A DNA stretch of 55,617 bases from a virus. The stretch spans positions 1 to 55,617 of IMG/VR virus record IMGVR_UViG_3300042731_007656; one strand, 5' to 3'. Below the pieces are notes generated by a model that searched no databases, was not told the DNA's origin, and saw only the letters and a program-made list of their open reading frames with translations. Positions 1-55,617 of this stretch are shown here, piece after piece; the stretch's first letter is position 1; each line of letters opens with the position of its first letter. The translations under genes and the position numbers were made by a program.

Positions 1-64
1 ATCAAAGTGGTTATACATCCTTTGATCTCTTTGCGCACTTCTTCCCTACCTGCTTTCTTGGCTG
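1..64. repeat. Terminal direct repeat, left copy
   Basis: The first 64 bases are identical to the last 64 bases of the window (55554-55617). A gene reads through the join without interruption, so this is most simply an assembly overlap of a circular or circularly permuted genome of about 55,553 bp. A real short terminal redundancy cannot be excluded from sequence alone. Confidence 0.95.
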
Positions 65-209
65 CATTAATTATCCGTGCAATTTCGGATAGATCGTCCT
101 GGCTATCGATGCGTAATCCACCGGCGCCAGGAAACTGAGTTATGCGCACAACGGCATTATCGATCAACATCATCTTTACACCTGCTATTTCGATATTTTC
201 TACAGACAT
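1..209 (-). CDS. Small phage protein, N-terminal part (gene crosses the contig junction)
   Basis: Reads from an ATG at 209 toward base 1. Joined through the terminal repeat it continues at 55553 and stops at 55517, giving about 81 residues. The protein starts MSVENIEIAGVKMML and has a charged helical middle (DDLSEIARIINAAKKAGREE). No family was recognised. Its start overlaps the stop of the upstream gene (200-400) by about 10 bases, so translation is probably coupled. The M15-like peptidase lies just downstream, so it sits at the passage from early leftward genes to the late unit. Confidence 0.7.
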   Translation of the reverse strand, partial: MSVENIEIAGVKMMLIDNAVVRITQFPGAGGLRIDSQDDLSEIARIINAAKKAGREEVRKEIKGCITTL

Positions 210-400
210 TTCACTGACGCCTTGTTTTTTAAAACTACATTGAGTTGAGCCACAATACTTGCGGCACATGATGGACACATTTCGATCACTGGCCGGTCTG
301 TAAAAAGATCATAAATTGCAATCGTGTCTGGTGTACATGCACCGCATCCTGCACAAAACTCATACGGTGTTTCGGTTTTTACTATGTGTAGTTCACACAT
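200..400 (-). CDS. Small cysteine-rich protein, possible zinc ribbon
   Basis: A 66-residue protein starting MCELHIVKTETPY. I chose the ATG at 400 because a Shine-Dalgarno (AAAGGAG) lies just upstream; a longer start eight codons earlier would put that site inside the gene. Two CxxC pairs (CAGC near residue 16 and CPSC near residue 45) suggest a metal-binding ribbon. Function is unknown. It follows the methyltransferase gene in the same direction and overlaps the next gene. Confidence 0.75.
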   Translation of the reverse strand: MCELHIVKTETPYEFCAGCGACTPDTIAIYDLFTDRPVIEMCPSCAASIVAQLNVVLKNKASVKCL

Positions 401-448
401 GGTTACTCCTTTATAAATTTTCACTTGCTTGGGTTATCTTATAGATTT

Positions 449-988
449 TTATACTTCATTGCCCCAAACGTCCCAGCCTTCTGTTTTTTCTCTTGCGAAT
501 AACTCTATGCGTGGTAAATCATCACCTACCAAATCTACTATGAGTTGACGAAATATAGCGGGCTTTTCACTATGTTTTGCTATGGGGTGTATTTGCAACT
601 GTCTTATATTATTAGATTTGCGTGATATTTGACCTTTTGTTGCAAGAACACATATCTCAGGATTTGCTCTTGTCCAACGCCCTAAGCCCATAAAAAAACT
701 ATCTGAAATCTTGTTCTTTTTTGCCCATACGAAAGCAGTTGTTTTATATTCAAAACCCCAAGCTTTTATCACTTTCATAAACTCATTAAGTTTTGGTAAA
801 GTAACCCACAGAAACAAGATACAATCTTTTTCTGCTATGTCTTTAACTGGTAAGTTACAGATGTCCTTTAAAGACATAACGCCGTAGTGATCTGTAACTG
901 AACTGTTCATCATCTTGCCCCGATACGACCACGGCGGGTCTGCATAAATAATCTGATATTTCTTATTCGGAAATTGTATTTGTTCCAT
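449..988 (-). CDS. MT-A70 family adenine N6 DNA methyltransferase
   Basis: A 179-residue protein with the MT-A70 layout. The catalytic motif DPPW is at residues 17-20 after a short hydrophobic strand (YQIIYA), and conserved family blocks follow (ILFLWVTLPKL, WARANPE-like segment, HSEKP near residue 137). The family transfers a methyl group from S-adenosylmethionine to the N6 of adenine; in phages it commonly protects DNA from host restriction. The start is set by AAGGAG before the ATG. It has its own promoter (1045-1073) just downstream of a strong terminator, so it looks independently transcribed. The target site cannot be read from sequence. Confidence 0.9.
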   Translation of the reverse strand: MEQIQFPNKKYQIIYADPPWSYRGKMMNSSVTDHYGVMSLKDICNLPVKDIAEKDCILFLWVTLPKLNEFMKVIKAWGFEYKTTAFVWAKKNKISDSFFMGLGRWTRANPEICVLATKGQISRKSNNIRQLQIHPIAKHSEKPAIFRQLIVDLVGDDLPRIELFAREKTEGWDVWGNEV

Positions 989-1044
989 CTTTCAACTCCT
1001 TAACTGATTTTTCGTTTATAGATGCTGCGTTTTTCGTACTTACC

Positions 1045-1073
1045 AATCTAACAGTGCACATACCATTTGTCAA
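1045..1073 (-). promoter_or_regulatory. Sigma70-type promoter for the methyltransferase
   Basis: On the minus strand: TTGACA, 17-base spacer, TAGATT. The predicted start is about 1038, giving a leader of about 50 bases before the methyltransferase ATG at 988. Confidence 0.7.
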
Positions 1074-1104
1074 CATTTATTTTTACATCTAAGAGAATAA
1101 TTTT

Positions 1105-1159
1105 AAAAAACAAAAGGGTGATAGTTGTTGTGATCGGCACCACCCGATCTTTATCACCC
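1105..1159 (-). terminator. Intrinsic terminator with nested hairpin
   Basis: On the minus strand an outer 8-bp stem (GGGTGATA with TATCACCC, 1152-1159 and 1116-1123) encloses a 6-bp stem (GATCGG with CCGATC). It is followed at once by TTTTGTTTTTT (1115-1105). This is a strong rho-independent terminator ending transcription that comes through the MazG-like gene or from the RNA candidate below. Confidence 0.8.
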
Positions 1160-1290
1160 TCTGTCGCCATAAGTCGCTCTATGGCCTGTCGGCCCGCATA
1201 CACAACCCCCTTTCGCCTCAAGTTATTGTTTGTGCCGACCAATCCGGCACTCTGTTGTTAAGGCGGTATAAGTCCGTGCTATTCCGCCAA
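1105..1290 (-). ncRNA. Candidate structured non-coding RNA ending in a terminator
   Basis: The 304-base gap between the MazG-like and methyltransferase genes holds four consecutive perfect stems on the minus strand: GGCGG/CCGCC (1284-1288 with 1262-1266), GTGCCG/CGGCAC (1245-1250 with 1232-1237), GCCATA/TATGGC (1180-1185 with 1166-1171), then the terminator hairpin. Open frames of about 64 codons exist on both strands here but have only weak non-ATG starts and no ribosome site. A small RNA, or a processed 3' UTR, fits better. No known RNA family or tRNA was recognised, and I see no promoter immediately upstream. Confidence 0.4.
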
Positions 1291-1292
1291 TT

Positions 1293-1688
1293 TTAAACCC
1301 AGAAAAGCTTTTGCATAAAACTCGGCAACTTGTAATAGCGTTTTTCGCCAGTCTCGACAAAATGATTCCAGTCTCTTGTACAGATCTCCGTCAACGCCGC
1401 ATCAAGACAATCTGATATCTTGATATCCTTGATTGAGCAATATCCCATAAGGTACATGATTATGTCACCTACTGCATCGGTAATATCTGCTTTTACTTTT
1501 GCCACATCATTATGTGGCCCTACATTCTGTTTGTGTTTGAGCTCTGCCCTTGCAAGCTCGCCGAGCTCTTCGAGCACGCCTTTTAACTGATCATCAGCGT
1601 CATTATTCGGAAACGTCGAGGTCAAAAAACCAAAATGGAAACGCTGCAACAAGTCCATCAAAAATTCTGTCTTTTCTAAATTCTGCAT
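1293..1688 (-). CDS. MazG-like nucleotide pyrophosphohydrolase
   Basis: 131 residues. The metal-binding pattern of all-alpha NTP pyrophosphatases is visible: EELGE at residues 40-44 and DAVGD at 71-75 in a four-helix layout. Such enzymes hydrolyse (d)NTPs to monophosphates and pyrophosphate; in phages they are thought to adjust nucleotide or alarmone pools. The start has AAGGA seven bases upstream. It is the last gene before the structured RNA and terminator. Confidence 0.75.
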   Translation of the reverse strand: MQNLEKTEFLMDLLQRFHFGFLTSTFPNNDADDQLKGVLEELGELARAELKHKQNVGPHNDVAKVKADITDAVGDIIMYLMGYCSIKDIKISDCLDAALTEICTRDWNHFVETGEKRYYKLPSFMQKLFWV

Positions 1689-1713
1689 CTTTCCAATCCT
1701 TAGTAATTTAATT

Positions 1714-2019
1714 TTACTGCGTTAATACCATTGAACTTGAGCCGTCGTAAACAGCTGTTTTTATTGCTTCTACGGCAGCCTCTTTTGTCGTATACGACCG
1801 ATCGTCTGATGTATGCACCCACGACTTGCTCAGGTTTATCCATTGTTCCGTTGTAAAAGCGCCATCGGCACCGTTAGCCACACGTAGTTGGCGCGGCGGA
1901 TGGCTACTGTGGTCACAAAAAGGACATGCATAGCCGAAAAAGCTCGCCCTTTCAGTGGTCATCCCGGTTACAGAAAATAAAAGACCGCACTCTTGACATC
2001 TGATCGTTACGTTAAACAT
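1714..2019 (-). CDS. Small zinc-ribbon-like phage protein
   Basis: 101 residues. CQEC near residue 8 and CPFC near residue 32 form a likely zinc ribbon, followed by a segment with a VHTSDDRSYTTKEAAVEAI pattern seen in small phage proteins. Function unknown. AAAAAGGAG lies before the ATG. A TTGACA-led promoter is directly upstream. Confidence 0.7.
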   Translation of the reverse strand: MFNVTIRCQECGLLFSVTGMTTERASFFGYACPFCDHSSHPPRQLRVANGADGAFTTEQWINLSKSWVHTSDDRSYTTKEAAVEAIKTAVYDGSSSMVLTQ

Positions 2020-2056
2020 GGTTGACTCCTTTTTGTTTTTGCTTAGTGTTAATTAA

Positions 2057-2085
2057 TGTTTAATATAAACGTTTCTTATTGTCAA
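2057..2085 (-). promoter_or_regulatory. Probable sigma70-type promoter
   Basis: On the minus strand, TTGACA (2080-2085) is followed 17 bases on by a weak TAAACA. The -35 box overlaps the stop codon of the upstream gene. A TTAGTGTT element (2043-2050, plus-strand reading), also seen after other early promoters, lies just downstream. Confidence 0.45.
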
Positions 2086-2243
2086 GTACTTTTTAAATTA
2101 TTTTTTACATGTTCTTCAACATATGTCTGACCCATCCACACAGGCAAGCCGGCACGAGCAACGTCGAGTAAACAGCCAAAAGCAAACAGTGCTGTGGCCA
2201 GGTATGGATCCAACATAAATCCGTTGATCTCATTGTTACCCAT
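2082..2243 (-). CDS. Small hypothetical protein (53 aa)
   Basis: Starts MGNNEINGFMLDPY and has a hydrophobic central helix (LATALFAFGCLLDVA) that could be a membrane or packing helix. AAGGA precedes the ATG. The start overlaps the stop of the upstream 48-codon gene (ATGGGTAA), which argues for coupled translation. No family recognised. Confidence 0.6.
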   Translation of the reverse strand: MGNNEINGFMLDPYLATALFAFGCLLDVARAGLPVWMGQTYVEEHVKNNLKST

Positions 2244-2382
2244 TATTGATGTTCCTTATATAAAAGGTGTGATCTGTGTGGCGAGCAGATAGTCGTTCAA
2301 CAAGATATGTGGCGATCACAATGTTCTGTGTGAGCGCAATAATTTCCTCTTTACCATCTTTATCGCGTTGCATTATATTCAT
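2236..2382 (-). CDS. Small hypothetical protein (48 aa)
   Basis: Starts MNIMQRDKDGKEEIIALTQN. It is preceded by GAGGT six bases upstream and overlaps the next gene by eight bases. Probably helical throughout. No function can be assigned. Confidence 0.55.
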   Translation of the reverse strand: MNIMQRDKDGKEEIIALTQNIVIATYLVERLSARHTDHTFYIRNINNG

Positions 2383-2386
2383 ACCG

Positions 2387-2569
2387 CTACCTCTTGTTGT
2401 TATTGTTAATGTTGTTGTCGAGCGCTTTTTCTATTTCTATCAAAGCATCAATTTCGTAAATCGCTTTTGTCATGTCACCACTTGAGTGACAATTGCACTC
2501 AGCGTGCCAATCAGATATTCTATAGCTAAGGTCCTCGAGGAAAGACAATAAACTTGTATATTGTTCCAT
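2387..2569 (-). CDS. Small hypothetical protein (60 aa)
   Basis: I chose the ATG at 2569 (MEQYTSLLSFLEDL), because GAGGAG lies eight bases before it; the longer frame would begin inside the upstream gene. The C-terminus is asparagine-rich (DNNINNNNKR). Member of a tight run of small early genes. No family recognised. Confidence 0.6.
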   Translation of the reverse strand: MEQYTSLLSFLEDLSYRISDWHAECNCHSSGDMTKAIYEIDALIEIEKALDNNINNNNKR

Positions 2570-2573
2570 TACA

Positions 2574-2918
2574 TTACTCCTCATCATCAATTAAAATGCT
2601 AAGAATAGTCATAAGCTCGTATTTGTGGCTGATCAATAATTGTGAAACAACACGGTACGTTTGCGGATCCGGATATTCGAGCCTACTGCTAACAAACTGA
2701 ATAAGTCTCTCGTCCACACATGTCGACTTTTCGTGCTCTCGACACGCTTCCATACTGTCGAAAATTTTACCGTCTTCTGATACGTATTGTTTAATTACTT
2801 TCATCTTTTTACCTCTCTTTTTAACGCAACAAGACTTTGCGGATTCCTTGTTTGTGGTCACGAAACCACATTCTTCGCATTGGTACCATCCAGGTAAGGT
2901 GTATCGTCGATACGCCAT
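2574..2918 (-). CDS. Zinc-ribbon plus YVSEDGKxF-type small phage protein
   Basis: 114 residues in two parts. Residues 1-38 carry CEEC and CC pairs of a zinc-ribbon kind. The remainder begins MKVIKQYVSEDGKIFDS and resembles a widespread small phage domain also present in the gene at 6395-6616. An internal ATG at residue 39 has AGAGGT upstream, so a shorter second product is possible. The start codon overlaps the stop of the gene before (TAATG). Confidence 0.65.
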   Translation of the reverse strand: MAYRRYTLPGWYQCEECGFVTTNKESAKSCCVKKRGKKMKVIKQYVSEDGKIFDSMEACREHEKSTCVDERLIQFVSSRLEYPDPQTYRVVSQLLISHKYELMTILSILIDDEE

Positions 2919-3097
2919 TAGCGCACCTCGCGTTCTGGTACAACCCAGCTTCCGTTAAATTCGTCAGATGTAACGATTGCTTTGCCACAGGTCACAGCAA
3001 CCAGGCGCGCAATCACTTTTACACCTTTTCTTATCGGCGACTCAACCCTTACAAGTCGTCGTTCTATCGGTAATTTTAACAAGCTTTCTGCGTTCAT
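2918..3097 (-). CDS. Small hypothetical protein (59 aa)
   Basis: Starts MNAESLLKLPIERRLVRVES. A near-perfect Shine-Dalgarno (AGGAGG) lies six bases before the ATG, and the stop overlaps the next start (TAATG). Rich in beta-strand-forming residues. No family recognised. Confidence 0.65.
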   Translation of the reverse strand: MNAESLLKLPIERRLVRVESPIRKGVKVIARLVAVTCGKAIVTSDEFNGSWVVPEREVR

Positions 3098-3129
3098 TGC
3101 TGCCTCCTGTGGTTAGTGTTAGACAAACA

Positions 3130-3155
3130 ACATTATTTTAATGTTCATTTGTCAA
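3130..3155 (-). promoter_or_regulatory. Possible promoter (TTGACA box)
   Basis: A consensus TTGACA (3150-3155) sits on the minus strand in the leader of the 2918-3097 gene. The -10 is unclear: TAATGT is only 14 bases away. A TTAGTGTT element at 3113-3120 follows. Same layout as the other early units, but weaker. Confidence 0.4.
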
Positions 3156-3164
3156 GAAGTTTTT

Positions 3165-3335
3165 TTAGATAGTTTCGATGTAACCTACTGTCGACCCATG
3201 CCGTGGGTGCATGGGGTCCTCGATGTTGTATTGATGTAGTAGCCATCCAATGGAAGATGCGTCAATGCATCCAATGTACGACAACATTGAAGGATGGACA
3301 CTATTTTTAAAAGCTACTGCGATTAAGTTTTTCAT
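3165..3335 (-). CDS. Small hypothetical protein (56 aa)
   Basis: Starts MKNLIAVAFKNSVHP and has AAGGAGA upstream. It is the first gene behind the best of the three sigma28-like promoters (3384-3410). The coding sequence contains short internal repeats and an inverted repeat (CCCATGC with GCATGGG). Function unknown. Confidence 0.6.
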   Translation of the reverse strand: MKNLIAVAFKNSVHPSMLSYIGCIDASSIGWLLHQYNIEDPMHPRHGSTVGYIETI

Positions 3336-3383
3336 TTTTGTCTCCTTTCTATTTTTTGGGTTTCCCCGTTGAAGTTAATTATA

Positions 3384-3410
3384 TTATCGGCATGCAGGCA
3401 AGAAACTTTA
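3384..3410 (-). promoter_or_regulatory. Sigma28 (FliA)-like promoter, consensus match
   Basis: On the minus strand: TAAAGTTT (3403-3410), 11-base spacer, GCCGATAA (3384-3391). This equals the flagellar sigma28 consensus known from enteric bacteria in both boxes and in spacing. It points at the small gene starting at 3335. Two sister sites are at 4044-4071 and 5280-5307. Confidence 0.7.
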
Positions 3411-3418
3411 GGGAAAAA

Positions 3419-3655
3419 CTATTTTTTTTTTAACATCCATGATATTTCTGAAGCTACATGGTCTACAAATGCGGTATACCAATCATAGCATCCCCCTTCA
3501 TGGTGACTGACAATAGTTTCAATTTCTGTGTAACCGCCGTCAAACTGAACCTTAGCAACCCACCTGAAGTTAGTTTGCTGCTCTATGTCGATAACCACAC
3601 CGCATATGTTTCTTGCGCCTCTGCGGAGCGCGGTTGCTATCTCATCGGTTGTCAT
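3419..3655 (-). CDS. Small hypothetical protein (78 aa)
   Basis: Starts MTTDEIATALRRGARNICG. Beta-rich middle (RWVAKVQFDGGYTEIETIV) and a lysine tail. Its ATG overlaps the stop of the upstream gene (TAATGA), so it is the second gene of the unit behind the sigma28-like site at 4044-4071. No family recognised. Confidence 0.65.
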   Translation of the reverse strand: MTTDEIATALRRGARNICGVVIDIEQQTNFRWVAKVQFDGGYTEIETIVSHHEGGCYDWYTAFVDHVASEISWMLKKK

Positions 3656-4011
3656 TATATTGACGCCTTTTCTTCTTTGAGATCTTGGATGTTGATTGCA
3701 ATGTTTTCAAGGATTCGTTTCCGCCTGCCTTCGTTGATGTAGTTGACGTGGACGTCAGCCGCGTTGAGTCCGTCACCTACAGCGATTTTTTTATTCGATT
3801 TGCGATAAGTTCTGTTGGCGACTTCTTCATATTCAGCTTCTAATGCTGCGATTTTTTCGTCTATAACTTCTGCTTTAGCTTCCGCAATAACGCACCTTAC
3901 TGTCATGACATTACCGAAAAGTGCGTCCATAGGGCTAACGTTCTCAACAACTTCGTTATTCATGATTTTTTCGAAAATTTTGTTGATTGTTTTTTCGTCT
4001 GAGATAATCAT
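3655..4011 (-). CDS. Hypothetical helical protein (118 aa)
   Basis: Mostly helical and charged, with a coiled-coil-prone stretch (AKAEVIDEKIAALEAEYEEV) and a basic middle (RTYRKSNKK). AAAGGA precedes the ATG at 4011. First gene behind the second sigma28-like promoter. No family recognised. Confidence 0.65.
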   Translation of the reverse strand: MIISDEKTINKIFEKIMNNEVVENVSPMDALFGNVMTVRCVIAEAKAEVIDEKIAALEAEYEEVANRTYRKSNKKIAVGDGLNAADVHVNYINEGRRKRILENIAINIQDLKEEKASI

Positions 4012-4043
4012 GTTTTTTCCTTTCTGTGTTGGTGTTAAACATT

Positions 4044-4071
4044 ATATCGGCATGCAGGAAAGGAAACTTTA
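4044..4071 (-). promoter_or_regulatory. Sigma28 (FliA)-like promoter
   Basis: On the minus strand: TAAAGTTT (4064-4071), 12-base spacer, GCCGATAT (4044-4051). Both boxes are near consensus and the bases before the -10 (CCTGCAT) are the same as at the first site, so the two promoters are probably related by duplication or shared selection. Confidence 0.6.
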
Positions 4072-4102
4072 GAAAAAAATAAAATTTTTTACAGAGAACA
4101 TT

Positions 4103-4285
4103 TTACTTCCGTGTTACGGTCATGAGGCCTTTGTCGATAAACATCTGGAGCTGAATATCTGAACATTCGGCTCCGGTATCGATTGTGATGAACCCGTTCT
4201 TGATATCCGTCACAATCCCCTCCTGGCCGTTATCTGCTTTAATTTTGTCGCCGATTTTGATTTCGTTAGCGTTTTTGATAGTCAT
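4103..4285 (-). CDS. Small KOW/SH3-like phage protein
   Basis: 60 residues, MTIKNANEIKIGDKIKADNG then QEGIVTDIKNGFITI. The alternation of beta strands around GDKIKADNGQEGIV is typical of small SH3/KOW-like barrels, but this is a structural impression only. AAGGAG precedes the ATG. It follows the TTGACA-led promoter at 4330-4358. Confidence 0.6.
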   Translation of the reverse strand: MTIKNANEIKIGDKIKADNGQEGIVTDIKNGFITIDTGAECSDIQLQMFIDKGLMTVTRK

Positions 4286-4329
4286 GGTCTTTCTCCTTTG
4301 TTGTTAGTGTTTATCCATTTACTGATTAT

Positions 4330-4358
4330 AAACTAACGCACTATCAGCATATTGTCAA
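4330..4358 (-). promoter_or_regulatory. Possible sigma70-type promoter
   Basis: Minus strand: TTGACA (4353-4358), 17 bases, TAGTTT. A better TATAAT (4325-4330) lies 22 bases from the -35, so the exact -10 is uncertain. A TTAGTGTT element occurs at 4304-4311, between promoter and gene. Confidence 0.45.
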
Positions 4359-4378
4359 GTAGTTTTTTAATTTATTTT

Positions 4379-4825
4379 TCACTTTTTGTAGCGCGTTGGG
4401 TGCGTGCCGTACTTTTCAATAAAAACATGCACAAGTGTCCGCTTTTTACTGTATTTAGTTTGCGGCAAGTGTATGTACTCGTCCGGCGGTAATGCACCGC
4501 CAAATAGATACTTGTATCTTTGTTTACGCATACTAACGATTTGACTATGCCTACCACAGTAGGCGCCACTATAAACAGTGCCTACGCAACCAGGAAATTT
4601 ACACCTGTAATAAGGCTTGTTTGGCGTGTTGAATCGCCTATTGCGTGACTCCTCATCGGTCATAATCGTAGGTAGGTGTATCGCGCAATCTTTATACGTA
4701 CGGCAGATATTTTTATCTTCGTGTTCGTGTTCGCATCCGCGGCATGCGCCTCTTGAGTATGCCGGCCCGAAGCCCAGCATCTTGCTCTGTAATGGTGATA
4801 ACGCTTGGATATCGCTGTGCTGCAT
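4379..4825 (-). CDS. Cysteine/histidine-rich protein, putative zinc-binding
   Basis: 148 residues with three clusters of likely metal ligands: CRGCEHEHED with CRTYKDCAIH (residues 28-50), and C.FPGC...YCGRH (residues 74-93), followed by a basic C-terminus ending HPTRYKK. This suggests a multi-zinc nucleic-acid-binding protein of unknown role. GGAGG lies before the ATG, which overlaps the upstream stop (TAATG). Third gene of the unit led by the third sigma28-like site. Confidence 0.65.
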   Translation of the reverse strand: MQHSDIQALSPLQSKMLGFGPAYSRGACRGCEHEHEDKNICRTYKDCAIHLPTIMTDEESRNRRFNTPNKPYYRCKFPGCVGTVYSGAYCGRHSQIVSMRKQRYKYLFGGALPPDEYIHLPQTKYSKKRTLVHVFIEKYGTHPTRYKK

Positions 4826-5013
4826 TATAGGCCTCCATTGCCACAGGAATAGGTGTAGACACGCAAGGCACCTGCGGGTGACATACCGCGGATAAAATAT
4901 TCGCAGTAAAAAGCGCTTCTTTCGGCTTTAAAATTAACCTTATCCATCAGCGGGCTGAACCTACTGTCCAGTTTGGTAATTTCTTCTACCCATCTGTCGA
5001 AATCGTTTATCAT
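4825..5013 (-). CDS. Small hypothetical protein (62 aa)
   Basis: Starts MINDFDRWVEEITKLDSRFS and is helical with a glycine-rich end (YSCGNGGL). AAGGAG precedes the ATG; the stop overlaps the next start. Context: second gene after the sigma28-like promoter at 5280-5307. No function assigned. Confidence 0.6.
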   Translation of the reverse strand: MINDFDRWVEEITKLDSRFSPLMDKVNFKAERSAFYCEYFIRGMSPAGALRVYTYSCGNGGL

Positions 5014-5025
5014 TGTTGTGTCTCC

Positions 5026-5214
5026 TTAAGCAAAACGTGGCGTTATTGTCGTGATCGAGAACACCTCCCTGCCAGCCTTGTTAAAAACGCTCACCACATC
5101 AATATCTCTTGTCTCCGATGCTTTTTTCGCTAATAGCATCGCTTTTTCCAGCAAACGAAACTCTGTGTTTAAGCTCCTGATAATACCGTGTTTTTTTATT
5201 TTTATTGTGTACAT
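5026..5214 (-). CDS. Small hypothetical protein (62 aa)
   Basis: Starts MYTIKIKKHGIIRSLNTEF, with a helix (EKAMLLAKKASETR) between beta strands. AAAGGAG is six bases from the ATG. First gene downstream of the third sigma28-like promoter. Confidence 0.6.
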   Translation of the reverse strand: MYTIKIKKHGIIRSLNTEFRLLEKAMLLAKKASETRDIDVVSVFNKAGREVFSITTITPRFA

Positions 5215-5279
5215 ATTTGCTCCTTTTTTGCCACAGTGGAAGAGATTTTCTACCGTGGCTGTTTATGTTGTTAAATACT

Positions 5280-5307
5280 ACTTCGGCACTTTGCTGCGGA
5301 AACTTTA
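5280..5307 (-). promoter_or_regulatory. Sigma28 (FliA)-like promoter, weaker copy
   Basis: On the minus strand: TAAAGTTT (5300-5307), 12-base spacer, GCCGAAGT (5280-5287). The -35 is perfect and the -10 keeps GCCGA. It precedes the three-gene unit 5214-4379. Confidence 0.5.
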
Positions 5308-5323
5308 GAAGTTTTTTAAAAAA

Positions 5324-5539
5324 TTACTCTACTTTTTCTACATAGTTAAACGCGCGGATTGCTTTTTGCACAGCATGTCCGTTATAAAGGATATTGTTAC
5401 CATATTTTACAGTAAAAGAGCCTGACGGTGTAACAATGAATTTTAGACGCTTACCGGCAGTAGTTTTGGCAGCATATTCAATCTCTGTTTCTTCGGCCCA
5501 TGATAAATAGTCTTCCAGTCTTACATTTAATATCCTCAT
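5324..5539 (-). CDS. Small hypothetical protein (71 aa)
   Basis: Starts MRILNVRLEDYLSWAEETE. AGAGGAG lies before the ATG, three bases after the previous gene's stop, so it is cotranslated with the 5543-5779 gene. Alternating polar and hydrophobic residues indicate a beta-rich fold. No family recognised. Confidence 0.6.
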   Translation of the reverse strand: MRILNVRLEDYLSWAEETEIEYAAKTTAGKRLKFIVTPSGSFTVKYGNNILYNGHAVQKAIRAFNYVEKVE

Positions 5540-5542
5540 TTT

Positions 5543-5779
5543 TTATTTCTCCTCTATTTCCACATTGAAATCATCGATGCCTGCAATAGGTTCATCGCCT
5601 GCTTCTATGCTAACATTAGATCCATATACCCCAATTAATTTATCGAAACCTCCGTTACCTGCATAAGATGTTATATAACCCTCATCGATGGCCATTTCTT
5701 CTGCTTCTCTTTCGTTATTTGCTTCAACTTCTACAGTCACAAAGCATGCGTACGGTATTGTTACTATGTACTTTTTCAT
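5543..5779 (-). CDS. DpnD/PcfM-like small protein
   Basis: 78 residues. The N-terminus (KYIVTIPYACFVTVEVEA, then NEREAEEMA) matches the strand-strand-helix pattern of the DpnD/PcfM-like family of small proteins found in phages and plasmids; their function is unknown. Acidic C-terminus. AAGGAG precedes the ATG. Confidence 0.6.
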   Translation of the reverse strand: MKKYIVTIPYACFVTVEVEANNEREAEEMAIDEGYITSYAGNGGFDKLIGVYGSNVSIEAGDEPIAGIDDFNVEIEEK

Positions 5780-5826
5780 TTTTTATTTCTCCTTGGAATT
5801 CTCAAATGTTTTAATTTCTGCCGCGG

Positions 5827-5946
5827 TTACGCCATCAAAACCATGAGGGCAACCGGTTTGCGGGAAAACAAAATTTTGAAAGCTTTTTTCCAGCCAAATA
5901 TTTTACCGACTAAGAAAAAATGTTTTTTTGTTACGACTCCACTCAC
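5827..5946 (-). CDS. Very small basic/hydrophobic protein (39 aa)
   Basis: GTG start six bases after AGGAGG, reading MSGVVTKKHFFLVGKIFGWK and ending LMVLMA. It lies directly behind the strong promoter/operator at 5966-6014 and heads that unit. It may be a membrane-active small protein or only a leader peptide. The ribosome site and promoter are the main evidence. Confidence 0.4.
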   Translation of the reverse strand: MSGVVTKKHFFLVGKIFGWKKAFKILFSRKPVALMVLMA

Positions 5947-5965
5947 GGTCGCCTCCTGGTTTGTG

Positions 5966-6014
5966 TTAATGTTGACTCTATATAAACATGTATTTATACC
6001 ATTGTCAACATTAA
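5966..6014 (-). promoter_or_regulatory. Promoter embedded in an 11-bp perfect inverted repeat (operator)
   Basis: Minus strand: TTGACA (6003-6008), 18-base spacer, TATATA (5979-5984). The arms TTAATGTTGAC (5966-5976) and GTCAACATTAA (6004-6014) form a perfect inverted repeat spanning the -35 and the start region, as expected for a repressor site. The TTAATGTTG core recurs near other early promoters (for example 9554 and 13511). Confidence 0.6.
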
Positions 6015-6017
6015 TTT

Positions 6018-6398
6018 TTAATTTTTTACAGGTATTGTGTCGATAATGGCCTTTGCATCCTTTACGCCAAGGTAAATATCAACTGCCTCGCGCACCTTCC
6101 GCATTGCTTCCATTTTCCTGTCACCATCCACTGACGCGATTATATCTTTTGCCTGGTCGAGGGACAGCCGTTGAGTTGTGCCCAAACGGACAACATCGAT
6201 CAACTGATGTACCCGCGTATCTTCTGTGGCGTCTCCCCCACTGGATCCTACTACTGCGTCACTAGCCACGATAGTGGCATAAGCATCGATAATGGATTTA
6301 GGCGCATGCACGACGATATGGTGCAGAATATCCGCCTGCATGTTTTTGCCAGTGATATTTGGCATGATTTTCAGCAATTCTTGATGGTAATTTTTCAT
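6018..6398 (-). CDS. Hypothetical protein with bL12 C-terminal-like motif
   Basis: 126 residues. The last 35 (MRKVREAVDIYLGVKDAKAI then IDTIP) resemble the helix-turn signature of the ribosomal protein bL12 C-terminal domain (VRE.TGLGLKEAKDLVE..P), and an upstream LSLDQAKDII segment echoes it. Some phages encode bL12-like domains, but here only the motif is seen and the N-terminal 70 residues are unrelated. AAAGGAG lies before the ATG, which overlaps the upstream stop (ATGA). Confidence 0.55.
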   Translation of the reverse strand: MKNYHQELLKIMPNITGKNMQADILHHIVVHAPKSIIDAYATIVASDAVVGSSGGDATEDTRVHQLIDVVRLGTTQRLSLDQAKDIIASVDGDRKMEAMRKVREAVDIYLGVKDAKAIIDTIPVKN

Positions 6399-6616
6399 CC
6401 CGCGTCTCCTTTGAATATGTCTTTAATATCAGCGATGTTATTACGGAAAAACCCCGTTATTAATCGCTGCTCACTCTCAGTGTAATCTGAGTTAGAAAGT
6501 ATAATACCACTAACTGCTACAACAAGACCTTCGTTTCTTTCATGCATACGCGCTGCAACTAACGTGCTAAACTGCTTACCGTCATCTGTGGTGTATACAG
6601 TTTTCTCCTGGATCAT
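6395..6616 (-). CDS. Small phage protein with TTDDGKxF motif
   Basis: 73 residues starting MIQEKTVYTTDDGKQFSTLV. The opening (YTTDDGKQFSTLVAARMHER) parallels the second half of the 2574-2918 gene (YVSEDGKIFDSMEACREHEK), so the two are likely paralogous domains. AAGGAGG precedes the ATG. Function unknown. Confidence 0.6.
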   Translation of the reverse strand: MIQEKTVYTTDDGKQFSTLVAARMHERNEGLVVAVSGIILSNSDYTESEQRLITGFFRNNIADIKDIFKGDAG

Positions 6617-6648
6617 CTAAACCTCCTTTGTGTGTTATTGTTATCAAC

Positions 6649-6677
6649 AACATAATATACAAATAACACATTGTCAA
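6649..6677 (-). promoter_or_regulatory. Sigma70-type promoter
   Basis: Minus strand: TTGACA (6672-6677), 17 bases, TATGTT (6649-6654). It leads the 6395-6616 and 6018-6398 genes, with AAGGAGG about 20 bases after the predicted start. Confidence 0.55.
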
Positions 6678-6782
6678 GTATAAAATAATGTTAATTAATA
6701 AAAAATTAATATTCGATGTGGTAACGCTTGACCCGATAACCGTGATCTTCAATGCTACGACAAAGATCTGGCAGACCAAGGT

Positions 6783-7016
6783 TTAATGTTGGTTAGCATA
6801 CTTATACCCAAAAGGCGCATGGTAACCATAGAAAAGGCGCATGGTCTCGTCGCTCCAGTAATCTTCGTGCTCACGTTTTAATTCTCTGAGCTCAGCAACT
6901 GTTGCAAAAGTTATGTTGGCTGTTTTATACGCTTCGCAACAAAACTCGTTGTACCAGCAAGACGCTGTCATGCATGCAGCACATACCCGGACTATCTTAT
7001 TCTCGAAATTTGGCAT
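6783..7016 (-). CDS. Small cysteine-containing phage protein (77 aa)
   Basis: Starts MPNFENKIVRVCAACMTASC. Clustered cysteines (CAAC, C.YNEFCC) suggest metal binding. The rest is helical (TVAELRELKREHEDYW). AGGAG precedes the ATG. No recognised family. The 166 bases after it hold only the promoter at 6649-6677 and a frame without a start codon. Confidence 0.6.
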   Translation of the reverse strand: MPNFENKIVRVCAACMTASCWYNEFCCEAYKTANITFATVAELRELKREHEDYWSDETMRLFYGYHAPFGYKYANQH

Positions 7017-7081
7017 TTTTTCTCCTGATTATTGTTTAAATTTTTAGTGTGGCCACACATCAGCTACCCAAGGCTAAGGAC

Positions 7082-7309
7082 TTACCTGCCATATTCTTTT
7101 AATAACTGCCCCTTTTTATCGTAGTATCTCATCATAAAGTGAGGATGGCAGTTGACGCTAAAATTTTCTCCATCAAAAATAATATTAAGATTTGCGGACG
7201 CATTTGCGCCTGCTATACGTCCCTTTTTACCATTGTACGTATGTTCGACTCTCATTCCACGTTTAGCAAATGACATATTACGGACTTCCCTAAAGTCTTT
7301 CATTTTCAT
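7082..7309 (-). CDS. Small hypothetical protein (75 aa)
   Basis: Beta-rich, with MRVEHTYNGKKGRIAGAN and a C-terminal HPHFMMRYYDKKG segment. The start is uncertain: the first ATG (7309) has only a distant AAGGA, and internal ATGs at the MSF and MRV positions are possible. It follows the repair-like gene on the same strand. Confidence 0.55.
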   Translation of the reverse strand: MKMKDFREVRNMSFAKRGMRVEHTYNGKKGRIAGANASANLNIIFDGENFSVNCHPHFMMRYYDKKGQLLKEYGR

Positions 7310-7330
7310 AATTTCACTGGTCCTTTTTTC

Positions 7331-7762
7331 TCAGCATGGCCACACATAAGGCAGGTCGCATGGCTCCTCCCATCCAAAGTCACAATACCATCCCCATCCG
7401 TTTTCCACGTCTTTCCTAAGAAGGTTGCTTCTGTGAGAAGAGTGGAAAGCAGGATCGCCAAGCCACGGAGGGTCTAAATATCGATCAGGGCTGTTGTTGA
7501 AGTGCTCTAAAACCTCAGCGTGATGCTTTGCGTAATCCTTACCACGCACTTTCAGTTCATCGTACAAAGCAAAGAGATAACGACATAATGAACCTTTGTA
7601 ATCAACGCCTCTGTAGCTTCGCCACATTTTAGCGGCGGGGTGGTTAGACCACTTTCCACGCAGCAAGGTCAATCCCTCACGATAAAATTGATTGCCAAGT
7701 TGCTTTTTGTACAAACATTTAGCAGACGCGTCGAAGTCTGGAAACGGTAAGAATGTTTGCAT
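7331..7762 (-). CDS. Pyrimidine-dimer DNA glycosylase-like protein (MSMEG_6728 type)
   Basis: 143 residues with the hallmark strings of the family: MQTFLPFPDFDASAKCL, LGNQ, NHPAAKMWR, then PPWLGDPAFHSSHRSNLLRK and a C-terminal DLPYVWP. Proteins of this type are grouped with pyrimidine-dimer glycosylases related to T4 endonuclease V, which excise UV photodimers. The string match is clear; the enzymatic role is inferred. GAGGT lies before the ATG, behind the promoter/operator at 7795-7849. Confidence 0.75.
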   Translation of the reverse strand: MQTFLPFPDFDASAKCLYKKQLGNQFYREGLTLLRGKWSNHPAAKMWRSYRGVDYKGSLCRYLFALYDELKVRGKDYAKHHAEVLEHFNNSPDRYLDPPWLGDPAFHSSHRSNLLRKDVENGWGWYCDFGWEEPCDLPYVWPC

Positions 7763-7794
7763 CAGCGATACCTCGTTTGTTAATGATCAATGTT

Positions 7795-7849
7795 AACCAA
7801 CACTATAATTTACTATTTTTATCTTGTCAAGTGAAAAATAGTGTTGGTT
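7795..7849 (-). promoter_or_regulatory. Promoter flanked by a 12-bp perfect inverted repeat (operator)
   Basis: Minus strand: TTGACA (7825-7830), 17 bases, TATAGT (7802-7807). The arms AACCAACACTAT (7795-7806) and ATAGTGTTGGTT (7838-7849) are perfectly inverted and cover the -10 and the region upstream of the -35. A dimeric repressor bound to both arms would block the promoter. Confidence 0.7.
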
Positions 7850-7877
7850 GATTATTCCACGAAGGTTGAATTTTTAT

Positions 7878-8585
7878 CTACCGTCGGTAACACCACCATA
7901 CAATAAAATCAATGGCTTCGACAGGGTACCCGTTAGGTATACGAGACGTGTCCTTCACAATGTTGTTCTTATCACAAAATTCACTTACCTTCCGTGCAAG
8001 TGCGTAAGGTGACACGTCCGGCATGGCACCACCAACATATTCTTGCGCGCTCATGAACTTAGGCCTTTCATACCTGTTGCCAATACTGTCCAATTTGTCT
8101 GATATTTTTTTGAGCACATCACCCAATAGGCGGTCCCTATCTTCAAGCCTCGACAACCGTTTATCATTATCCTCGAATTTTGCGGTAATGAGCTTAAGGG
8201 CATCTGTGATCATTGCAGGTTTATGTTTAGCCTGTGTGTTTACGCGCGGTTTAGTTTTGCCACAGGTGATTTCCTTAAGCTTGCGTTCGCATGCAATAAA
8301 ATATTTGCGCGCTTGTCTTCCCTTTGCAGTTTTTTCGGCCATGGCGAGTTCCTTTGCCATGTCCATTGAAAGCATGTATTCCTTAGATGGACGGCCTCTT
8401 GTATTTTCGCACAAATTTGTGCAAAAATCCGAATTTACTACGAATTCATACTCTTTTATGCGTCGCTGGATCCATTGGTCAAACCTGTCACCGACCTCAA
8501 GGAATTTATGCAGATCCCTTGCGTCAACAGCATTAACCTCTTCATTGCCAATTACGTTCTTGTTAATTTTGATAAGTTCGTTCAT
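7878..8585 (-). CDS. AntA/AntB-type antirepressor
   Basis: 235 residues. Residues 1-110 match the AntA/AntB domain: NAVDARDLHKFLEVGDRFDQWI, the GRPSKEYMLSMDMAKELAM block and KGRQARKYFIACE. The C-terminal half is a coiled coil (ALKLITAKFEDNDKRLSRLE) followed by a smaller HTH-like segment (MSAQEYVGG, then YALARKVSEFC). Such proteins usually bind and inactivate phage repressors. GAGGAA precedes the ATG, which overlaps the upstream RHH gene in another frame by 23 bases, so both are coexpressed. Confidence 0.85.
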   Translation of the reverse strand: MNELIKINKNVIGNEEVNAVDARDLHKFLEVGDRFDQWIQRRIKEYEFVVNSDFCTNLCENTRGRPSKEYMLSMDMAKELAMAEKTAKGRQARKYFIACERKLKEITCGKTKPRVNTQAKHKPAMITDALKLITAKFEDNDKRLSRLEDRDRLLGDVLKKISDKLDSIGNRYERPKFMSAQEYVGGAMPDVSPYALARKVSEFCDKNNIVKDTSRIPNGYPVEAIDFIVWWCYRR

Positions 8586-8736
8586 GTTCCTCGTTCTCCT
8601 TTGATTGCCACAGTAGTGCCTGTATCAGATTGCTTAATGTGCGACGCTCTTTGGCTGCCTTAGCCTCGAGCCAGTTACGCAATTCAGTGTCAAGCCTTAC
8701 TCCGGCAACTGTTTTTGATTCTTTCCTTTTTGTCAT
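8563..8736 (-). CDS. Ribbon-helix-helix (Arc/MetJ-like) regulator
   Basis: 57 residues, starting MTKRKESKTVAGVRLDTELR. A beta strand (TVAGVRL) and two helices (LRNWLEAKAAKERRTLSNLI) give the RHH layout. GGAG lies nine bases before the ATG. The repeated AACCAC half-sites just upstream (8764-8804) suggest that it regulates its own promoter. It overlaps the antirepressor gene. Confidence 0.7.
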   Translation of the reverse strand: MTKRKESKTVAGVRLDTELRNWLEAKAAKERRTLSNLIQALLWQSKENEEHERTYQN

Positions 8737-8763
8737 TGGTTACTCCATCACGTTAACGTTGTT

Positions 8764-8804
8764 GTGGTTAAACCACTTTTCGTTATTTATATCAACCACT
8801 TTTC
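8764..8804 (-). promoter_or_regulatory. Operator of repeated AACCAC half-sites
   Basis: A palindrome GTGGTTAAACCAC (8764-8776) overlaps the first of two direct copies of AACCACTTTTC (8771-8781 and 8794-8804), 23 bp apart. On the minus strand a TATAAA box lies between the copies, with no good -35. The arrangement suits an autoregulated promoter bound by the RHH protein. Confidence 0.5.
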
Positions 8805-8853
8805 AAAATAAATACCTAAATACCAGCCCTCAAAAATGAATGCGTTGAAATCA

Positions 8854-9222
8854 TTAGACATCCATCCGTTTTTGATCCTGCAGCTTCCTTCGGACGCCCT
8901 TAAGCATCCCGACCACATGTTTGGCCCATGCGGAACGCAATAAGCTTGCATTAAACTGCGCCGGTATGTCGGATCGTTTCCACATATAGTAAGGCCCATG
9001 GTAGGTGCACCTCGAGCCCTGGAATCGCGACTTGCGATACGGCCATACGCACTTCGCACAGTCGCCGTTCACATGTTCGCATAGTGGACATCCTGTCATG
9101 TAATTGTAACGTGGTAGACTACCATCAGCATACAAATCGCGGATGGCCTGCCGTTTGTTGCTGCTACCCGTCTCTGCGAGCCTTTCCCACACTACAATTG
9201 ATTCGTCTAAACCATTATTCAT
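8854..9222 (-). CDS. Hypothetical cysteine-rich phage protein
   Basis: 122 residues from the ATG at 9222 (MNNGLDESIVVWERL), preferred because AAGGTGG precedes it; an earlier GTG is in frame. The central segment CPLCEHVNGDCAKCVWP with C.YHGP resembles a metal-binding knuckle, followed by a helical C-terminus. No family recognised. Confidence 0.6.
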   Translation of the reverse strand: MNNGLDESIVVWERLAETGSSNKRQAIRDLYADGSLPRYNYMTGCPLCEHVNGDCAKCVWPYRKSRFQGSRCTYHGPYYMWKRSDIPAQFNASLLRSAWAKHVVGMLKGVRRKLQDQKRMDV

Positions 9223-9478
9223 TTTTGCCACCTTTCTTAGGTTAATTTAAAAACGATCTTGGTTTACCCATACCTGGGTATGGATAAGGCCTTTAAAGTT
9301 TTTTCTCCTGGCTGTCAGCCACACGCAAGGCTATTTTTTACGATATTTTGCGAGGCGCTCTGACATAACTTTGATTTGTCCTTTCTTAGTCCCATTTTTA
9401 AACGATATATGCTTACCTATACTTGGCTATGGCCACATGTTCGATCGTTTAACCAGCGGCGCCTCCTGTGGTCAAAAA
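9223..9478 (-). other. Gene-poor stretch with a duplicated palindromic element
   Basis: No convincing gene. Two related 20-bp units, at 9264-9283 (with perfect core CCATACC-TG-GGTATGG) and 9413-9432, match at 17 of 20 positions. Short frames with ribosome-site-like sequences (for example after AGGAGG near 9465) end within a dozen codons, so this may be a decayed gene or a regulatory zone. Confidence 0.4.
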
Positions 9479-9535
9479 CTATTGTGCGTCGTTAAACATA
9501 AACACGGTTGCTTTTCCATTCTGCCCTCTTGTCAT
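9479..9535 (-). CDS. Possible 18-residue leader peptide
   Basis: ATG at 9535 behind AAGGAG and a promoter, reading MTRGQNGKATVFMFNDAQ and then a stop. Too short to judge by composition. Either a real leader or the stub of a lost gene. Confidence 0.25.
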   Translation of the reverse strand: MTRGQNGKATVFMFNDAQ

Positions 9536-9567
9536 TTTTATTGTCTCCTTGAATTAATGTTGATTCT

Positions 9568-9596
9568 AATATCACCCATCCATCCCGATAAGTCAA
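9568..9596 (-). promoter_or_regulatory. Sigma70-type promoter
   Basis: Minus strand: TTGACT (9591-9596), 17 bases, GATATT (9568-9573). A TTAATGTTGA element is just downstream (near 9554). It leads the 18-codon frame and possibly the genes below. Confidence 0.5.
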
Positions 9597-9745
9597 GTAA
9601 AAAATACAATTATTTTGTATCGTCTTATATTAAAATGCATACGTATTTATGGCACAGTTGTTGAATACCTATGTAAGTTATTGATTTAAAATATGTTCCC
9701 TGTCGCTTGTTATAATTTCAAGTAGTTACGCGTAAAAAGCTACAA

Positions 9746-10062
9746 TACATTCCCGATTTTATCCACCATTTATCCCCCGAAAAAATTGGCTTTTTCTTTA
9801 ATAATAATAGAGAGATATATATAACTACTATAAAGATAGGACTACAGTAAAGCCTGGGGGGTCTCACATGGTTAACATTAATTTTTTATACTGGGATATT
9901 GATTTAGTATTTACTTATTACCGTATTACGTTTAGTATTTTAAAATTTCTTTTTGAGACCCCCTTACAATCCCGTAGTCCTAAGTTCCGTAACTAATTGT
10001 AATAATTCAGGAAAAACCTCAATTCTCAGGGGATAAACGCATACATTCCCATTTATCCCCCG
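9746..10062. other. Candidate replication origin: AT-rich region with iteron-like repeats
   Basis: This lies in an almost 800-base gap without genes (9536-10331), just downstream of the prim-pol operon. TACATTCCC occurs twice (9746-9754, 10042-10050) and ATTTATCCCCCG twice (9768-9779, 10051-10062), with an inverted GGGGATAAA at 10029-10037. TTATCCACC (near 9758) is one base from the DnaA-box consensus. Between the repeat groups is an AT-rich core enclosed by a long inverted repeat (9837-9982). The repeats are seen; origin function is inferred. Confidence 0.5.
9837..9982. repeat. Long two-step inverted repeat around an AT-rich core
   Basis: Outer arms TAGGACTAC (9837-9845) and GTAGTCCTA (9974-9982), inner arms GGGGGTCTCA (9857-9866) and TGAGACCCCC (9954-9963), both perfect, enclosing 87 very AT-rich bases with a direct repeat of TTTAGTATTT. 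Could extrude as a cruciform or act as a protein-binding scaffold at an origin. Confidence 0.75.
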
Positions 10063-10269
10063 TAATTTTGAGTATATTTCTGTACAATATCAGGTACTTA
10101 GCGCGAAAAAACGCGTTTTTACTGTATCATTTTGCGACAGTGAGATATGGGGGAACATCTGTTCCCTGTTGTATTTTCCTACAGGGCACAAGGGTAACAT
10201 ACCTTGTTACTCCAACTAATATGTATCTTATAAACCAATCTGTGAGTTGTATATTCTACATCAACAGGC

Positions 10270-10306
10270 AAAAATAAAGGGCACCGTTTCGAAAAAAGAT
10301 GCCCTA
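10270..10306 (-). terminator. Intrinsic terminator of the prim-pol unit
   Basis: On the minus strand AGGGCA and TGCCCT (10300-10305 and 10278-10283) form a stem followed by TTATTTTTG. It lies about 30 bases after the stop of the 10332-10766 gene and ends leftward transcription before the origin-like region. Confidence 0.65.
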
Positions 10307-10331
10307 AAATTAAAAAAAATTAAATTTTTTC

Positions 10332-10766
10332 TTACCAGGCCGGTCCTTTGTAATATGCTGATACTGATACGCGTGCACCTAAATGATTACGTATTTCGTC
10401 CGGCATTACTTCGACAAGTATCTCTCGTTCGACCATTGTTTTAAGTGTATGATCCAGAACGTCACTAATACCCATAGGACCACTCTTGAAACAATTTAGC
10501 CGGCTGCACCTGCGTCTGAGGTACTGTGTATGTATTAATGGTGTACGTGCAATCAAAGCAGGTATCTTGTAAGACAGCTTTTTTTTATATGACATGCCCT
10601 GGTATTTTGTGATCATATTTCGTAAAGCATTAATACGTTCATCTTCTGTGCTTGCTGGAACAGGGATTGTGCCACCAACAAACAGTTTGTTCTCCAGTGT
10701 AACCACACGTGCTTCAAGCGCGGTCACATAATCTTCAATAGCTTCAATACGTTCCAAATATTTCAT
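10332..10766 (-). CDS. Stand-alone paralogue of the prim-pol C-terminal domain
   Basis: 144 residues: an N-terminal coiled coil (LERIEAIEDYVTALEARVV), then about 90 residues clearly related to the end of the neighbouring prim-pol (shared KKKLSYKIP/KKRMAYKIP, LIHTQYLRRRCSRLNCF/LIHTQFFRRRCARMKCF, and endings YYKGPAW/YAKGSNW). The shared part is probably a winged-helix-like DNA- or partner-binding domain. AAAGGA precedes the ATG 12 bases after the prim-pol stop, so the pair is cotranslated and arose by partial duplication. Confidence 0.75.
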   Translation of the reverse strand: MKYLERIEAIEDYVTALEARVVTLENKLFVGGTIPVPASTEDERINALRNMITKYQGMSYKKKLSYKIPALIARTPLIHTQYLRRRCSRLNCFKSGPMGISDVLDHTLKTMVEREILVEVMPDEIRNHLGARVSVSAYYKGPAW

Positions 10767-10778
10767 GTTCTGTCCTTT

Positions 10779-13205
10779 CTACCAGTTACTTCCTTTTGCA
10801 TATAACGGTGCGGATAATCTACATGATATCCCATAGTGGTCTCGTGCCTTTTGTGGCGGTATTTCGACTAATACGTCAGAATCTACCATTACCCGCAATA
10901 TTTTCTTTATTGCTTCGTTTAAACCACGCTTGTCGTCTGTGAAGCACTTCATTCTTGCGCAGCGCCTACGGAAAAACTGTGTGTGTATAAGGCCTGTTTC
11001 TGCCACTTCCTTAGGTATTTTATACGCCATCCTTTTCTTTTGTGTCATCTTAAGATACTTGGCCACAAGGCGTTTTATTTCGCCCTCTTGGCGTGACTCA
11101 CCGTTACCGATGGTTTGTTCTTTTAAACGTTTTTTGACCACGTTGTCACTCGACTCAGCGAATGCAATGCCCCAGCGTGCAGCTTCCTTTGTGACTATCG
11201 GCCTGTACGGATTATCACATGCACCCACAAGTGCCGAATACCGCAACGCCTTAAGTCTGGTGCGGTTGATCAGTATCTGTTCCGCACATCCTTTTGGTAA
11301 CGCGTTGTACTGATCTGTCACTGTGTGGCCATACTCATCTAATATTCTGCGTGCTTCTGGTGTAGGTTCCACCATGATGTATTGATTTGTATTATTTAGC
11401 TTAGCTGCCGCTTCGACAAGTGCGATGTATTTACGGATAAGACCTGGCGGTGGTGCGTGGTTAGTATCAGGGTTATCATATGGCTTTAATCCATTGTACT
11501 CGATAAACGTTAGCCGTGTTATGAGTCCATCCTCAAAACTGCCGAAGCTTAAGTTATCAAAAAGTGGTTCCGGTGGCGTGTCACCAATAAACGTAAAATT
11601 AGGCGCTTCGACGCTCTCGACATTTTTTGCTTTATCAGCGAAGACCGCCTTACCAAGGTCATTCCGCGGGCCGGATTTGCCATAAAGGTTAAGTAGCGCG
11701 GTGACCTTTGTCTGGTCATGGCTCGGCGCCATGCGGCTATTAATTGTGGTCAACGTCTTGCCGAACTCCGGTATAAAATGCACGGCACTCGGTTGATCCC
11801 TTACCGCCATGTAGATGGCTTGTCCTGACGCAAGCTGCTCAGCGCCTATAAAATCATCCACTGTGGGTACTTCTGCCCGCAAGCGTTTTGCAAAATCGGC
11901 TATGGATCCTTTGGTACCCTCCTTACCTGCGCCAGAATAGGCCACAATAATAAGGTAGCAGTTAAGACCTGAGTGCGTGTATGTGTGATACTGTCTGCCG
12001 GCTACACCTGCGGAAAAACCAATTGCAGCTGCAATTGCAGTCTCATGCAATGGCGCTATCATGTTTTTCTTGAAAAACCTTGCAAGCTCTCCCATTGTGC
12101 CAGGTGGGTACGGTACAGACGATTTGTCTTCTTCTTTATCATCGATCGTTTCAATCACTCCGACACTGGTCTCTTCCTCAGCTGCATCAATCGCAACATC
12201 ACTCTTGTCAACCTCATTTTCAACGACATCATTTTCAACCGGAACATCAGGTACAAAATCGTCCGACGACTTTAAACCATAATTCGAATATAATTCCGTA
12301 AAGTCAAGAATATCGTTTCGTTGCTCTGCGTCATGGTTGTTCAATAGTTCCGTAAAATCAATGGCCGGCACCTCTTTTGCACGCAAGTGTTTAAGAGTAC
12401 GGTTTAGATATTTATCGTCACGTGTGGCCTTGGCACGCTGTCCTAATGCAGACATACGGAAAGTCCGCCTGACCTGGTTGTTGCTCGGCGTATAAAAAGC
12501 AAGCATTGATAGTAGTGCGTAATCAGCCTCGGACTGCGATGCATAACCGTTAATATCTCCTCGCCACAGGCGTTCAAATTTATCGGCGTTGGCTGCAGAT
12601 CGTGCACGTTCAAGGAGTGCCGCGTCTGATACTATGCTTCCTACTTCGATGAGCTCTGCGTTACCGTTATCGGATCCGCCCATTTCGTTATAAAGGTGAT
12701 CTGCTACGTCCTGCATGTTAGCCACAGGTGAGTTAGTTACTATGTTGCCAGTGCATATGATGTACCTTTCACTGCTGTAGATTTCTACTTCATTTTTCTT
12801 CTTTCCTGTCGGCACTGATCCTTTACCTATTATATGTAGTCCACGTCCAGATTTAGACAACTCTTCATATGTCTCCGTACTCTCGCTGCGTATATGCTGT
12901 TGCAGATCTATGATTCGTCGGCATTCCGTGTCATCGTATCGTCTGCTACCATCCTTATTATTATACTTGGTATACGGATCATCGAAATCAATTACAAGAT
13001 ATGGATCATCCTTTGTCAGCACAAAACCGACATGACCTTTGTGGCTATCAGCTGCTTCGCATGCCTTGTCAAAGCTGCTCCACGTAGACGGATCCGTTAC
13101 ACTTGCAAGTGTTCCTGTGCTCGGATTTAACGGTACCTTATTACTTGGCAGCGAATAACACCACTGTGGCAATGCGCGCATTTCTGCGGGTATATTTTTA
13201 CGCAT
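10779..13205 (-). CDS. Primase-polymerase / DUF3987-type helicase
   Basis: About 808 residues from the ATG at 13205, chosen because GGAG is 11 bases upstream; a longer TTG start lies inside the terminator. The N-terminus has archaeo-eukaryotic primase motifs: DFDD at residues 73-76 and SGRGLHI around 119-125. An acidic low-complexity linker (residues about 315-380) leads to a DUF3987-type ATPase with a YSGAGKEG P-loop. The last 100 residues form the domain duplicated in the next gene. Likely primes and unwinds phage DNA. First large gene after the Cro-like gene, separated from it by a terminator. Confidence 0.85.
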   Translation of the reverse strand: MRKNIPAEMRALPQWCYSLPSNKVPLNPSTGTLASVTDPSTWSSFDKACEAADSHKGHVGFVLTKDDPYLVIDFDDPYTKYNNKDGSRRYDDTECRRIIDLQQHIRSESTETYEELSKSGRGLHIIGKGSVPTGKKKNEVEIYSSERYIICTGNIVTNSPVANMQDVADHLYNEMGGSDNGNAELIEVGSIVSDAALLERARSAANADKFERLWRGDINGYASQSEADYALLSMLAFYTPSNNQVRRTFRMSALGQRAKATRDDKYLNRTLKHLRAKEVPAIDFTELLNNHDAEQRNDILDFTELYSNYGLKSSDDFVPDVPVENDVVENEVDKSDVAIDAAEEETSVGVIETIDDKEEDKSSVPYPPGTMGELARFFKKNMIAPLHETAIAAAIGFSAGVAGRQYHTYTHSGLNCYLIIVAYSGAGKEGTKGSIADFAKRLRAEVPTVDDFIGAEQLASGQAIYMAVRDQPSAVHFIPEFGKTLTTINSRMAPSHDQTKVTALLNLYGKSGPRNDLGKAVFADKAKNVESVEAPNFTFIGDTPPEPLFDNLSFGSFEDGLITRLTFIEYNGLKPYDNPDTNHAPPPGLIRKYIALVEAAAKLNNTNQYIMVEPTPEARRILDEYGHTVTDQYNALPKGCAEQILINRTRLKALRYSALVGACDNPYRPIVTKEAARWGIAFAESSDNVVKKRLKEQTIGNGESRQEGEIKRLVAKYLKMTQKKRMAYKIPKEVAETGLIHTQFFRRRCARMKCFTDDKRGLNEAIKKILRVMVDSDVLVEIPPQKARDHYGISCRLSAPLYAKGSNW

Positions 13206-13228
13206 GGCTCTGCGCTCCGATTGGATTT

Positions 13229-13265
13229 TAAAAAGCAAAAGGCCTCATTAAACTTAATTGAGGCC
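13229..13265 (-). terminator. Terminator/attenuator between the Cro-like gene and prim-pol
   Basis: On the minus strand GGCCTCA and TGAGGCC (13259-13265 and 13241-13247) form a 7-bp stem followed by TTTTGCTTTTT. It sits between the Cro-like gene and the prim-pol start, so leftward transcription of the replication gene must read through it, allowing control by attenuation or antitermination. Confidence 0.7.
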
Positions 13266-13288
13266 ATTGCAATAAACGCAAAAATGTA

Positions 13289-13495
13289 CTATACATCTAA
13301 TACTTTGCCACTCAAATGCTCGTACAATGCCTGGATGCGGTCCGCAGAAGGGTTTTTGATACGGCCTCCCCTCAACTGTGTTAACCAGTGGAATCCGATA
13401 CCTGTTTCTGCATATACCCTGAGCGGCTCCACGCCATCTGCATTAAGTAACTCAAGCGTTTTTTCAACCAAAGTGCCTCGTTTAAATTCAGCCAT
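13289..13495 (-). CDS. Small Cro-like helix-turn-helix regulator
   Basis: 68 residues. The HTH is in VYAETGIGFHWLTQLRGGRI, with the usual small-regulator ending NPSADRIQALYEHLSG. AAGGAG precedes the ATG. It is the first gene to the left of the divergent control region and is the best candidate to bind the TTAATGTTG sites there and at the other early promoters. No matching CI-type repressor was seen. Confidence 0.75.
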   Translation of the reverse strand: MAEFKRGTLVEKTLELLNADGVEPLRVYAETGIGFHWLTQLRGGRIKNPSADRIQALYEHLSGKVLDV

Positions 13496-13536
13496 TTTTT
13501 ATCTCCTTAATTAATGTTGTTTGAAAACCTGCCACC

Positions 13537-13565
13537 AGCATATTACACAATAAAAAATGTGGCAA
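13537..13565 (-). promoter_or_regulatory. Leftward promoter of the control region
   Basis: Minus strand: TTGCCA (13560-13565), 17 bases, TATGCT (13537-13542), with an alternative TAATAT just upstream of the -10. A TTAATGTTGTTTG element (13511 on) lies between the predicted start and the Cro-like gene. Confidence 0.5.
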
Positions 13566-13599
13566 TAAAAAACTTGCGAAAAATATTTTAATTTTTTGC

Positions 13600-13628
13600 T
13601 TGACATTGATAAACCAGTGTCATAGTGT
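13600..13628 (+). promoter_or_regulatory. Rightward early promoter
   Basis: TTGACA (13600-13605), 17 bases, TAGTGT (13623-13628). It drives the replication and recombination genes on the plus strand; the first ATG is at 13660. The surrounding TCATAGTGTTTG resembles the TATAGTGTTGG arm of the operator at 7795-7849. Confidence 0.7.
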
Positions 13629-13659
13629 TTGCTAAACAACAACACAAGAAGGCATCAAA

Positions 13660-13830
13660 ATGGAATTAATAAAGATTCGATACCGCCATGAGGAAGGTTT
13701 CGACTATGTTTGCCAAAAATGCATAGACGAAACCGGCTACTGGTTTGGCGCAGGTGAGTGTCCATATGTCGATTACAATGTGCGTATTGCTGGTCTCGAA
13801 TGTCCGGTTTGCCACAGTGCCGACGATTAA
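13660..13830 (+). CDS. Small zinc-ribbon-like protein (56 aa)
   Basis: Reads MELIKIRYRHEEGFDYVCQK onward with CQKC and a terminal CPVC...H pair, a probable zinc ribbon. GAAGG precedes the ATG. First gene of the rightward unit. Function unknown. Confidence 0.65.
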   Translation: MELIKIRYRHEEGFDYVCQKCIDETGYWFGAGECPYVDYNVRIAGLECPVCHSADD

Positions 13831-14038
13831 TTTGATAATAGCATGTACGCTGCTCGTCATAGGCTATGTCGCGTGTTATGATGTAGTGGTTGTATACACA
13901 GCATGCACACAAAAACCTAATGCCAATGTGCTCGAAAAAATATTCGTTAAAACTATATCTGCAGCCATATTACTTGCTGCTTATGTAGCCATATTTTTAA
14001 GCGGATATTTTTTTGCTGTAGGTGGATTTTTAATTTAA
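13817..14038 (+). CDS. Small membrane protein with two predicted TM helices
   Basis: Probable GTG start at 13817 overlapping the previous gene, or TTG at 13832; the start is uncertain. Two hydrophobic stretches, LIIACTLLVIGYVACYDVVV and ISAAILLAAYVAIFLSGYFF, flank a short loop (CTQKPNANVLEKIFVKT). Possibly a small early membrane protein. No family recognised. Confidence 0.5.
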   Translation: MPTINLIIACTLLVIGYVACYDVVVVYTACTQKPNANVLEKIFVKTISAAILLAAYVAIFLSGYFFAVGGFLI

Positions 14039-14047
14039 GGAGGTAAA

Positions 14048-14479
14048 ATGGATATTAAAAAACTAAGCGAGTGGTACACTGTAAGTGAGCAGTTGAAAGA
14101 GTTGAAAAAGAAAGAACGTGCACTGCGTAAAGAAATATTTAATGACGTCTTCCCGTCACCGGACGAAGGTATTAACACACTAAATATTGATGACAATTAC
14201 GTACCCGAAGGTAGTTACAAATCAAACATTGGGTACTGCTACGCATTGAAAGGTGTGTACAAATACACACGCAGCGTTGTGGAGAAAAACATACCTGACG
14301 TCAAGAAGCACTTCCCACCGGAAAGACTGAATGCATTGATAAAATACAGGCCATCGTTAGTACTGTCGGAATACAATAAGCTGAATAAAAAACAAAAACT
14401 TGTATTCGACCATTGCCTCGTGGTCAAACCCGCCACACCATCACTTAAAATCGAAGAAGTAAAGAGAGGTAAGCAATAA
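14048..14479 (+). CDS. Conserved-looking phage protein upstream of a Sak4-like ATPase
   Basis: 143 residues: an N-terminal basic helix (EQLKELKKKERALRKEIF), an FPSPDEGINTLNI segment and a C-terminal FDHCLVVKPATPSLKI. Proteins of this shape are often found next to phage recombination ATPases, but I cannot assign a function. AAGGAGG precedes the ATG. Its stop overlaps the next start (TAATG). Confidence 0.6.
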   Translation: MDIKKLSEWYTVSEQLKELKKKERALRKEIFNDVFPSPDEGINTLNIDDNYVPEGSYKSNIGYCYALKGVYKYTRSVVEKNIPDVKKHFPPERLNALIKYRPSLVLSEYNKLNKKQKLVFDHCLVVKPATPSLKIEEVKRGKQ

Positions 14480-15168
14480 TGGTAAACTTTACGACAACCG
14501 GCCGTGCAGCCAAGGACCAAGGTGTTAAGGTACTTGTCTATGGCAAGTCTGGGATGGGCAAAACTTATTTGTCATCTACTGCAAGCGACAATTTCATCAT
14601 ATCCTGTGAGAGCGGACTCCTCTCTCTGAGAGATTTCGATATACCGGCTGCCGAAATAACAAGCTTCGCCGAACTCAATGAGGCCTATCGATGGGTAGCT
14701 GAGTCAAACGATGCTAAACAATTTAATACGTTTACCCTTGACTCGGTAACAGAAATAGGTGAAATTGCACTGTCATACCTAAAAAGTATACATCGTGATC
14801 CACGCCAAGCATATGGTGAGCTCGTTGATAAAGTACTTAGCGTCGTAAAAAAGTTTCGCGACCTAAAAGGTAAGAACGTATATTTTACTGCAAAAGAAGC
14901 ACGATTTAAAGACGAGTCAACAGGCAGCCTCCTTTACGGCCCAGAAATGCCTGGTCAGCGTCTCGGACCCGGCCTACCTTATTATTTTGACGAAGTATTC
15001 CGCATTGAGACTGCCACAACAGATAACGGCACGAAATACCGCCTGTTGCGGACACAACCCGACGAACAGTACGATGCAAAAGATCGATCTGGCGCGCTCG
15101 ATGAAATCGAACGTCCACACCTCGACCATGTGTTCAACAAAATTAAAGCCGGTGTAAAAAGTAGTTGA
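14479..15168 (+). CDS. Sak4-like RecA-fold ATPase, ssDNA recombinase
   Basis: 229 residues with a P-loop GKSGMGKT at residues 22-29, a Walker B-like FTLDS near residue 90, and the AAA_24/Sak4 pattern (FIISCESGLLSL, LYGPEMPGQR). Sak4 proteins are minimal RecA-like single-strand annealing or recombination ATPases, usually paired with an ssDNA-binding protein, as the following DUF669 gene appears to be here. Translationally coupled to the preceding gene. Confidence 0.8.
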   Translation: MVNFTTTGRAAKDQGVKVLVYGKSGMGKTYLSSTASDNFIISCESGLLSLRDFDIPAAEITSFAELNEAYRWVAESNDAKQFNTFTLDSVTEIGEIALSYLKSIHRDPRQAYGELVDKVLSVVKKFRDLKGKNVYFTAKEARFKDESTGSLLYGPEMPGQRLGPGLPYYFDEVFRIETATTDNGTKYRLLRTQPDEQYDAKDRSGALDEIERPHLDHVFNKIKAGVKSS

Positions 15169-15193
15169 CATGATGTTATAATAGTAATATATA
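15165..15193 (+). promoter_or_regulatory. Sigma70-type promoter for the DUF669 gene
   Basis: TTGACA (15165-15170), 17 bases, TATATA (15188-15193). The -35 overlaps the end of the Sak4-like gene. The DUF669 ATG follows at 15237. Confidence 0.65.
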
Positions 15194-15236
15194 CAAAACA
15201 TAAATTGCCTGTAAATCAACAAAAGGAGAATTAAAA

Positions 15237-16109
15237 ATGCCAGCATTAAACTTTAACGCCAATGATCATCAGCCGCTTGGATCGATTGAAGCGGTACCGT
15301 CAGGATGGTACCCAGTCAAGATCACAAAGTCAGAATTCAAGGAAAACAGCCAAAAAACAGGCCGTTACCTTGAACTAACCGCAACCATCACCGACGGTGA
15401 TTACAAAGGTGGTATGCTGATTACGCGCCTCAATCTCGAGAACCCAAACAGCACAGCTGTGGAAATTGCACAGCGTACACTGTCAAGTATTTGTCACGCC
15501 ATCCATGTACACAAGATCACCAAAACCGAACAGTTACACAACCACACACACATGTGGAAAGCTGTGTACATTGAACCCGTTACCGATGAAGACGGCAAAG
15601 TAATATACGGTGCAAAAAATGATATTAAGGCCTATAGGGAGTCAACTGAGCTACCTGGCCGTACCGTTGAAGACGATGACGCACCAGCATGGGTTACCGA
15701 AGATATGCCTGCACCTGCACCCGAAGAACCGAAGCCTGCACCTGCACCTGCGCCAAAGGCAAAAGCGAAAGTTAATCCGAAGGCAGTTCCTGTTCCGTCC
15801 ACAAACGATGGCGTCCCACCGCCTGACGCACCTCCAGCTGACAATGTCCCATCACAAACAGATGTTCCGGCACTGTCCGAAGAAAAAGGTATCGATACTG
15901 ACTTTGACAGCTACATGACGGCTAAGGCCGGAGGCGCCTCGTACCTTGCCTTTGCGAAAAAAGGGTGGACTATCGAGTCACTTGTAAAAGCAGGATACAT
16001 GCGAGACCCCGGCATTGGTAATAAAACGGTTATCCCTGACGTACCACCCCCGTCTGAGCCAACTGATGCCACCAGCACATCTTCTGCTAAGCCACCCTGG
16101 GTACCCTAA
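15237..16109 (+). CDS. DUF669 single-stranded DNA-binding-like protein
   Basis: 290 residues. The first 140 match DUF669: PSGWYPVKITKSEFKEN, the KTGRYLELTATITDGDYKG strand pair and LNLENPNSTAVEIAQRTLSS. This OB-like family is thought to bind ssDNA and accompany phage recombinases. A proline/alanine/lysine linker (residues 155-200) connects to a C-terminal region with an acidic stretch near residue 220. AAAAGGAG precedes the ATG. It has its own promoter, consistent with need in bulk. Confidence 0.8.
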   Translation: MPALNFNANDHQPLGSIEAVPSGWYPVKITKSEFKENSQKTGRYLELTATITDGDYKGGMLITRLNLENPNSTAVEIAQRTLSSICHAIHVHKITKTEQLHNHTHMWKAVYIEPVTDEDGKVIYGAKNDIKAYRESTELPGRTVEDDDAPAWVTEDMPAPAPEEPKPAPAPAPKAKAKVNPKAVPVPSTNDGVPPPDAPPADNVPSQTDVPALSEEKGIDTDFDSYMTAKAGGASYLAFAKKGWTIESLVKAGYMRDPGIGNKTVIPDVPPPSEPTDATSTSSAKPPWVP

Positions 16110-16137
16110 TTAACGGCCACATAGGCCTGATTTCATA

Positions 16138-16160
16138 AGGGCTGCCTCAAAAGCAGCCCT
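16138..16160 (+). terminator. Hairpin after the DUF669 gene
   Basis: AGGGCTGC and GCAGCCCT (8-bp perfect stem, 7-base loop) followed by AATTAAA, with no clear T-run. It may be a weak terminator or an mRNA-stabilising 3' hairpin. Confidence 0.4.
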
Positions 16161-16183
16161 AATTAAAGCAAAGGACTAATAAC

Positions 16184-16381
16184 ATGAACTATAAAAAGAT
16201 AATCGAAACATCGCAAAAAATTATGTCGCTGAATAACACACAAAACTTACTTTACCGCCTGTTAGGTGCGTATAGAAGCGATATCGGTATACACGGGGCT
16301 GATCTTTTATACAACGAAATTGACAAAATTAATAAAGAAATAAAATCACTTGAAGGCACACTTAGAAAGTTGTGTGAATAG
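16184..16381 (+). CDS. Small helical hypothetical protein (65 aa)
   Basis: Starts MNYKKIIETSQKIMSLNN and ends IDKINKEIKSLEGTLRKLCE, a coiled-coil-prone helix. AAAGGA lies before the ATG. Function unknown. Confidence 0.6.
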   Translation: MNYKKIIETSQKIMSLNNTQNLLYRLLGAYRSDIGIHGADLLYNEIDKINKEIKSLEGTLRKLCE

Positions 16382-16393
16382 GAAATAATAACC

Positions 16394-16711
16394 ATGAAAA
16401 TAGACGAATACAGAGAAGAACTATTAAAAATAGATAAGATAACCAAGTCCAAGAAAGCTGTACTTTTAGCTAAATTTGTTGAAGCAAATAGTACTTTTAG
16501 GATTGGTGATATAGCAACTGATCATATTGGATCTATAAGGATAGAAGAAATAAATATCGAGCTGCCTTACTACGGTAAACACGCACCTACATTTATCTAC
16601 CTCGGTGTACGGCTAACAAAAAAAGGTACACCTTTTAAAAACGGCGAACAAAGAATAATACATCAATGTAATCTTGTTGCAGGAAAAAAATGCCAAAGAA
16701 ACGAAAAGTAA
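16394..16711 (+). CDS. Hypothetical protein (105 aa)
   Basis: Starts MKIDEYREELLKIDKITKSK. Helical N-terminus and beta-rich C-terminus (FRIGDIATDHIGSIRIEEI, then FIYLGVRLTKKG). Its last 22 bases overlap the next gene. Possibly a small RNA- or DNA-binding domain; not assigned. Confidence 0.6.
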   Translation: MKIDEYREELLKIDKITKSKKAVLLAKFVEANSTFRIGDIATDHIGSIRIEEINIELPYYGKHAPTFIYLGVRLTKKGTPFKNGEQRIIHQCNLVAGKKCQRNEK

Positions 16712-17091
16712 AATGTCCATACTGTGGAAAGGATGCAAGTTTAGTTCATGCAAGCGTTATGTACAGAAACAAAAGTCAACGTTGGTTATGGTACTGTGGT
16801 TGCGTACCAGGTGGCGCAATTGTCGGCTGCCACGATGTCTCAACAGTACCATTAGGAACACTTGCAAACCAAGAATTAAGGCAGCTGCGCATACTCGTAC
16901 ACCGGCATCTCGATACACTGTGGCAATCAAACAAATTAACGCGCAATGACACGTATAGAATACTTGCAAAAAAACTAAAACTTAAACACAAAAACTGCCA
17001 CATAGCAATGTTTAACATAGACCAGTGTAACAATGCGATCCATGTAATATCGGAACTGAAGAAAACGTATGGTATTAATCAAATAATTTAG
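16690..17091 (+). CDS. DUF3268-type zinc-finger protein
   Basis: 133 residues. A CPYCGKDASLV zinc knuckle at residues 9-19, then RWLWYCGCVPGGAIVGCHD, LRQLRILVHRHLDTLW and a TYRILAKKLKL segment, all as in the DUF3268 family common next to phage replication genes. The role is unknown, probably nucleic-acid binding. CAGGA precedes the ATG inside the previous gene. Confidence 0.75.
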   Translation: MPKKRKVKCPYCGKDASLVHASVMYRNKSQRWLWYCGCVPGGAIVGCHDVSTVPLGTLANQELRQLRILVHRHLDTLWQSNKLTRNDTYRILAKKLKLKHKNCHIAMFNIDQCNNAIHVISELKKTYGINQII

Positions 17092-17135
17092 GTGTAAAAC
17101 AGTGGTTTAAGATAACTAAACAAGGAGACATAATA

Positions 17136-17513
17136 ATGGAATGCTCGTGTGTGAGTGACGATGTAACGGATGTAGGCGCAGTTTTGACCGATAAAATCGT
17201 AAAAGCGAGAAAAGATCATAAATGTGTAGAATGCAGAAAAACGATAAACAAAGGAGAGATGTACAGATATGAAGTAATTAAGAACGATGATTTGAATGTG
17301 TTTAAAACGTGCGCAGATTGTAACAGTGTACGGGAACACCTTGTGTGCTTTTTTTATTATGGTGAAATATGGTGGTTAATCGAAGAAAACATAAGCGAAT
17401 ATGGGGATCAGCAACCATGGTCGAAAATTGGTAGGCTAACACCAGTTGCACGCGAGCGCGTGTGTAAAATTATCGAAGACAGTTGGAGAGATGACGAAAA
17501 GGTAATTAAATGA
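17136..17513 (+). CDS. Zinc-finger phage protein (125 aa)
   Basis: Two zinc knuckles, CVECRKTINKGEMY (residues 30-43) and CADCNSV (near residue 62), as in a common phage protein family in which ARKDHKCVECRK is typical, then an acidic tail. AAGGAG precedes the ATG. The stop overlaps the nuclease start (ATGA). Confidence 0.7.
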   Translation: MECSCVSDDVTDVGAVLTDKIVKARKDHKCVECRKTINKGEMYRYEVIKNDDLNVFKTCADCNSVREHLVCFFYYGEIWWLIEENISEYGDQQPWSKIGRLTPVARERVCKIIEDSWRDDEKVIK

Positions 17514-18490
17514 CACAGTTAGCCGAAAAAACATTAAAAGCTATCGACGAGAAAATAGTAGATGACCACACCGAAAAATTTAGGCGTCATCTTGGCGCCT
17601 CTATTATCGGTAGGCCCTGCATACGTTCTCTGTGGTATTCCTTCAGGTGGGCAAAACCCGCGGAGTTTAGCGCGCGAATACTTAGGTTGTTTCAACGCGG
17701 GCACCTTGAAGAGGATCGTTTCATTGATTACTTAACGCGCATTGGATGTAAAGTTTGGTCACATGATGCCGATGGAAATCAATTCCGTTTTTCGTTCTGC
17801 GGTGGCCATGCCGGAGGATCCCTTGACTCGGTAGCCACTGGTGTACCAGATGTGCCAAAAGATAGGCCGTGTCTTTGCGAGTACAAAACACATAACGACA
17901 AAAGTTTTAAGATGCTACAAAAGAAAGGAGTAAAAAACTGTAAGTTTGAGCATTATGTACAAATGCAGTTATACATGTCCGGTTTTAATCTGCCATACGC
18001 ACTCTATATGGCGGTCAATAAAAATGATGACGATTTGTACCTCGAAATTGTTACTCGCAACGATACTGTGGCCAACGTCTACAAAAAACGTGCCGAAAAT
18101 ATTGTGTATGCCGAAACACCTCCTGCGAGACTAAATGAGTCACCAGGATGGTGGCAGTGCTCTTGGTGCGATTACAAACAGATCTGCCATACTGACGCCA
18201 TAGCCACAGTTAACTGCCGCACATGCGCGAATTCGACGCCTGTTGCCGATGGTGACTGGTCGTGTGAGCGACATTACACAGCAACTGTTGATCACGCAAA
18301 TTATAAGAAATCCAACGAAATACACTGCACCGGTTGTGGTGATCACATATACTTGCCGGGTATGATCGGAGGTGCCACATTAGTTGATATGGCCGACAAC
18401 AGATCTTGGATAAAATACAAACTGCGTAACGGCAATGAAATCGTCAACGGAAGGGATCACATAAAAAGCATAGATTTATTAGGTGATTAG
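17510..18490 (+). CDS. PD-(D/E)XK nuclease, Cas4/RecB-like
   Basis: 326 residues. Catalytic pattern: E67/E68 after a helix, D106 in GGSLDSV, E124 and K126 in CEYKTH, then the downstream helix HYVQMQLYMSGF. A cysteine cluster (CSWCDYKQIC near residues 220-230) resembles the Fe-S site of Cas4-type nucleases, and another zinc-like cluster (CRTC, C...H, CTGCGDH) follows. Likely an exonuclease processing DNA ends for recombination with the Sak4 and DUF669 proteins. Followed without a gap by the helicase. Confidence 0.85.
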   Translation: MTQLAEKTLKAIDEKIVDDHTEKFRRHLGASIIGRPCIRSLWYSFRWAKPAEFSARILRLFQRGHLEEDRFIDYLTRIGCKVWSHDADGNQFRFSFCGGHAGGSLDSVATGVPDVPKDRPCLCEYKTHNDKSFKMLQKKGVKNCKFEHYVQMQLYMSGFNLPYALYMAVNKNDDDLYLEIVTRNDTVANVYKKRAENIVYAETPPARLNESPGWWQCSWCDYKQICHTDAIATVNCRTCANSTPVADGDWSCERHYTATVDHANYKKSNEIHCTGCGDHIYLPGMIGGATLVDMADNRSWIKYKLRNGNEIVNGRDHIKSIDLLGD

Positions 18491-20122
18491 ATGTTTACAC
18501 CGAGACCGTATCAAGAATATGCAATACAGTCGATATTTGACTATTTCAACGGAGGTGGTACAGGTAATCCTGTAATTGTTGCCCCGACTGGCACGGGCAA
18601 GGCGCTTATTTTAGCGGAGTTTATTAAACGTACACTTATGTCTTGGCCCGATCAACGGATAATGATGTTAACTCATGTTAAGGAGTTAATTGCCCAAAAC
18701 ATGCAGACTCTACTGCGTCAATGGCCCGCTGCGCCGGCAGGTACATACAGTGCTGGCCTAAAGCGCAAAGAACATAATCAGCAAATCACATTCGCAGGCA
18801 TTGCATCCGTGGCTAAAAAACCTGAACTGTTTGGCTGCCAAGACATTATAACCATAGATGAGTGCCATCTTGTATCCGAAAAAGCAGATGCAATGTACAG
18901 CGCTTTCTTAAATGCGCTAAAAGAGGTTAATCCGCACATTAAAGTTGTCGGCCTGACAGCGACACCTTACCGCCTTAAAAATGGCCACCTGACAGAAGGT
19001 ACTATATTTACAGATGTTTGTTGTGACATGACAACCCCGGAGGCATACTGCTATTTCGTGGAAAACGGATACATGGCTGCCCTGATTACTAAACGAACAA
19101 ACATGGAAATCGACACGTCAAATGTACCGATACGCGGTGGCGATTTTGCGAAAAAGCAGCTCCAAGAAGCCGTAAACAAAACCGAGCTGACGCGTGCAGC
19201 CGTAGAAGAAATGATTGAGCTTGGTAAAAATCGCCATAGCTGGATTGTTTTCGCCACAGGAATTGACCACGCAGAGAACATCGCACGTATGCTTAACAGG
19301 CGCGGTATAAAATCTACTGCTATACATAGTAAATTGAAACCTGCGGAACGCGATGAGAGGATAAACGATTTTAAGAGTGGTGTATATCGCGCTGTTGTGA
19401 ACATGGGTATTATGACCACAGGTTTTGACCATCCACCAATTGACATGGTAGGCTTCCTCCGCCCGACGCAATCGACAAGCCTGTGGCTACAAGCTCTCGG
19501 CAGAGCTACACGTCCTTTCGATGGTGACGGTATTTTCCCGGCAAAGGAAAACGCGCTCGTGCTCGACTTTGCAGGAAATACCAGGCGCCTTGGTCCAATA
19601 GATGATCCAGTAATACCTAAACGAGCACGAAAAGGAAAAGGTGGTACAGCGCCCGTAAAGACATGTGAAAAGTGCATGTTTTACAATCACGCTACCGCCA
19701 AATTTTGCTGCCAGTGTGGCCACGAGTTTAAAATGGTTAACAAATTATATACTACATCAGATACCACAGCCGTTATGCGGCTGAAGAAGAAGACGAAGAA
19801 AGAAAAAAAAAAAGAACCTATTATTGAAATATTCAGCGTAGATCACGCGGTATTTGTGAGACACGCGAAAATTGGCAAGCCTGTATCACTTAAGGTGACT
19901 TACCACTGTGGGTTAAGACAGTTTAGCGAGTGGATTTGTCTTGAGCACGATGGATGGCCGCTCAGAAGAGCAAGGTCTTGGTGGGGGAAAATGTCCGCGA
20001 CCCCTGTACCGATGAGTGTCGACGAGGCATTAAAACTAACAAACGACATAGATGTTCCAAAGGCTATCAAAGTTGATGTTAGCAAGAAATATCCGTCAAT
20101 CCTTGAATATCTTCGGGACTAA
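18491..20122 (+). CDS. Superfamily II DEAD/DEAH-type DNA helicase
   Basis: 543 residues. Q-motif-like RPYQ, Walker A APTGTGKA (residues 31-38), motif II DECH, motif III LTATPYR, and C-terminal motifs TGFDHPPIDMV and QALGRATRP. Near residue 400 there is a zinc ribbon (CEKC...CCQCG), and the C-terminus is a separate beta-rich domain (LKVTYHCGLRQFSEWI). Likely a repair or recombination helicase of the type III/UvsW-like group. It starts right after the nuclease stop. Confidence 0.9.
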   Translation: MFTPRPYQEYAIQSIFDYFNGGGTGNPVIVAPTGTGKALILAEFIKRTLMSWPDQRIMMLTHVKELIAQNMQTLLRQWPAAPAGTYSAGLKRKEHNQQITFAGIASVAKKPELFGCQDIITIDECHLVSEKADAMYSAFLNALKEVNPHIKVVGLTATPYRLKNGHLTEGTIFTDVCCDMTTPEAYCYFVENGYMAALITKRTNMEIDTSNVPIRGGDFAKKQLQEAVNKTELTRAAVEEMIELGKNRHSWIVFATGIDHAENIARMLNRRGIKSTAIHSKLKPAERDERINDFKSGVYRAVVNMGIMTTGFDHPPIDMVGFLRPTQSTSLWLQALGRATRPFDGDGIFPAKENALVLDFAGNTRRLGPIDDPVIPKRARKGKGGTAPVKTCEKCMFYNHATAKFCCQCGHEFKMVNKLYTTSDTTAVMRLKKKTKKEKKKEPIIEIFSVDHAVFVRHAKIGKPVSLKVTYHCGLRQFSEWICLEHDGWPLRRARSWWGKMSATPVPMSVDEALKLTNDIDVPKAIKVDVSKKYPSILEYLRD

Positions 20123-20130
20123 TTTTTCAC

Positions 20131-20159
20131 TTGACAATACATTAAACGTAAATTATATT
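20131..20159 (+). promoter_or_regulatory. Sigma70-type promoter
   Basis: TTGACA (20131-20136), 17 bases, TATATT (20154-20159), followed by AACACTAA (20166-20173), the element also found after several leftward promoters. Drives the pentapeptide gene and those after it. Confidence 0.75.
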
Positions 20160-20190
20160 GGGTTAAACACTAACATTAAAGGAGTAAAAA

Positions 20191-20667
20191 ATGAAACAAG
20201 TAATCAAAGACCACTTAACTGGAAAAGTCTTGTACGAATCCAAACACAAAACCGTTAGAGAATGTATTGAAGAAGCTGTTAAAAAAGGTATCGCCCTTAG
20301 GAATGCCGATTTTAGGAATACCGATCTTAGAGGTGCCGATTTTAGCAGTGCCGATTTTAGCGGTGCCTATTTTAGGGGTGCCAATCTTGAACGTGCCGAT
20401 ATTAGTTGTGCCGATCTTAGAGGTGCCGATCTTAGAGGTGCCTATTTTAGCGGTGCCGATTTTAGCGGTGCCAATATAGATTTTTCATGTTGGCCCCTAT
20501 GGTGTGGCAGCAAAAACGTTAAATTGGACACATGTCAAAAAAAGCAATTGTTAGCACATGCTTTTAATGTTGCACTTGATGAGTTTCCCGGTGTGCTTAC
20601 GCAAGAACAAAAAGACTGGCTAAATGGTTTCCACAGAATTGAATCTGGCGAATTTCCTAAGTTTTAA
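20191..20667 (+). CDS. Pentapeptide-repeat protein
   Basis: 158 residues. About 12 consecutive A(D/N)(L/F)xx repeats from residue 33 to 90 (for example LRGADFSSADFSGAYF) form a right-handed square beta-helix. The DNA shows matching 15-bp tandem units. The C-terminal half (QKKQLLAHAFNVALDEFPGV, then WLNGFHRI) is typical of small phage pentapeptide proteins. Some family members mimic DNA and bind gyrase, but nothing here proves this. AAAGGAG precedes the ATG. Confidence 0.85.
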   Translation: MKQVIKDHLTGKVLYESKHKTVRECIEEAVKKGIALRNADFRNTDLRGADFSSADFSGAYFRGANLERADISCADLRGADLRGAYFSGADFSGANIDFSCWPLWCGSKNVKLDTCQKKQLLAHAFNVALDEFPGVLTQEQKDWLNGFHRIESGEFPKF

Positions 20668-20706
20668 TATAGTGCACCATGTAAGAATTATTTAAAGGAG
20701 TAAAAA

Positions 20707-21141
20707 ATGAAACAACTTATTTTAGCAGTATTATTTACTTTGTCAACAAGTAACGTGTACGCGGACAGATCTTTCGTGGAAAAATACAATGCATTGCTTA
20801 TTGACTTCTGTGCAGGTAGCGGCATCCCAACGTATGCAGAAGTACTACCAGTACACGGTAAAAGGAATGTCTACGCTAACACCAAAAGCACTGTCAGCAC
20901 TGTGTATATTGGTAATAAAACATGTCTTGTGCTGGACGTAAGTGACACAGATACTGTGGTGTTTGCGCTTTATGCGTACTTTGGTGTCTTAGGCTCCGCA
21001 GACACCTTACAGGAAGCTGCGCAGAGGTATATGGTAGATTTACAGTTTGCAATGAATAACCTCGCAAAAGGAGCGGATGAACAGTCTATAGGTAGTGTTA
21101 CGCTAAAAAGAATGCAAGATATGCTTATCGTTTGTGAGTAG
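20707..21141 (+). CDS. Secreted/periplasmic protein with signal peptide
   Basis: 144 residues. Typical Sec signal (MKQLILAVLFTLSTSNVYA, cleavage after YA), then a mature domain with three cysteines. It ends DMLIVCE. No family recognised. An exported protein within replication genes is unusual and suggests host-envelope modification or superinfection exclusion. AAAGGAG precedes the ATG. Confidence 0.65.
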   Translation: MKQLILAVLFTLSTSNVYADRSFVEKYNALLIDFCAGSGIPTYAEVLPVHGKRNVYANTKSTVSTVYIGNKTCLVLDVSDTDTVVFALYAYFGVLGSADTLQEAAQRYMVDLQFAMNNLAKGADEQSIGSVTLKRMQDMLIVCE

Positions 21142-21142
21142 T

Positions 21143-21463
21143 ATGGAAAAAAGGATGCAAAGAAACGGAGTGGTCTTGCCACACGAAGGTACCGACGAAT
21201 ACCGCGTGTGGCAAGAATGTGAGGAACAGTCAGAGGCAGCTGGTGCCCCTGTACATGTTGATGACATAATCTTTGTGTTTGCCGGTAAAATCCGCATCGC
21301 ATTTACCCGGAAAGTATACGCTGACTGGTTGAAATTTAATAATTACTCTGATAGCATTATCCTTGCACCTATACCGCTGCCACCCGCCCCAACACCGAAA
21401 GGTCGAGAGGAAACATTGGTACCACTGCCCCCTGATGCGGATAAACACAAACAACTATATTAA
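21143..21463 (+). CDS. Hypothetical protein (106 aa)
   Basis: ATG at 21143 (MEKRMQRNGVVLPHEGTDEY), one base after the previous stop; an in-frame GTG nine bases earlier is the alternative. Proline-rich C-terminus (APIPLPPAPTPKGREE). No recognised family. Confidence 0.6.
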   Translation: MEKRMQRNGVVLPHEGTDEYRVWQECEEQSEAAGAPVHVDDIIFVFAGKIRIAFTRKVYADWLKFNNYSDSIILAPIPLPPAPTPKGREETLVPLPPDADKHKQLY

Positions 21464-21474
21464 GGTAGGTCAGT

Positions 21475-22416
21475 ATGACTATAAAAGATGCTTTAAAATT
21501 TGTTAAAAGTGCCGTCGGCAAGTCCGATGATCCCACACAGGCGCATTACAGCATATCTAACGGTGTGATCAAAAGTTATAATGGTATAATCACAATGTGC
21601 TCACCGATACCTATTGATATAGAGGCAACCCCTGTGGCTATAGCATTCAATAGCGCAATCGCAATGTGCGATGAAACGACAACCATAAGTAGTGTGAGAG
21701 GTAAGTTAAAAATAAAATCAGGCCCGTTTAAAGCTAATATTGAGTGTCTTCCTGGCGAAGTACCTTACATGCTTCCGGAAGGTGTTAACCGCGAAATTAC
21801 CTGCTCAATACTACCCACAATAAAAAAACTGATTCATATTGTTCCTAAAAACTCACCGCAACCGTGGAACAGGGGCATGTTATTTGACGGGAATTCTGTG
21901 TTTGTCACAAATAACGTTGTGATCGTACAACACTGGCATCCGGAACCATTCCCACACAGAGTAAATGTGCCGGAAGAAGCATTGCGTGCGTTGATTAGGA
22001 TAAACACCGAACCGATATCCGTACAAATAGCGCCAAAATCAATAACGTTTCATTTTGACGACAATAAATGGCTTAAAACTAAGCTACTTGCAGACGATTG
22101 GCCACAGAGTGTGGAAACAATCCTAAATGCTGATTCTGAGCAGACACCCATACCGCCTACTTTTTTTGATGCAATAGAAGGCATGTCATGTTTCACCGAC
22201 GAAACAAAATGCGTTGAGTTGCGCAACGGAAAGGTTAACGTACGTGACAAAGAAATATCGTATGATGTAGAAGGTTTATGCGGACGTGGTTTCTATGCCA
22301 CCGATAAGCTTTTGATGCTAAAAGATGTGGCTAAAACTGTCGATTTAACATCGCATACTAAGCCGTCTATATTTTTCGGCGACGCTTTGCGCGGTGCAAT
22401 CATAGGTATGATATAA
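21475..22416 (+). CDS. DNA polymerase III beta-like sliding clamp
   Basis: 313 residues with three repeated beta-alpha-beta segments as in bacterial beta clamps: an N-terminal KDALKFVKSAVGK helix, YSISNGVIKSYNGIITMCSP, middle VPEEALRALIRI, and the end LLMLKDVAKTVDLTSH then GALRG. Shorter than the bacterial protein (about 366). It would tether the polymerase whose gene overlaps its stop (TAATG), a strong functional link. Assignment rests on fold pattern and position. Confidence 0.7.
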   Translation: MTIKDALKFVKSAVGKSDDPTQAHYSISNGVIKSYNGIITMCSPIPIDIEATPVAIAFNSAIAMCDETTTISSVRGKLKIKSGPFKANIECLPGEVPYMLPEGVNREITCSILPTIKKLIHIVPKNSPQPWNRGMLFDGNSVFVTNNVVIVQHWHPEPFPHRVNVPEEALRALIRINTEPISVQIAPKSITFHFDDNKWLKTKLLADDWPQSVETILNADSEQTPIPPTFFDAIEGMSCFTDETKCVELRNGKVNVRDKEISYDVEGLCGRGFYATDKLLMLKDVAKTVDLTSHTKPSIFFGDALRGAIIGMI

Positions 22417-25373
22417 TGTCACTCAAAACAGGTTTATTCTGGGATGAAGAGCCAGGGTGCAGAATAAAGCACAGGATCGCCTCAATAATGCCGGACATAC
22501 CAGATACCGGCTGGAAGATGCCAACTGAATTCCCGGCACTTGATCGTGCTAAAGTGCTTGCAATCGACCTGGAGACGTATGACCCAGAACTAATCGAGAA
22601 AGGTCCAGGGTGGGCGCGAAACCGTGGCCACATAGTCGGTGTGTCGGTAGCGGCAGACGGGTATAAAGCATATTACCCAATGCGTCACGAAGTCGAAAAA
22701 GAAATCAATCTTCCCCCAGATAAAGTGCTCGCCTGGTTAAACGATGTATTGAGTAATGAGCATGCGCCTAAAATAGGTGCAAACATCATGTACGATATCG
22801 GATGGCTCCGACAAGAAGGTGTCGATGTAAAGGGTAGTTTGATCGATGTGCAGTTTGCAGAAGCATTGCTTGCTGAAGAAGGTAAAACGGGACTTGAACA
22901 TCTTGGCCAAAAATACCTTGGTATGGGTAAAGAGAGCCCAGTATTGTACGACTGGTGCGCTAAATATTACGGCGGCAGCCCAAATGATAAACAACGTAAA
23001 AATATATACCGTGCTCCTGCGCGCCTGGTAGGACCGTACGCCGAGAGTGACGCAACATTGCCATTGCAGCTTGCAAGACCACTATACGAAGCACTTAAAA
23101 ATAATGATCTGCTTGATTTATTTGATGTTGAGTGCCGGCTTATACCACTGTTAATTGACATGCGCTTTGCTGGCATGCCTGTTGATATAAATGGTGCAGA
23201 AAAAGCACGTGTACAACTGACACAAATGGCGGATAATGCTGCTAAACAAATAAGGGACATGGTTGGTTTTGAGGTAAACGTTAATGCATCAGCAAGTATG
23301 GCAAAAGCATTCGACAAGGTAGGCCTCAAATACCCGCGCACTGAGCCAAGCGCATCTTATCCAGAGGGACAACCGAGCTTTACAAAAATTGTGCTGTCTG
23401 GCATCAATCATCCATTTGCGCAATTAATAAGTGATCGTCGTAAGTACCTTAAAATGATCAGCTCTTTTATAGATGGTGCGATACTTGATGCACATGTTGG
23501 CGGTAAAATTTATCCACAATTTCATCCGTTGCGTGGAGATCGCGGCGGTACGCGTAGTGGTCGGTTTGCATGTAGCAATCCAAATGGACAGCAAATACCA
23601 TCTCGCGATAAATTTCTTGCGCCACTGATCCGTGGTCTATTTATACCGCAAGAAGGACATGAGTGGTTCAGCGCCGATTATTCGCAGATAGAATATAGGA
23701 TGCTACTGCATTTTGCAGTTGGCCAAGGCGCCGATGAAATTAGGGCACGGTTTAATGCTGATCCGTCACTTGACTTCCATGATTTTACACAGGCACTTAT
23801 CGAGGAAAAGACAGGGATAAAACTTGATCGGAAACCTGTGAAAAATATTAGCTTCGGTCTATGTATAGCAGAAGGTCAGCTTGTTACGACAAATCGTGGA
23901 AATATTCCGATAGAAAACGTAAGTAAAGATGACCTACTATGGGACGGCGTAGAATGGGTATCGCACGACGGTGTCGTGTGTAACGGTATAAAAGATGTAA
24001 TTACATACCATGGATTAACAACTACTAAAGATCACGAGGTTTATTATGGAATTAATAGATCGTGCACAATGGATAAAGCCAGGAAATCGCGCAAAAGGCT
24101 TGTCACACTATGCCAAACAATTGGAAAAGATGGATTTAGGAGAGGTTACACCGGTAGAGGTATCACGTGTGGAAGATGCACGAAGGTGTGGAACCACAAG
24201 AATAAAAATAATAGTTCGTTGCAACAACTGCGGAAAGACCTACGAACGCTACTGGGACAACATAAAAAAAGGACATGGCTGTGTCTGTTTGAGGAACAGA
24301 AAATATTTCGCAGACGCAGATTTAGTGGAATCACTCGGAAATCGATACGATGCAATAGTCCAGAGATGCGAAAGAGATACGCATACGAGCAGTCACAATT
24401 ACAAGGGACGAGGTGTAAAAAATCTTTTCTCATCGAGAGAACACTTTATTATGTGGGCACTGAAGAAATACCCAAACGGCGAATACATGGGGATGGAATT
24501 CGACCGTATAGACAACGATGGTCATTACTCACCAGAAAATTTAAGAATAGTCACAAGTGCAGAAAACAAATTAAATACGCGTCGTACTGTATATACAGAA
24601 AAGCGTTTAGAATCCTTTCAAGAAAAATACCCTCAAATAAAGTATGCTCGTGCAACACTGCGAAATTTACTTCAGAAGAGATTAACCGATATAGAAATAA
24701 TAGAAAGATACAATTCGTCGAAAGTAATGCGCCGAAAAAAGCAAAAGTCTACGACATAATAAACGCGGGCCCGCGCCATAGGTTTTTCTGCCAAGGTGTA
24801 CTTGTGTCTAACTGCTACGGAATGTCAAAACAAACATTAACAAAAAACCTTGGCTTAACTAAACAAAAAGCAAATGCACTGTTTGAAGCATATCACACAG
24901 CGCTACCATTTGTGGCCGCAACAATGGATTATTACAAAAACATGGCCGAAACTAAAGGCGAGGTAAGGACAATCCTTGGCCGCAGATCAATGTTCAACTT
25001 TTGGGTACCATGCAAGTATGATGCTAACGCAATAGCTTTACCGCACAGCGCAGCTCTGCGGAAATACGGATCAAACATAAAACGGGCGTATAGCCACAAA
25101 GGTGTCAACCGTGTACTGCAAGGATCCAGTGCGGATCAAATGAAGATGGCGATGCTTAAGATGCATGAAAGCGGCGTTTTCAATGTCCTGGGACCACCGC
25201 TTTCCACAATCCATGACGAAATAAATATAAGCAGGCCGCCAGGTAAAGAAGCTGATGAAGCGATAAAGGAAGTCGTTCGAATTATGGAGACTGCGATTGA
25301 TATAAAGGTACCAGTAAAAGTAGATTCAGAACAAGGTGCAACATGGGGATCGATAGAAGCGATTGAAACTTAA
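22416..25373 (+). CDS. Family A DNA polymerase with 3'-5' exonuclease, interrupted by an intein
   Basis: 985 residues, about 668 after intein removal. Exonuclease motif I is DLE at residues 51-53 (LAIDLETYD). Polymerase motif A is SADYSQIEYR, motif B is split as KNISFGL | CYGMSK by the intein (residues 483-799), and motif C is HDEI near the C-terminus. This is the replicative enzyme. Because the intein separates motif B, activity requires splicing. The start overlaps the clamp stop. No other DNA polymerase is present. The same DNA also encodes an endonuclease in the +1 frame. Confidence 0.92.
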   Translation: MSLKTGLFWDEEPGCRIKHRIASIMPDIPDTGWKMPTEFPALDRAKVLAIDLETYDPELIEKGPGWARNRGHIVGVSVAADGYKAYYPMRHEVEKEINLPPDKVLAWLNDVLSNEHAPKIGANIMYDIGWLRQEGVDVKGSLIDVQFAEALLAEEGKTGLEHLGQKYLGMGKESPVLYDWCAKYYGGSPNDKQRKNIYRAPARLVGPYAESDATLPLQLARPLYEALKNNDLLDLFDVECRLIPLLIDMRFAGMPVDINGAEKARVQLTQMADNAAKQIRDMVGFEVNVNASASMAKAFDKVGLKYPRTEPSASYPEGQPSFTKIVLSGINHPFAQLISDRRKYLKMISSFIDGAILDAHVGGKIYPQFHPLRGDRGGTRSGRFACSNPNGQQIPSRDKFLAPLIRGLFIPQEGHEWFSADYSQIEYRMLLHFAVGQGADEIRARFNADPSLDFHDFTQALIEEKTGIKLDRKPVKNISFGLCIAEGQLVTTNRGNIPIENVSKDDLLWDGVEWVSHDGVVCNGIKDVITYHGLTTTKDHEVYYGINRSCTMDKARKSRKRLVTLCQTIGKDGFRRGYTGRGITCGRCTKVWNHKNKNNSSLQQLRKDLRTLLGQHKKRTWLCLFEEQKIFRRRRFSGITRKSIRCNSPEMRKRYAYEQSQLQGTRCKKSFLIERTLYYVGTEEIPKRRIHGDGIRPYRQRWSLLTRKFKNSHKCRKQIKYASYCIYRKAFRILSRKIPSNKVCSCNTAKFTSEEINRYRNNRKIQFVESNAPKKAKVYDIINAGPRHRFFCQGVLVSNCYGMSKQTLTKNLGLTKQKANALFEAYHTALPFVAATMDYYKNMAETKGEVRTILGRRSMFNFWVPCKYDANAIALPHSAALRKYGSNIKRAYSHKGVNRVLQGSSADQMKMAMLKMHESGVFNVLGPPLSTIHDEINISRPPGKEADEAIKEVVRIMETAIDIKVPVKVDSEQGATWGSIEAIET
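23862..24812 (+). mobile_element. Intein in DNA polymerase motif B
   Basis: 317 residues from Cys (TGT, 23862) to Asn, with Cys as the +1 extein residue (TGC, 24813). Block A is CIAEGQLVTTNRGNIPIENV, block B ends TTTKDHEVYY, and blocks F/G are VYDIINAGPRHRFF...GVLVSN followed by C. The penultimate residue is Ser instead of the usual His, as in some phage inteins. Between blocks B and F the intein frame is open but encodes a very basic sequence with no domain; the DNA there carries an endonuclease in another frame. Excision would rejoin FGL to CYGMS. Confidence 0.93.
24046..24759 (+). CDS. HNH-type homing endonuclease nested out of frame inside the intein
   Basis: 237 residues in the +1 frame relative to the polymerase. 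A zinc knuckle CNNCGKTYERYW...CVC (residues about 59-82) precedes the family signature YDAIVQRCERD, YKGRGVK, FIMWALKKYP, then MEFDRIDNDGHYSPENLRIV and AENKLNTRR, typical of phage HNH/His-Me homing endonucleases. The first His of HNH is replaced, as in many members. A Shine-Dalgarno (GAGGT) is six bases before the ATG. The start lies at the end of intein block B and the stop inside block F, so it fills the normal endonuclease slot but as a separate protein. Confidence 0.85.
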   Translation: MELIDRAQWIKPGNRAKGLSHYAKQLEKMDLGEVTPVEVSRVEDARRCGTTRIKIIVRCNNCGKTYERYWDNIKKGHGCVCLRNRKYFADADLVESLGNRYDAIVQRCERDTHTSSHNYKGRGVKNLFSSREHFIMWALKKYPNGEYMGMEFDRIDNDGHYSPENLRIVTSAENKLNTRRTVYTEKRLESFQEKYPQIKYARATLRNLLQKRLTDIEIIERYNSSKVMRRKKQKSTT

Positions 25374-25377
25374 AAGA

Positions 25378-25400
25378 AAGTGCTACGTTAAGTAGCACTT
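25378..25400. terminator. Bidirectional hairpin between convergent units
   Basis: AAGTGCTAC and GTAGCACTT, a 9-bp perfect stem with a 5-base loop, lie between the polymerase stop (25373) and the tail-fibre stop (25427). On the minus strand it is followed by TCTTTT. Likely ends both transcripts. Confidence 0.7.
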
Positions 25401-25426
25401 ATCTTGTGAATTTAGCCTTGAGTAGA

Positions 25427-26896
25427 TCACAGGCGTGCATCTGCAGTGTAGTGGAACTGGTACAGATCACCTTTTGTAAATGAAGCAGTGTCGTACTTTA
25501 CGAGCCCTATGCCATATTCGCTTGTTTCAACTACAGATACACTGCCTGTTTGTTCTGTTTGCACAGTATCTTCAACTTTTCCGCTGTTACCGCCACCTGG
25601 CGAATAAATTGTGACAGTTGGTGTTGCGCGCATTATTACTGGAAATGAGATCATGCATCCTAAAAACGATGTTGTACCTGCAACTGGATTAGGGTTGCCT
25701 TGGTCTGCTTGGCCTGCCGTGCCTGGCGCAATATCCTGTTTATAACTCTTACAATAATACCGCTGACAATCACGTAAGACATTTCCAATTTTTTGTGATA
25801 TAAATGGGGTTGCCTTACGTCCACGCTCCAGTTTAACCTGTGCCAGGTCAAATGTGCCGGTTTGATGGCCGAGGGAGTCTGTAACTGAATTAAAATCACT
25901 ACCTGCATCAAACCAAAATTGTACTTGTAAATAATCGTTACCATCAGCGCCAAGTGTTTTACCACTCACGGAAGGTATGTTAACAATATGTACAAATTTT
26001 TGCCATGTTGTTGTCAAACTAAACTTAACGACACCAATAGTGTCTACATCACTGCTTGGGGATCCGCCTGTCCCAAAATGCTGTGTAAAGTTTACCGATA
26101 AATCAGGTGTTGTTAGTGATTTAGCCCAAAAAGACAATGTTGCGGTTTCGTTGGCTAATGTTTTTACTCCTTCAACACGCTGACTTTTTGAAACAAAATC
26201 ACCTGCGCCTGCACCGGCTGTTACCACAGTGCGTGCATGGTATGTAGGATTTCCAGGTACGGCCACCTGCCCAAGCGTAAATGCTCGACGTGATGCTGTT
26301 TTAGTACTGCCAGTGTGGGCGTTAAACCACATGTCGTCGGATGCATAACCGCTACTTGTTTGTGTTGTCCCGGTTTGCCAAATATCAAAGCCTCCGTTAA
26401 TAATTTCTGATGGATTACCGACAGAATCCTGTGCGTTATCTTCGATAAGCCTAAATTCGTCATCGCCAGATACATACACTGCGCTAACAACTGTATCAGC
26501 AACTATGTCGTTTGCGATCAGTGCATTACCATCGGATCCGACAATATCTTTAGTACCTATGCCTGCTACGTTAACAGTACATGCGGTTGTGTTTGTATTG
26601 GCAGGTATAAAAGTAACACGCATGCCGTCAAAATATGCTGTAGGAGACTGCAATGTTGATGCCCTTGCTAACACGTATGTGTTAGCGGAACCACTGTCGG
26701 TGTAACCTTCCGCGGACGCACCGTATGCAGCAAGTGCTTTACCGAGCATGTTTAAATCAGTATCCGGTCCACTCTCAGAATCAAGTGTTTGCCCAGTGTC
26801 GGTGACAACATTTTCGATTTCAGCTTCCTGTGCATTAAACGCGCCTGCGGAAAGAGTGTCGCCCGCATTATCTGTTTTTACAGCTATATCCCTCAT
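25427..26896 (-). CDS. Tail fibre protein
   Basis: 489 residues. After an N-terminal region (MRDIAVKTDNAGDTLSAGAF) with repeated beta segments there is the signature INGGFDIWQTGTTQTSSGYA...DDMW, found in phage fibres with a lectin-like/CBM beta-sandwich (ATLSFWAKSL, FVHIVNIPSVSGK). Likely the last distal fibre for receptor binding. AAAGGT precedes the ATG. Final gene of the late unit. Confidence 0.75.
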   Translation of the reverse strand: MRDIAVKTDNAGDTLSAGAFNAQEAEIENVVTDTGQTLDSESGPDTDLNMLGKALAAYGASAEGYTDSGSANTYVLARASTLQSPTAYFDGMRVTFIPANTNTTACTVNVAGIGTKDIVGSDGNALIANDIVADTVVSAVYVSGDDEFRLIEDNAQDSVGNPSEIINGGFDIWQTGTTQTSSGYASDDMWFNAHTGSTKTASRRAFTLGQVAVPGNPTYHARTVVTAGAGAGDFVSKSQRVEGVKTLANETATLSFWAKSLTTPDLSVNFTQHFGTGGSPSSDVDTIGVVKFSLTTTWQKFVHIVNIPSVSGKTLGADGNDYLQVQFWFDAGSDFNSVTDSLGHQTGTFDLAQVKLERGRKATPFISQKIGNVLRDCQRYYCKSYKQDIAPGTAGQADQGNPNPVAGTTSFLGCMISFPVIMRATPTVTIYSPGGGNSGKVEDTVQTEQTGSVSVVETSEYGIGLVKYDTASFTKGDLYQFHYTADARL

Positions 26897-26944
26897 TATA
26901 TACCTTTCTTTTTCCGCTCTGTTTGGAACAAAACTGCACTGTTA

Positions 26945-28858
26945 TTACAGTACTTCGTTATTTTCACCGGCGTCCCACATTATGTGTATGTTTATGTCAT
27001 CGTTTGTTGATGACCAGAATTGATATTCCCCTATATTGGTTGTACTATTTTGTATAGCCAAGTTTCCTGTTGTACCTGGTGCAAAACCTGTTCTCTTTGT
27101 CGGCGTGCACACTAATTTATATGGAGCATGTGCACTAAAATTAGACCTAAGGAACATGTAGTCCGTTAGATCATAGTAGCCACTCTTATATGCCCCGGAG
27201 TCGGATGTCCATTCCCCAACTTCCTGTCTAATCGTGACTGAGCCTCTTGTAGATGGTACTTTTGTATACGACGCACTACCTAAACCGTAAACATTATTAG
27301 TTACGGAACATCCCTTCATATCCGTGATGGTCCCGGACGTGGTATCTACTGTGAAAAAACTATCTGCAGCGAAAGGTGAGCCTGCGTCACTGCCTGCGAA
27401 TCGATTACTTGTTATACTTGTCCCTAAAAGCGTGGTCCCTGTTGTTTGCGGTGCGAACTCTATAAATGTACCGTTAGCCTCGTTAACACCATTACGTAAA
27501 AAATTGCATGCATCTATGGAGTGTTTATATGGGTTTTCCACTCTAATTATGGCCTTATCAAAATAACAACCCCGAAACACTGTATTGTTTGCTGTACTTT
27601 CGATGTATATCCCATAACACTTTTGCCCTGCTTGAGTTGTGCCGGCCTCTGCCCCATTATAGAAGTGACTATCGTGTATTAGTACGGTTGCTCCCTCAAT
27701 ACTCAATAATTTATTAGCATACCGTAGTACAGTGTTGTGGACAGTAATGTCGCCAGTTTTAACAACCAAAAGTGTGGATACCCTACTGGTACCGTCGCCA
27801 TTCTCCGCTGATGAGAAGCTCCACTCCTGAAATCTACAGTCTTCTATTACACCATCCGTGCCGTTGTCTATTTCCATGCCATAGTTAACTGGACCGCTTA
27901 TCCTGCATCTAACAAACTTGTTAGCGCCAGTTTGCCACTTTATACCATCAGAGATGTGGTTACAGTCAATAAGCACAGTGTCAAACATTATATTGCCCGC
28001 ACCGTTAATATCAATTAATGGTGTACCCGCGGCAAACCCGGTGGCTGTCGGCCTAATCTCTCCGTTGCTAATCCCTATGTTAAACTCGGATAATAACTCA
28101 ATGGTACTTCCTACGGCGTAAGATGCACCGCCCAGGTCCACCTTAGTCCCATATCCATTGATATCATCCGCTTTATTGATCGCAGCTACTATAGCGGTAC
28201 GATCATCGGTACTCCCGTCGCCTACCGCACCATACCATTTTGGGCTTATGTCACCAGTAAATTGCCTAATCCATGCGGCACTTCCGTCACCACCTGTGGG
28301 GACGATCGTTACACCACTATCATCGGTATACGTTCCAGGCGACCCGCCAGAAAAATACTTGAATATACCGTCGCCACCGTCGCCAGAACCACTTGCGCCA
28401 TTAACATGTACAATACTTATGTTTGCGTCTAAATTACGTAGCGCGCTGTAATTAGTTACCTCAACAACAGTTTTATTGCCCTGGACGATGATCACTCCAC
28501 TTGGTGTGGAAATGTCGCCTGTTGTCGATGTGTTTTGATCACTACGCATAAACTGCGACGGTACTAACATCTGGATTGTGTCGGCATCTAAGCCGGACCC
28601 GGATCCGTACACGGATCGTTTCCACACACCTGCAGTAGAAAAATCATTAGGCCTGACGATATCTGGTAATGACTGAGCGTCAGAGTCAGCCGCAGAAAAT
28701 CTGTATAGCCACACGTCAGCGGAATCTGGGTAAACAGCGACATCGCCGTTTATTAGATTTAGTTCCTGGCCAGGCGGCCCGTTGTTTTTATCAATTCCAA
28801 GTGCATTTAGGTCACCAGGCGACCCGCCAATGAGGTTTTTAACAAAATAAACAGGCAT
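26945..28858 (-). CDS. Tailspike with pectate-lyase-like beta-helix
   Basis: 637 residues. An N-terminal adaptor of about 130 residues leads to ISPKWYGAVGDGSTDDRTAI, the start of the pectate-lyase-3 beta-helix fold, with repeated short strands (VIEDCRFQEWSF, VLIHDSHFYNG) and a C-terminal beta domain. Such spikes bind or depolymerise surface polysaccharide. AAGGA precedes the ATG. Sits between the gp48-like baseplate gene and the fibre gene. Confidence 0.8.
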   Translation of the reverse strand: MPVYFVKNLIGGSPGDLNALGIDKNNGPPGQELNLINGDVAVYPDSADVWLYRFSAADSDAQSLPDIVRPNDFSTAGVWKRSVYGSGSGLDADTIQMLVPSQFMRSDQNTSTTGDISTPSGVIIVQGNKTVVEVTNYSALRNLDANISIVHVNGASGSGDGGDGIFKYFSGGSPGTYTDDSGVTIVPTGGDGSAAWIRQFTGDISPKWYGAVGDGSTDDRTAIVAAINKADDINGYGTKVDLGGASYAVGSTIELLSEFNIGISNGEIRPTATGFAAGTPLIDINGAGNIMFDTVLIDCNHISDGIKWQTGANKFVRCRISGPVNYGMEIDNGTDGVIEDCRFQEWSFSSAENGDGTSRVSTLLVVKTGDITVHNTVLRYANKLLSIEGATVLIHDSHFYNGAEAGTTQAGQKCYGIYIESTANNTVFRGCYFDKAIIRVENPYKHSIDACNFLRNGVNEANGTFIEFAPQTTGTTLLGTSITSNRFAGSDAGSPFAADSFFTVDTTSGTITDMKGCSVTNNVYGLGSASYTKVPSTRGSVTIRQEVGEWTSDSGAYKSGYYDLTDYMFLRSNFSAHAPYKLVCTPTKRTGFAPGTTGNLAIQNSTTNIGEYQFWSSTNDDINIHIMWDAGENNEVL

Positions 28859-28867
28859 TTAAAATCC

Positions 28868-29599
28868 TTATGTTAAATCTATGTCAATAAAACCATACTC
28901 TGAGCCTATGTCGGCAAACGCCGCATCCGAGGTTATGTCGTAAAAAGAAAAAGGTCCCCCGAATGTTGACATGTACGGTTGATTTATACCAATCACGTTA
29001 ACATTTGCAGGTACAAGTACCTCAAATATAGTTTTGATTAACGTTGTCCCGCCAAGACTAAACGGCAATGGGAATGGTAATGGGAAAAAAGAGTCACCTG
29101 TTATCAGATCAGCTGTAACAACTATCGTAAATTTTGCTGCTTTTTCGCCGCTGAAGAATACAAGTGGGTAAACAAGCGGAAACGTACCTGCCTCAACACC
29201 AGTTAAAATAGTTATATCATATCCAAGCGTATTGGCAACACGTATAAAATCTGCTTTTGTTTGTACGCCACCGAAATTTGAAAAAAGTAGCCGGATATTC
29301 CTGCGCCGGTCCGCAATAGACACACCTGTGTTAAAGTAACTATTTGGTATCCCTATGCTTTTTTCCCAGTCTTCAAGCAACTGTGTCGTTTGATCGATAT
29401 CCATGTCGATCGAGATTTCTTCGGCGAGGATTCCGAGTCGATAATACTCTACTGCAAGGCCTATTATTAGCTTACCTATTGTAGTTGTCGGATCAAAAGC
29501 CGACGCCCATGCTCTACCTACAGGCATATGTTTAGCCAGCATATAAGCACTATCGTTAGACGTAAGTGCCTTAAAAAGTGTTGTTTTTACGTCGCTCAT
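28868..29599 (-). CDS. Baseplate protein, Mu gp48/YmfQ-like (DUF2313)
   Basis: 243 residues with the family signature KHMPVGRAWASAFDPTTTI, LLEDWEKSIGIPN and VSIADRRRNIRLLF. It closes the wedge part of Mu-type baseplates and usually follows the gp47-like gene directly. Here two secreted-type genes (29602-31891) separate the two. Its start is three bases from the preceding stop. Confidence 0.85.
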   Translation of the reverse strand: MSDVKTTLFKALTSNDSAYMLAKHMPVGRAWASAFDPTTTIGKLIIGLAVEYYRLGILAEEISIDMDIDQTTQLLEDWEKSIGIPNSYFNTGVSIADRRRNIRLLFSNFGGVQTKADFIRVANTLGYDITILTGVEAGTFPLVYPLVFFSGEKAAKFTIVVTADLITGDSFFPLPFPLPFSLGGTTLIKTIFEVLVPANVNVIGINQPYMSTFGGPFSFYDITSDAAFADIGSEYGFIDIDLT

Positions 29600-29601
29600 G
29601 C

Positions 29602-31407
29602 TTATTCAGTTGCCTGGTACCAGTTATTGCCGTCACACACCAACGTTGCACCACCAAATGCTGAAAATGTCTTATCGACTGCATTTGCAGTGTAAATATC
29701 CTGGTCGCCATCACCTTCAAGATGTTCAACAATAAAATCATTTGCTGATGTCGTCTTAACAACGCGGATTGTTTGACCAATGGCACCGCCGGTTATGCCG
29801 GACAGTGTAACGTTACCACTGGACGTATCAACAAATATGTGGTTAGCTCCAGACACGTCTAAATTTGTTTGGTTATCCGTTACTACTATGTGATTTGACA
29901 TAATACGTCCATCAGAAACATCTATATCACCAGTGACTGTTAGATCATCTTCAACACTTAACTTTTGAGCTACTTCTGTGTCACCGTCTTCATTAATTTC
30001 GAATCTTGTGGTCAAACCAGTTCCCCCGGATTCAGTCTGAAAAAGAAGACGTGTGTCATGTATGTTAGGGGATTCTGCAATAATTGCTGTTTCATTTTGT
30101 GCTGTTCCAACATTATTTCTGAGATAAATCCTCGAGCCGGACCCGTCCACCGAATTACTGTTTTCTATATATATTCCTTCACTGCTATTACTTGCGTTAT
30201 ATTTGATATGTAGACGATCAAGAGCAGCTATGGTTCCTACTGCTAAGCCGCCAACGTCGTGTATTGACGCATCTGTACCCACATAATAATGAGCAGCACT
30301 ACTGTCTAAATTATTAGTATATGTTCCCGAATCAAGATAATTGTGGGTGCAGTTGATGATAGATAATGCATCAGTATCTGTATTTTCCGAAAATAAATAA
30401 TTGTAACCACTATCGACTAACTCTATACCAGTATTGTGTAGTGATAATGTGCCTTTATAAGTAAAAATAGTATCAGGTGCACTTGCATCGCCTGTTTCAA
30501 AAAACCTACATCCAATGATTGAGGTGTTTGCTGTTAAACCACTCTGTGACAGTATTGTTCGATTGTATTCCCCGTCACAACCTATCATACTTCCATAACC
30601 ACCGTTGTCAATTGTGAGATATCGATGTGATTTATCACTTGCGCATCCAACCAGTGCCCACCCGGAAACTTGCTTGAAATGGTAAGCTGTGTAGGAGTTT
30701 GAGATAGAATCTTGAACAACGTAACAGTTGTTCAAAAATATGTTTGTTCCTTCATATCCGCCACCGACTGCTCCTATGGAAATACCGTTTGAATTCGCTA
30801 TTCTAACATTATTATATTGACTAAGAAAATTTGATACATAAATTCCCCATTCGCCGGCAGACCTGATCGTAACACGCTCTATTACCCAATGAGATTGTGT
30901 AGCAGCTCCTGGGCAGTAAATCCCATAATCTGCGTATTTGTAACAATTTATATACAGATCTCTTACTTCAATATTGGACACACCTGCATCAAACTCTAAT
31001 ACTCCGCCGTTTCCTCCAGTAAAACTTGGATCTGCTTTTATAATAGTAGAGGATCTATTCTCGCCTTCAATCGAGATCGAATTGTAAGAAATTGTCAACG
31101 GTACTGTTATTAGATATGAACCATTAGGCAAATACACAGTGTTGCCTTCGCCTGCAGCGTCGATTGTGTTTTGGATTGCTGTTGTGTCGTCCGTTACACC
31201 GTCCCCAGTTGCACCATATTCTTCCACAGAATATACAACTCTTCCGTATTTACCAGTACCAGCAGCAATTACTATATTATCTCCGTCAATTGTCGCCGAA
31301 TCAAAATTAGGATTATTGCTGTATGGCGGGTAAGATGGTATAGATATGGCATGCACACCGCAAACAACAAAAAACAGTAAAAATAAAAAACAAAAAGTAG
31401 TCTTCAT
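29602..31407 (-). CDS. Signal-peptide-bearing beta-helix protein
   Basis: 601 residues. A clear Sec signal (MKTTFCFLFLLFFVV, cleavage near VHA) precedes a pectate-lyase-3 beta-helix beginning EEYGATGDGVTDDTTAI. The C-terminal part resembles tailspike foot regions (LTVTGDIDVSDG, then QTIRVVKTTSANDF). Structural spikes normally lack signal peptides, so this may be an exported glycan-active enzyme, or a spike gene with an acquired leader. GAGG precedes the ATG. Downstream partner of the 31418-31891 gene in a promoter-led pair. Confidence 0.75.
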   Translation of the reverse strand: MKTTFCFLFLLFFVVCGVHAISIPSYPPYSNNPNFDSATIDGDNIVIAAGTGKYGRVVYSVEEYGATGDGVTDDTTAIQNTIDAAGEGNTVYLPNGSYLITVPLTISYNSISIEGENRSSTIIKADPSFTGGNGGVLEFDAGVSNIEVRDLYINCYKYADYGIYCPGAATQSHWVIERVTIRSAGEWGIYVSNFLSQYNNVRIANSNGISIGAVGGGYEGTNIFLNNCYVVQDSISNSYTAYHFKQVSGWALVGCASDKSHRYLTIDNGGYGSMIGCDGEYNRTILSQSGLTANTSIIGCRFFETGDASAPDTIFTYKGTLSLHNTGIELVDSGYNYLFSENTDTDALSIINCTHNYLDSGTYTNNLDSSAAHYYVGTDASIHDVGGLAVGTIAALDRLHIKYNASNSSEGIYIENSNSVDGSGSRIYLRNNVGTAQNETAIIAESPNIHDTRLLFQTESGGTGLTTRFEINEDGDTEVAQKLSVEDDLTVTGDIDVSDGRIMSNHIVVTDNQTNLDVSGANHIFVDTSSGNVTLSGITGGAIGQTIRVVKTTSANDFIVEHLEGDGDQDIYTANAVDKTFSAFGGATLVCDGNNWYQATE

Positions 31408-31417
31408 TTATGCGCCT

Positions 31418-31891
31418 CTACTCGGAGAAAAAGTATGTTATTGTGATTTCGGCGGAGTTTACTGCATTATTTGACAGTACCTGAGTTAGATCCGACACTA
31501 CTGGATAGTACCTGAGGTCGCCACTTGTGTTTTCGGGGTAAAATTCGTTAGTAGTTGCCGTATCTACATTGTCTGTACCTGCACCACCAAGCACGTCGTA
31601 ATCATCGGCATTAAGTAGTTGTAGGTCACTATCGGCAGTCGGGCCTGTCGTACCTGGTGTAACCTGTACATTGATCAGCCAATAATTACCCTTGCGCTGC
31701 AGAATATTGTTTGTGTTTGCGCCAAACGAGGTATCGGGGAATGATCCGTCTGCAGCATCCGCGGTGCATGTGACCGTGACCGTGATCTTGCTTTTTACGA
31801 ATCTTGTGGTCACAACATCACAAGTACCCGCAGCAATTGCGCTACATACAGGTAAAAAAGTAGCTAACAATAAAATGATCAGTTTTTTCAA
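31418..31891 (-). CDS. Small secreted beta-rich protein with signal peptide
   Basis: 157 residues from a TTG start behind GGGGA. Signal MKKLIILLLATFLPVCSAIA with cleavage after AIA, then a beta-rich domain with a cysteine pair (CDVVTTRF, VTCTADA) and an aromatic end (EITITYFFSE). No family recognised. It has a promoter of its own (31919-31947) inside the baseplate operon, which marks it as a moron-like insert. Confidence 0.7.
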   Translation of the reverse strand: MKKLIILLLATFLPVCSAIAAGTCDVVTTRFVKSKITVTVTCTADAADGSFPDTSFGANTNNILQRKGNYWLINVQVTPGTTGPTADSDLQLLNADDYDVLGGAGTDNVDTATTNEFYPENTSGDLRYYPVVSDLTQVLSNNAVNSAEITITYFFSE

Positions 31892-31918
31892 TGTACATCC
31901 CCTTTTTATTAATATATG

Positions 31919-31947
31919 TTTTTACGATTAAATATGTTTTATGTCAA
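31919..31947 (-). promoter_or_regulatory. Promoter of the secreted-protein pair
   Basis: Minus strand: TTGACA (31942-31947), 17 bases, TAAAAA (31919-31924), in a short AT-rich gap (31892-31951) between the baseplate J gene and the TTG start at 31891. The only clear sigma70-like site found within the baseplate genes. Confidence 0.55.
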
Positions 31948-31951
31948 CAAA

Positions 31952-33256
31952 TTAGAAAAAGACGTCACCCAATATGCCAATCTCATCTGTGGTAATAACA
32001 ATGTCCGCCGCAGGCGACGATAACGTAAATGCGGTTAATGTATCACCTGTCGATGGATCTACTGTGTCTATAATAGCGGATCTATATTTATCCTCGGTTA
32101 TTGTCGTTTCGAATGTCACACCATCTCTGTAAAAGGCTGCCAGACTTTCCTGGAGAGCGTTTTGCATCGTGCTTGTGTTAGGTGTTATCGAAGTAAATGT
32201 ATAGTTAGTTGTCACAGGTGTCGGCGCCGTCACGACAACACTACTCTCATCCGTATTCACTGGTGTTATTTCGAGGATTGCGTCTTTTACTGTGGTGACC
32301 TCTCCTGCATCAGGTATAATATTGGCATCATTATCACGGACGAATAATATGGTAACATCGCCTACGTCAGGAGTAATACGTTTGACTTTTACCCGGGTAA
32401 CGCCAGGCACAGCGAGGCATACTTTTTCAATAGCGGCAACATTGAAATTTGTGACAGGGTTGGACCTTGATTGCAGCACTCTTACGAGTAGTTCGGTGTC
32501 TGTCTCAACATCTGTTCCACCAGTTAGACCATCAAATTGGACATAAGCAGATGGCTCAAGTCCTGCGATCGGCGTGACCACAGTTGTTTTGGCGCCGCTA
32601 CTTAGATTTTGGTCCTGCCCAACCAACACAGATGTAATAGTCACACTGGCGACATTGGCCGAAGCGGTTATTGTACCTGTTGCTGGCGTCGCTGGAGTAC
32701 CCGTAACTGTGTAAGTAAATGTATCGGTATCTGTGACTGTTATCGTATACGTACCGTTGTATTCAGCCTCATTTGCGCCAGCAATGGTCACATCAATATT
32801 GGATGCAAGATTATGGTCGGTAGACGTAGTTACGGTTGCAGTCTGGCCAGATCGAGTAATGCTCAATATGGATAGTACTTGCGCGGAAATAGTTGCATCT
32901 GAATCAACAGTATATAAATTACCAGATGAATGCGAAAATTGTGTACCTAATGGTATTACCGTACCGACGGTCCCTACTACTGTTATATTACCCGTAGCCT
33001 CTGTGGCAGGGTTACGCGACAGCCCCTCATATTCCGCCCATCGCTCAAGATATTCACCTTCCGCGGTTTGCGGAAATAATTGCTTTGTAAGCTGTTGAAA
33101 AAGCAGTACAATATCAAAAGCACGCCCGCTCTGTGAATCTGTTATTGCGCGGATGAATGATCCAAACACAGTTGGATCGAGATCAGGAAGCATCTGCGCA
33201 ACATCGGCACGTGTCCTATCGACTATTTCGTTATAATCCGGATAGTTAATTGGCAC
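31952..33256 (-). CDS. Baseplate J-like wedge protein (Mu gp47-like)
   Basis: 434 residues. The N-terminus (YNEIVDRTRADVAQMLPDLDP, SFIRAITDSQ, GEYLERWAEYEGLSR) and the C-terminal half (GGTDVETDTELLVRVLQ, VPGVTRVKVKRITPDVG) match baseplate J proteins. An extra Ig-like insertion lies at residues 125-205 (TVTTSTDHNLASNIDVTI, YNGTYTITVTDTDTFTY), probably surface-exposed. GTG start with GGGAGG upstream, overlapping the previous gene. Confidence 0.9.
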   Translation of the reverse strand: MPINYPDYNEIVDRTRADVAQMLPDLDPTVFGSFIRAITDSQSGRAFDIVLLFQQLTKQLFPQTAEGEYLERWAEYEGLSRNPATEATGNITVVGTVGTVIPLGTQFSHSSGNLYTVDSDATISAQVLSILSITRSGQTATVTTSTDHNLASNIDVTIAGANEAEYNGTYTITVTDTDTFTYTVTGTPATPATGTITASANVASVTITSVLVGQDQNLSSGAKTTVVTPIAGLEPSAYVQFDGLTGGTDVETDTELLVRVLQSRSNPVTNFNVAAIEKVCLAVPGVTRVKVKRITPDVGDVTILFVRDNDANIIPDAGEVTTVKDAILEITPVNTDESSVVVTAPTPVTTNYTFTSITPNTSTMQNALQESLAAFYRDGVTFETTITEDKYRSAIIDTVDPSTGDTLTAFTLSSPAADIVITTDEIGILGDVFF

Positions 33257-33698
33257 CAGTTGCCTCCCACAATTTTACGTAATGCGTATCAGTTTCGCCT
33301 GAAAAAGACGTAATCGTTACATCAAGTTGTATACCAGTTGCCGGCACTATGCTACCTGTCACTTCGACGCTCTTTGCAACACTGTCCGCGACAAACCAAT
33401 TAAGGGCTGATCTCGCATAATCTATCGCTTCGTTAAGTGTTGCTTGGTTTAGCCTGCGTTGATCTATTAGCCACAGGTATCCACCGAGTTGCCGACCATC
33501 GACAGGTGATACCATATTACCTGGCCATCCTCTTCTGTGTTCCGGCGTCAATACCTGCGATTCGGTTGCGCGGGCATCAGTAAACAATGATATCCAAATC
33601 GCAGTTTCGAAGCCGTCGCCGGATACAAAGTCGCCGCCATCAATATCAAGGTCAAAAACACCTGTGTTGGTAGTAAAAAGTCTTATGCCATTAGACAT
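33246..33698 (-). CDS. Baseplate protein, Mu gp46-like
   Basis: 150 residues with the GP46 pattern: DIDGGDFVSGDGFETAIWIS, LTPEHRRGWPGN, GGYLWLIDQRRL. It corresponds to the gp25-like wedge lysozyme-fold component of T4-type baseplates. Order with neighbours (gp45, gp46, gp47) is as in Mu. Confidence 0.88.
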   Translation of the reverse strand: MSNGIRLFTTNTGVFDLDIDGGDFVSGDGFETAIWISLFTDARATESQVLTPEHRRGWPGNMVSPVDGRQLGGYLWLIDQRRLNQATLNEAIDYARSALNWFVADSVAKSVEVTGSIVPATGIQLDVTITSFSGETDTHYVKLWEATGAN

Positions 33699-33700
33699 TG

Positions 33701-34339
33701 TTAAACCGGACCCCCTGTGTTTGATGTGCCAGTTTGGACGCCACTGTGCACGTGGGAATCAAGTACAATACTCCCGGACGTGATATCGCCAGTTGTTGCT
33801 ATGCTGCCGCTAAATTGTGCGGCTCCGCCTCCGGATTGTGTCAACGTGCCGTTTATTGTTACGTTACCTGTCAGTGTAATAGTAGGTGCATCTATAGACG
33901 CAGATGTAGCCGCTGTCGCTGATAATGTTGTGCCAGCACTTGCTGATATACTTCCACCAGCTGTCGCCGAAATGTTACCAGTCGCGTTAACTGTGACATT
34001 ATCCTTCGAGTCAACCTCAATATCGCCATTTTCCTTTAGATACACATAAGATTCAGTGTCCGTATTATACAGTACAACTTCGTGCTCGGCAAGATTTTTA
34101 AACCGATTAAGCATGTCGCTTGCAAGGCCAAATTTTGTCGACTCCTGTGCTTGCGCACTAAACAATAATACATGCGAGTTACGCGGAGGGTGTGTGTCTA
34201 ACCCGTATGGCGACAACCGCGTATAATACGTTGTTTTTCCATTATAATTTGCGAAACTGCGCGGATATGGTGAGTCATCCGATAATAGCGCAGACACAGC
34301 TGCCTGTTTAATCATCTGTTTTAAGCGTCTAATTATCAC
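33701..34339 (-). CDS. Baseplate spike protein (Mu gp45 / gpV-like)
   Basis: 212 residues. An OB-like N-terminus (YGLDTHPPRNSHVLLFSAQ) is followed by a repetitive beta-helix (VTVNATGNISATAGGSISAS) ending DSHVHSGVQTGTSNTGGPV; the HxH near the tip is the metal-binding signature of contractile-tail spikes that pierce the outer membrane. GTG start overlapping the stop of the gp44-like gene. Confidence 0.9.
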   Translation of the reverse strand: MIIRRLKQMIKQAAVSALLSDDSPYPRSFANYNGKTTYYTRLSPYGLDTHPPRNSHVLLFSAQAQESTKFGLASDMLNRFKNLAEHEVVLYNTDTESYVYLKENGDIEVDSKDNVTVNATGNISATAGGSISASAGTTLSATAATSASIDAPTITLTGNVTINGTLTQSGGGAAQFSGSIATTGDITSGSIVLDSHVHSGVQTGTSNTGGPV

Positions 34340-35430
34340 AGTATCAAACCTTCCGCCTGGTCTGTCGTATTTGCATCACGCTGATTCTGTTCTGCCTCAA
34401 GCGTATAAGCATCTTTTGGCGCGCAATCAACTGTTGCGGTAGATCCTTCGTCAAGATTATAATTATAAGTAACTGATCTTATTAACAAATCAGCTTCTAT
34501 GTCGCAAAAATTATCCCTAACGGTTATTAGCATGTTGGGGTACAGTAAATTACCATTAAAACTGTGGCCTTGTAATGTAGCCGAATAGTTTAATGATCTC
34601 GCACGTCGTATATTAGCTTCCCACACTGCTGTACTCACAGCATCAGTAGACGATGAGCTCTCCTCAGCATTTATTTCAATATACCGTGTGCTTCGTATCG
34701 ACGTATCTGTTGATGTGCCACTCTGATCGGCGACTAAATCTGGTGTGACACCGATTGCCTGGAATACCGGGTTAAGCTGACTGCGTACAACATATTGATT
34801 ATACCTATTACTATAATTTAGGTCAAGTCTTGCTGCCTTTACGTTATTTGCACCAGTGTTATTTTTTAAATTGACAATGTTCACTGGTGACCGGTCCGTT
34901 GTACCGCGTGACAAGACAAGGTTACCTGCCGCATCTTCATTAAGTAAAACTTGTCGTTTACGCGCGTACAACTCCAAAAAATCAAATGCAGATTGACCTA
35001 CGTCAGCGCTGATTATATCTTCTTCCGCATAGACATCTATCGTACCTGCATTGTTTATTACACTTGAGGCTATCCCAAGGTCACTCAATACAGCTGTGGC
35101 GATGCTTTCAAGTAACACGCCGCCTGTGAATTCTTTCGTTGTTTTAACGGTACTGTCTATTAGATCTGCGAGCACACCTCGTCCAGACACCTCTATTACA
35201 TGATCGTCTACGCCATAATCAACGGTTAATCGCTCAACGTAACCAGTAAGCGCGGCAATCCCGTCAGCAAGTATTACCACAGTGTCGCCGACTCGTACGG
35301 GAAATAGATCGCTCGAAGTTGCTGTTGACGTGAACGAAAATGCACCGGTTAACGAATCAATACTGCGTATCACCCTGGCAGCTATAAATGATGTATAGAC
35401 GGCACCGTTAAGTTGTATCGCCAGGCTCAT
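34336..35430 (-). CDS. Baseplate hub protein (Mu gp44 / late control D-like)
   Basis: 364 residues. Begins MSLAIQLNGAVYTSFIAARV; contains AFSFTST, DDHVIEVSGRGVLADLIDST, AFDFLELYARKRQVLL and a final LNLDEGSTATVDCAPKDAY-like segment typical of tail hub (gpD/gp27-like) proteins. Overlaps both neighbours by four bases, a compact coupled operon. Confidence 0.85.
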   Translation of the reverse strand: MSLAIQLNGAVYTSFIAARVIRSIDSLTGAFSFTSTATSSDLFPVRVGDTVVILADGIAALTGYVERLTVDYGVDDHVIEVSGRGVLADLIDSTVKTTKEFTGGVLLESIATAVLSDLGIASSVINNAGTIDVYAEEDIISADVGQSAFDFLELYARKRQVLLNEDAAGNLVLSRGTTDRSPVNIVNLKNNTGANNVKAARLDLNYSNRYNQYVVRSQLNPVFQAIGVTPDLVADQSGTSTDTSIRSTRYIEINAEESSSSTDAVSTAVWEANIRRARSLNYSATLQGHSFNGNLLYPNMLITVRDNFCDIEADLLIRSVTYNYNLDEGSTATVDCAPKDAYTLEAEQNQRDANTTDQAEGLIL

Positions 35431-36662
35431 CTCGTCACCGCTTTCACCGTATCTATCGATCGTGTATGGTTTATACCCGGGTTTAGTGACTGCAATAATT
35501 CAAGATTGTCTGTGTCGCCATAATACCTGTACGATGCTAAAAATAGTGATGTTATTCCGGGGTCAATATCAACAACTCGCCACGCATTTTGCTGCAGCTG
35601 TTTTGTCGTGTCCTCGTAAAGCGCGCGTAGAGTATGTAAAGAATTACGTGTCTCTGGATCAATTATCAACCTGCTCGCCACAGTGACACCTGGTGTCGTT
35701 ACGTCAACGACTGGATCAGCTGCATCAACAGCTATGCGCTGGAAATCGTCTTCTATTCGTGCCTTATCATTTGCAAGTTGATCACTTGTAAGATACGATG
35801 TGTAAGCGGATGCCTCATATGACCTCGCTAAAGCCTGTATCTGTATGCAATCGTTTACGGTAGTGCGATTACCGCTTATCTCCGCACGCTTTAGTGTCGT
35901 GTTTGATATCGCCTGATCTGTCGATCCAAAATCTATTATCGATGCCCATGCATCCGACAAATCGGCCGGCAGATTAACCAGATTTGAAAATTCGAGGAAA
36001 GTTGAATCAACCGCCTCGCGTAGATTTGACGCTGTCTGGACAATACCAGTCACTCCGCCACGAAATGATGTCATCAACGAGTTGAAATCGGATAATTTAT
36101 CCGTTATCGGCGACGTAAGCGCAGCTGCCTGTTGCTGCATTGTGGCAAAAAATGTATCGACTTTAGCGCGTGCATCAAGAACACTGTCTGTAAATGTCGG
36201 TTCTGTGTATGTGGCCTCAAGTGCATCACCAACAGATGTGGCCACAGTGTCAACCTGGCTTGTTATCTGTGTCTGACTTGTGGTTTCTACTGACGGTGTT
36301 ACATTAGTCTCACTAACGTAAAAGGTTAAGTCGAAAGTGAATTCGCCAATACGCGTTTGATTTGAAGATACTGAATATGGTCCGGCAACAACATCAACAG
36401 TGCCATAAATAGGATGCACCAGTGTACCGAGGCCGGACTCGTTTAATATTTCCTCGAGTCGAAGCCTTAAACTAACATCACCGTGTACAGTTGCAGGAAA
36501 AGTGTATGTCTGCGGAAGTATGCCAAGCTCTTCAACAAAACGTTTTCCACTGTTTGGGTATTCATGTACAGCAATTTTCTTTCCGGCAGATGTCGTCTCT
36601 GATCCTACAAGAAAAGAGAAGCCCTTGTACGAAGCAGCTTGTAGCTGATCCATTACTGTCAT
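35427..36662 (-). CDS. DNA circularisation N-terminal-like baseplate protein (Mu gp43-like)
   Basis: 411 residues. The N-terminus (AASYKGFSFLVGSETTSAGK, HEYPNSGKRFVEELGI) matches the DNA-circulation-protein N-terminal domain of Mu gp43, and the C-terminus has a LysM-like DTDNLELLQSLNPGI. It connects tube and baseplate hub. The name is historical; no DNA role is implied. Confidence 0.82.
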   Translation of the reverse strand: MTVMDQLQAASYKGFSFLVGSETTSAGKKIAVHEYPNSGKRFVEELGILPQTYTFPATVHGDVSLRLRLEEILNESGLGTLVHPIYGTVDVVAGPYSVSSNQTRIGEFTFDLTFYVSETNVTPSVETTSQTQITSQVDTVATSVGDALEATYTEPTFTDSVLDARAKVDTFFATMQQQAAALTSPITDKLSDFNSLMTSFRGGVTGIVQTASNLREAVDSTFLEFSNLVNLPADLSDAWASIIDFGSTDQAISNTTLKRAEISGNRTTVNDCIQIQALARSYEASAYTSYLTSDQLANDKARIEDDFQRIAVDAADPVVDVTTPGVTVASRLIIDPETRNSLHTLRALYEDTTKQLQQNAWRVVDIDPGITSLFLASYRYYGDTDNLELLQSLNPGINHTRSIDTVKAVTR

Positions 36663-38701
36663 TATGCACCACCTAAGTTTAGGCCAAGATTACCAGGCAT
36701 ATCCGTAAACATATCAGCACGTTTTACTGTCGATCCGTTATCAGCGCTGACTTTTATAGATCCGTTTAATGTGGCTGCCACAGTTTGTCTTTCGGCGGTT
36801 GCACCTTTTGTTGCTTCAGCGATGTTTCGTCCGACTGTGTTGCGTATAAAGGCTAATCGTTCTTCAGCTGTCTTTTTACGCACTGCAGCTTGTTCGATGC
36901 CACCTAACCTCGGACCAAGTCCCTCTTTAATGCCAACGAATCCACCGAGCGTCGATAGGCCTTTATTTACTACACTGACAAAACCCGATTTGATTATCTG
37001 GTCAATAATATCCGCAATTGTACGTAGTGGCAACGTTAAAAGATCTATCGCAATCGATAAAGTTTTTATACCAGCAGCTAAGGCGTCAACCCATCCACTC
37101 GTGTCTGCTTCGTCACCGAAAAATTTATTCCACAATGACACTAATGGTTCAAATACTTTGCGGACTTTTTTTAGTGTTTTCCATAAATGATGGAATGCAT
37201 CTTTTACATTTTTATTAGATTTATATAATTTTATACCCGCTATCGCAAGACCAACTATAATAGCAATTACTACACCTACCGGAGACATTATTGCGGTTAT
37301 AGCTGCAGCCAATATACCAAACCCAACTATAAGCGGTCCCAAAACTACTGCGAGCATGCCCGCTATACCTATAAATTTAAGTATTTCTGGGTTTAACTTT
37401 TCCACTGTGTATATAAGTCTTATTATTCTATTACCGACATCTTCTATTACATCAGCCAAACCACTTTCAAAAATTGCTATTGTAAGGTTCTCTATAACAC
37501 TACTTAACCGTAACAATACACCGCCGAGACCACTCATACGATCCTCGGCAAGCTTTTGTGCACTTACTCCCTTTATACTATCTTCAAGTTTTTTGAATTG
37601 TTCTTCGCTTTTTGATGCAAGTCCTATAGCGATACGCATAGCGTCGGTGCCAAATATAGTCTCAGTGGCCATAAGACGTTGTTGTTCCGTGAGGCCGGAC
37701 AGAGCTTTATTTAACATGCCTGCTATTTCATTCATGCCTTTCATCTTACCATCGGCATCGAAGAAATTTAGATTCAGTGCTTCCATCGCGGCTGCCGCGG
37801 ACTTACTCGCAGGATTAAGCCTAAGCAGGAAAGTTTTAAACGCAGTACCTGCATCTGAACCGCTTGCAAACAGTGGTGCAACCGCAGCAATAGATGTGTT
37901 AAAATCGTCGAGAGAGACACCAAAGTTACCGGCTGCACCGCCGGCTTGGCCAAGTGCTAATCGATAATCATCAATATTAAATTTGGAGTTTAAGGTAACA
38001 CCTGCGATTCTGTCTACGATCGGTGCAAGCTCGGCAGCTGTTTTTCCAAAGTTAAACATCACATCTGTTGCTATATTTGCAGAATTAGCAAGATCGGTAC
38101 CAGTAGCAGCTGACATTTGAAGTGACGCATCAATGGCACCATTAAGTATCTGTGTCGCAGTAAGACCGTTACGTCCTAACATCTCAATACCGGCGGCTGC
38201 TTGTGATGCCGCGAACTGTGTTTTACTGCCAAGTTCTTTGGCACGCTCTGATAGCAGTTTAAACTCCGCAGCCGTGGCTTTTGTTGTACCTTTAGCCATA
38301 AGCATGGTTGTCTCGTAATCGGTGAACGTTCTTACCATTACGGCTCCACCGATTACACCACCAGCTGCGGCAGCTGCGTTTCCAAGGTCGCCAAATCCTT
38401 TACGTGTTTTTGATGTAGTCCTATTTATTCTTTCGGTGCGTCTGTCCAGACGGTCGAGCGCCTTACCAGTTTGGTCAAGCTTACCGTTTAGCCTATTAAG
38501 CCTGCCACTTGTGTTTGCTACACGGGATCCAAGCCTGCCGAATGTTTCACGAGACGAATTTAGCTTCTGGTTCAACCCACCGACGTGACGTTGGACAGAT
38601 TCAACACGTTTTTCAAAATCAGCAGTGGCTTTGGTAATCTTTTTTAGTTTAGCACTATAACGGTCAACTATGTCGTAAATGTATGAGACTGAATAGGCCA
38701 T
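36662..38701 (-). CDS. Tail tape measure protein
   Basis: 679 residues. An N-terminal coiled coil (LNRLNGKLDQTGKALDRLDR), then the TP901-like core (FTDYETTMLMAKGTTKATA, LGSKTQFAASQAAAGIEMLG, GTAFKTFLLRLNPAS), a membrane-like stretch near residues 440-490 (LAVVLGPLIVGFGILAAAI) and a basic C-terminus. Predicted tail length is roughly 100 nm by the usual 1.5 Å per residue. Its ATG overlaps the stop of the frameshifted chaperone (TAATG). Confidence 0.9.
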   Translation of the reverse strand: MAYSVSYIYDIVDRYSAKLKKITKATADFEKRVESVQRHVGGLNQKLNSSRETFGRLGSRVANTSGRLNRLNGKLDQTGKALDRLDRRTERINRTTSKTRKGFGDLGNAAAAAGGVIGGAVMVRTFTDYETTMLMAKGTTKATAAEFKLLSERAKELGSKTQFAASQAAAGIEMLGRNGLTATQILNGAIDASLQMSAATGTDLANSANIATDVMFNFGKTAAELAPIVDRIAGVTLNSKFNIDDYRLALGQAGGAAGNFGVSLDDFNTSIAAVAPLFASGSDAGTAFKTFLLRLNPASKSAAAAMEALNLNFFDADGKMKGMNEIAGMLNKALSGLTEQQRLMATETIFGTDAMRIAIGLASKSEEQFKKLEDSIKGVSAQKLAEDRMSGLGGVLLRLSSVIENLTIAIFESGLADVIEDVGNRIIRLIYTVEKLNPEILKFIGIAGMLAVVLGPLIVGFGILAAAITAIMSPVGVVIAIIVGLAIAGIKLYKSNKNVKDAFHHLWKTLKKVRKVFEPLVSLWNKFFGDEADTSGWVDALAAGIKTLSIAIDLLTLPLRTIADIIDQIIKSGFVSVVNKGLSTLGGFVGIKEGLGPRLGGIEQAAVRKKTAEERLAFIRNTVGRNIAEATKGATAERQTVAATLNGSIKVSADNGSTVKRADMFTDMPGNLGLNLGGA

Positions 38702-39329
38702 TATCTTTTTTCCGACTGGCGTTTTATTTCATTATTTATTTTGCGCATTTGCAGCTGCAGTTGTACTATTTCGGCAAGTGGGTAACTACGTATACTGTCG
38801 TAGTTTATACCACCCTGTGCCCATGCGACAATATCGAGCATTATTTCCCACAGTTTGATTTCAGTTATTTGCCCGCCGTATTCATGCCCGACAACACAGA
38901 GGGAACTGTAAAATTTGCAACATACTCACATATAAAATTTACGACGTCCTGGTAGGCCAATTTGTTGAAGTGATCTTTTTTGATATTGATTTTACGCTCC
39001 TGATCCAGCGTACAACTCTTTACGCATAAATTAACAAACACATCAAGTATATCGGAAAAATCAACATCAGAAGCCATCAGTAACAGTTGAACAGCATTGG
39101 CGTCAAGATCATTGTCGCCTTGTGCGGCGCTGTCGTCTTGGTTATTGTCCTGCATCATTTTACGGTTGGCGAACAGAGCGCGAACAAAGCACTGGCTTAA
39201 AGCAGAGCTCTCTTTGAACGTGTTGAAAGACGGTGCATCGATTTCAAGCTGTGCAGTCTCTTCGAAGTTACCGTTTTTAGAATAGGTTAACATAGATGAT
39301 AAATTGAACAGCATTGTTCTTGGTTCCAT
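38701..39329 (-). CDS. Tail assembly chaperone, -1 frameshift extended form
   Basis: Predicted gpGT-like product: the 38865-39329 protein up to its AAT-TTT codons, then a -1 shift into a frame that stays open to 38701, adding about 73 residues (YSSLCVVGHEYGGQITEIK onward, ending RQSEKR). The slippery heptamer AAATTTT is at 38910-38916. The extension matches the position, size and helical character of GT-type extensions located just before tape measure genes. Frameshifting is inferred. Confidence 0.6.
38865..39329 (-). CDS. Tail assembly chaperone (gpG/Mu gp41-like)
   Basis: 154 residues starting MEPRTMLFNLSSMLTYSKNG. Mostly helical and acidic in the middle (DNNQDDSAAQGDNDLDAN), located between tube and tape measure as tail assembly chaperones are. 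TAAGGA precedes the ATG. The zero-frame product stops at 38865. Confidence 0.7.
   Translation of the reverse strand: MEPRTMLFNLSSMLTYSKNGNFEETAQLEIDAPSFNTFKESSALSQCFVRALFANRKMMQDNNQDDSAAQGDNDLDANAVQLLLMASDVDFSDILDVFVNLCVKSCTLDQERKINIKKDHFNKLAYQDVVNFICEYVANFTVPSVLSGMNTAGK
38910..38916 (-). promoter_or_regulatory. Putative -1 frameshift site (slippery heptamer)
   Basis: On the minus strand A-AAT-TTT in the chaperone frame fits the X-XXY-YYZ rule. After slippage the ribosome enters the open -1 frame ending at 38701. No strong downstream structure was identified by eye. Confidence 0.55.
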
Positions 39330-39408
39330 TTATTAATGTCCTTATATATTACTGTTTGAAAAAAGATGCACCTAATGGCCACAGTGTTGAACCAATAGGC
39401 GCTGTTAA

Positions 39409-39798
39409 TTATAGACTGGGACGACCGTTGAATACTACTTCGACGCTGCCATCGGCGCCGAGCGATACTTCGGGGTCGGTTACAACGAACATTTCTCTAA
39501 ACGATTCAACAAATGAACCATCTGATAATGTTATTGTATTTCCGTTGGTTGTATTATTTTGCCAATCACGGACGTAGCCAACATTGGCCTGTGTATTGTA
39601 CAGGCTAAACGTCACGGACGATATCATAGTCTCAGCATTTTCGGTAACCACAACGTCAATGCTACGGCCACCTGCGCTCTGGGCTCTAACATTGACGTCA
39701 CCAAGACCGGGTTTGTACGAGCAAGAGTTAGGGACAATACCAATTACCTGGTCATTTACAGTTACAGTTGGATTGGCTAATGTACGTTGTACTGCCAT
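39409..39798 (-). CDS. Tail tube protein (Mu gpM-like)
   Basis: 129 residues, with IVPNSCSYKPGLGDVNVRAQ, SSVTFSLYNTQANVGYVRDW and a terminal GSVEVVFNGRP, in keeping with contractile tube proteins. Located directly after the sheath gene. GGAGA precedes the ATG. Confidence 0.85.
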   Translation of the reverse strand: MAVQRTLANPTVTVNDQVIGIVPNSCSYKPGLGDVNVRAQSAGGRSIDVVVTENAETMISSVTFSLYNTQANVGYVRDWQNNTTNGNTITLSDGSFVESFREMFVVTDPEVSLGADGSVEVVFNGRPSL

Positions 39799-39875
39799 TT
39801 TTATATCTCCATTTTACGGATTGTTTTTTATTAATATTACCACACACACAGTTAAAGGCAAGGTTTAACAAGGAC

Positions 39876-39895
39876 GGGCGGTTTATAATCCGCCC
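39876..39895. other. Hairpin between sheath and tube genes
   Basis: GGGCGG and CCGCCC, a 6-bp perfect stem with an 8-base loop in the 150-base gap between the sheath and tube genes. No T-run follows on either strand, so an mRNA stability or attenuation element is more likely than a full terminator. Confidence 0.45.
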
Positions 39896-39948
39896 ATTGG
39901 TAGCTGCGCATCCTTCTGTTCTGTGCTAACTTATCCTTGCTACTTCCG

Positions 39949-41481
39949 TTAAGCTCCGAAGTTTATCTGTATCGTGCCGAGCACAACTCTAAGCTGCGAC
40001 ACCAACAGAGGTGCCATGTTTACAGTAACAGTGCCCGTTGAAACGTTGACACTAACCACAAGGTTTTGGAAAAAATCTTTTTTGGCTGCGGTACCTGATT
40101 GAAAGATCGCATCTTCTGCAAGTTCATCATAAAGCAATCCGCAAAAAGCTCTGATAGATGATTCGTTAGCCATGTCACGTCCAGCAATCAAATCACCATC
40201 TGTGAGCCGCGTCTGCGAATAGCGCGATCTAAAATTCTCATAAAAAAATTCTCTCGCTAAACTTGCTTGGTCGACGGTCTCGAGGAATTTAAAACTCGTA
40301 TCAGGATTCCCGGCCCCGTTAGTGAGATATGTTGTAACCATAGTGCCAAGTATCGTGCTGTTGTAAGCTCGGTTAGCGCTTAACACAGAGACAGCGTTAT
40401 CTGCAAGCTCATCCATTTCGGCAAGCGTAAATTCGTCACGTGGATCCGGAACGGTCAGGTTAGGCATCAAGGTGTTCGGATACGGTAGTGCACCAAGCGC
40501 GATACCACCGAATTGATCCAGTGCGGCAACTGTGGACAAGTATGTAGCAAGAGGTGCCTCATCGGTGAATTTAAGTGAGCGGAAAGCAGCGAACTGTGAA
40601 GAAACAATGTCAGGCATCTCAACAACCGCGGTACCAACCAAGCGAGCGGTATCGGCTACAGTCTTGTTACCTAAGACGCACAAGCTCTGGCTGTTTTGGT
40701 CAGCATACGCCTTAAGTGTAGCCAATGTGCCTTTTTTGGTCTGAATAGCCACACCGTCAAGAATCTGGTACGAGGCATTGAACCTGGCATTAAGCACGTC
40801 TTCTACGACCGTAGCATCGTAATTTGACGGCCATACGATTGTCTGGTAACGGATATCACCGATAACATCAAGTACACCTGTAAGTGTCGGATCCGTAGCG
40901 CCACCAGACCAACCGGCAATTGTCAAAGTGATACCGGGGATAGTACCCTCAATTTTGGTAGACCACTCATTGGCAAGTGTGCCGTCATGTGGCGCCAGCG
41001 CAGTGGCCACACCAAGGGATGATGTGACCTCGAACGGGGAGTCAAGATCCGTGGCAAAAGCAGTAGCAATTGCCGCAGCAACATTAGCAATATCATCACC
41101 CGACGTAATGTCTACAGCTTTACGATGCGCTTTTTCACTGCCGAATGTTACATAAATACGAGCGTCGGCGGTTGCGCTGGTACCGGTTGCGGTAATGGTA
41201 GAGGTAGCGGCCGTACCGATTGCATCATCCAATGGTATTGCGTCAACCTGTGTACGTTCGTTTAATTTCTTAAATTCGCGAATCATGCCGGCCAAATGGG
41301 AGCGGCGACCGAACAACGTGTCTTCCTCAGCACTGTTACCAATGTCAGTAACAAGGTCACCCGAGGTGGCAGATCCTGATGCGGTCATCTGCCCGACAAA
41401 CAGGACACGCTGCTCTAATAAGCCAGCAATCTGTTGCGCCGGGATAATCTGCCATGTTTGGCTTGGAAAAAGAACAGGCAT
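39949..41481 (-). CDS. Contractile tail sheath protein
   Basis: 510 residues. Mu-type sheath signatures: QQIAGLLEQRVLFVGQMT, FGRRSHLAGMIREF, GGIALGALPYPNTLMPNL, then SRYSQTRLTDGDLIAGRDMA near the C-terminus. It polymerises around the tube and contracts on infection. AAGGAG precedes the ATG. Confidence 0.92.
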   Translation of the reverse strand: MPVLFPSQTWQIIPAQQIAGLLEQRVLFVGQMTASGSATSGDLVTDIGNSAEEDTLFGRRSHLAGMIREFKKLNERTQVDAIPLDDAIGTAATSTITATGTSATADARIYVTFGSEKAHRKAVDITSGDDIANVAAAIATAFATDLDSPFEVTSSLGVATALAPHDGTLANEWSTKIEGTIPGITLTIAGWSGGATDPTLTGVLDVIGDIRYQTIVWPSNYDATVVEDVLNARFNASYQILDGVAIQTKKGTLATLKAYADQNSQSLCVLGNKTVADTARLVGTAVVEMPDIVSSQFAAFRSLKFTDEAPLATYLSTVAALDQFGGIALGALPYPNTLMPNLTVPDPRDEFTLAEMDELADNAVSVLSANRAYNSTILGTMVTTYLTNGAGNPDTSFKFLETVDQASLAREFFYENFRSRYSQTRLTDGDLIAGRDMANESSIRAFCGLLYDELAEDAIFQSGTAAKKDFFQNLVVSVNVSTGTVTVNMAPLLVSQLRVVLGTIQINFGA

Positions 41482-41504
41482 ACCTTAATCTCCTTATTAT
41501 AAAG

Positions 41505-41708
41505 TTAATCTTTTATTTTCTTTGTTGGTTCCTTGGCTGCTTTTTCAAATTCGACGCAGCTGTCAATCTCTGCATCCTTAAGGCGTCTACGCCAGTACAC
41601 ATCGACCGGCAGACCGTCCTGCGTCTTAACCCTAATGGCACTCCCGGCAGCATGTCCGCGGAGTGGCATGTTAATCTTTAAAATCTTTGTTTCGTAATTT
41701 TTTATCAT
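41505..41708 (-). CDS. DUF2635 protein (Mu gp38-like)
   Basis: 67 residues. RGHAAGSAIRVKTQDGLPVD and VYWRRRLKDAEI match DUF2635, always found just before the sheath gene in Mu-like phages. AAGGA precedes the ATG. Role in tail assembly unknown. Confidence 0.85.
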   Translation of the reverse strand: MIKNYETKILKINMPLRGHAAGSAIRVKTQDGLPVDVYWRRRLKDAEIDSCVEFEKAAKEPTKKIKD

Positions 41709-41720
41709 TAAGTTAGGTCC

Positions 41721-43487
41721 TTATACTACGTCAAGTGTTAAATTTGGGACAGTTATGGTTGTTGTGGTACCTATTGCTTGCACCTGCAGCTTAAATCTAT
41801 CGCTATTACTGAGATTAACGGGCGTCGTCAACACTAAATTGAGTTGAATCCCTGCGACGAGGCTGCCTTCTACATACACTGACTCGAAGGCAGGTGTACC
41901 GTTGGACTTGAATATACGAAACCGGTGTGCTGTTGTAGGACCCGTGGATAATACCGCGGTTATTGATGCAGTAAGTATGCCGCTAAACGGATTTGGGCCT
42001 ATGTATTCGACTTCTCCGTTTTCCGCATCTACCATCTTAAATCGTGATGAGGCTGCGCTGTCCACAGCGGTACCTAAGTCAAGATCAACCCACGTGTCGG
42101 CAGTTGCACTTATAGTATCTGTATTGCCTATGGTATATATAGCTGCAAGACTCCTACTGTCCTTTTGTGTACCGCAGTATTTCACAGTAACATACTTACT
42201 GCCTTCGTCCTGTGATCCGTTCCGCCATGACCCGGTGGCCGTAGCAGACCAGGTCGCATTGACTTGGAAGCTATCAGTTTGCTTATTAAAAACGAAGCTA
42301 CCGACATCATAACTTGTACCGACATCTGTGTCAATTAAAACGGAATCGCCGTCGGCTGCGGTAGTCCCTACCTCAGTGAGCGTAACGACATTGCTTAAAA
42401 AGCTACCTGTCTCGGTCGATCCGAAGTTAACCGCGTCTACCTCAAAATACCCGGTCCCGTCTGTCGCGCTGATGAACCATGTACCATTATAATCTGTATT
42501 GGTTGTGAAGTCACTCACAACAACTTGCTGTCCGACATAAACAGTCGGACCAGTTGCAAAATTGAAACGTGCAATACCGCCGGAGTCAGTGACACTATCA
42601 ATATTTGTTGCTCCAATTGATGCATCCGCTACCCCAGTGAACGTCCCGGTTTTTGTACTCGGTTCGAAGAAATTGCCACTGTCAGTAAGAAAAAATCGAG
42701 AAATGGATGCATTTGCAGTAACCGTCGGGTCTATGTCGAATAATGACGCTGCAGCAGGTAATCCAATGTATGAACCTTGCGCAATAACGCTACTGCTCAA
42801 CCCGTGTACATGAAAAAAAGAACCTGTTGCGGATGCAGATGCAGTACCACCGACATCCCTTACACTTGTCTCTACGGCATTAATCACGGTGAAACCATCT
42901 ACCCACCCGTCAAATACATTACCTGTTAATAGCAGCCCCGCTGTGGCTGTCTGGTTGATCACTCTCCCACGAACTGTGCCAAGAACACCGCCAGTCCCGT
43001 AAAAACCGATAAAACCGATCTGCATGCCGAATGAGCCGGTAATATCGATAAATGTTACATCATCACCGTTAATGATAAATGCTGTACCTCTGCCACCTAA
43101 ACAACGGAAAGTAGCGGTACCGCTAAACAGCGTCATCGAATCACCGCTGTGTTCGATCCAGTTATTAAAACTGTCATCAAACTCAAAAAGTACAGTTGCA
43201 CCGCTGGCAAACACGAATCTATTAGTGCCGATATCTATAGTGCTCTTTATCTGGTAGTGACCACTTGATAGCGTAATTATTCCACCGGATGGGCCAAAGT
43301 CGCTCAGTGTATGTATCTCTGTTACGGTGTCACCGCTTGTTTGTAATGGCTCGCCATTTAGGGCAGCGACACGGTTAGTAGGTGTAATGTTTAACTGTCC
43401 ATCCGCATCAATCTCTAACTGCACTGTACCGTCGTTGCCAAATTTAATTGGTCTACGTCCCGGCGTAAAAATCCCATCAACTGCCAC
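41721..43487 (-). CDS. Large beta-helix-like protein inserted in the tail cluster
   Basis: 588 residues from a GTG with GAGGT upstream. N-terminus NDGTVQLEIDADGQLNITPT, then repeated short beta runs of parallel beta-helix type (FIINGDDVTFIDITGSFGMQ, GGVLGTVRGRVINQ) and an Ig-like segment (YNGTWFISATDGTGYFEV). In Mu-like order this position, between the tail terminator-like gene and DUF2635, normally holds no large gene. It may be a virion decoration or receptor protein. Confidence 0.7.
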   Translation of the reverse strand: MAVDGIFTPGRRPIKFGNDGTVQLEIDADGQLNITPTNRVAALNGEPLQTSGDTVTEIHTLSDFGPSGGIITLSSGHYQIKSTIDIGTNRFVFASGATVLFEFDDSFNNWIEHSGDSMTLFSGTATFRCLGGRGTAFIINGDDVTFIDITGSFGMQIGFIGFYGTGGVLGTVRGRVINQTATAGLLLTGNVFDGWVDGFTVINAVETSVRDVGGTASASATGSFFHVHGLSSSVIAQGSYIGLPAAASLFDIDPTVTANASISRFFLTDSGNFFEPSTKTGTFTGVADASIGATNIDSVTDSGGIARFNFATGPTVYVGQQVVVSDFTTNTDYNGTWFISATDGTGYFEVDAVNFGSTETGSFLSNVVTLTEVGTTAADGDSVLIDTDVGTSYDVGSFVFNKQTDSFQVNATWSATATGSWRNGSQDEGSKYVTVKYCGTQKDSRSLAAIYTIGNTDTISATADTWVDLDLGTAVDSAASSRFKMVDAENGEVEYIGPNPFSGILTASITAVLSTGPTTAHRFRIFKSNGTPAFESVYVEGSLVAGIQLNLVLTTPVNLSNSDRFKLQVQAIGTTTTITVPNLTLDVV

Positions 43488-43504
43488 AGTTCACCTCAGC
43501 ATCA

Positions 43505-44581
43505 TCAAAGTGGTTCATCGTCGTGATTAATTGTAACGGTCATGTCATCGGATCCAAGTATGGATTGCGCAAAATCTGTGTCGTGGTAAGCACGTGTGTC
43601 GGCAGGTTCGACTGCATCACTCTCCGTAATATCCATTGACATCTCAAAAGTATATGCGTGTACATATACGGCTTGATTATAACTTACAAACGCGTGTCCT
43701 GTCAATATCGTCCTAAAATCTGTAAGTCCCGACAACCCTGTGGTAAACCTGGCACCATACACAGATTTAAGAATAGGTGTTAGCAATTCGTGACGGCATA
43801 TGTCTACCGCAGTCTGTGCGGCGATATCCTCCGATGTGTTAACCACAATAAAAAAGGTAAAGCCGTCAATTAACCTGAGGCGCATAGCTGTCCCGGTTGT
43901 AGGTGTGGCTACAGCGTCACTATTAGTACTGCGATCCTTGGAGACCTCGCCGTCATGCATTGCAACAAATCCCCAAAGATCAGTCACACCTTGCTCAGTG
44001 TACTGCTCGATTGCGCGCTCGATATCTACTGTACCAGCGACACGCGCAGACGGTGATAGTTTACCACCAGTGTAGCTGCCATCAGCAACACCAGCTGCGG
44101 TAAGTGTAAAAGTTGTTGTATTAATAACAGTTATGCTATAGGCACCGTTAGGACCATCAATACGTATCTCAAGCAGTTTTTCACTTCCATTTAAAACAGG
44201 ATCCGAATTAGTTGATTGAACTTTAAATGACCGCCGGTTAGGCACATCGACAAGAGTAAAATTAGAATTCCATGCAACATCTGTAAAGCCAGTAAGTGAT
44301 ACAGTAGTGTGATCAGACCACCCATAAGTAAGGTCATGGTCTGCACCTGTGGTAAAAGTAAACACAAGGCCATCCTTAGAGTAGCCATCGATAGGTGTCT
44401 GTGTTGTGACGTCGTTTACTGTGACAAGCTGCCCTGTAACCAGGCCGTGTGCACCTGTCGTTACCACGGTGACTGTTTCGCCAGATGCGGTTATCGACGA
44501 TACATTTAACGTCCCAGAAAAACGATCGGTGTATTTAGGCAAAATTAACCGTAATTGATTAACGACGTCAAGTAGCTGCAC
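43505..44581 (-). CDS. Putative tail terminator/completion protein (Mu gp37 position) with Ig-like insert
   Basis: 358 residues, GTG start behind GGAGA. The ends (LLDVVNQLRLILPKYTDRF; VDICRHELLTPILKS; YVHAYTFEMSMDI) look like a tail terminator, while residues 25-175 form an inserted beta-sandwich region (VTVVTTGAHGLVTGQLVTV, FTLTAAGVADGSYTG) similar in style to the insert in the baseplate J protein. Overlaps the next gene. Confidence 0.65.
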   Translation of the reverse strand: MQLLDVVNQLRLILPKYTDRFSGTLNVSSITASGETVTVVTTGAHGLVTGQLVTVNDVTTQTPIDGYSKDGLVFTFTTGADHDLTYGWSDHTTVSLTGFTDVAWNSNFTLVDVPNRRSFKVQSTNSDPVLNGSEKLLEIRIDGPNGAYSITVINTTTFTLTAAGVADGSYTGGKLSPSARVAGTVDIERAIEQYTEQGVTDLWGFVAMHDGEVSKDRSTNSDAVATPTTGTAMRLRLIDGFTFFIVVNTSEDIAAQTAVDICRHELLTPILKSVYGARFTTGLSGLTDFRTILTGHAFVSYNQAVYVHAYTFEMSMDITESDAVEPADTRAYHDTDFAQSILGSDDMTVTINHDDEPL

Positions 44582-45014
44582 GATCTATCTCCATCTTGAC
44601 ATATTCGCCAAGTGTGGTTTGATTGTCTCTTGCTTTTTCTTTAACTGTTCGTGACAAGTGTGGACGTTTAGCAATCTTGTCTGTACCTTCTTCAAGATAC
44701 TTACCGTAGATAACGGTATCACCAAATTCCATTTGTTGGTGACCGCGAACATCGTACTTCATCGTTTTTTGCAGTGTACCACTCATATTCGCCGGCGCCT
44801 CGCCGGGTGCAGAGGCTTGATGGGGCTGACCACGAAATAGATAAATTCGACCGTTTTTGTTTTTGTCGAGAATGAGTTTACGGGTATGCCTAACATTTTC
44901 GCGGCCGGCACGTATCAATGCGCGACGTATCCCACGCTGGAATACATCCACATTTTGATTAATCGAGTCAAGTACTTTTTCGGTACCGGAACGTTTTTTG
45001 ATGCAGATTTTCAT
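44568..45014 (-). CDS. HK97 gp10-like head-tail/neck protein
   Basis: 148 residues. FQRGIRRALIRAGRENVRHT, the GEAPANMSGTLQKTMKYDVR segment and YGKYLEEGTDKIAKRPHLSR are signatures of the HK97 gp10 family, a neck component. Its ATG overlaps the stop of the upstream gene (TAATG). Confidence 0.85.
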   Translation of the reverse strand: MKICIKKRSGTEKVLDSINQNVDVFQRGIRRALIRAGRENVRHTRKLILDKNKNGRIYLFRGQPHQASAPGEAPANMSGTLQKTMKYDVRGHQQMEFGDTVIYGKYLEEGTDKIAKRPHLSRTVKEKARDNQTTLGEYVKMEIDRAAT

Positions 45015-45412
45015 TAGGTATTCGTTGCTTTAGTTTGATCACCTTTAATGCGTGCCAGCAATTCGAGGTACATACCACGTCTATCTATGTCTGTAACTGA
45101 CAAAATCTCGTAAGCATTGCCCTCCCACCGAATTATAGTCTCAGCAGTAACGTTACTTCTAAACCTAATGATAAATAGATCTGTAGGCCTGTCAGCTACC
45201 TGCACAGCATCAAACTGTTTATCGCCTGATCCAACATAGTCTATTGATTGTGCTCGCGCCCAGACAGTTGTACCAGCATCATAAGTCTCGGTAAAAGCAG
45301 CACTATTAAACACAGGTGCAGTTATAGCACGATTGTATAACGTAATACGCTCACGCATATCACCAGTAGCATACTTTTTTAGACGCCTCTTTTTTACGGA
45401 TCTTGTTGACAT
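45014..45412 (-). CDS. Head-tail adaptor (head closure) protein
   Basis: 132 residues. After a basic N-terminus, MRERITLYNRAITAPVF with VWARAQSIDYVGSGDKQFDA, IRFRSNVTAETIIRWEGNAY and MYLELLAR fit the SPP1 gp16/HK97 gp7-type joining proteins. TAATG overlap with the connector gene. Confidence 0.8.
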   Translation of the reverse strand: MSTRSVKKRRLKKYATGDMRERITLYNRAITAPVFNSAAFTETYDAGTTVWARAQSIDYVGSGDKQFDAVQVADRPTDLFIIRFRSNVTAETIIRWEGNAYEILSVTDIDRRGMYLELLARIKGDQTKATNT

Positions 45413-46014
45413 TAAAATGTATCCAGTATCCGGTATTTGCCGCGGTAGATGGCCACAGTTTCGAGAGGCATGCCGATTTTGCCATCTGCAATGACATCAC
45501 CCCTGTTTTCGTAGAGAAAATTGACGTGTGCCAATAAAGCTTGCTTGATGTCTTGTGGTACGTCGGCTGCAGCGCCGTATCCTGCGGTAAATGTAACCTT
45601 CCACGGATAAACAGCGTCAGCGTCAATCACCGCATCCGTAACACCAGACGGGAAAAGTATACGGGAGAAGCCATGTGTTTGCCTTAGTGTAAAATCCGTA
45701 AATGCGGTGTAGGCATCGTCTGAATAATATTCAACGGCTGAAATTGCGATCAACGGTGCACGTCGTACATGAAGGAAGTAAGATTGTTCAAGCTGTGACG
45801 TACACATGCCAGAGTAATATCCTTCTATCGTACGTGTTACAAAACACCTATTAGTGTACTGTTCACCTGTGGCCACAACAGAGTCAATCAATGCAGTGAT
45901 AAGCGTATCATCGGCAGTCAAATCTACATCTACCCTGCAAAACGCTTTTGCCTCAGCAAGCGTTACAGGTGTTTCTGCAGGTGCGACCGTAACTACATAA
46001 TTATCGACTACCAT
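45412..46014 (-). CDS. Head-tail connector (gp6-like)
   Basis: 200 residues. PVTLAEAKAFCRVDVDLTADD and LIDSVVATGEQYTNRC, then an FTAGYG...VPQDIKQALLAHVNFLYENR ending, are typical of gp6-like connectors that stack below the portal. Start overlaps the previous gene's end. Confidence 0.85.
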   Translation of the reverse strand: MVVDNYVVTVAPAETPVTLAEAKAFCRVDVDLTADDTLITALIDSVVATGEQYTNRCFVTRTIEGYYSGMCTSQLEQSYFLHVRRAPLIAISAVEYYSDDAYTAFTDFTLRQTHGFSRILFPSGVTDAVIDADAVYPWKVTFTAGYGAAADVPQDIKQALLAHVNFLYENRGDVIADGKIGMPLETVAIYRGKYRILDTF

Positions 46015-46357
46015 TGCGCGCAGTCTCCACTGTGGTGATCAACTTACGCACACTCTTACGTAGGTCAAGATCAATACCAAGACCAAGCTTATCCGCGTAC
46101 GCTTGTATACTATCTTTCACGCCTTCGGCGCGTGGGTGCCAGTCAGGATGTTTCCATGGCGGTGTATCCTCTTCTGATACGTTTTCTGCACGTACAGATT
46201 TTTTTTCAGCGACTTCTTCCGCCCACCCATACTCGATTAGCATAGAGGCGTCACTGTCTTTTTCGAATCTTTGCGACGCACCAATCTTACATTTTACCAC
46301 CGGTCCGTATACTGGATGCAGCGCAAAGTCACCGGTTTTCAAGAAAATTACGTCCAT
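46001..46357 (-). CDS. Hypothetical head-region protein (118 aa)
   Basis: Beta-rich N-terminus (LKTGDFALHPVYGPVVKCKI) and charged C-terminus (WHPRAEGVKDSIQAYADKLG). Located between capsid and connector genes, so a head accessory role is plausible. Preceded by a strong hairpin (46376-46397). Confidence 0.6.
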   Translation of the reverse strand: MDVIFLKTGDFALHPVYGPVVKCKIGASQRFEKDSDASMLIEYGWAEEVAEKKSVRAENVSEEDTPPWKHPDWHPRAEGVKDSIQAYADKLGLGIDLDLRKSVRKLITTVETARNGSR

Positions 46358-46375
46358 TTTTGGTACCTATTAAAT

Positions 46376-46397
46376 GCCCCCTAACAGATTAGGGGGC
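46376..46397. other. Strong hairpin between head genes
   Basis: GCCCCCTAA and TTAGGGGGC, a 9-bp perfect stem with a 4-base loop in the gap 46358-46420. No T-run on either side. Likely tunes expression of capsid genes against downstream connector genes by attenuation or mRNA processing. Confidence 0.6.
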
Positions 46398-46420
46398 GAT
46401 TAATAAAAAACAAATAGCTA

Positions 46421-46846
46421 TTAAGCAGCCTGCGGTGTAGGATACAGCTCAGTTCCGACAACAGCCACAACGGCCAAGCTTGCCCCGGTGGTAACACCAG
46501 TGGAAACGATACTGACGCGCAGGTACCTATTGGTACCAAACACACCTTCTTTCGCCATTACGTCGCCTTCGGAGTCTGCCGCTGTCAGTGCGGGCAGTGA
46601 GCCATAAACCATTTTTGTTGCGGCGGGCACATCAGCTGCATCGGACAATGATGCATCATCACCATGTTCGATTTTCATCGTGTACGTACCATCAGTGTAC
46701 GCATAACACAACATGGCGAAATACACACCACTGTCGTAATCAGCGGTATCAATAATGGCACCTGTTGTCGTAGTGTTAGTGCCAATGGCTTGCGGTTCGA
46801 GGGCGTTGATAACTTTTTGCTTTGAGGCCTGTTCTTGTACTGGCAT
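46421..46846 (-). CDS. Putative head decoration/stabilisation protein
   Basis: 141 residues. The pattern IDTADYDSGVYFAMLCYAYT, MKIEHGDDASLSDAADVP and GTNRYLRVSIVSTG is shared with small capsid-associated beta proteins encoded next to HK97-type capsids. AAGGAG precedes the ATG; the gene lies directly after the major capsid gene. Confidence 0.65.
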   Translation of the reverse strand: MPVQEQASKQKVINALEPQAIGTNTTTTGAIIDTADYDSGVYFAMLCYAYTDGTYTMKIEHGDDASLSDAADVPAATKMVYGSLPALTAADSEGDVMAKEGVFGTNRYLRVSIVSTGVTTGASLAVVAVVGTELYPTPQAA

Positions 46847-46916
46847 TGCTCCGTCTCCTTATTATATTAAATTTGTAGTGTGCGACTTATATGGCAAGCC
46901 AAGGCGCACAATCAGA

Positions 46917-48227
46917 TTAAGCGTTAATTTTCAAGATTTTGCCTGCCTGGAAGTTGGTCACAGCGCCACCAACACGCTTAGTGGTGTAAAAACGTACGTA
47001 GGGTTTTGCTGTGTACGGGTCTCGGAGCAGTCTGACACCCATGCGATCGACAATGGTGTAAAATTCGGACCAATCGGCATAGACAACGGCCAAAGCATTG
47101 GCGGCAACCGCCGGCATGTCTGACATAAAAATAACAGGACTGCCGAGCAATACCTTATCGGTACCTGTCTTGAGGATTCGTGGATCCAGCAAATATTGGC
47201 CCTGGCTGTCCTTAAGCTGCATAACGGATGTAAATGTAGCACGCCGCATGCCCCAGGCTGCGCCTGCCTGGAAGTCTTCAAGCAGGGTATTCTGTAGAGT
47301 GATTAGGTCGTCGGCCTCGTCCAAAGTACCCGCGGTACCTGTAGCAGTTACCTGCTCCACTTTGTTACGTTCGTATACACCTGCTGCGGCCCAAGCAGCA
47401 TAGCTCAAAAAACCCTTGGCTTTTTTTGAGCCATCACCGCTGACAAAACTGGTGTTTTCCAGTCGGCTAAATTTTGAGGCAACCTTGTTGTTGTTCCACC
47501 CCTCGATGTCAAAACCTGCATCATCCAACATTTTTTGCGTGACTCTCGGCTGAGCGTACATTTCGTGCACAGGGATGCGGATAAGTCCTACTTGTGCGGT
47601 AGCCGTGGTCGGTCTCGCATCAGTCTCACCCACCCATCCAGCATCATGCTCGTCATCATCCAGCGTGATTTCCCAAACATCGCTCGAGGTAGTAGCGATG
47701 TTTGCCACAGGGCGGAGAGGTGATGTCTCATAGATACGTGTGCTGATACTTGTCGATCTCTCGGGCAGCACAAAGTAACCGCCGTCGGGTCCACTGGCAG
47801 CGACCAAGTCTTTGGCCTGGGAATCGACGCGACTTTTTTCCCCTACGCCGAGGTGTTCAAGCTCAATCTGCGCACGGCACATTTTTTCATGCAACTCCGG
47901 TTCGATTGGCGTACCTCGGCGCATATATTTCAGCATATTGCTATGGTAAGCTTTTTCCTGCTCTTTCTTAGCATTCTCGCCACCGCTCCCGTTACGCGCA
48001 ATGGCCAGCTCGATCTCGTCCAAGCGCTCTTTGTGATCCATAGCAGCAATCTGTTGCTTCAGCTCCTGCACGGACTCAAGACCTTTGGCTGCTTTTTCGG
48101 CGTTCTCTTTGACGTTCTGCAGATCAAGGCCGTCATAGTTTTTTTCGAGACGATCGTTCGTTTCCTGTAGCGACTTAATCCGATCACCAATCTCACCAAG
48201 TTTGATTACAACAGTTTTTTCGTCCAC
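46917..48227 (-). CDS. Major capsid protein, HK97 fold
   Basis: 436 residues from a GTG behind GGGGG. Residues 1-80 are a coiled-coil delta/scaffold domain (IKSLQETNDRLEKNYDGLDL) likely removed by the protease. Then GGYFVLPERSTSISTRIYET, FDIEGWNNNKVASKF, SFVSGDGSKKAKGFLSYA and KPYVRFYTTKRVGGAVTN give the phage_capsid family pattern. Confidence 0.92.
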   Translation of the reverse strand: MDEKTVVIKLGEIGDRIKSLQETNDRLEKNYDGLDLQNVKENAEKAAKGLESVQELKQQIAAMDHKERLDEIELAIARNGSGGENAKKEQEKAYHSNMLKYMRRGTPIEPELHEKMCRAQIELEHLGVGEKSRVDSQAKDLVAASGPDGGYFVLPERSTSISTRIYETSPLRPVANIATTSSDVWEITLDDDEHDAGWVGETDARPTTATAQVGLIRIPVHEMYAQPRVTQKMLDDAGFDIEGWNNNKVASKFSRLENTSFVSGDGSKKAKGFLSYAAWAAAGVYERNKVEQVTATGTAGTLDEADDLITLQNTLLEDFQAGAAWGMRRATFTSVMQLKDSQGQYLLDPRILKTGTDKVLLGSPVIFMSDMPAVAANALAVVYADWSEFYTIVDRMGVRLLRDPYTAKPYVRFYTTKRVGGAVTNFQAGKILKINA

Positions 48228-48246
48228 GGTTTATAACCCCCATAAA

Positions 48247-49320
48247 TTAAAATAGATTTAGTATTTCATCGAGTTTATTGTTTATTGCCACACACTCTGC
48301 CTCGTTACCGTCACGGTTATCCGTTGGATCCACGTCACGTAGACCAGCGGACTTGATTGCAGAGATAATTGCCACGGCTGTTTTTGCCGGAAATCGTGCG
48401 CCTGATCTTAGTATTTTCTCGAGATCACGGACATCAATAGTTTTAAGGCTATCAACTCTGAACGATTTCCCAAACGGCGATTCCAGTCCTATTTTCTCGT
48501 AATACTTTTCAATGTTACGTATAACACCTGGTCTGTCATTTTGTGGTAGATACACGCCATCGCGTGCACCACGCATAGAAGCGGCCGCAGCAAAAATACC
48601 GCGCGGAACAGCTGTTAACTTTCCGTCTATCACGTCAGCGAACGGTAGTCTGTACGCATCAAACGTGTCTCCGTCTGCGGACGCATACCAAAAGAAAGCT
48701 TTTCGGTATTTGCTTTGTACATCTGGATCCGATAAATCACCGTCACCATTAATACCGGACCACTCTCGAACTCTACCCATAGCGGAATCAGAGTCCCATG
48801 CGCGCGTACGATCGGCTAACGGCAAGTCACCAAATGGGACAACTGTCTTGAATGACGTAACGGTTGCGCGTTCGTTCATAGCAATTGGGGTTAACGAACC
48901 CTCCCATAGGTGCAATTTTTTAAGTACGCGGATGTCGCCATCGTAACCCCACTCTTCCGCATCGTACCCGATCGACATTTGTCTGACAGATCCAACACGT
49001 ACTTGCGGCATTACGCGGCCTTTCACAAAATCGTCATCCTTTGGCATTAGCGACCGGATAAACAGACCTTTATCGTCTTCGCGCATATCGCTTATCGGCA
49101 TTATACCAATAGGTTCATTGTGTCTATGTGACCACAGTGTTGGTACATTTACTTGTCCGTTAGATGCAGCGTTCTTCAGGAAGTCACTAAACGCACCATG
49201 CTCTATCCGGTCATCCCCGTAATCAACATTGCCGTATGCAGCCACATGTCCCTCGACGATAAAATAGTCGTCGTCAGTGTTTATCTGCTTGACCGACATT
49301 GGGAGTGTAATTTTGTCCAT
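48247..49320 (-). CDS. HK97-type prohead protease with C-terminal extra domain
   Basis: 357 residues, about twice the usual protease length. Residues 1-165 hold the U35 protease: YFIVEGHVAAYGNVDYGDDR, the His in LWSHRHNEPIG and the Ser in GSVRQMSIGY. The remainder (QSKYRKAFFWYASADGDTFD, LPFADVIDGKLTAVPRGIFA, then RDLEKILRSGARF) is a distinct domain found in some phage proteases, of unknown role. It cleaves the capsid delta domain during maturation. Confidence 0.88.
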   Translation of the reverse strand: MDKITLPMSVKQINTDDDYFIVEGHVAAYGNVDYGDDRIEHGAFSDFLKNAASNGQVNVPTLWSHRHNEPIGIMPISDMREDDKGLFIRSLMPKDDDFVKGRVMPQVRVGSVRQMSIGYDAEEWGYDGDIRVLKKLHLWEGSLTPIAMNERATVTSFKTVVPFGDLPLADRTRAWDSDSAMGRVREWSGINGDGDLSDPDVQSKYRKAFFWYASADGDTFDAYRLPFADVIDGKLTAVPRGIFAAAASMRGARDGVYLPQNDRPGVIRNIEKYYEKIGLESPFGKSFRVDSLKTIDVRDLEKILRSGARFPAKTAVAIISAIKSAGLRDVDPTDNRDGNEAECVAINNKLDEILNLF

Positions 49321-49327
49321 GGTTAGA

Positions 49328-50119
49328 TTATCCTATTATGTACTGGGAGATGCAGCGGCAATTGGCTACATTATCAATCGATGCGCCGAGTGACGAGTCG
49401 CCTGGGTGCATTAAATATTGACCATTTACAATAAACGGCTCGTTAAGGCTTCGCATCTGGCCATTAACTTGCCGGTGTATTTTACGCACCCTGTCATCGC
49501 CAACAGTGCGCCATCTTTTTCTTGATGTGGTCGGCGCCAATGCAGATCCGCCTAAAATTCTGGGTGTCAGGCCAGATTCAGTCTCAGCTTCGATGTGCTT
49601 AGTACTTTCGGATGGTTTTTGCGTCTCAGTAATAGCTATGCCTGACACCCTTGATTGCAGTTTCCGCCTTAAAATTGCTGCAGCTGATACCGCAAGCTCG
49701 CGGTTTGTTAGTGTAATACCTTCGTTGCGTGCCTGCTCTAATGCAGTGTTAATAGCATCAAACATATTATCACGCGTCGTGGCTGTTATCGCCACAGCTG
49801 ATTGAGATGCGTTTTGTTCACGCCAGGTCAAAAGCGCGAGTAATAAAATTTCTTCTCTGTCCTCATCTGTTATTTCGACCTGTTTTTTACCCGGCAGAAT
49901 AACACCTTTAAATGCGTTCTGTGTGCGTTTATAGTGATTATCAACAAGTGTTTCCCAAACAGCCTGGTACTTACGCAGTGTAGGTATTGTCCCGGTTGCA
50001 GCGACAAAAATTCTGAAATCTTTAATGATCGCGTTAAATGCCGCACGAATCCGTGGGCGGAACCTGTCCTCGAGGGATAATTTTAATGCGAGTTGTTCGG
50101 TTATTGTTATTGTAGCCAC
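49328..50119 (-). CDS. Head morphogenesis protein (SPP1 gp7 / Mu F-like)
   Basis: 263 residues, GTG start. The C-terminus (WRTVGDDRVRKIHRQVNGQM, FIVNGQYLMHPGD, VANCRCISQYI) is the diagnostic part of the minor head protein family that binds the portal. The N-terminus is helical. Confidence 0.85.
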   Translation of the reverse strand: MATITITEQLALKLSLEDRFRPRIRAAFNAIIKDFRIFVAATGTIPTLRKYQAVWETLVDNHYKRTQNAFKGVILPGKKQVEITDEDREEILLLALLTWREQNASQSAVAITATTRDNMFDAINTALEQARNEGITLTNRELAVSAAAILRRKLQSRVSGIAITETQKPSESTKHIEAETESGLTPRILGGSALAPTTSRKRWRTVGDDRVRKIHRQVNGQMRSLNEPFIVNGQYLMHPGDSSLGASIDNVANCRCISQYIIG

Positions 50120-50124
50120 AGTAA

Positions 50125-50427
50125 TTATTCGTCGTCCGCGTCATCAAAACGCTTCAGCTCTAATCCACGTTCAAGCGTTTCTTTTTTTAGCTTCAAAATA
50201 GCTATTTTTACTTCACTTTCTTTGACTTCTCTGCTTGATTTTCGCAGGTGCACGTAAATTAGCACACCAGATAGTATGATACCGACCAGAGACGCTGCTT
50301 CGCCGATGCTGTTCGGCAACCATTCCATTAGCGTCGATAGACCGGTTGTCACTGTTGTCCCGGCTACGGCTACAGCTGTTTTTGGTGTGTGCACTACACT
50401 TAATATACTGTTCTGTAAGTCGCTCAA
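50125..50427 (-). CDS. Holin-like membrane protein
   Basis: 100 residues. Two hydrophobic stretches, VAVAGTTVTTGLSTLMEWL and AASLVGIILSGVLIYVHL, then a long charged coiled coil (REVKESEVKIAILKLKKETL) as in class II holins. TTG start with weak ribosome site, within the upstream gene, suggesting coupled translation. Placed oddly between portal and head genes rather than near the peptidase. Confidence 0.6.
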   Translation of the reverse strand: MSDLQNSILSVVHTPKTAVAVAGTTVTTGLSTLMEWLPNSIGEAASLVGIILSGVLIYVHLRKSSREVKESEVKIAILKLKKETLERGLELKRFDDADDE

Positions 50428-50518
50428 TTTCTTTTTCTTGTTGCCATTTGCGGTAGTATACCAGTGCCCTGCAACACATTAGCAAAACAAACATAAGCCA
50501 AATTATTAAAGCATACAT
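50213..50518 (-). CDS. Small membrane protein overlapping the holin-like gene
   Basis: 101 residues. One N-terminal membrane helix (MYALIIWLMFVLLMCCRALV) followed by a charged helix (RKWQQEKEIERLTEQYIK) resembles an inner-membrane spanin. The last 70 codons overlap the holin-like gene in another frame and are low-complexity (S, R, N). The overlapped part may be neutral. Could be an i-spanin-like lysis protein. Confidence 0.45.
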   Translation of the reverse strand: MYALIIWLMFVLLMCCRALVYYRKWQQEKEIERLTEQYIKCSAHTKNSCSRSRDNSDNRSIDANGMVAEQHRRSSVSGRYHTIWCANLRAPAKIKQRSQRK

Positions 50519-50523
50519 CCGGT

Positions 50524-51864
50524 TTAATCATCGCCCGCTGCCTCCGCTCGAAGCATCTCAGCGCGCTCTTCTGCGGTCATGTTGTCTTCTATGTACAAAT
50601 CGTCGCCTAACGGTACAAGTGTAGCTGGTTGATACAGTGTGTCTCCGCCTTCGATAGATTCTCTATGTGGGAGCAGCGCCCTCAGTTCATTTGGCGTCTC
50701 GATGTTTATCTCGCGTCGTAGTTTAATTTCTTGCAATTTCTGCCGTATCAGAATGTTAATGGACTCATCATCATAAGATATCCGCATCTTATCATTTAGT
50801 CCATACCGTGGCAACAGTATTTTTGATAAGCCTGCAAAAATGATATTTGCGGTCGGCAAAACTGTGTTTTCAAAAAAATTAAACAACGCGTTTTCGACAT
50901 TATTATATGTTGCAGCATCAAGCGTTACAAGTGGTAGGGGTATCCCGTACCGCAAATAAATCGAATGACCTGCCACTGCGTCAAGTGTGGCAAAGTCCAT
51001 GTCTTTGTTGTTAGTGCCGAGTTCAGTTATGTTGACCTCTTCACCGGACACTACCGCGATACCACCAGCGTTTCCAGGTCCAGCGAGATCCTCATTAATG
51101 CGCCGCTTGCGCATCTTATGTTCGTCATCGCTTATCCCGTCTGGCTCATTAAAACTTACCAGTAAGGATAGACGACCACCGTTTTCGAGCAACGATAAAT
51201 TGTGGTAACGGCCTTTAATTTGTTGTTTGGCTTCGAGCGCTGCGGCTTCAAGCGGGCTGTCGCCTTCGATGTTAGCTTCTCGAGACGAAAATCCCATAAG
51301 ATGATACAGTTCTCGAATGTTTCCATCAAGGTATCTTACTGTGCGGCGTTTTTCCACACGTATATACTGACCTTGGCCGGATCCGATAGCCACATCGTAG
51401 CGAGCAGGCCGATAGTCGCTCGCCATTGTCGTGTAAACATTTTGCAGTTTTGGTGCGTAAATCTCAATAGGCGGTCGGTTTATGTTGCCGAGCATTGCCA
51501 GATATGCGTCATGCTTAAGTAGATAGTGCCGGGTGAATGCCCCAATAAATTGTGACCACGTCTCAAACGCGTTTGGAGTGTGCAGTAAATCAAGCACAGG
51601 ATGCGATGTAATGAGCTTACCGGCACCATTAACGAGCACAGGTTCGATCTGTTCGACCTTTGACGCTATCATGTCCACAGCTGTGGCCACAGTGCTGTTT
51701 TGCCTGTAGTAAGACATTGCCTTTTGTGCGTCTATACGTTGGCCACCAAAAACCTGCTCTAAAAATGATCCTGCAGGTATAGGCCAAACAATTTCAGAGC
51801 CTTGGCTTTTCTTCTCCGCTGACTTAGAATTTTTACTACTAAAAAAACGCTTGAAAAACGCCAT
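50524..51864 (-). CDS. Portal protein, HK97 family
   Basis: 446 residues. WPIPAGSFLEQVFGGQRIDA, a conserved ATAVDMIASKVEQIEPVLV, HDAYLAMLGNINRPPIEIYA, YHLMGFSS and the final domain with ENTVLPTANIIFAGLSKILL match phage portals. It forms the 12-mer DNA channel at one vertex. Located directly after the large terminase gene. Confidence 0.9.
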   Translation of the reverse strand: MAFFKRFFSSKNSKSAEKKSQGSEIVWPIPAGSFLEQVFGGQRIDAQKAMSYYRQNSTVATAVDMIASKVEQIEPVLVNGAGKLITSHPVLDLLHTPNAFETWSQFIGAFTRHYLLKHDAYLAMLGNINRPPIEIYAPKLQNVYTTMASDYRPARYDVAIGSGQGQYIRVEKRRTVRYLDGNIRELYHLMGFSSREANIEGDSPLEAAALEAKQQIKGRYHNLSLLENGGRLSLLVSFNEPDGISDDEHKMRKRRINEDLAGPGNAGGIAVVSGEEVNITELGTNNKDMDFATLDAVAGHSIYLRYGIPLPLVTLDAATYNNVENALFNFFENTVLPTANIIFAGLSKILLPRYGLNDKMRISYDDESINILIRQKLQEIKLRREINIETPNELRALLPHRESIEGGDTLYQPATLVPLGDDLYIEDNMTAEERAEMLRAEAAGDD

Positions 51865-51865
51865 G

Positions 51866-53485
51866 TTATATCATCACTTTTTTATTAAGTACTGGCCAAT
51901 AATTCATTACAACCGAGTCGGCGCGGTTAGGTGATTTGGTTCCAGACGGTGTCTTGTCTATCACGATTTTGCCCTTACCATTTATATTGTAGGTAGCCTG
52001 CGATAGTTCGGTTGTCAACTCATGCAGCTCTGTCAGCGTTGAATCGATACTGATAAGGTCTGTGTCTGGGTATACCTCGCCGTGTTCGACTGCCCGATAT
52101 GTACGCTCAAACCGCACGCGCAACTGCCACCAGCCCTGCGCCTTAAGGTTTTCATAAAAATCCCTGTTCCTGGCAGTCGTCTTGTCACCTTGTATTATAC
52201 GGCGTTCTTTGTGCAACGGGCTCGACGATGCAACCCATTTGACAAAACTTATACTGTTAATCCATTCGTTGCCATCTTCTCGGCGTAAATGGTTAACAGT
52301 TGTTTTTACAGAAGAACCGATGCCGATACTATCATACTGCAAATTGCGCGACCCGTCAAGCCGCATATAGTGGATCGCTTGTTTCGTGGTAATACCTACA
52401 TCAGGCTCACCCCATGTATTGCACTGCTTAAGCACTATGCCGTTCCGCCTGGTGTAGCAGTTTAGGTCACCGCCTTCTTCGGCAACATCGAGAGCACTAA
52501 TAATTCTACCATCTGTGTCAATGCCTAATTTTTTGTGTGCATCAATAGCGGATTTAACCCATATTGCAGGTATGACTACACGCTCAACAGCGGCAGAGTA
52601 ATCACGGTCGATCTCTTGCGCAAAAATGTGGAGCATGCCCTCGCGTTTAAATTTTTCTTTTCGTGATTCATACCACTCGATGTCTTTTGCTGGGTGATCA
52701 CGCCAGTCAAAAATAAAGACACGCGTAACACCGCGTGGTATATCCTTCCCAGGTTGCCACACAATCCCGGACTGCCGGCGCCGCGCAAAAACGTTACCGT
52801 GTCCATTAACACTTGAAAGATCTACCCGCACTCGCGTTGTTTCGGATAGAGCCGCTTCGATTAACTCTGGCCGTTCATAGTGTGCTGATTCGTCGCAAAA
52901 AAATATTGCTTTCCTGCCGCCTCTTCCAATATTATCCCCCGCCTCACCTGTGATTGTGCTACCATTCTCGGGGTTTATTATACGCATGTAGAGACAATGG
53001 TTTTTCGGCGAAAAATTACGTGGCCACAGGAACCTTGGCAGGTATTCAATCACCATCCGAATTTTTTCGAAAATGCTGTCCGGATCACCAAGCTTGTCGA
53101 CAAGGTTTGCTTTACGCGACCCCCATCCTATAGAGGATCCATCTACATATAGCCATAGCCATACAGATACGGCGCTGCACAACCAAGTGGCACCGACATC
53201 ACGACATTTCTCTATTAATCCACTTTCTTGTGTCTTTAATAGATCAAGGATAAAATGGACAAGCGTCTTTTGCTTATCGAACAGCTTAAACGGCATTAAC
53301 ACCGGCAGTGTCTCATGCATGGCATTACGCGGATCATACGTGACGCACCAATCTTCGATGAATTCGACTGGTCGCGTGCGGTAATATTCGCGTGCGCCAT
53401 GCACCATCCTTAGATCACCTTTAACGCGAAAAAGCGCCTGTTGGCGCTTTATAAGAATACTGTGGTAATCAGGCGGCCAATGCAT
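51866..53485 (-). CDS. Terminase large subunit
   Basis: 539 residues. The P-loop region is the variant KCRDVGATWLCSAV, Walker B is KAIFFCDES, and the RNase H-like nuclease begins ISALDVAEEGGDLN with a later D in YDSIGIGSS and ADSVVMNYWP. The motor packages DNA and cuts concatemers. The mode of packaging cannot be read from sequence. The small subunit gene is just upstream. Confidence 0.9.
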   Translation of the reverse strand: MHWPPDYHSILIKRQQALFRVKGDLRMVHGAREYYRTRPVEFIEDWCVTYDPRNAMHETLPVLMPFKLFDKQKTLVHFILDLLKTQESGLIEKCRDVGATWLCSAVSVWLWLYVDGSSIGWGSRKANLVDKLGDPDSIFEKIRMVIEYLPRFLWPRNFSPKNHCLYMRIINPENGSTITGEAGDNIGRGGRKAIFFCDESAHYERPELIEAALSETTRVRVDLSSVNGHGNVFARRRQSGIVWQPGKDIPRGVTRVFIFDWRDHPAKDIEWYESRKEKFKREGMLHIFAQEIDRDYSAAVERVVIPAIWVKSAIDAHKKLGIDTDGRIISALDVAEEGGDLNCYTRRNGIVLKQCNTWGEPDVGITTKQAIHYMRLDGSRNLQYDSIGIGSSVKTTVNHLRREDGNEWINSISFVKWVASSSPLHKERRIIQGDKTTARNRDFYENLKAQGWWQLRVRFERTYRAVEHGEVYPDTDLISIDSTLTELHELTTELSQATYNINGKGKIVIDKTPSGTKSPNRADSVVMNYWPVLNKKVMI

Positions 53486-53490
53486 ACTCG

Positions 53491-53955
53491 TTAGTCGTCC
53501 TGCTTGATCATTTGCGCGTAGATATTTGCAGCATCCTTAAGGTCTGTATCCGATTTGATGCACCCGTCCGCCTCTGTGATCATATTCGAGTATTCGTGTT
53601 TTTCTGGCGCGTAGGAACCTTTGACCTTGAATGCCATGTCAAGAGCTTTTAATTGCAGTCCGAGCGCCTCAACTTCACGTTCGTCGACAACAACACCTTG
53701 ATGTGCGAAAAATTTGGTCTCTTTTGCATCGAGCAACGTAGCAAGTTTTATTTTAAGTGTCGTTTCGGAAAGGCCTACCTCATCAAGCCATTCGGCTATT
53801 TTATCTTTAAAATACTTGTAGTTAGCGCTCCCAGAACTACTTGGCGAACTGTATCCAGCAGCAATTGCGGCACCGGATTTTTTTAGGAATGTGCTCTTAT
53901 TACTGTGATCTAAAAAATGGGATAACCACAATTGCTTTCTGGACGGTTTTTGCAT
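53491..53955 (-). CDS. Terminase small subunit-like protein
   Basis: 154 residues. NKSTFLKKSGAAIAAGYSSP resembles the terminase_2 helix-turn-helix, followed by a helical region (LKIKLATLLDAKETKFFAH) and an acidic tail. Position directly before the large terminase supports the call. Confidence 0.75.
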   Translation of the reverse strand: MQKPSRKQLWLSHFLDHSNKSTFLKKSGAAIAAGYSSPSSSGSANYKYFKDKIAEWLDEVGLSETTLKIKLATLLDAKETKFFAHQGVVVDEREVEALGLQLKALDMAFKVKGSYAPEKHEYSNMITEADGCIKSDTDLKDAANIYAQMIKQDD

Positions 53956-53963
53956 GATTCGTT

Positions 53964-54131
53964 TTATTTGTTGCCTTTGTCAACCTGCGCTTGTGCAGCT
54001 TTTCCGAGGATCGAAATAGCACGTAAAACAAGCCCTCTATAGCGGAACTTAGGACAGCGTGTTAAGGCAATATCGACGAGCAGTGTAACAAGGCTGATTA
54101 CATCTATATTAGCTGTGATTGTTTCAAACAT
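53964..54131 (-). CDS. Small hypothetical protein (55 aa)
   Basis: Starts MFETITANIDVISLVTLLVD; a hydrophobic helix is followed by a basic segment (RCPKFRYRGLVLRAI). GGGGAG lies before the ATG, and the gene overlaps the end of the nuclease gene by eight bases. Between nuclease and terminase genes. Function unknown. Confidence 0.6.
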   Translation of the reverse strand: MFETITANIDVISLVTLLVDIALTRCPKFRYRGLVLRAISILGKAAQAQVDKGNK

Positions 54132-54564
54132 GGTGGTCTCCCCAATTAGGATACATTATTAGTAGTTCTCTTTCGATTCGTTTTTTAAAGTACAGTAAAA
54201 ATGAGTCGAGGTCAATGTCTACGGCTGCCTGTACACCGTCTATTAATGTGGCAGGCATCATTATGCGCCATTTTGATCTGTTAGGCCGATACATGAGTAC
54301 CGGTGTCTGCCCGTCCTGTGTCTGATCTAATGTCTGCTTCCACCAGGCTTTTACGTTAGCTTTTTCCTGTCTTTTTATTTCGAGCGCGAGCCACTCCATG
54401 CCAACTACATCATATCCGCCGTTCATGGTCTGCATTAAATTGCGTTTTAGTTCTGGCGGTTCAATGCCGGCCGCTGTAAAAACCTCGTTAATCACAGGTT
54501 GCAATATCGCTATGGCTTCACGCTCACCCCGCTGGCCTTTGCTTCGACTGCTTTTTCCACCCAT
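54124..54564 (-). CDS. PD-(D/E)XK nuclease, Holliday-junction-resolvase-like
   Basis: 146 residues: basic start (KSSRSKGQRGEREAIAIL), then NGGYDVVGMEWLALEIKRQE. E in GERE, D in GYD and E-x-K in LEIKRQ give the nuclease pattern of resolvase-like phage enzymes. Likely resolves branched DNA before packaging. Directly upstream of the terminase genes. Confidence 0.75.
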   Translation of the reverse strand: MGGKSSRSKGQRGEREAIAILQPVINEVFTAAGIEPPELKRNLMQTMNGGYDVVGMEWLALEIKRQEKANVKAWWKQTLDQTQDGQTPVLMYRPNRSKWRIMMPATLIDGVQAAVDIDLDSFLLYFKKRIERELLIMYPNWGDHHV

Positions 54565-54753
54565 TTATAATGTCCCATCGGCTTCTCTAAAGTATATAGG
54601 CACAATCCCGTTGAGGATATTGCGCACAGTTTGTGGACTGCAGCCGACCTCGCATGCAATTACGGCATGCGACTTGCCCTCGCTACGTAGATTGGTAACA
54701 CTGTTAGCAATACTGCGCCACTCAGCTTCTGTCCATTTAGATTTATTCGCCAC
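54565..54753 (-). CDS. Small helix-turn-helix protein
   Basis: 62 residues. WTEAEWRSIANSVTNLRSEG followed by SHAVIACEVGCSPQTVRNIL is a clear HTH of homeodomain/resolvase type. Could regulate the late operon. Its start overlaps the end of the preceding gene, and its stop abuts the nuclease start. Confidence 0.7.
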   Translation of the reverse strand: MANKSKWTEAEWRSIANSVTNLRSEGKSHAVIACEVGCSPQTVRNILNGIVPIYFREADGTL

Positions 54754-54967
54754 TGTCTTTTTCCATTAGTAGTTGTTTCAGGTACATCACCAGGTCACAC
54801 GCCTCTTGATAGGCGTCAACAAGAGCGTCACGTCCATTATGTGTTTTTAAGACTGTGCCATATTTTCTGCGACCGATCTCACTTCTGTACTTGAGATCAG
54901 CCAAAACAGCTGCAAGCACTTCGCTATCCCCATCTATAGGCATTTTTTGTCTCTTTGCATCGTCCAT
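54743..54967 (-). CDS. Small MazG-like/dNTP pyrophosphohydrolase-type protein, apparently leaderless
   Basis: 74 residues from the ATG at 54967 (MDDAKRQKMPIDGDSEVL). The pattern RRKYGTVLKTHNGRDALVDA then YQEACDLVMYLKQL is that of small phage proteins annotated as dATP/dGTP pyrophosphohydrolases; activity is unproven. No ribosome site precedes the ATG; instead a TATAAT box ends seven bases upstream, placing the predicted transcription start on the A of ATG. Confidence 0.7.
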   Translation of the reverse strand: MDDAKRQKMPIDGDSEVLAAVLADLKYRSEIGRRKYGTVLKTHNGRDALVDAYQEACDLVMYLKQLLMEKDSGE

Positions 54968-54973
54968 GGTTGT

Positions 54974-55001
54974 ATTATAACACAAATTTTAGTTAAGGCA
55001 A
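54974..55001 (-). promoter_or_regulatory. Promoter predicting a leaderless transcript
   Basis: Minus strand: TTGCCT (54996-55001), 16 bases, TGTGT then a perfect TATAAT (54974-54979). Only six bases separate the -10 from the ATG at 54967. Could launch the late structural transcription unit. Confidence 0.6.
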
Positions 55002-55005
55002 ACAA

Positions 55006-55506
55006 TTATTTTTTATTGTTGTCGTAAACCCTGCTCTGAAGCAGATTTAGAAACAGAAGATAATCACCGCCTTTACCTGGCGTGTACCTCGGATAGTAAT
55101 ACTTTCCTTTATCGCGAAACCACAATCTGGTAAGGTTACTGTAACCGTTGTCGCCGTGAAACATAACCCAGTTTTGGCCACGGTATCGCGTGTCGAAATA
55201 GACACCGATTCTATAGAATGTTCGTGACATCACCAGCTTGTAAAACGCATCCACAGGATTGCCGGCAACGAAAAAGTCAACCGCTTTAGAATATTCGTAC
55301 TTATCGGGGTCACAGAAATGCATTGACGTGGTCCTGTCAAATCTTGCCAATGCACCGGGTGCAGGTGAAGGGTAGATCGGAACTTTCAAAGCACTGCGCG
55401 CGCTCTGCAGTGTGGCCAACAAATATTCACTTGCGTACGCGTTCGGGTCCTCCGGAAATTCTTCTGGTGAAAAATCTGGATATTTACTCCAGTCTAATTG
55501 TCGCAT
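55006..55506 (-). CDS. M15-like peptidase, candidate endolysin
   Basis: 166 residues. The S-x-H pattern (SMHFCDPDKY, S61 and H63), D77 in SKAVDFFV and W113...H117 in WVMFHGD are the zinc-ligand pattern of D-Ala-D-Ala-type M15 peptidases and related domains. It has no signal peptide and no separate binding domain, so a holin would be needed for access to peptidoglycan. AAGGAG precedes the ATG. The only recognised cell-wall enzyme in the genome. Confidence 0.65.
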   Translation of the reverse strand: MRQLDWSKYPDFSPEEFPEDPNAYASEYLLATLQSARSALKVPIYPSPAPGALARFDRTTSMHFCDPDKYEYSKAVDFFVAGNPVDAFYKLVMSRTFYRIGVYFDTRYRGQNWVMFHGDNGYSNLTRLWFRDKGKYYYPRYTPGKGGDYLLFLNLLQSRVYDNNKK

Positions 55507-55516
55507 TTCTGGCTCC

Positions 55517-55617
55517 TTAAGATTTTATAACTGGCCAAAGACCAGTGCTGGTGATCAAAGTGGTTATACATCCTTTGATCTCTTTGCGCACTTCTTCCCT
55601 ACCTGCTTTCTTGGCTG
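55517..55617 (-). CDS. C-terminal part of the junction-crossing gene
   Basis: Continuation of the gene that starts at 209. From the repeat (55554-55617) it reads through TSTGLWPVIKS to the TAA at 55517-55519, 11 bases before the peptidase start. Seen only when the terminal repeat is collapsed. Confidence 0.7.
   Translation of the reverse strand, partial: AKKAGREEVRKEIKGCITTLITSTGLWPVIKS
55554..55617. repeat. Terminal direct repeat, right copy
   Basis: Exact copy of bases 1-64. See the left copy for interpretation. Confidence 0.95.

Follow-up and report, generated by a model that had tools for sequence, protein, structure and literature searches.

The window analyzed here, an IMG/VR virus record of 55,617 bases taken as a whole (IMGVR_UViG_3300042731_007656), carries on its plus strand a DNA polymerase A gene (polA, 22416-25373) that is interrupted by an intein and yet reads as one continuous, open frame of 985 aa. 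The gene matches the Pfam families DNA_pol_A (E=2e-52) and DNA_pol_A_exo1 as well as phrog_17 DNA polymerase (E=5e-104), and is preceded by genes for a processivity factor, a helicase and a Cas4-like exonuclease. Six uninterrupted polymerases, 42–54% identical to the window PolA, align across the insertion point without an insert, and at these empty sites the junction reads FGL|(I/L)YG, compared to FGL|C in the window gene, where the intein sits in the O-helix motif of the polymerase (FGL|CYG). Removal of the intein is predicted to leave a polymerase of 668 aa, the size anticipated by an earlier, sequence-only reading of this DNA, which also gave the correct predicted lengths for the intein (317 aa) and for the endonuclease encoded within it (237 aa).

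The intein (23862-24812, plus strand) begins with C1, carries the TxxH motif of block B and ends with N317, which is followed by Cys+1 at 24813-24815. Its first splicing half, IntN (blocks A-B; 23862-24044, plus strand, 61 residues), is 31–52% identical to the IntN of five inteins from annotated phages, and the IntN profile matches every related locus. The second half, IntC (blocks F-G, KAKVYDIINAGPRHRFFCQGVLVSN; 24738-24812, plus strand), overlaps the final codons and the stop of the endonuclease gene, and its block F shows up to 92% identity to that of other phage inteins. The splicing residues C1, T55, H58 and N317 are invariant in 29 aligned inteins, and the penultimate residue in the window is Ser, where His is usual. 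A Pfam search with the window intein itself returned no match, and TIGR01445 intein_Nterm matches 6 of 29 relatives. In the AlphaFold model, however, both ends of the intein are predicted with high confidence (pLDDT 94–98 at residues 1–80, and 95–97 at residues 290–317), and inteins, among them those of Ssp DnaB, gp41-1 and Npu DnaE, were the top Foldseek hits to this model with a probability of 1.00, even though the E-values were only ~1e-3 to 1e-2. Catalytic residues, a modelled HINT fold and a precise insertion relative to uninterrupted homologues would thus place the element among class 1 inteins, and the earlier assignment of splicing blocks to the polymerase frame at these positions stands. 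IntN and IntC both lie within the single 985-aa ORF, and the window gene is in this sense neither fractured nor split.

Between blocks B and F, on the same strand but in the +1 frame, lies a second and complete gene (24046-24759, from ATG to a TAA that falls within block F), which encodes an HNH-type homing endonuclease, referred to here as HEN. Its coordinates are as the sequence-only reading had placed them, and the family assignment agrees with matches to phrog_374 HNH endonuclease (E=1.3e-21) and phrog_3377 (E=5e-18). The AlphaFold model of HEN has a pLDDT of 80.8 with a confident core, and a Foldseek search of BFVD retrieved predicted phage HNH homing endonucleases (E=9e-10, probability 1.00). 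The same type of search against the PDB found no HNH structure, a sequence search of the PDB gave weak or spurious matches only, Pfam returned no HNH match for the window HEN, and a plasmid search returned no match. Four putative zinc-binding cysteines (C59, C62, C79 and C81; 24220-24288, plus strand) are shared among 24–25 aligned HENs, the first three being invariant and C81 nearly so, and in the HNH core (DRID..GHY..ENLR..N177; 24502-24576, plus strand) residues R154, Y161, N165 and N177 are invariant and D153 nearly so. In the subfamily to which the window HEN belongs, Arg occupies the position of the canonical first His of HNH enzymes (DRID instead of the first-His motif). Because of this replacement, and because neither a Pfam HNH match nor an HNH structure in the PDB was obtained, the putative catalytic activity of HEN is drawn from its family annotation.

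The intein frame has no stop codon across the stretch occupied by HEN, and the third frame, which served as an internal control, has 25. When the HEN protein was held fixed and its synonymous codons were shuffled or resampled in four ways, 20,000 times each, the intein frame was expected to carry between 14.2 and 21.9 stops, and the lowest number in any of the 80,000 resamples was three, so that not a single one was stop-free. The reverse test, with the intein-frame peptide held fixed, predicted seven to eight stops in the HEN frame, with a probability of finding none of 0 and 5e-5 under the two models used. These results confirm that the double-coded arrangement, in which the intein frame stays open over a +1 HNH gene, is real, and they agree with the earlier statement that such dual openness is very unlikely to arise by chance. 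What the intein frame encodes over this stretch (24045-24737, plus strand) is an open, basic linker, as had also been noticed from the sequence, with 61 K/R compared to 14 D/E in 231 residues (26% K/R). The linker is predicted to be disordered, with AlphaFold pLDDT values of about 34–68, and mostly below 60, over residues 90–285. Read in the intein frame, the HEN stretch gave no match to a nuclease family, and the sole related match was marginal and involved the IntN half and its flank.

The explanation that we favor, and consider very probably correct, is that the window carries a mobile, homing phage PolA intein in which splicing and nuclease functions are encoded in separate frames of the same DNA. 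According to this model, translation of the polymerase frame would yield the 985-aa precursor, in which IntN and IntC would fold into a splicing domain around the disordered linker and excise themselves to release the 668-aa polymerase. Ribosomes initiating internally, within block B or directly downstream of it, would produce HEN as a free-standing protein from the +1 frame, with termination in block F, and HEN would then cut intein-less polA alleles, the repair of which would copy the whole intein together with its nested gene. Selection conserves the HEN protein and at the same time prevents stop codons in the intein frame that overlaps it. HNH genes are also common in phage group I introns, those in polymerase genes included, and the insert could in principle be a self-splicing group I or group II intron with an HNH ORF, the open host frame being accidental. 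However, the splicing blocks are intact and the predicted splicing fold is a confident one, stop avoidance would remain unexplained, and a search of positions 22300-25500 against the Rfam intron families, even at a permissive threshold, gave no match to group I or group II. We therefore reject an RNA intron and give this reading almost no credence, the least of all those considered here. It is also conceivable that HEN is a genuine gene and that the intein frame is open only to permit translation with the insert retained or split, without any splicing in cis. The unusual penultimate Ser would fit such a scenario, as would those relatives in which IntN and IntC are found in separate ORFs, which indicate that continuity in cis is not always needed. 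Nonetheless, C1, TxxH, block F, the terminal Asn and Cys+1 are all retained, and invariant across relatives, and an insert retained within the O-helix motif should abolish polymerase activity, which makes this scenario very unlikely in our view.

The window element is not a singular case, as it belongs to a family that occurs in two registers and in more than one host gene, and that includes mini-intein and split derivatives. The first annotated examples with a +1 gene were those of Streptococcus phage Javan255 and Caulobacter phage GB2A, and the first with a +2 gene those of Salmonella phage vB-SeS-01, Vibrio phage 97.13 and EBPR siphovirus 2. We then scanned viral contigs with IntN and HEN alignments, and prokaryotic genomes with IntN, followed by frame-blind profile searches, and pooled the results with phage records into a de-duplicated set of 128 HNH genes located inside IntN-anchored inteins. 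The +1 arrangement, which the sequence-only reading had proposed to look for in related inteins, was found in 99 of the 128, the remaining 29 were +2, and not one HNH gene was in frame with its intein. Rather than stops throughout the intein frame, an observation that would have counted against a dual use of this DNA, we found the frame to be stop-free in 124 of the 128, with 961 stops expected across these 124, while the third frame was at a neutral level (1541 stops seen, 1490 expected). Since the searches set no requirement for openness of the intein frame downstream of IntN, this avoidance of stops is not an effect of how the loci were selected. Based on the genome records, the loci include prophages or contigs of Bacillota, Actinomycetota, Synergistota, Spirochaetota and Pseudomonadota. 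Judged by junction sequence, host sites include the PolA O-helix and a C-terminal motif of PolA, along with helicase-like genes recognized by motif resemblance only, as all host genes other than PolA were assigned from the junction motif alone. One polymerase carries two nested inteins (L028/L029/L031). With more than 100 distinct phage and prophage inserts, the nested design seems to represent a genuine type of selfish element with a wide distribution.

The pattern of substitutions in this family suggests that the two frames are under different constraints. Summed over related pairs, substitutions at HEN codon positions 1, 2 and 3 numbered 50, 43 and 146 in the +1 loci, and 496, 245 and 904 in the +2 loci, with the caveat that pairs share sequences and these counts are thus not independent. 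In every pair, amino-acid identity was higher for HEN than for the intein frame (0.84 vs 0.66, for instance). The concentration of substitutions at the third HEN codon position shows that the protein encoded in this frame is conserved, and the intein frame over it appears to be constrained mainly to stay open. Isolate phages agree with this picture. The element that they carry is covered to 80% or more in 163 phage records, and in the ten phages whose frame we examined, members of Jerseyvirus, Dhillonvirus and Kagunavirus, there were zero intein-frame stops, the HEN start codon and stop position were common to all, and variable columns fell 45, 20 and 92 times at HEN codon positions 1, 2 and 3, respectively. 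Conservation of HEN, combined with an open intein frame, implies translation in both frames, and the earlier proposal that a splicing protein and a separate endonuclease are made from the same DNA is, in fact, supported by the 124 open inteins and by HEN conservation, at the level of sequence. The window HEN and its nearest relative share only 50% identity, and for this particular copy it is consequently the stop test that speaks for selection.

These data also bear on whether the locus could simply be an ordinary intein in decay, in which two compensating indels displaced an in-frame endonuclease, leaving a non-functional relic, or in which an assembly error did the same. Indels do produce out-of-frame domains, and the exact window element is covered by only one contig. 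On the other hand, the displaced frame has zero stops, none of the 128 relatives is in frame and the two registers in which they occur are conserved, purifying selection acts on HEN, and isolate genomes show the same layout. Moreover, register is clustered on the HEN tree, with the +1/+2 distribution needing 3 changes compared to about 21 for shuffled labels. Decay or error as a general account is refuted by the stop statistics, the two conserved registers and the isolate genomes, and we consider it highly improbable for the window. The arrangement recurs in isolate genomes, prophages and numerous contigs that are unrelated to one another, and this likewise excludes a sequencing or assembly artefact as its general cause, an exclusion at the level of the family, the window copy being represented by a single metagenomic contig.

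The nested gene also raises the question of how it would be translated. A Shine-Dalgarno-like GAGG (24036-24039, plus strand) is located 6 nt before the HEN ATG, and about 20 relatives carry AAGGAGGT-ATG at intein nt 145. The Shine-Dalgarno and ATG pointed out earlier are therefore present and plausible, but as evidence on their own they are weak: the duplex energy of the GAGG is -7.1 kcal/mol, compared to a mean of -4.1 for synonymous resamples, with a p of about 0.2. Such resampling indicates that most of this signal stems from the conserved peptide KEVITYDG, and we accordingly rejected the internal Shine-Dalgarno as a feature that would establish initiation by itself. Because Shine-Dalgarno and ATG sites tend to arise from the intein peptide anyway, and are no stronger than would be predicted from it, the HEN start is one that we infer, and several loci of the family have no convincing HEN start. 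Alternatively, HEN could be made by programmed ribosomal frameshifting, in which case the product would be a fusion of N-extein, IntN and HEN instead of a free protein. The HEN frame being open well upstream, into IntN, in many relatives would be compatible with frameshifting, as would those loci where a strong internal start is not evident. However, phased -1 slippery heptamers were present in none of the 24 +2 loci tested, in 6 of 54 +1 loci and not in the window, two registers would need two different shift mechanisms, and the window HEN frame opens only 27 nt before the GAGG-ATG. We regard frameshifting as unlikely, although less so than the other alternatives discussed here. Gene callers have also called the nested ORF independently, as a 247-aa product in LPSE1 and as an 'HNH endonuclease' in SS3e, where the region is 2 nt longer and frame-disturbed, with the HNH gene annotated as a separate CDS. 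Given that slippery sites are missing, that both registers occur and that gene callers start the gene internally, translation of HEN from an internal start is the likeliest route.

Several relatives illustrate what may become of such an element over time. Two mini-inteins (L040 and L041) occupy the same site as a nested intein (L034) but lack the HEN segment, and are 92–95% identical to it in the 300 nt upstream and 81–89% in the splicing blocks. Because they share both site and blocks with L034, the nested gene can be seen as a removable module. In at least five other loci (L049, L052, L064, L081/L083, L151, L079) the intein frame is broken, with IntN ending early and IntC starting in another ORF, and where an HNH gene was detected in these broken-frame loci, intein-frame stops occurred at the neutral rate. 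These loci look like split inteins with a homing endonuclease gene between their halves, in the layout of fractured genes. Four changes are required to explain the distribution of broken frames on the HEN tree. When free-standing phage HNH genes were added to the tree, nested and free genes interleaved, with eight changes for the three labels and weak support for deep branches, a result consistent with repeated capture of HNH genes by inteins. As a separate observation, the empty polA sites and the patchy presence of the element lend indirect support to homing.

In textbook homing inteins, the endonuclease domain is inserted in the splicing protein and both fold as one chain. This is the case of bifunctional inteins such as PI-SceI and the HNH inteins, where a single polypeptide includes the endonuclease as a domain located between blocks B and F. 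The window element shares with them a splicing domain interrupted between these blocks by a homing endonuclease, but differs in that HEN is a separate gene in another frame, as it is in every one of its relatives. In fractured genes, reportedly described by Dassa et al. in 2009, split inteins are separated by a free-standing endonuclease gene of a Vsr-like family. The broken-frame relatives have the same organization, a free-standing endonuclease gene between IntN and IntC in separate ORFs, whereas the window has an unbroken intein frame, with which splicing would occur in cis, and its endonuclease is HNH-type instead of Vsr-like. Closer still is the ShiLan domain (PMC11855218), where an HNH gene with an internal start lies out of frame within a stop-free host frame and behaves as a homing element. 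Its authors found no intein splicing blocks, intron or Shine-Dalgarno, and the insert is presumably retained. Both systems thus place an out-of-frame HNH gene within an open host frame, but the window HEN sits in an intein with intact blocks and a confidently predicted splicing fold, and the family to which it belongs is far larger.

The layout had been put forward as possibly without precedent, a view that needs to be qualified. With 128 distinct HNH genes lying out of frame inside related inteins, it is in that respect not unique. As for earlier descriptions, our literature search found neither an intein with an out-of-frame HEN nor a general rule or statistics for such a design, within a reach that did not extend to an actinobacteriophage-intein preprint. 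That preprint, on a 'non-canonical architecture' (Gosselin, Arsenault, Gogarten, bioRxiv 10.1101/2025.01.02.630785), is cited in PMC11855218 for frequent overlapping frames and, as far as this citation goes, may describe the same layout. Whether frame-separated homing inteins form a distinct and widespread class is, in our judgement, evenly balanced. Such a class would combine a splicing domain with an overlapping, independently translated +1 or +2 HEN, would occupy several host genes in phages of many bacterial phyla, would have captured free-standing phage HNH genes more than once, and would have repeatedly given rise to split inteins, when the linker frame broke, and to mini-inteins, when the nested gene was lost.

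If this class is real, it would offer a natural route for the origin of split inteins, which could emerge as the linker frame breaks and the nested gene stays, and it makes visible how mini-inteins may originate by deletion of the nested gene. Sharing DNA without sharing a protein would remove the folding constraint and allow endonuclease and splicing levels to be set separately. Furthermore, more than 100 natural, long overlaps on the same strand, with one frame conserved and the other held open, would be useful for the study of overlapping genes. Isolates exist as well, which makes the idea testable in ordinary laboratory systems. The 'intein-containing DNA polymerase precursor' of Jerseyvirus, as in Salmonella phage vB_SenS-Ent3, is in fact homologous to the window element, with the intein annotated as a mature peptide in PolA, even though in the Jerseyvirus phages examined the HNH ORF is in +2 and not in +1, and the sequence is distant. 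In Jerseyvirus and similar phages, one gene of the pair goes unnoticed by annotation pipelines; the intein is marked only in Ent3, and in that same record the nested gene is left unmarked.

Two mini-inteins (L040:4001-4366 and L041:425-790, both among the related loci collected here) occupy the same insertion site as the nested intein of locus L034, and lack only the segment that carries the out-of-frame HNH-type homing endonuclease gene (HEN). One polymerase gene (L028, L029 and L031) contains two inteins, each with an out-of-frame HNH gene of its own. The nested type of intein might also extend beyond polymerases, as its presence in helicase-like genes is suggested in loci L088, L091, L097 and L103, and in L095, L099 and L100, because of the sequence of the junction motifs found there, GKTD|CLVLD or DVV|CIDYAD.

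In loci L049, L052, L064, L081/L083 and L151, the intein frame is interrupted in the linker, the stretch overlapping HEN, and the HNH gene is flanked by separate ORFs for the N- and C-terminal splicing halves (IntN and IntC), so that these loci are apparently split-intein derivatives of the nested layout. At L079:4001-5300, IntN ends early and the ORF bearing IntC begins about 1.2 kb downstream; no HNH gene of the nested-HEN family was found between the two.

Among Salmonella phages, the PolA region of SS3e (L250, NC_006940.2, 160-3260) is annotated as polymerase, HNH endonuclease and polymerase, in this order. Compared with its relatives, SS3e has 2 extra nt in this region and a disturbed frame, which could stem from indels introduced in sequencing or mark a variant that is genuinely split. 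In LPSE1 (L259, KY379853.1), a 247-aa hypothetical protein annotated at the PolA locus (450-1193) structurally resembles HEN, and most of the polymerase ORF carries no annotation.

At L122:3380-3826, an HNH gene lies wholly within a 269-aa ORF of a different frame, with no IntN match around it. Perhaps this is an intein-free insertion like that published for ShiLan, with which it shares an HNH gene placed out of frame inside another ORF. In the window, a replication cluster (14479-22416) encoding a Sak4-like annealing protein, an ssDNA-binding protein, a Cas4-like exonuclease, a helicase and a processivity factor lies upstream of polA.
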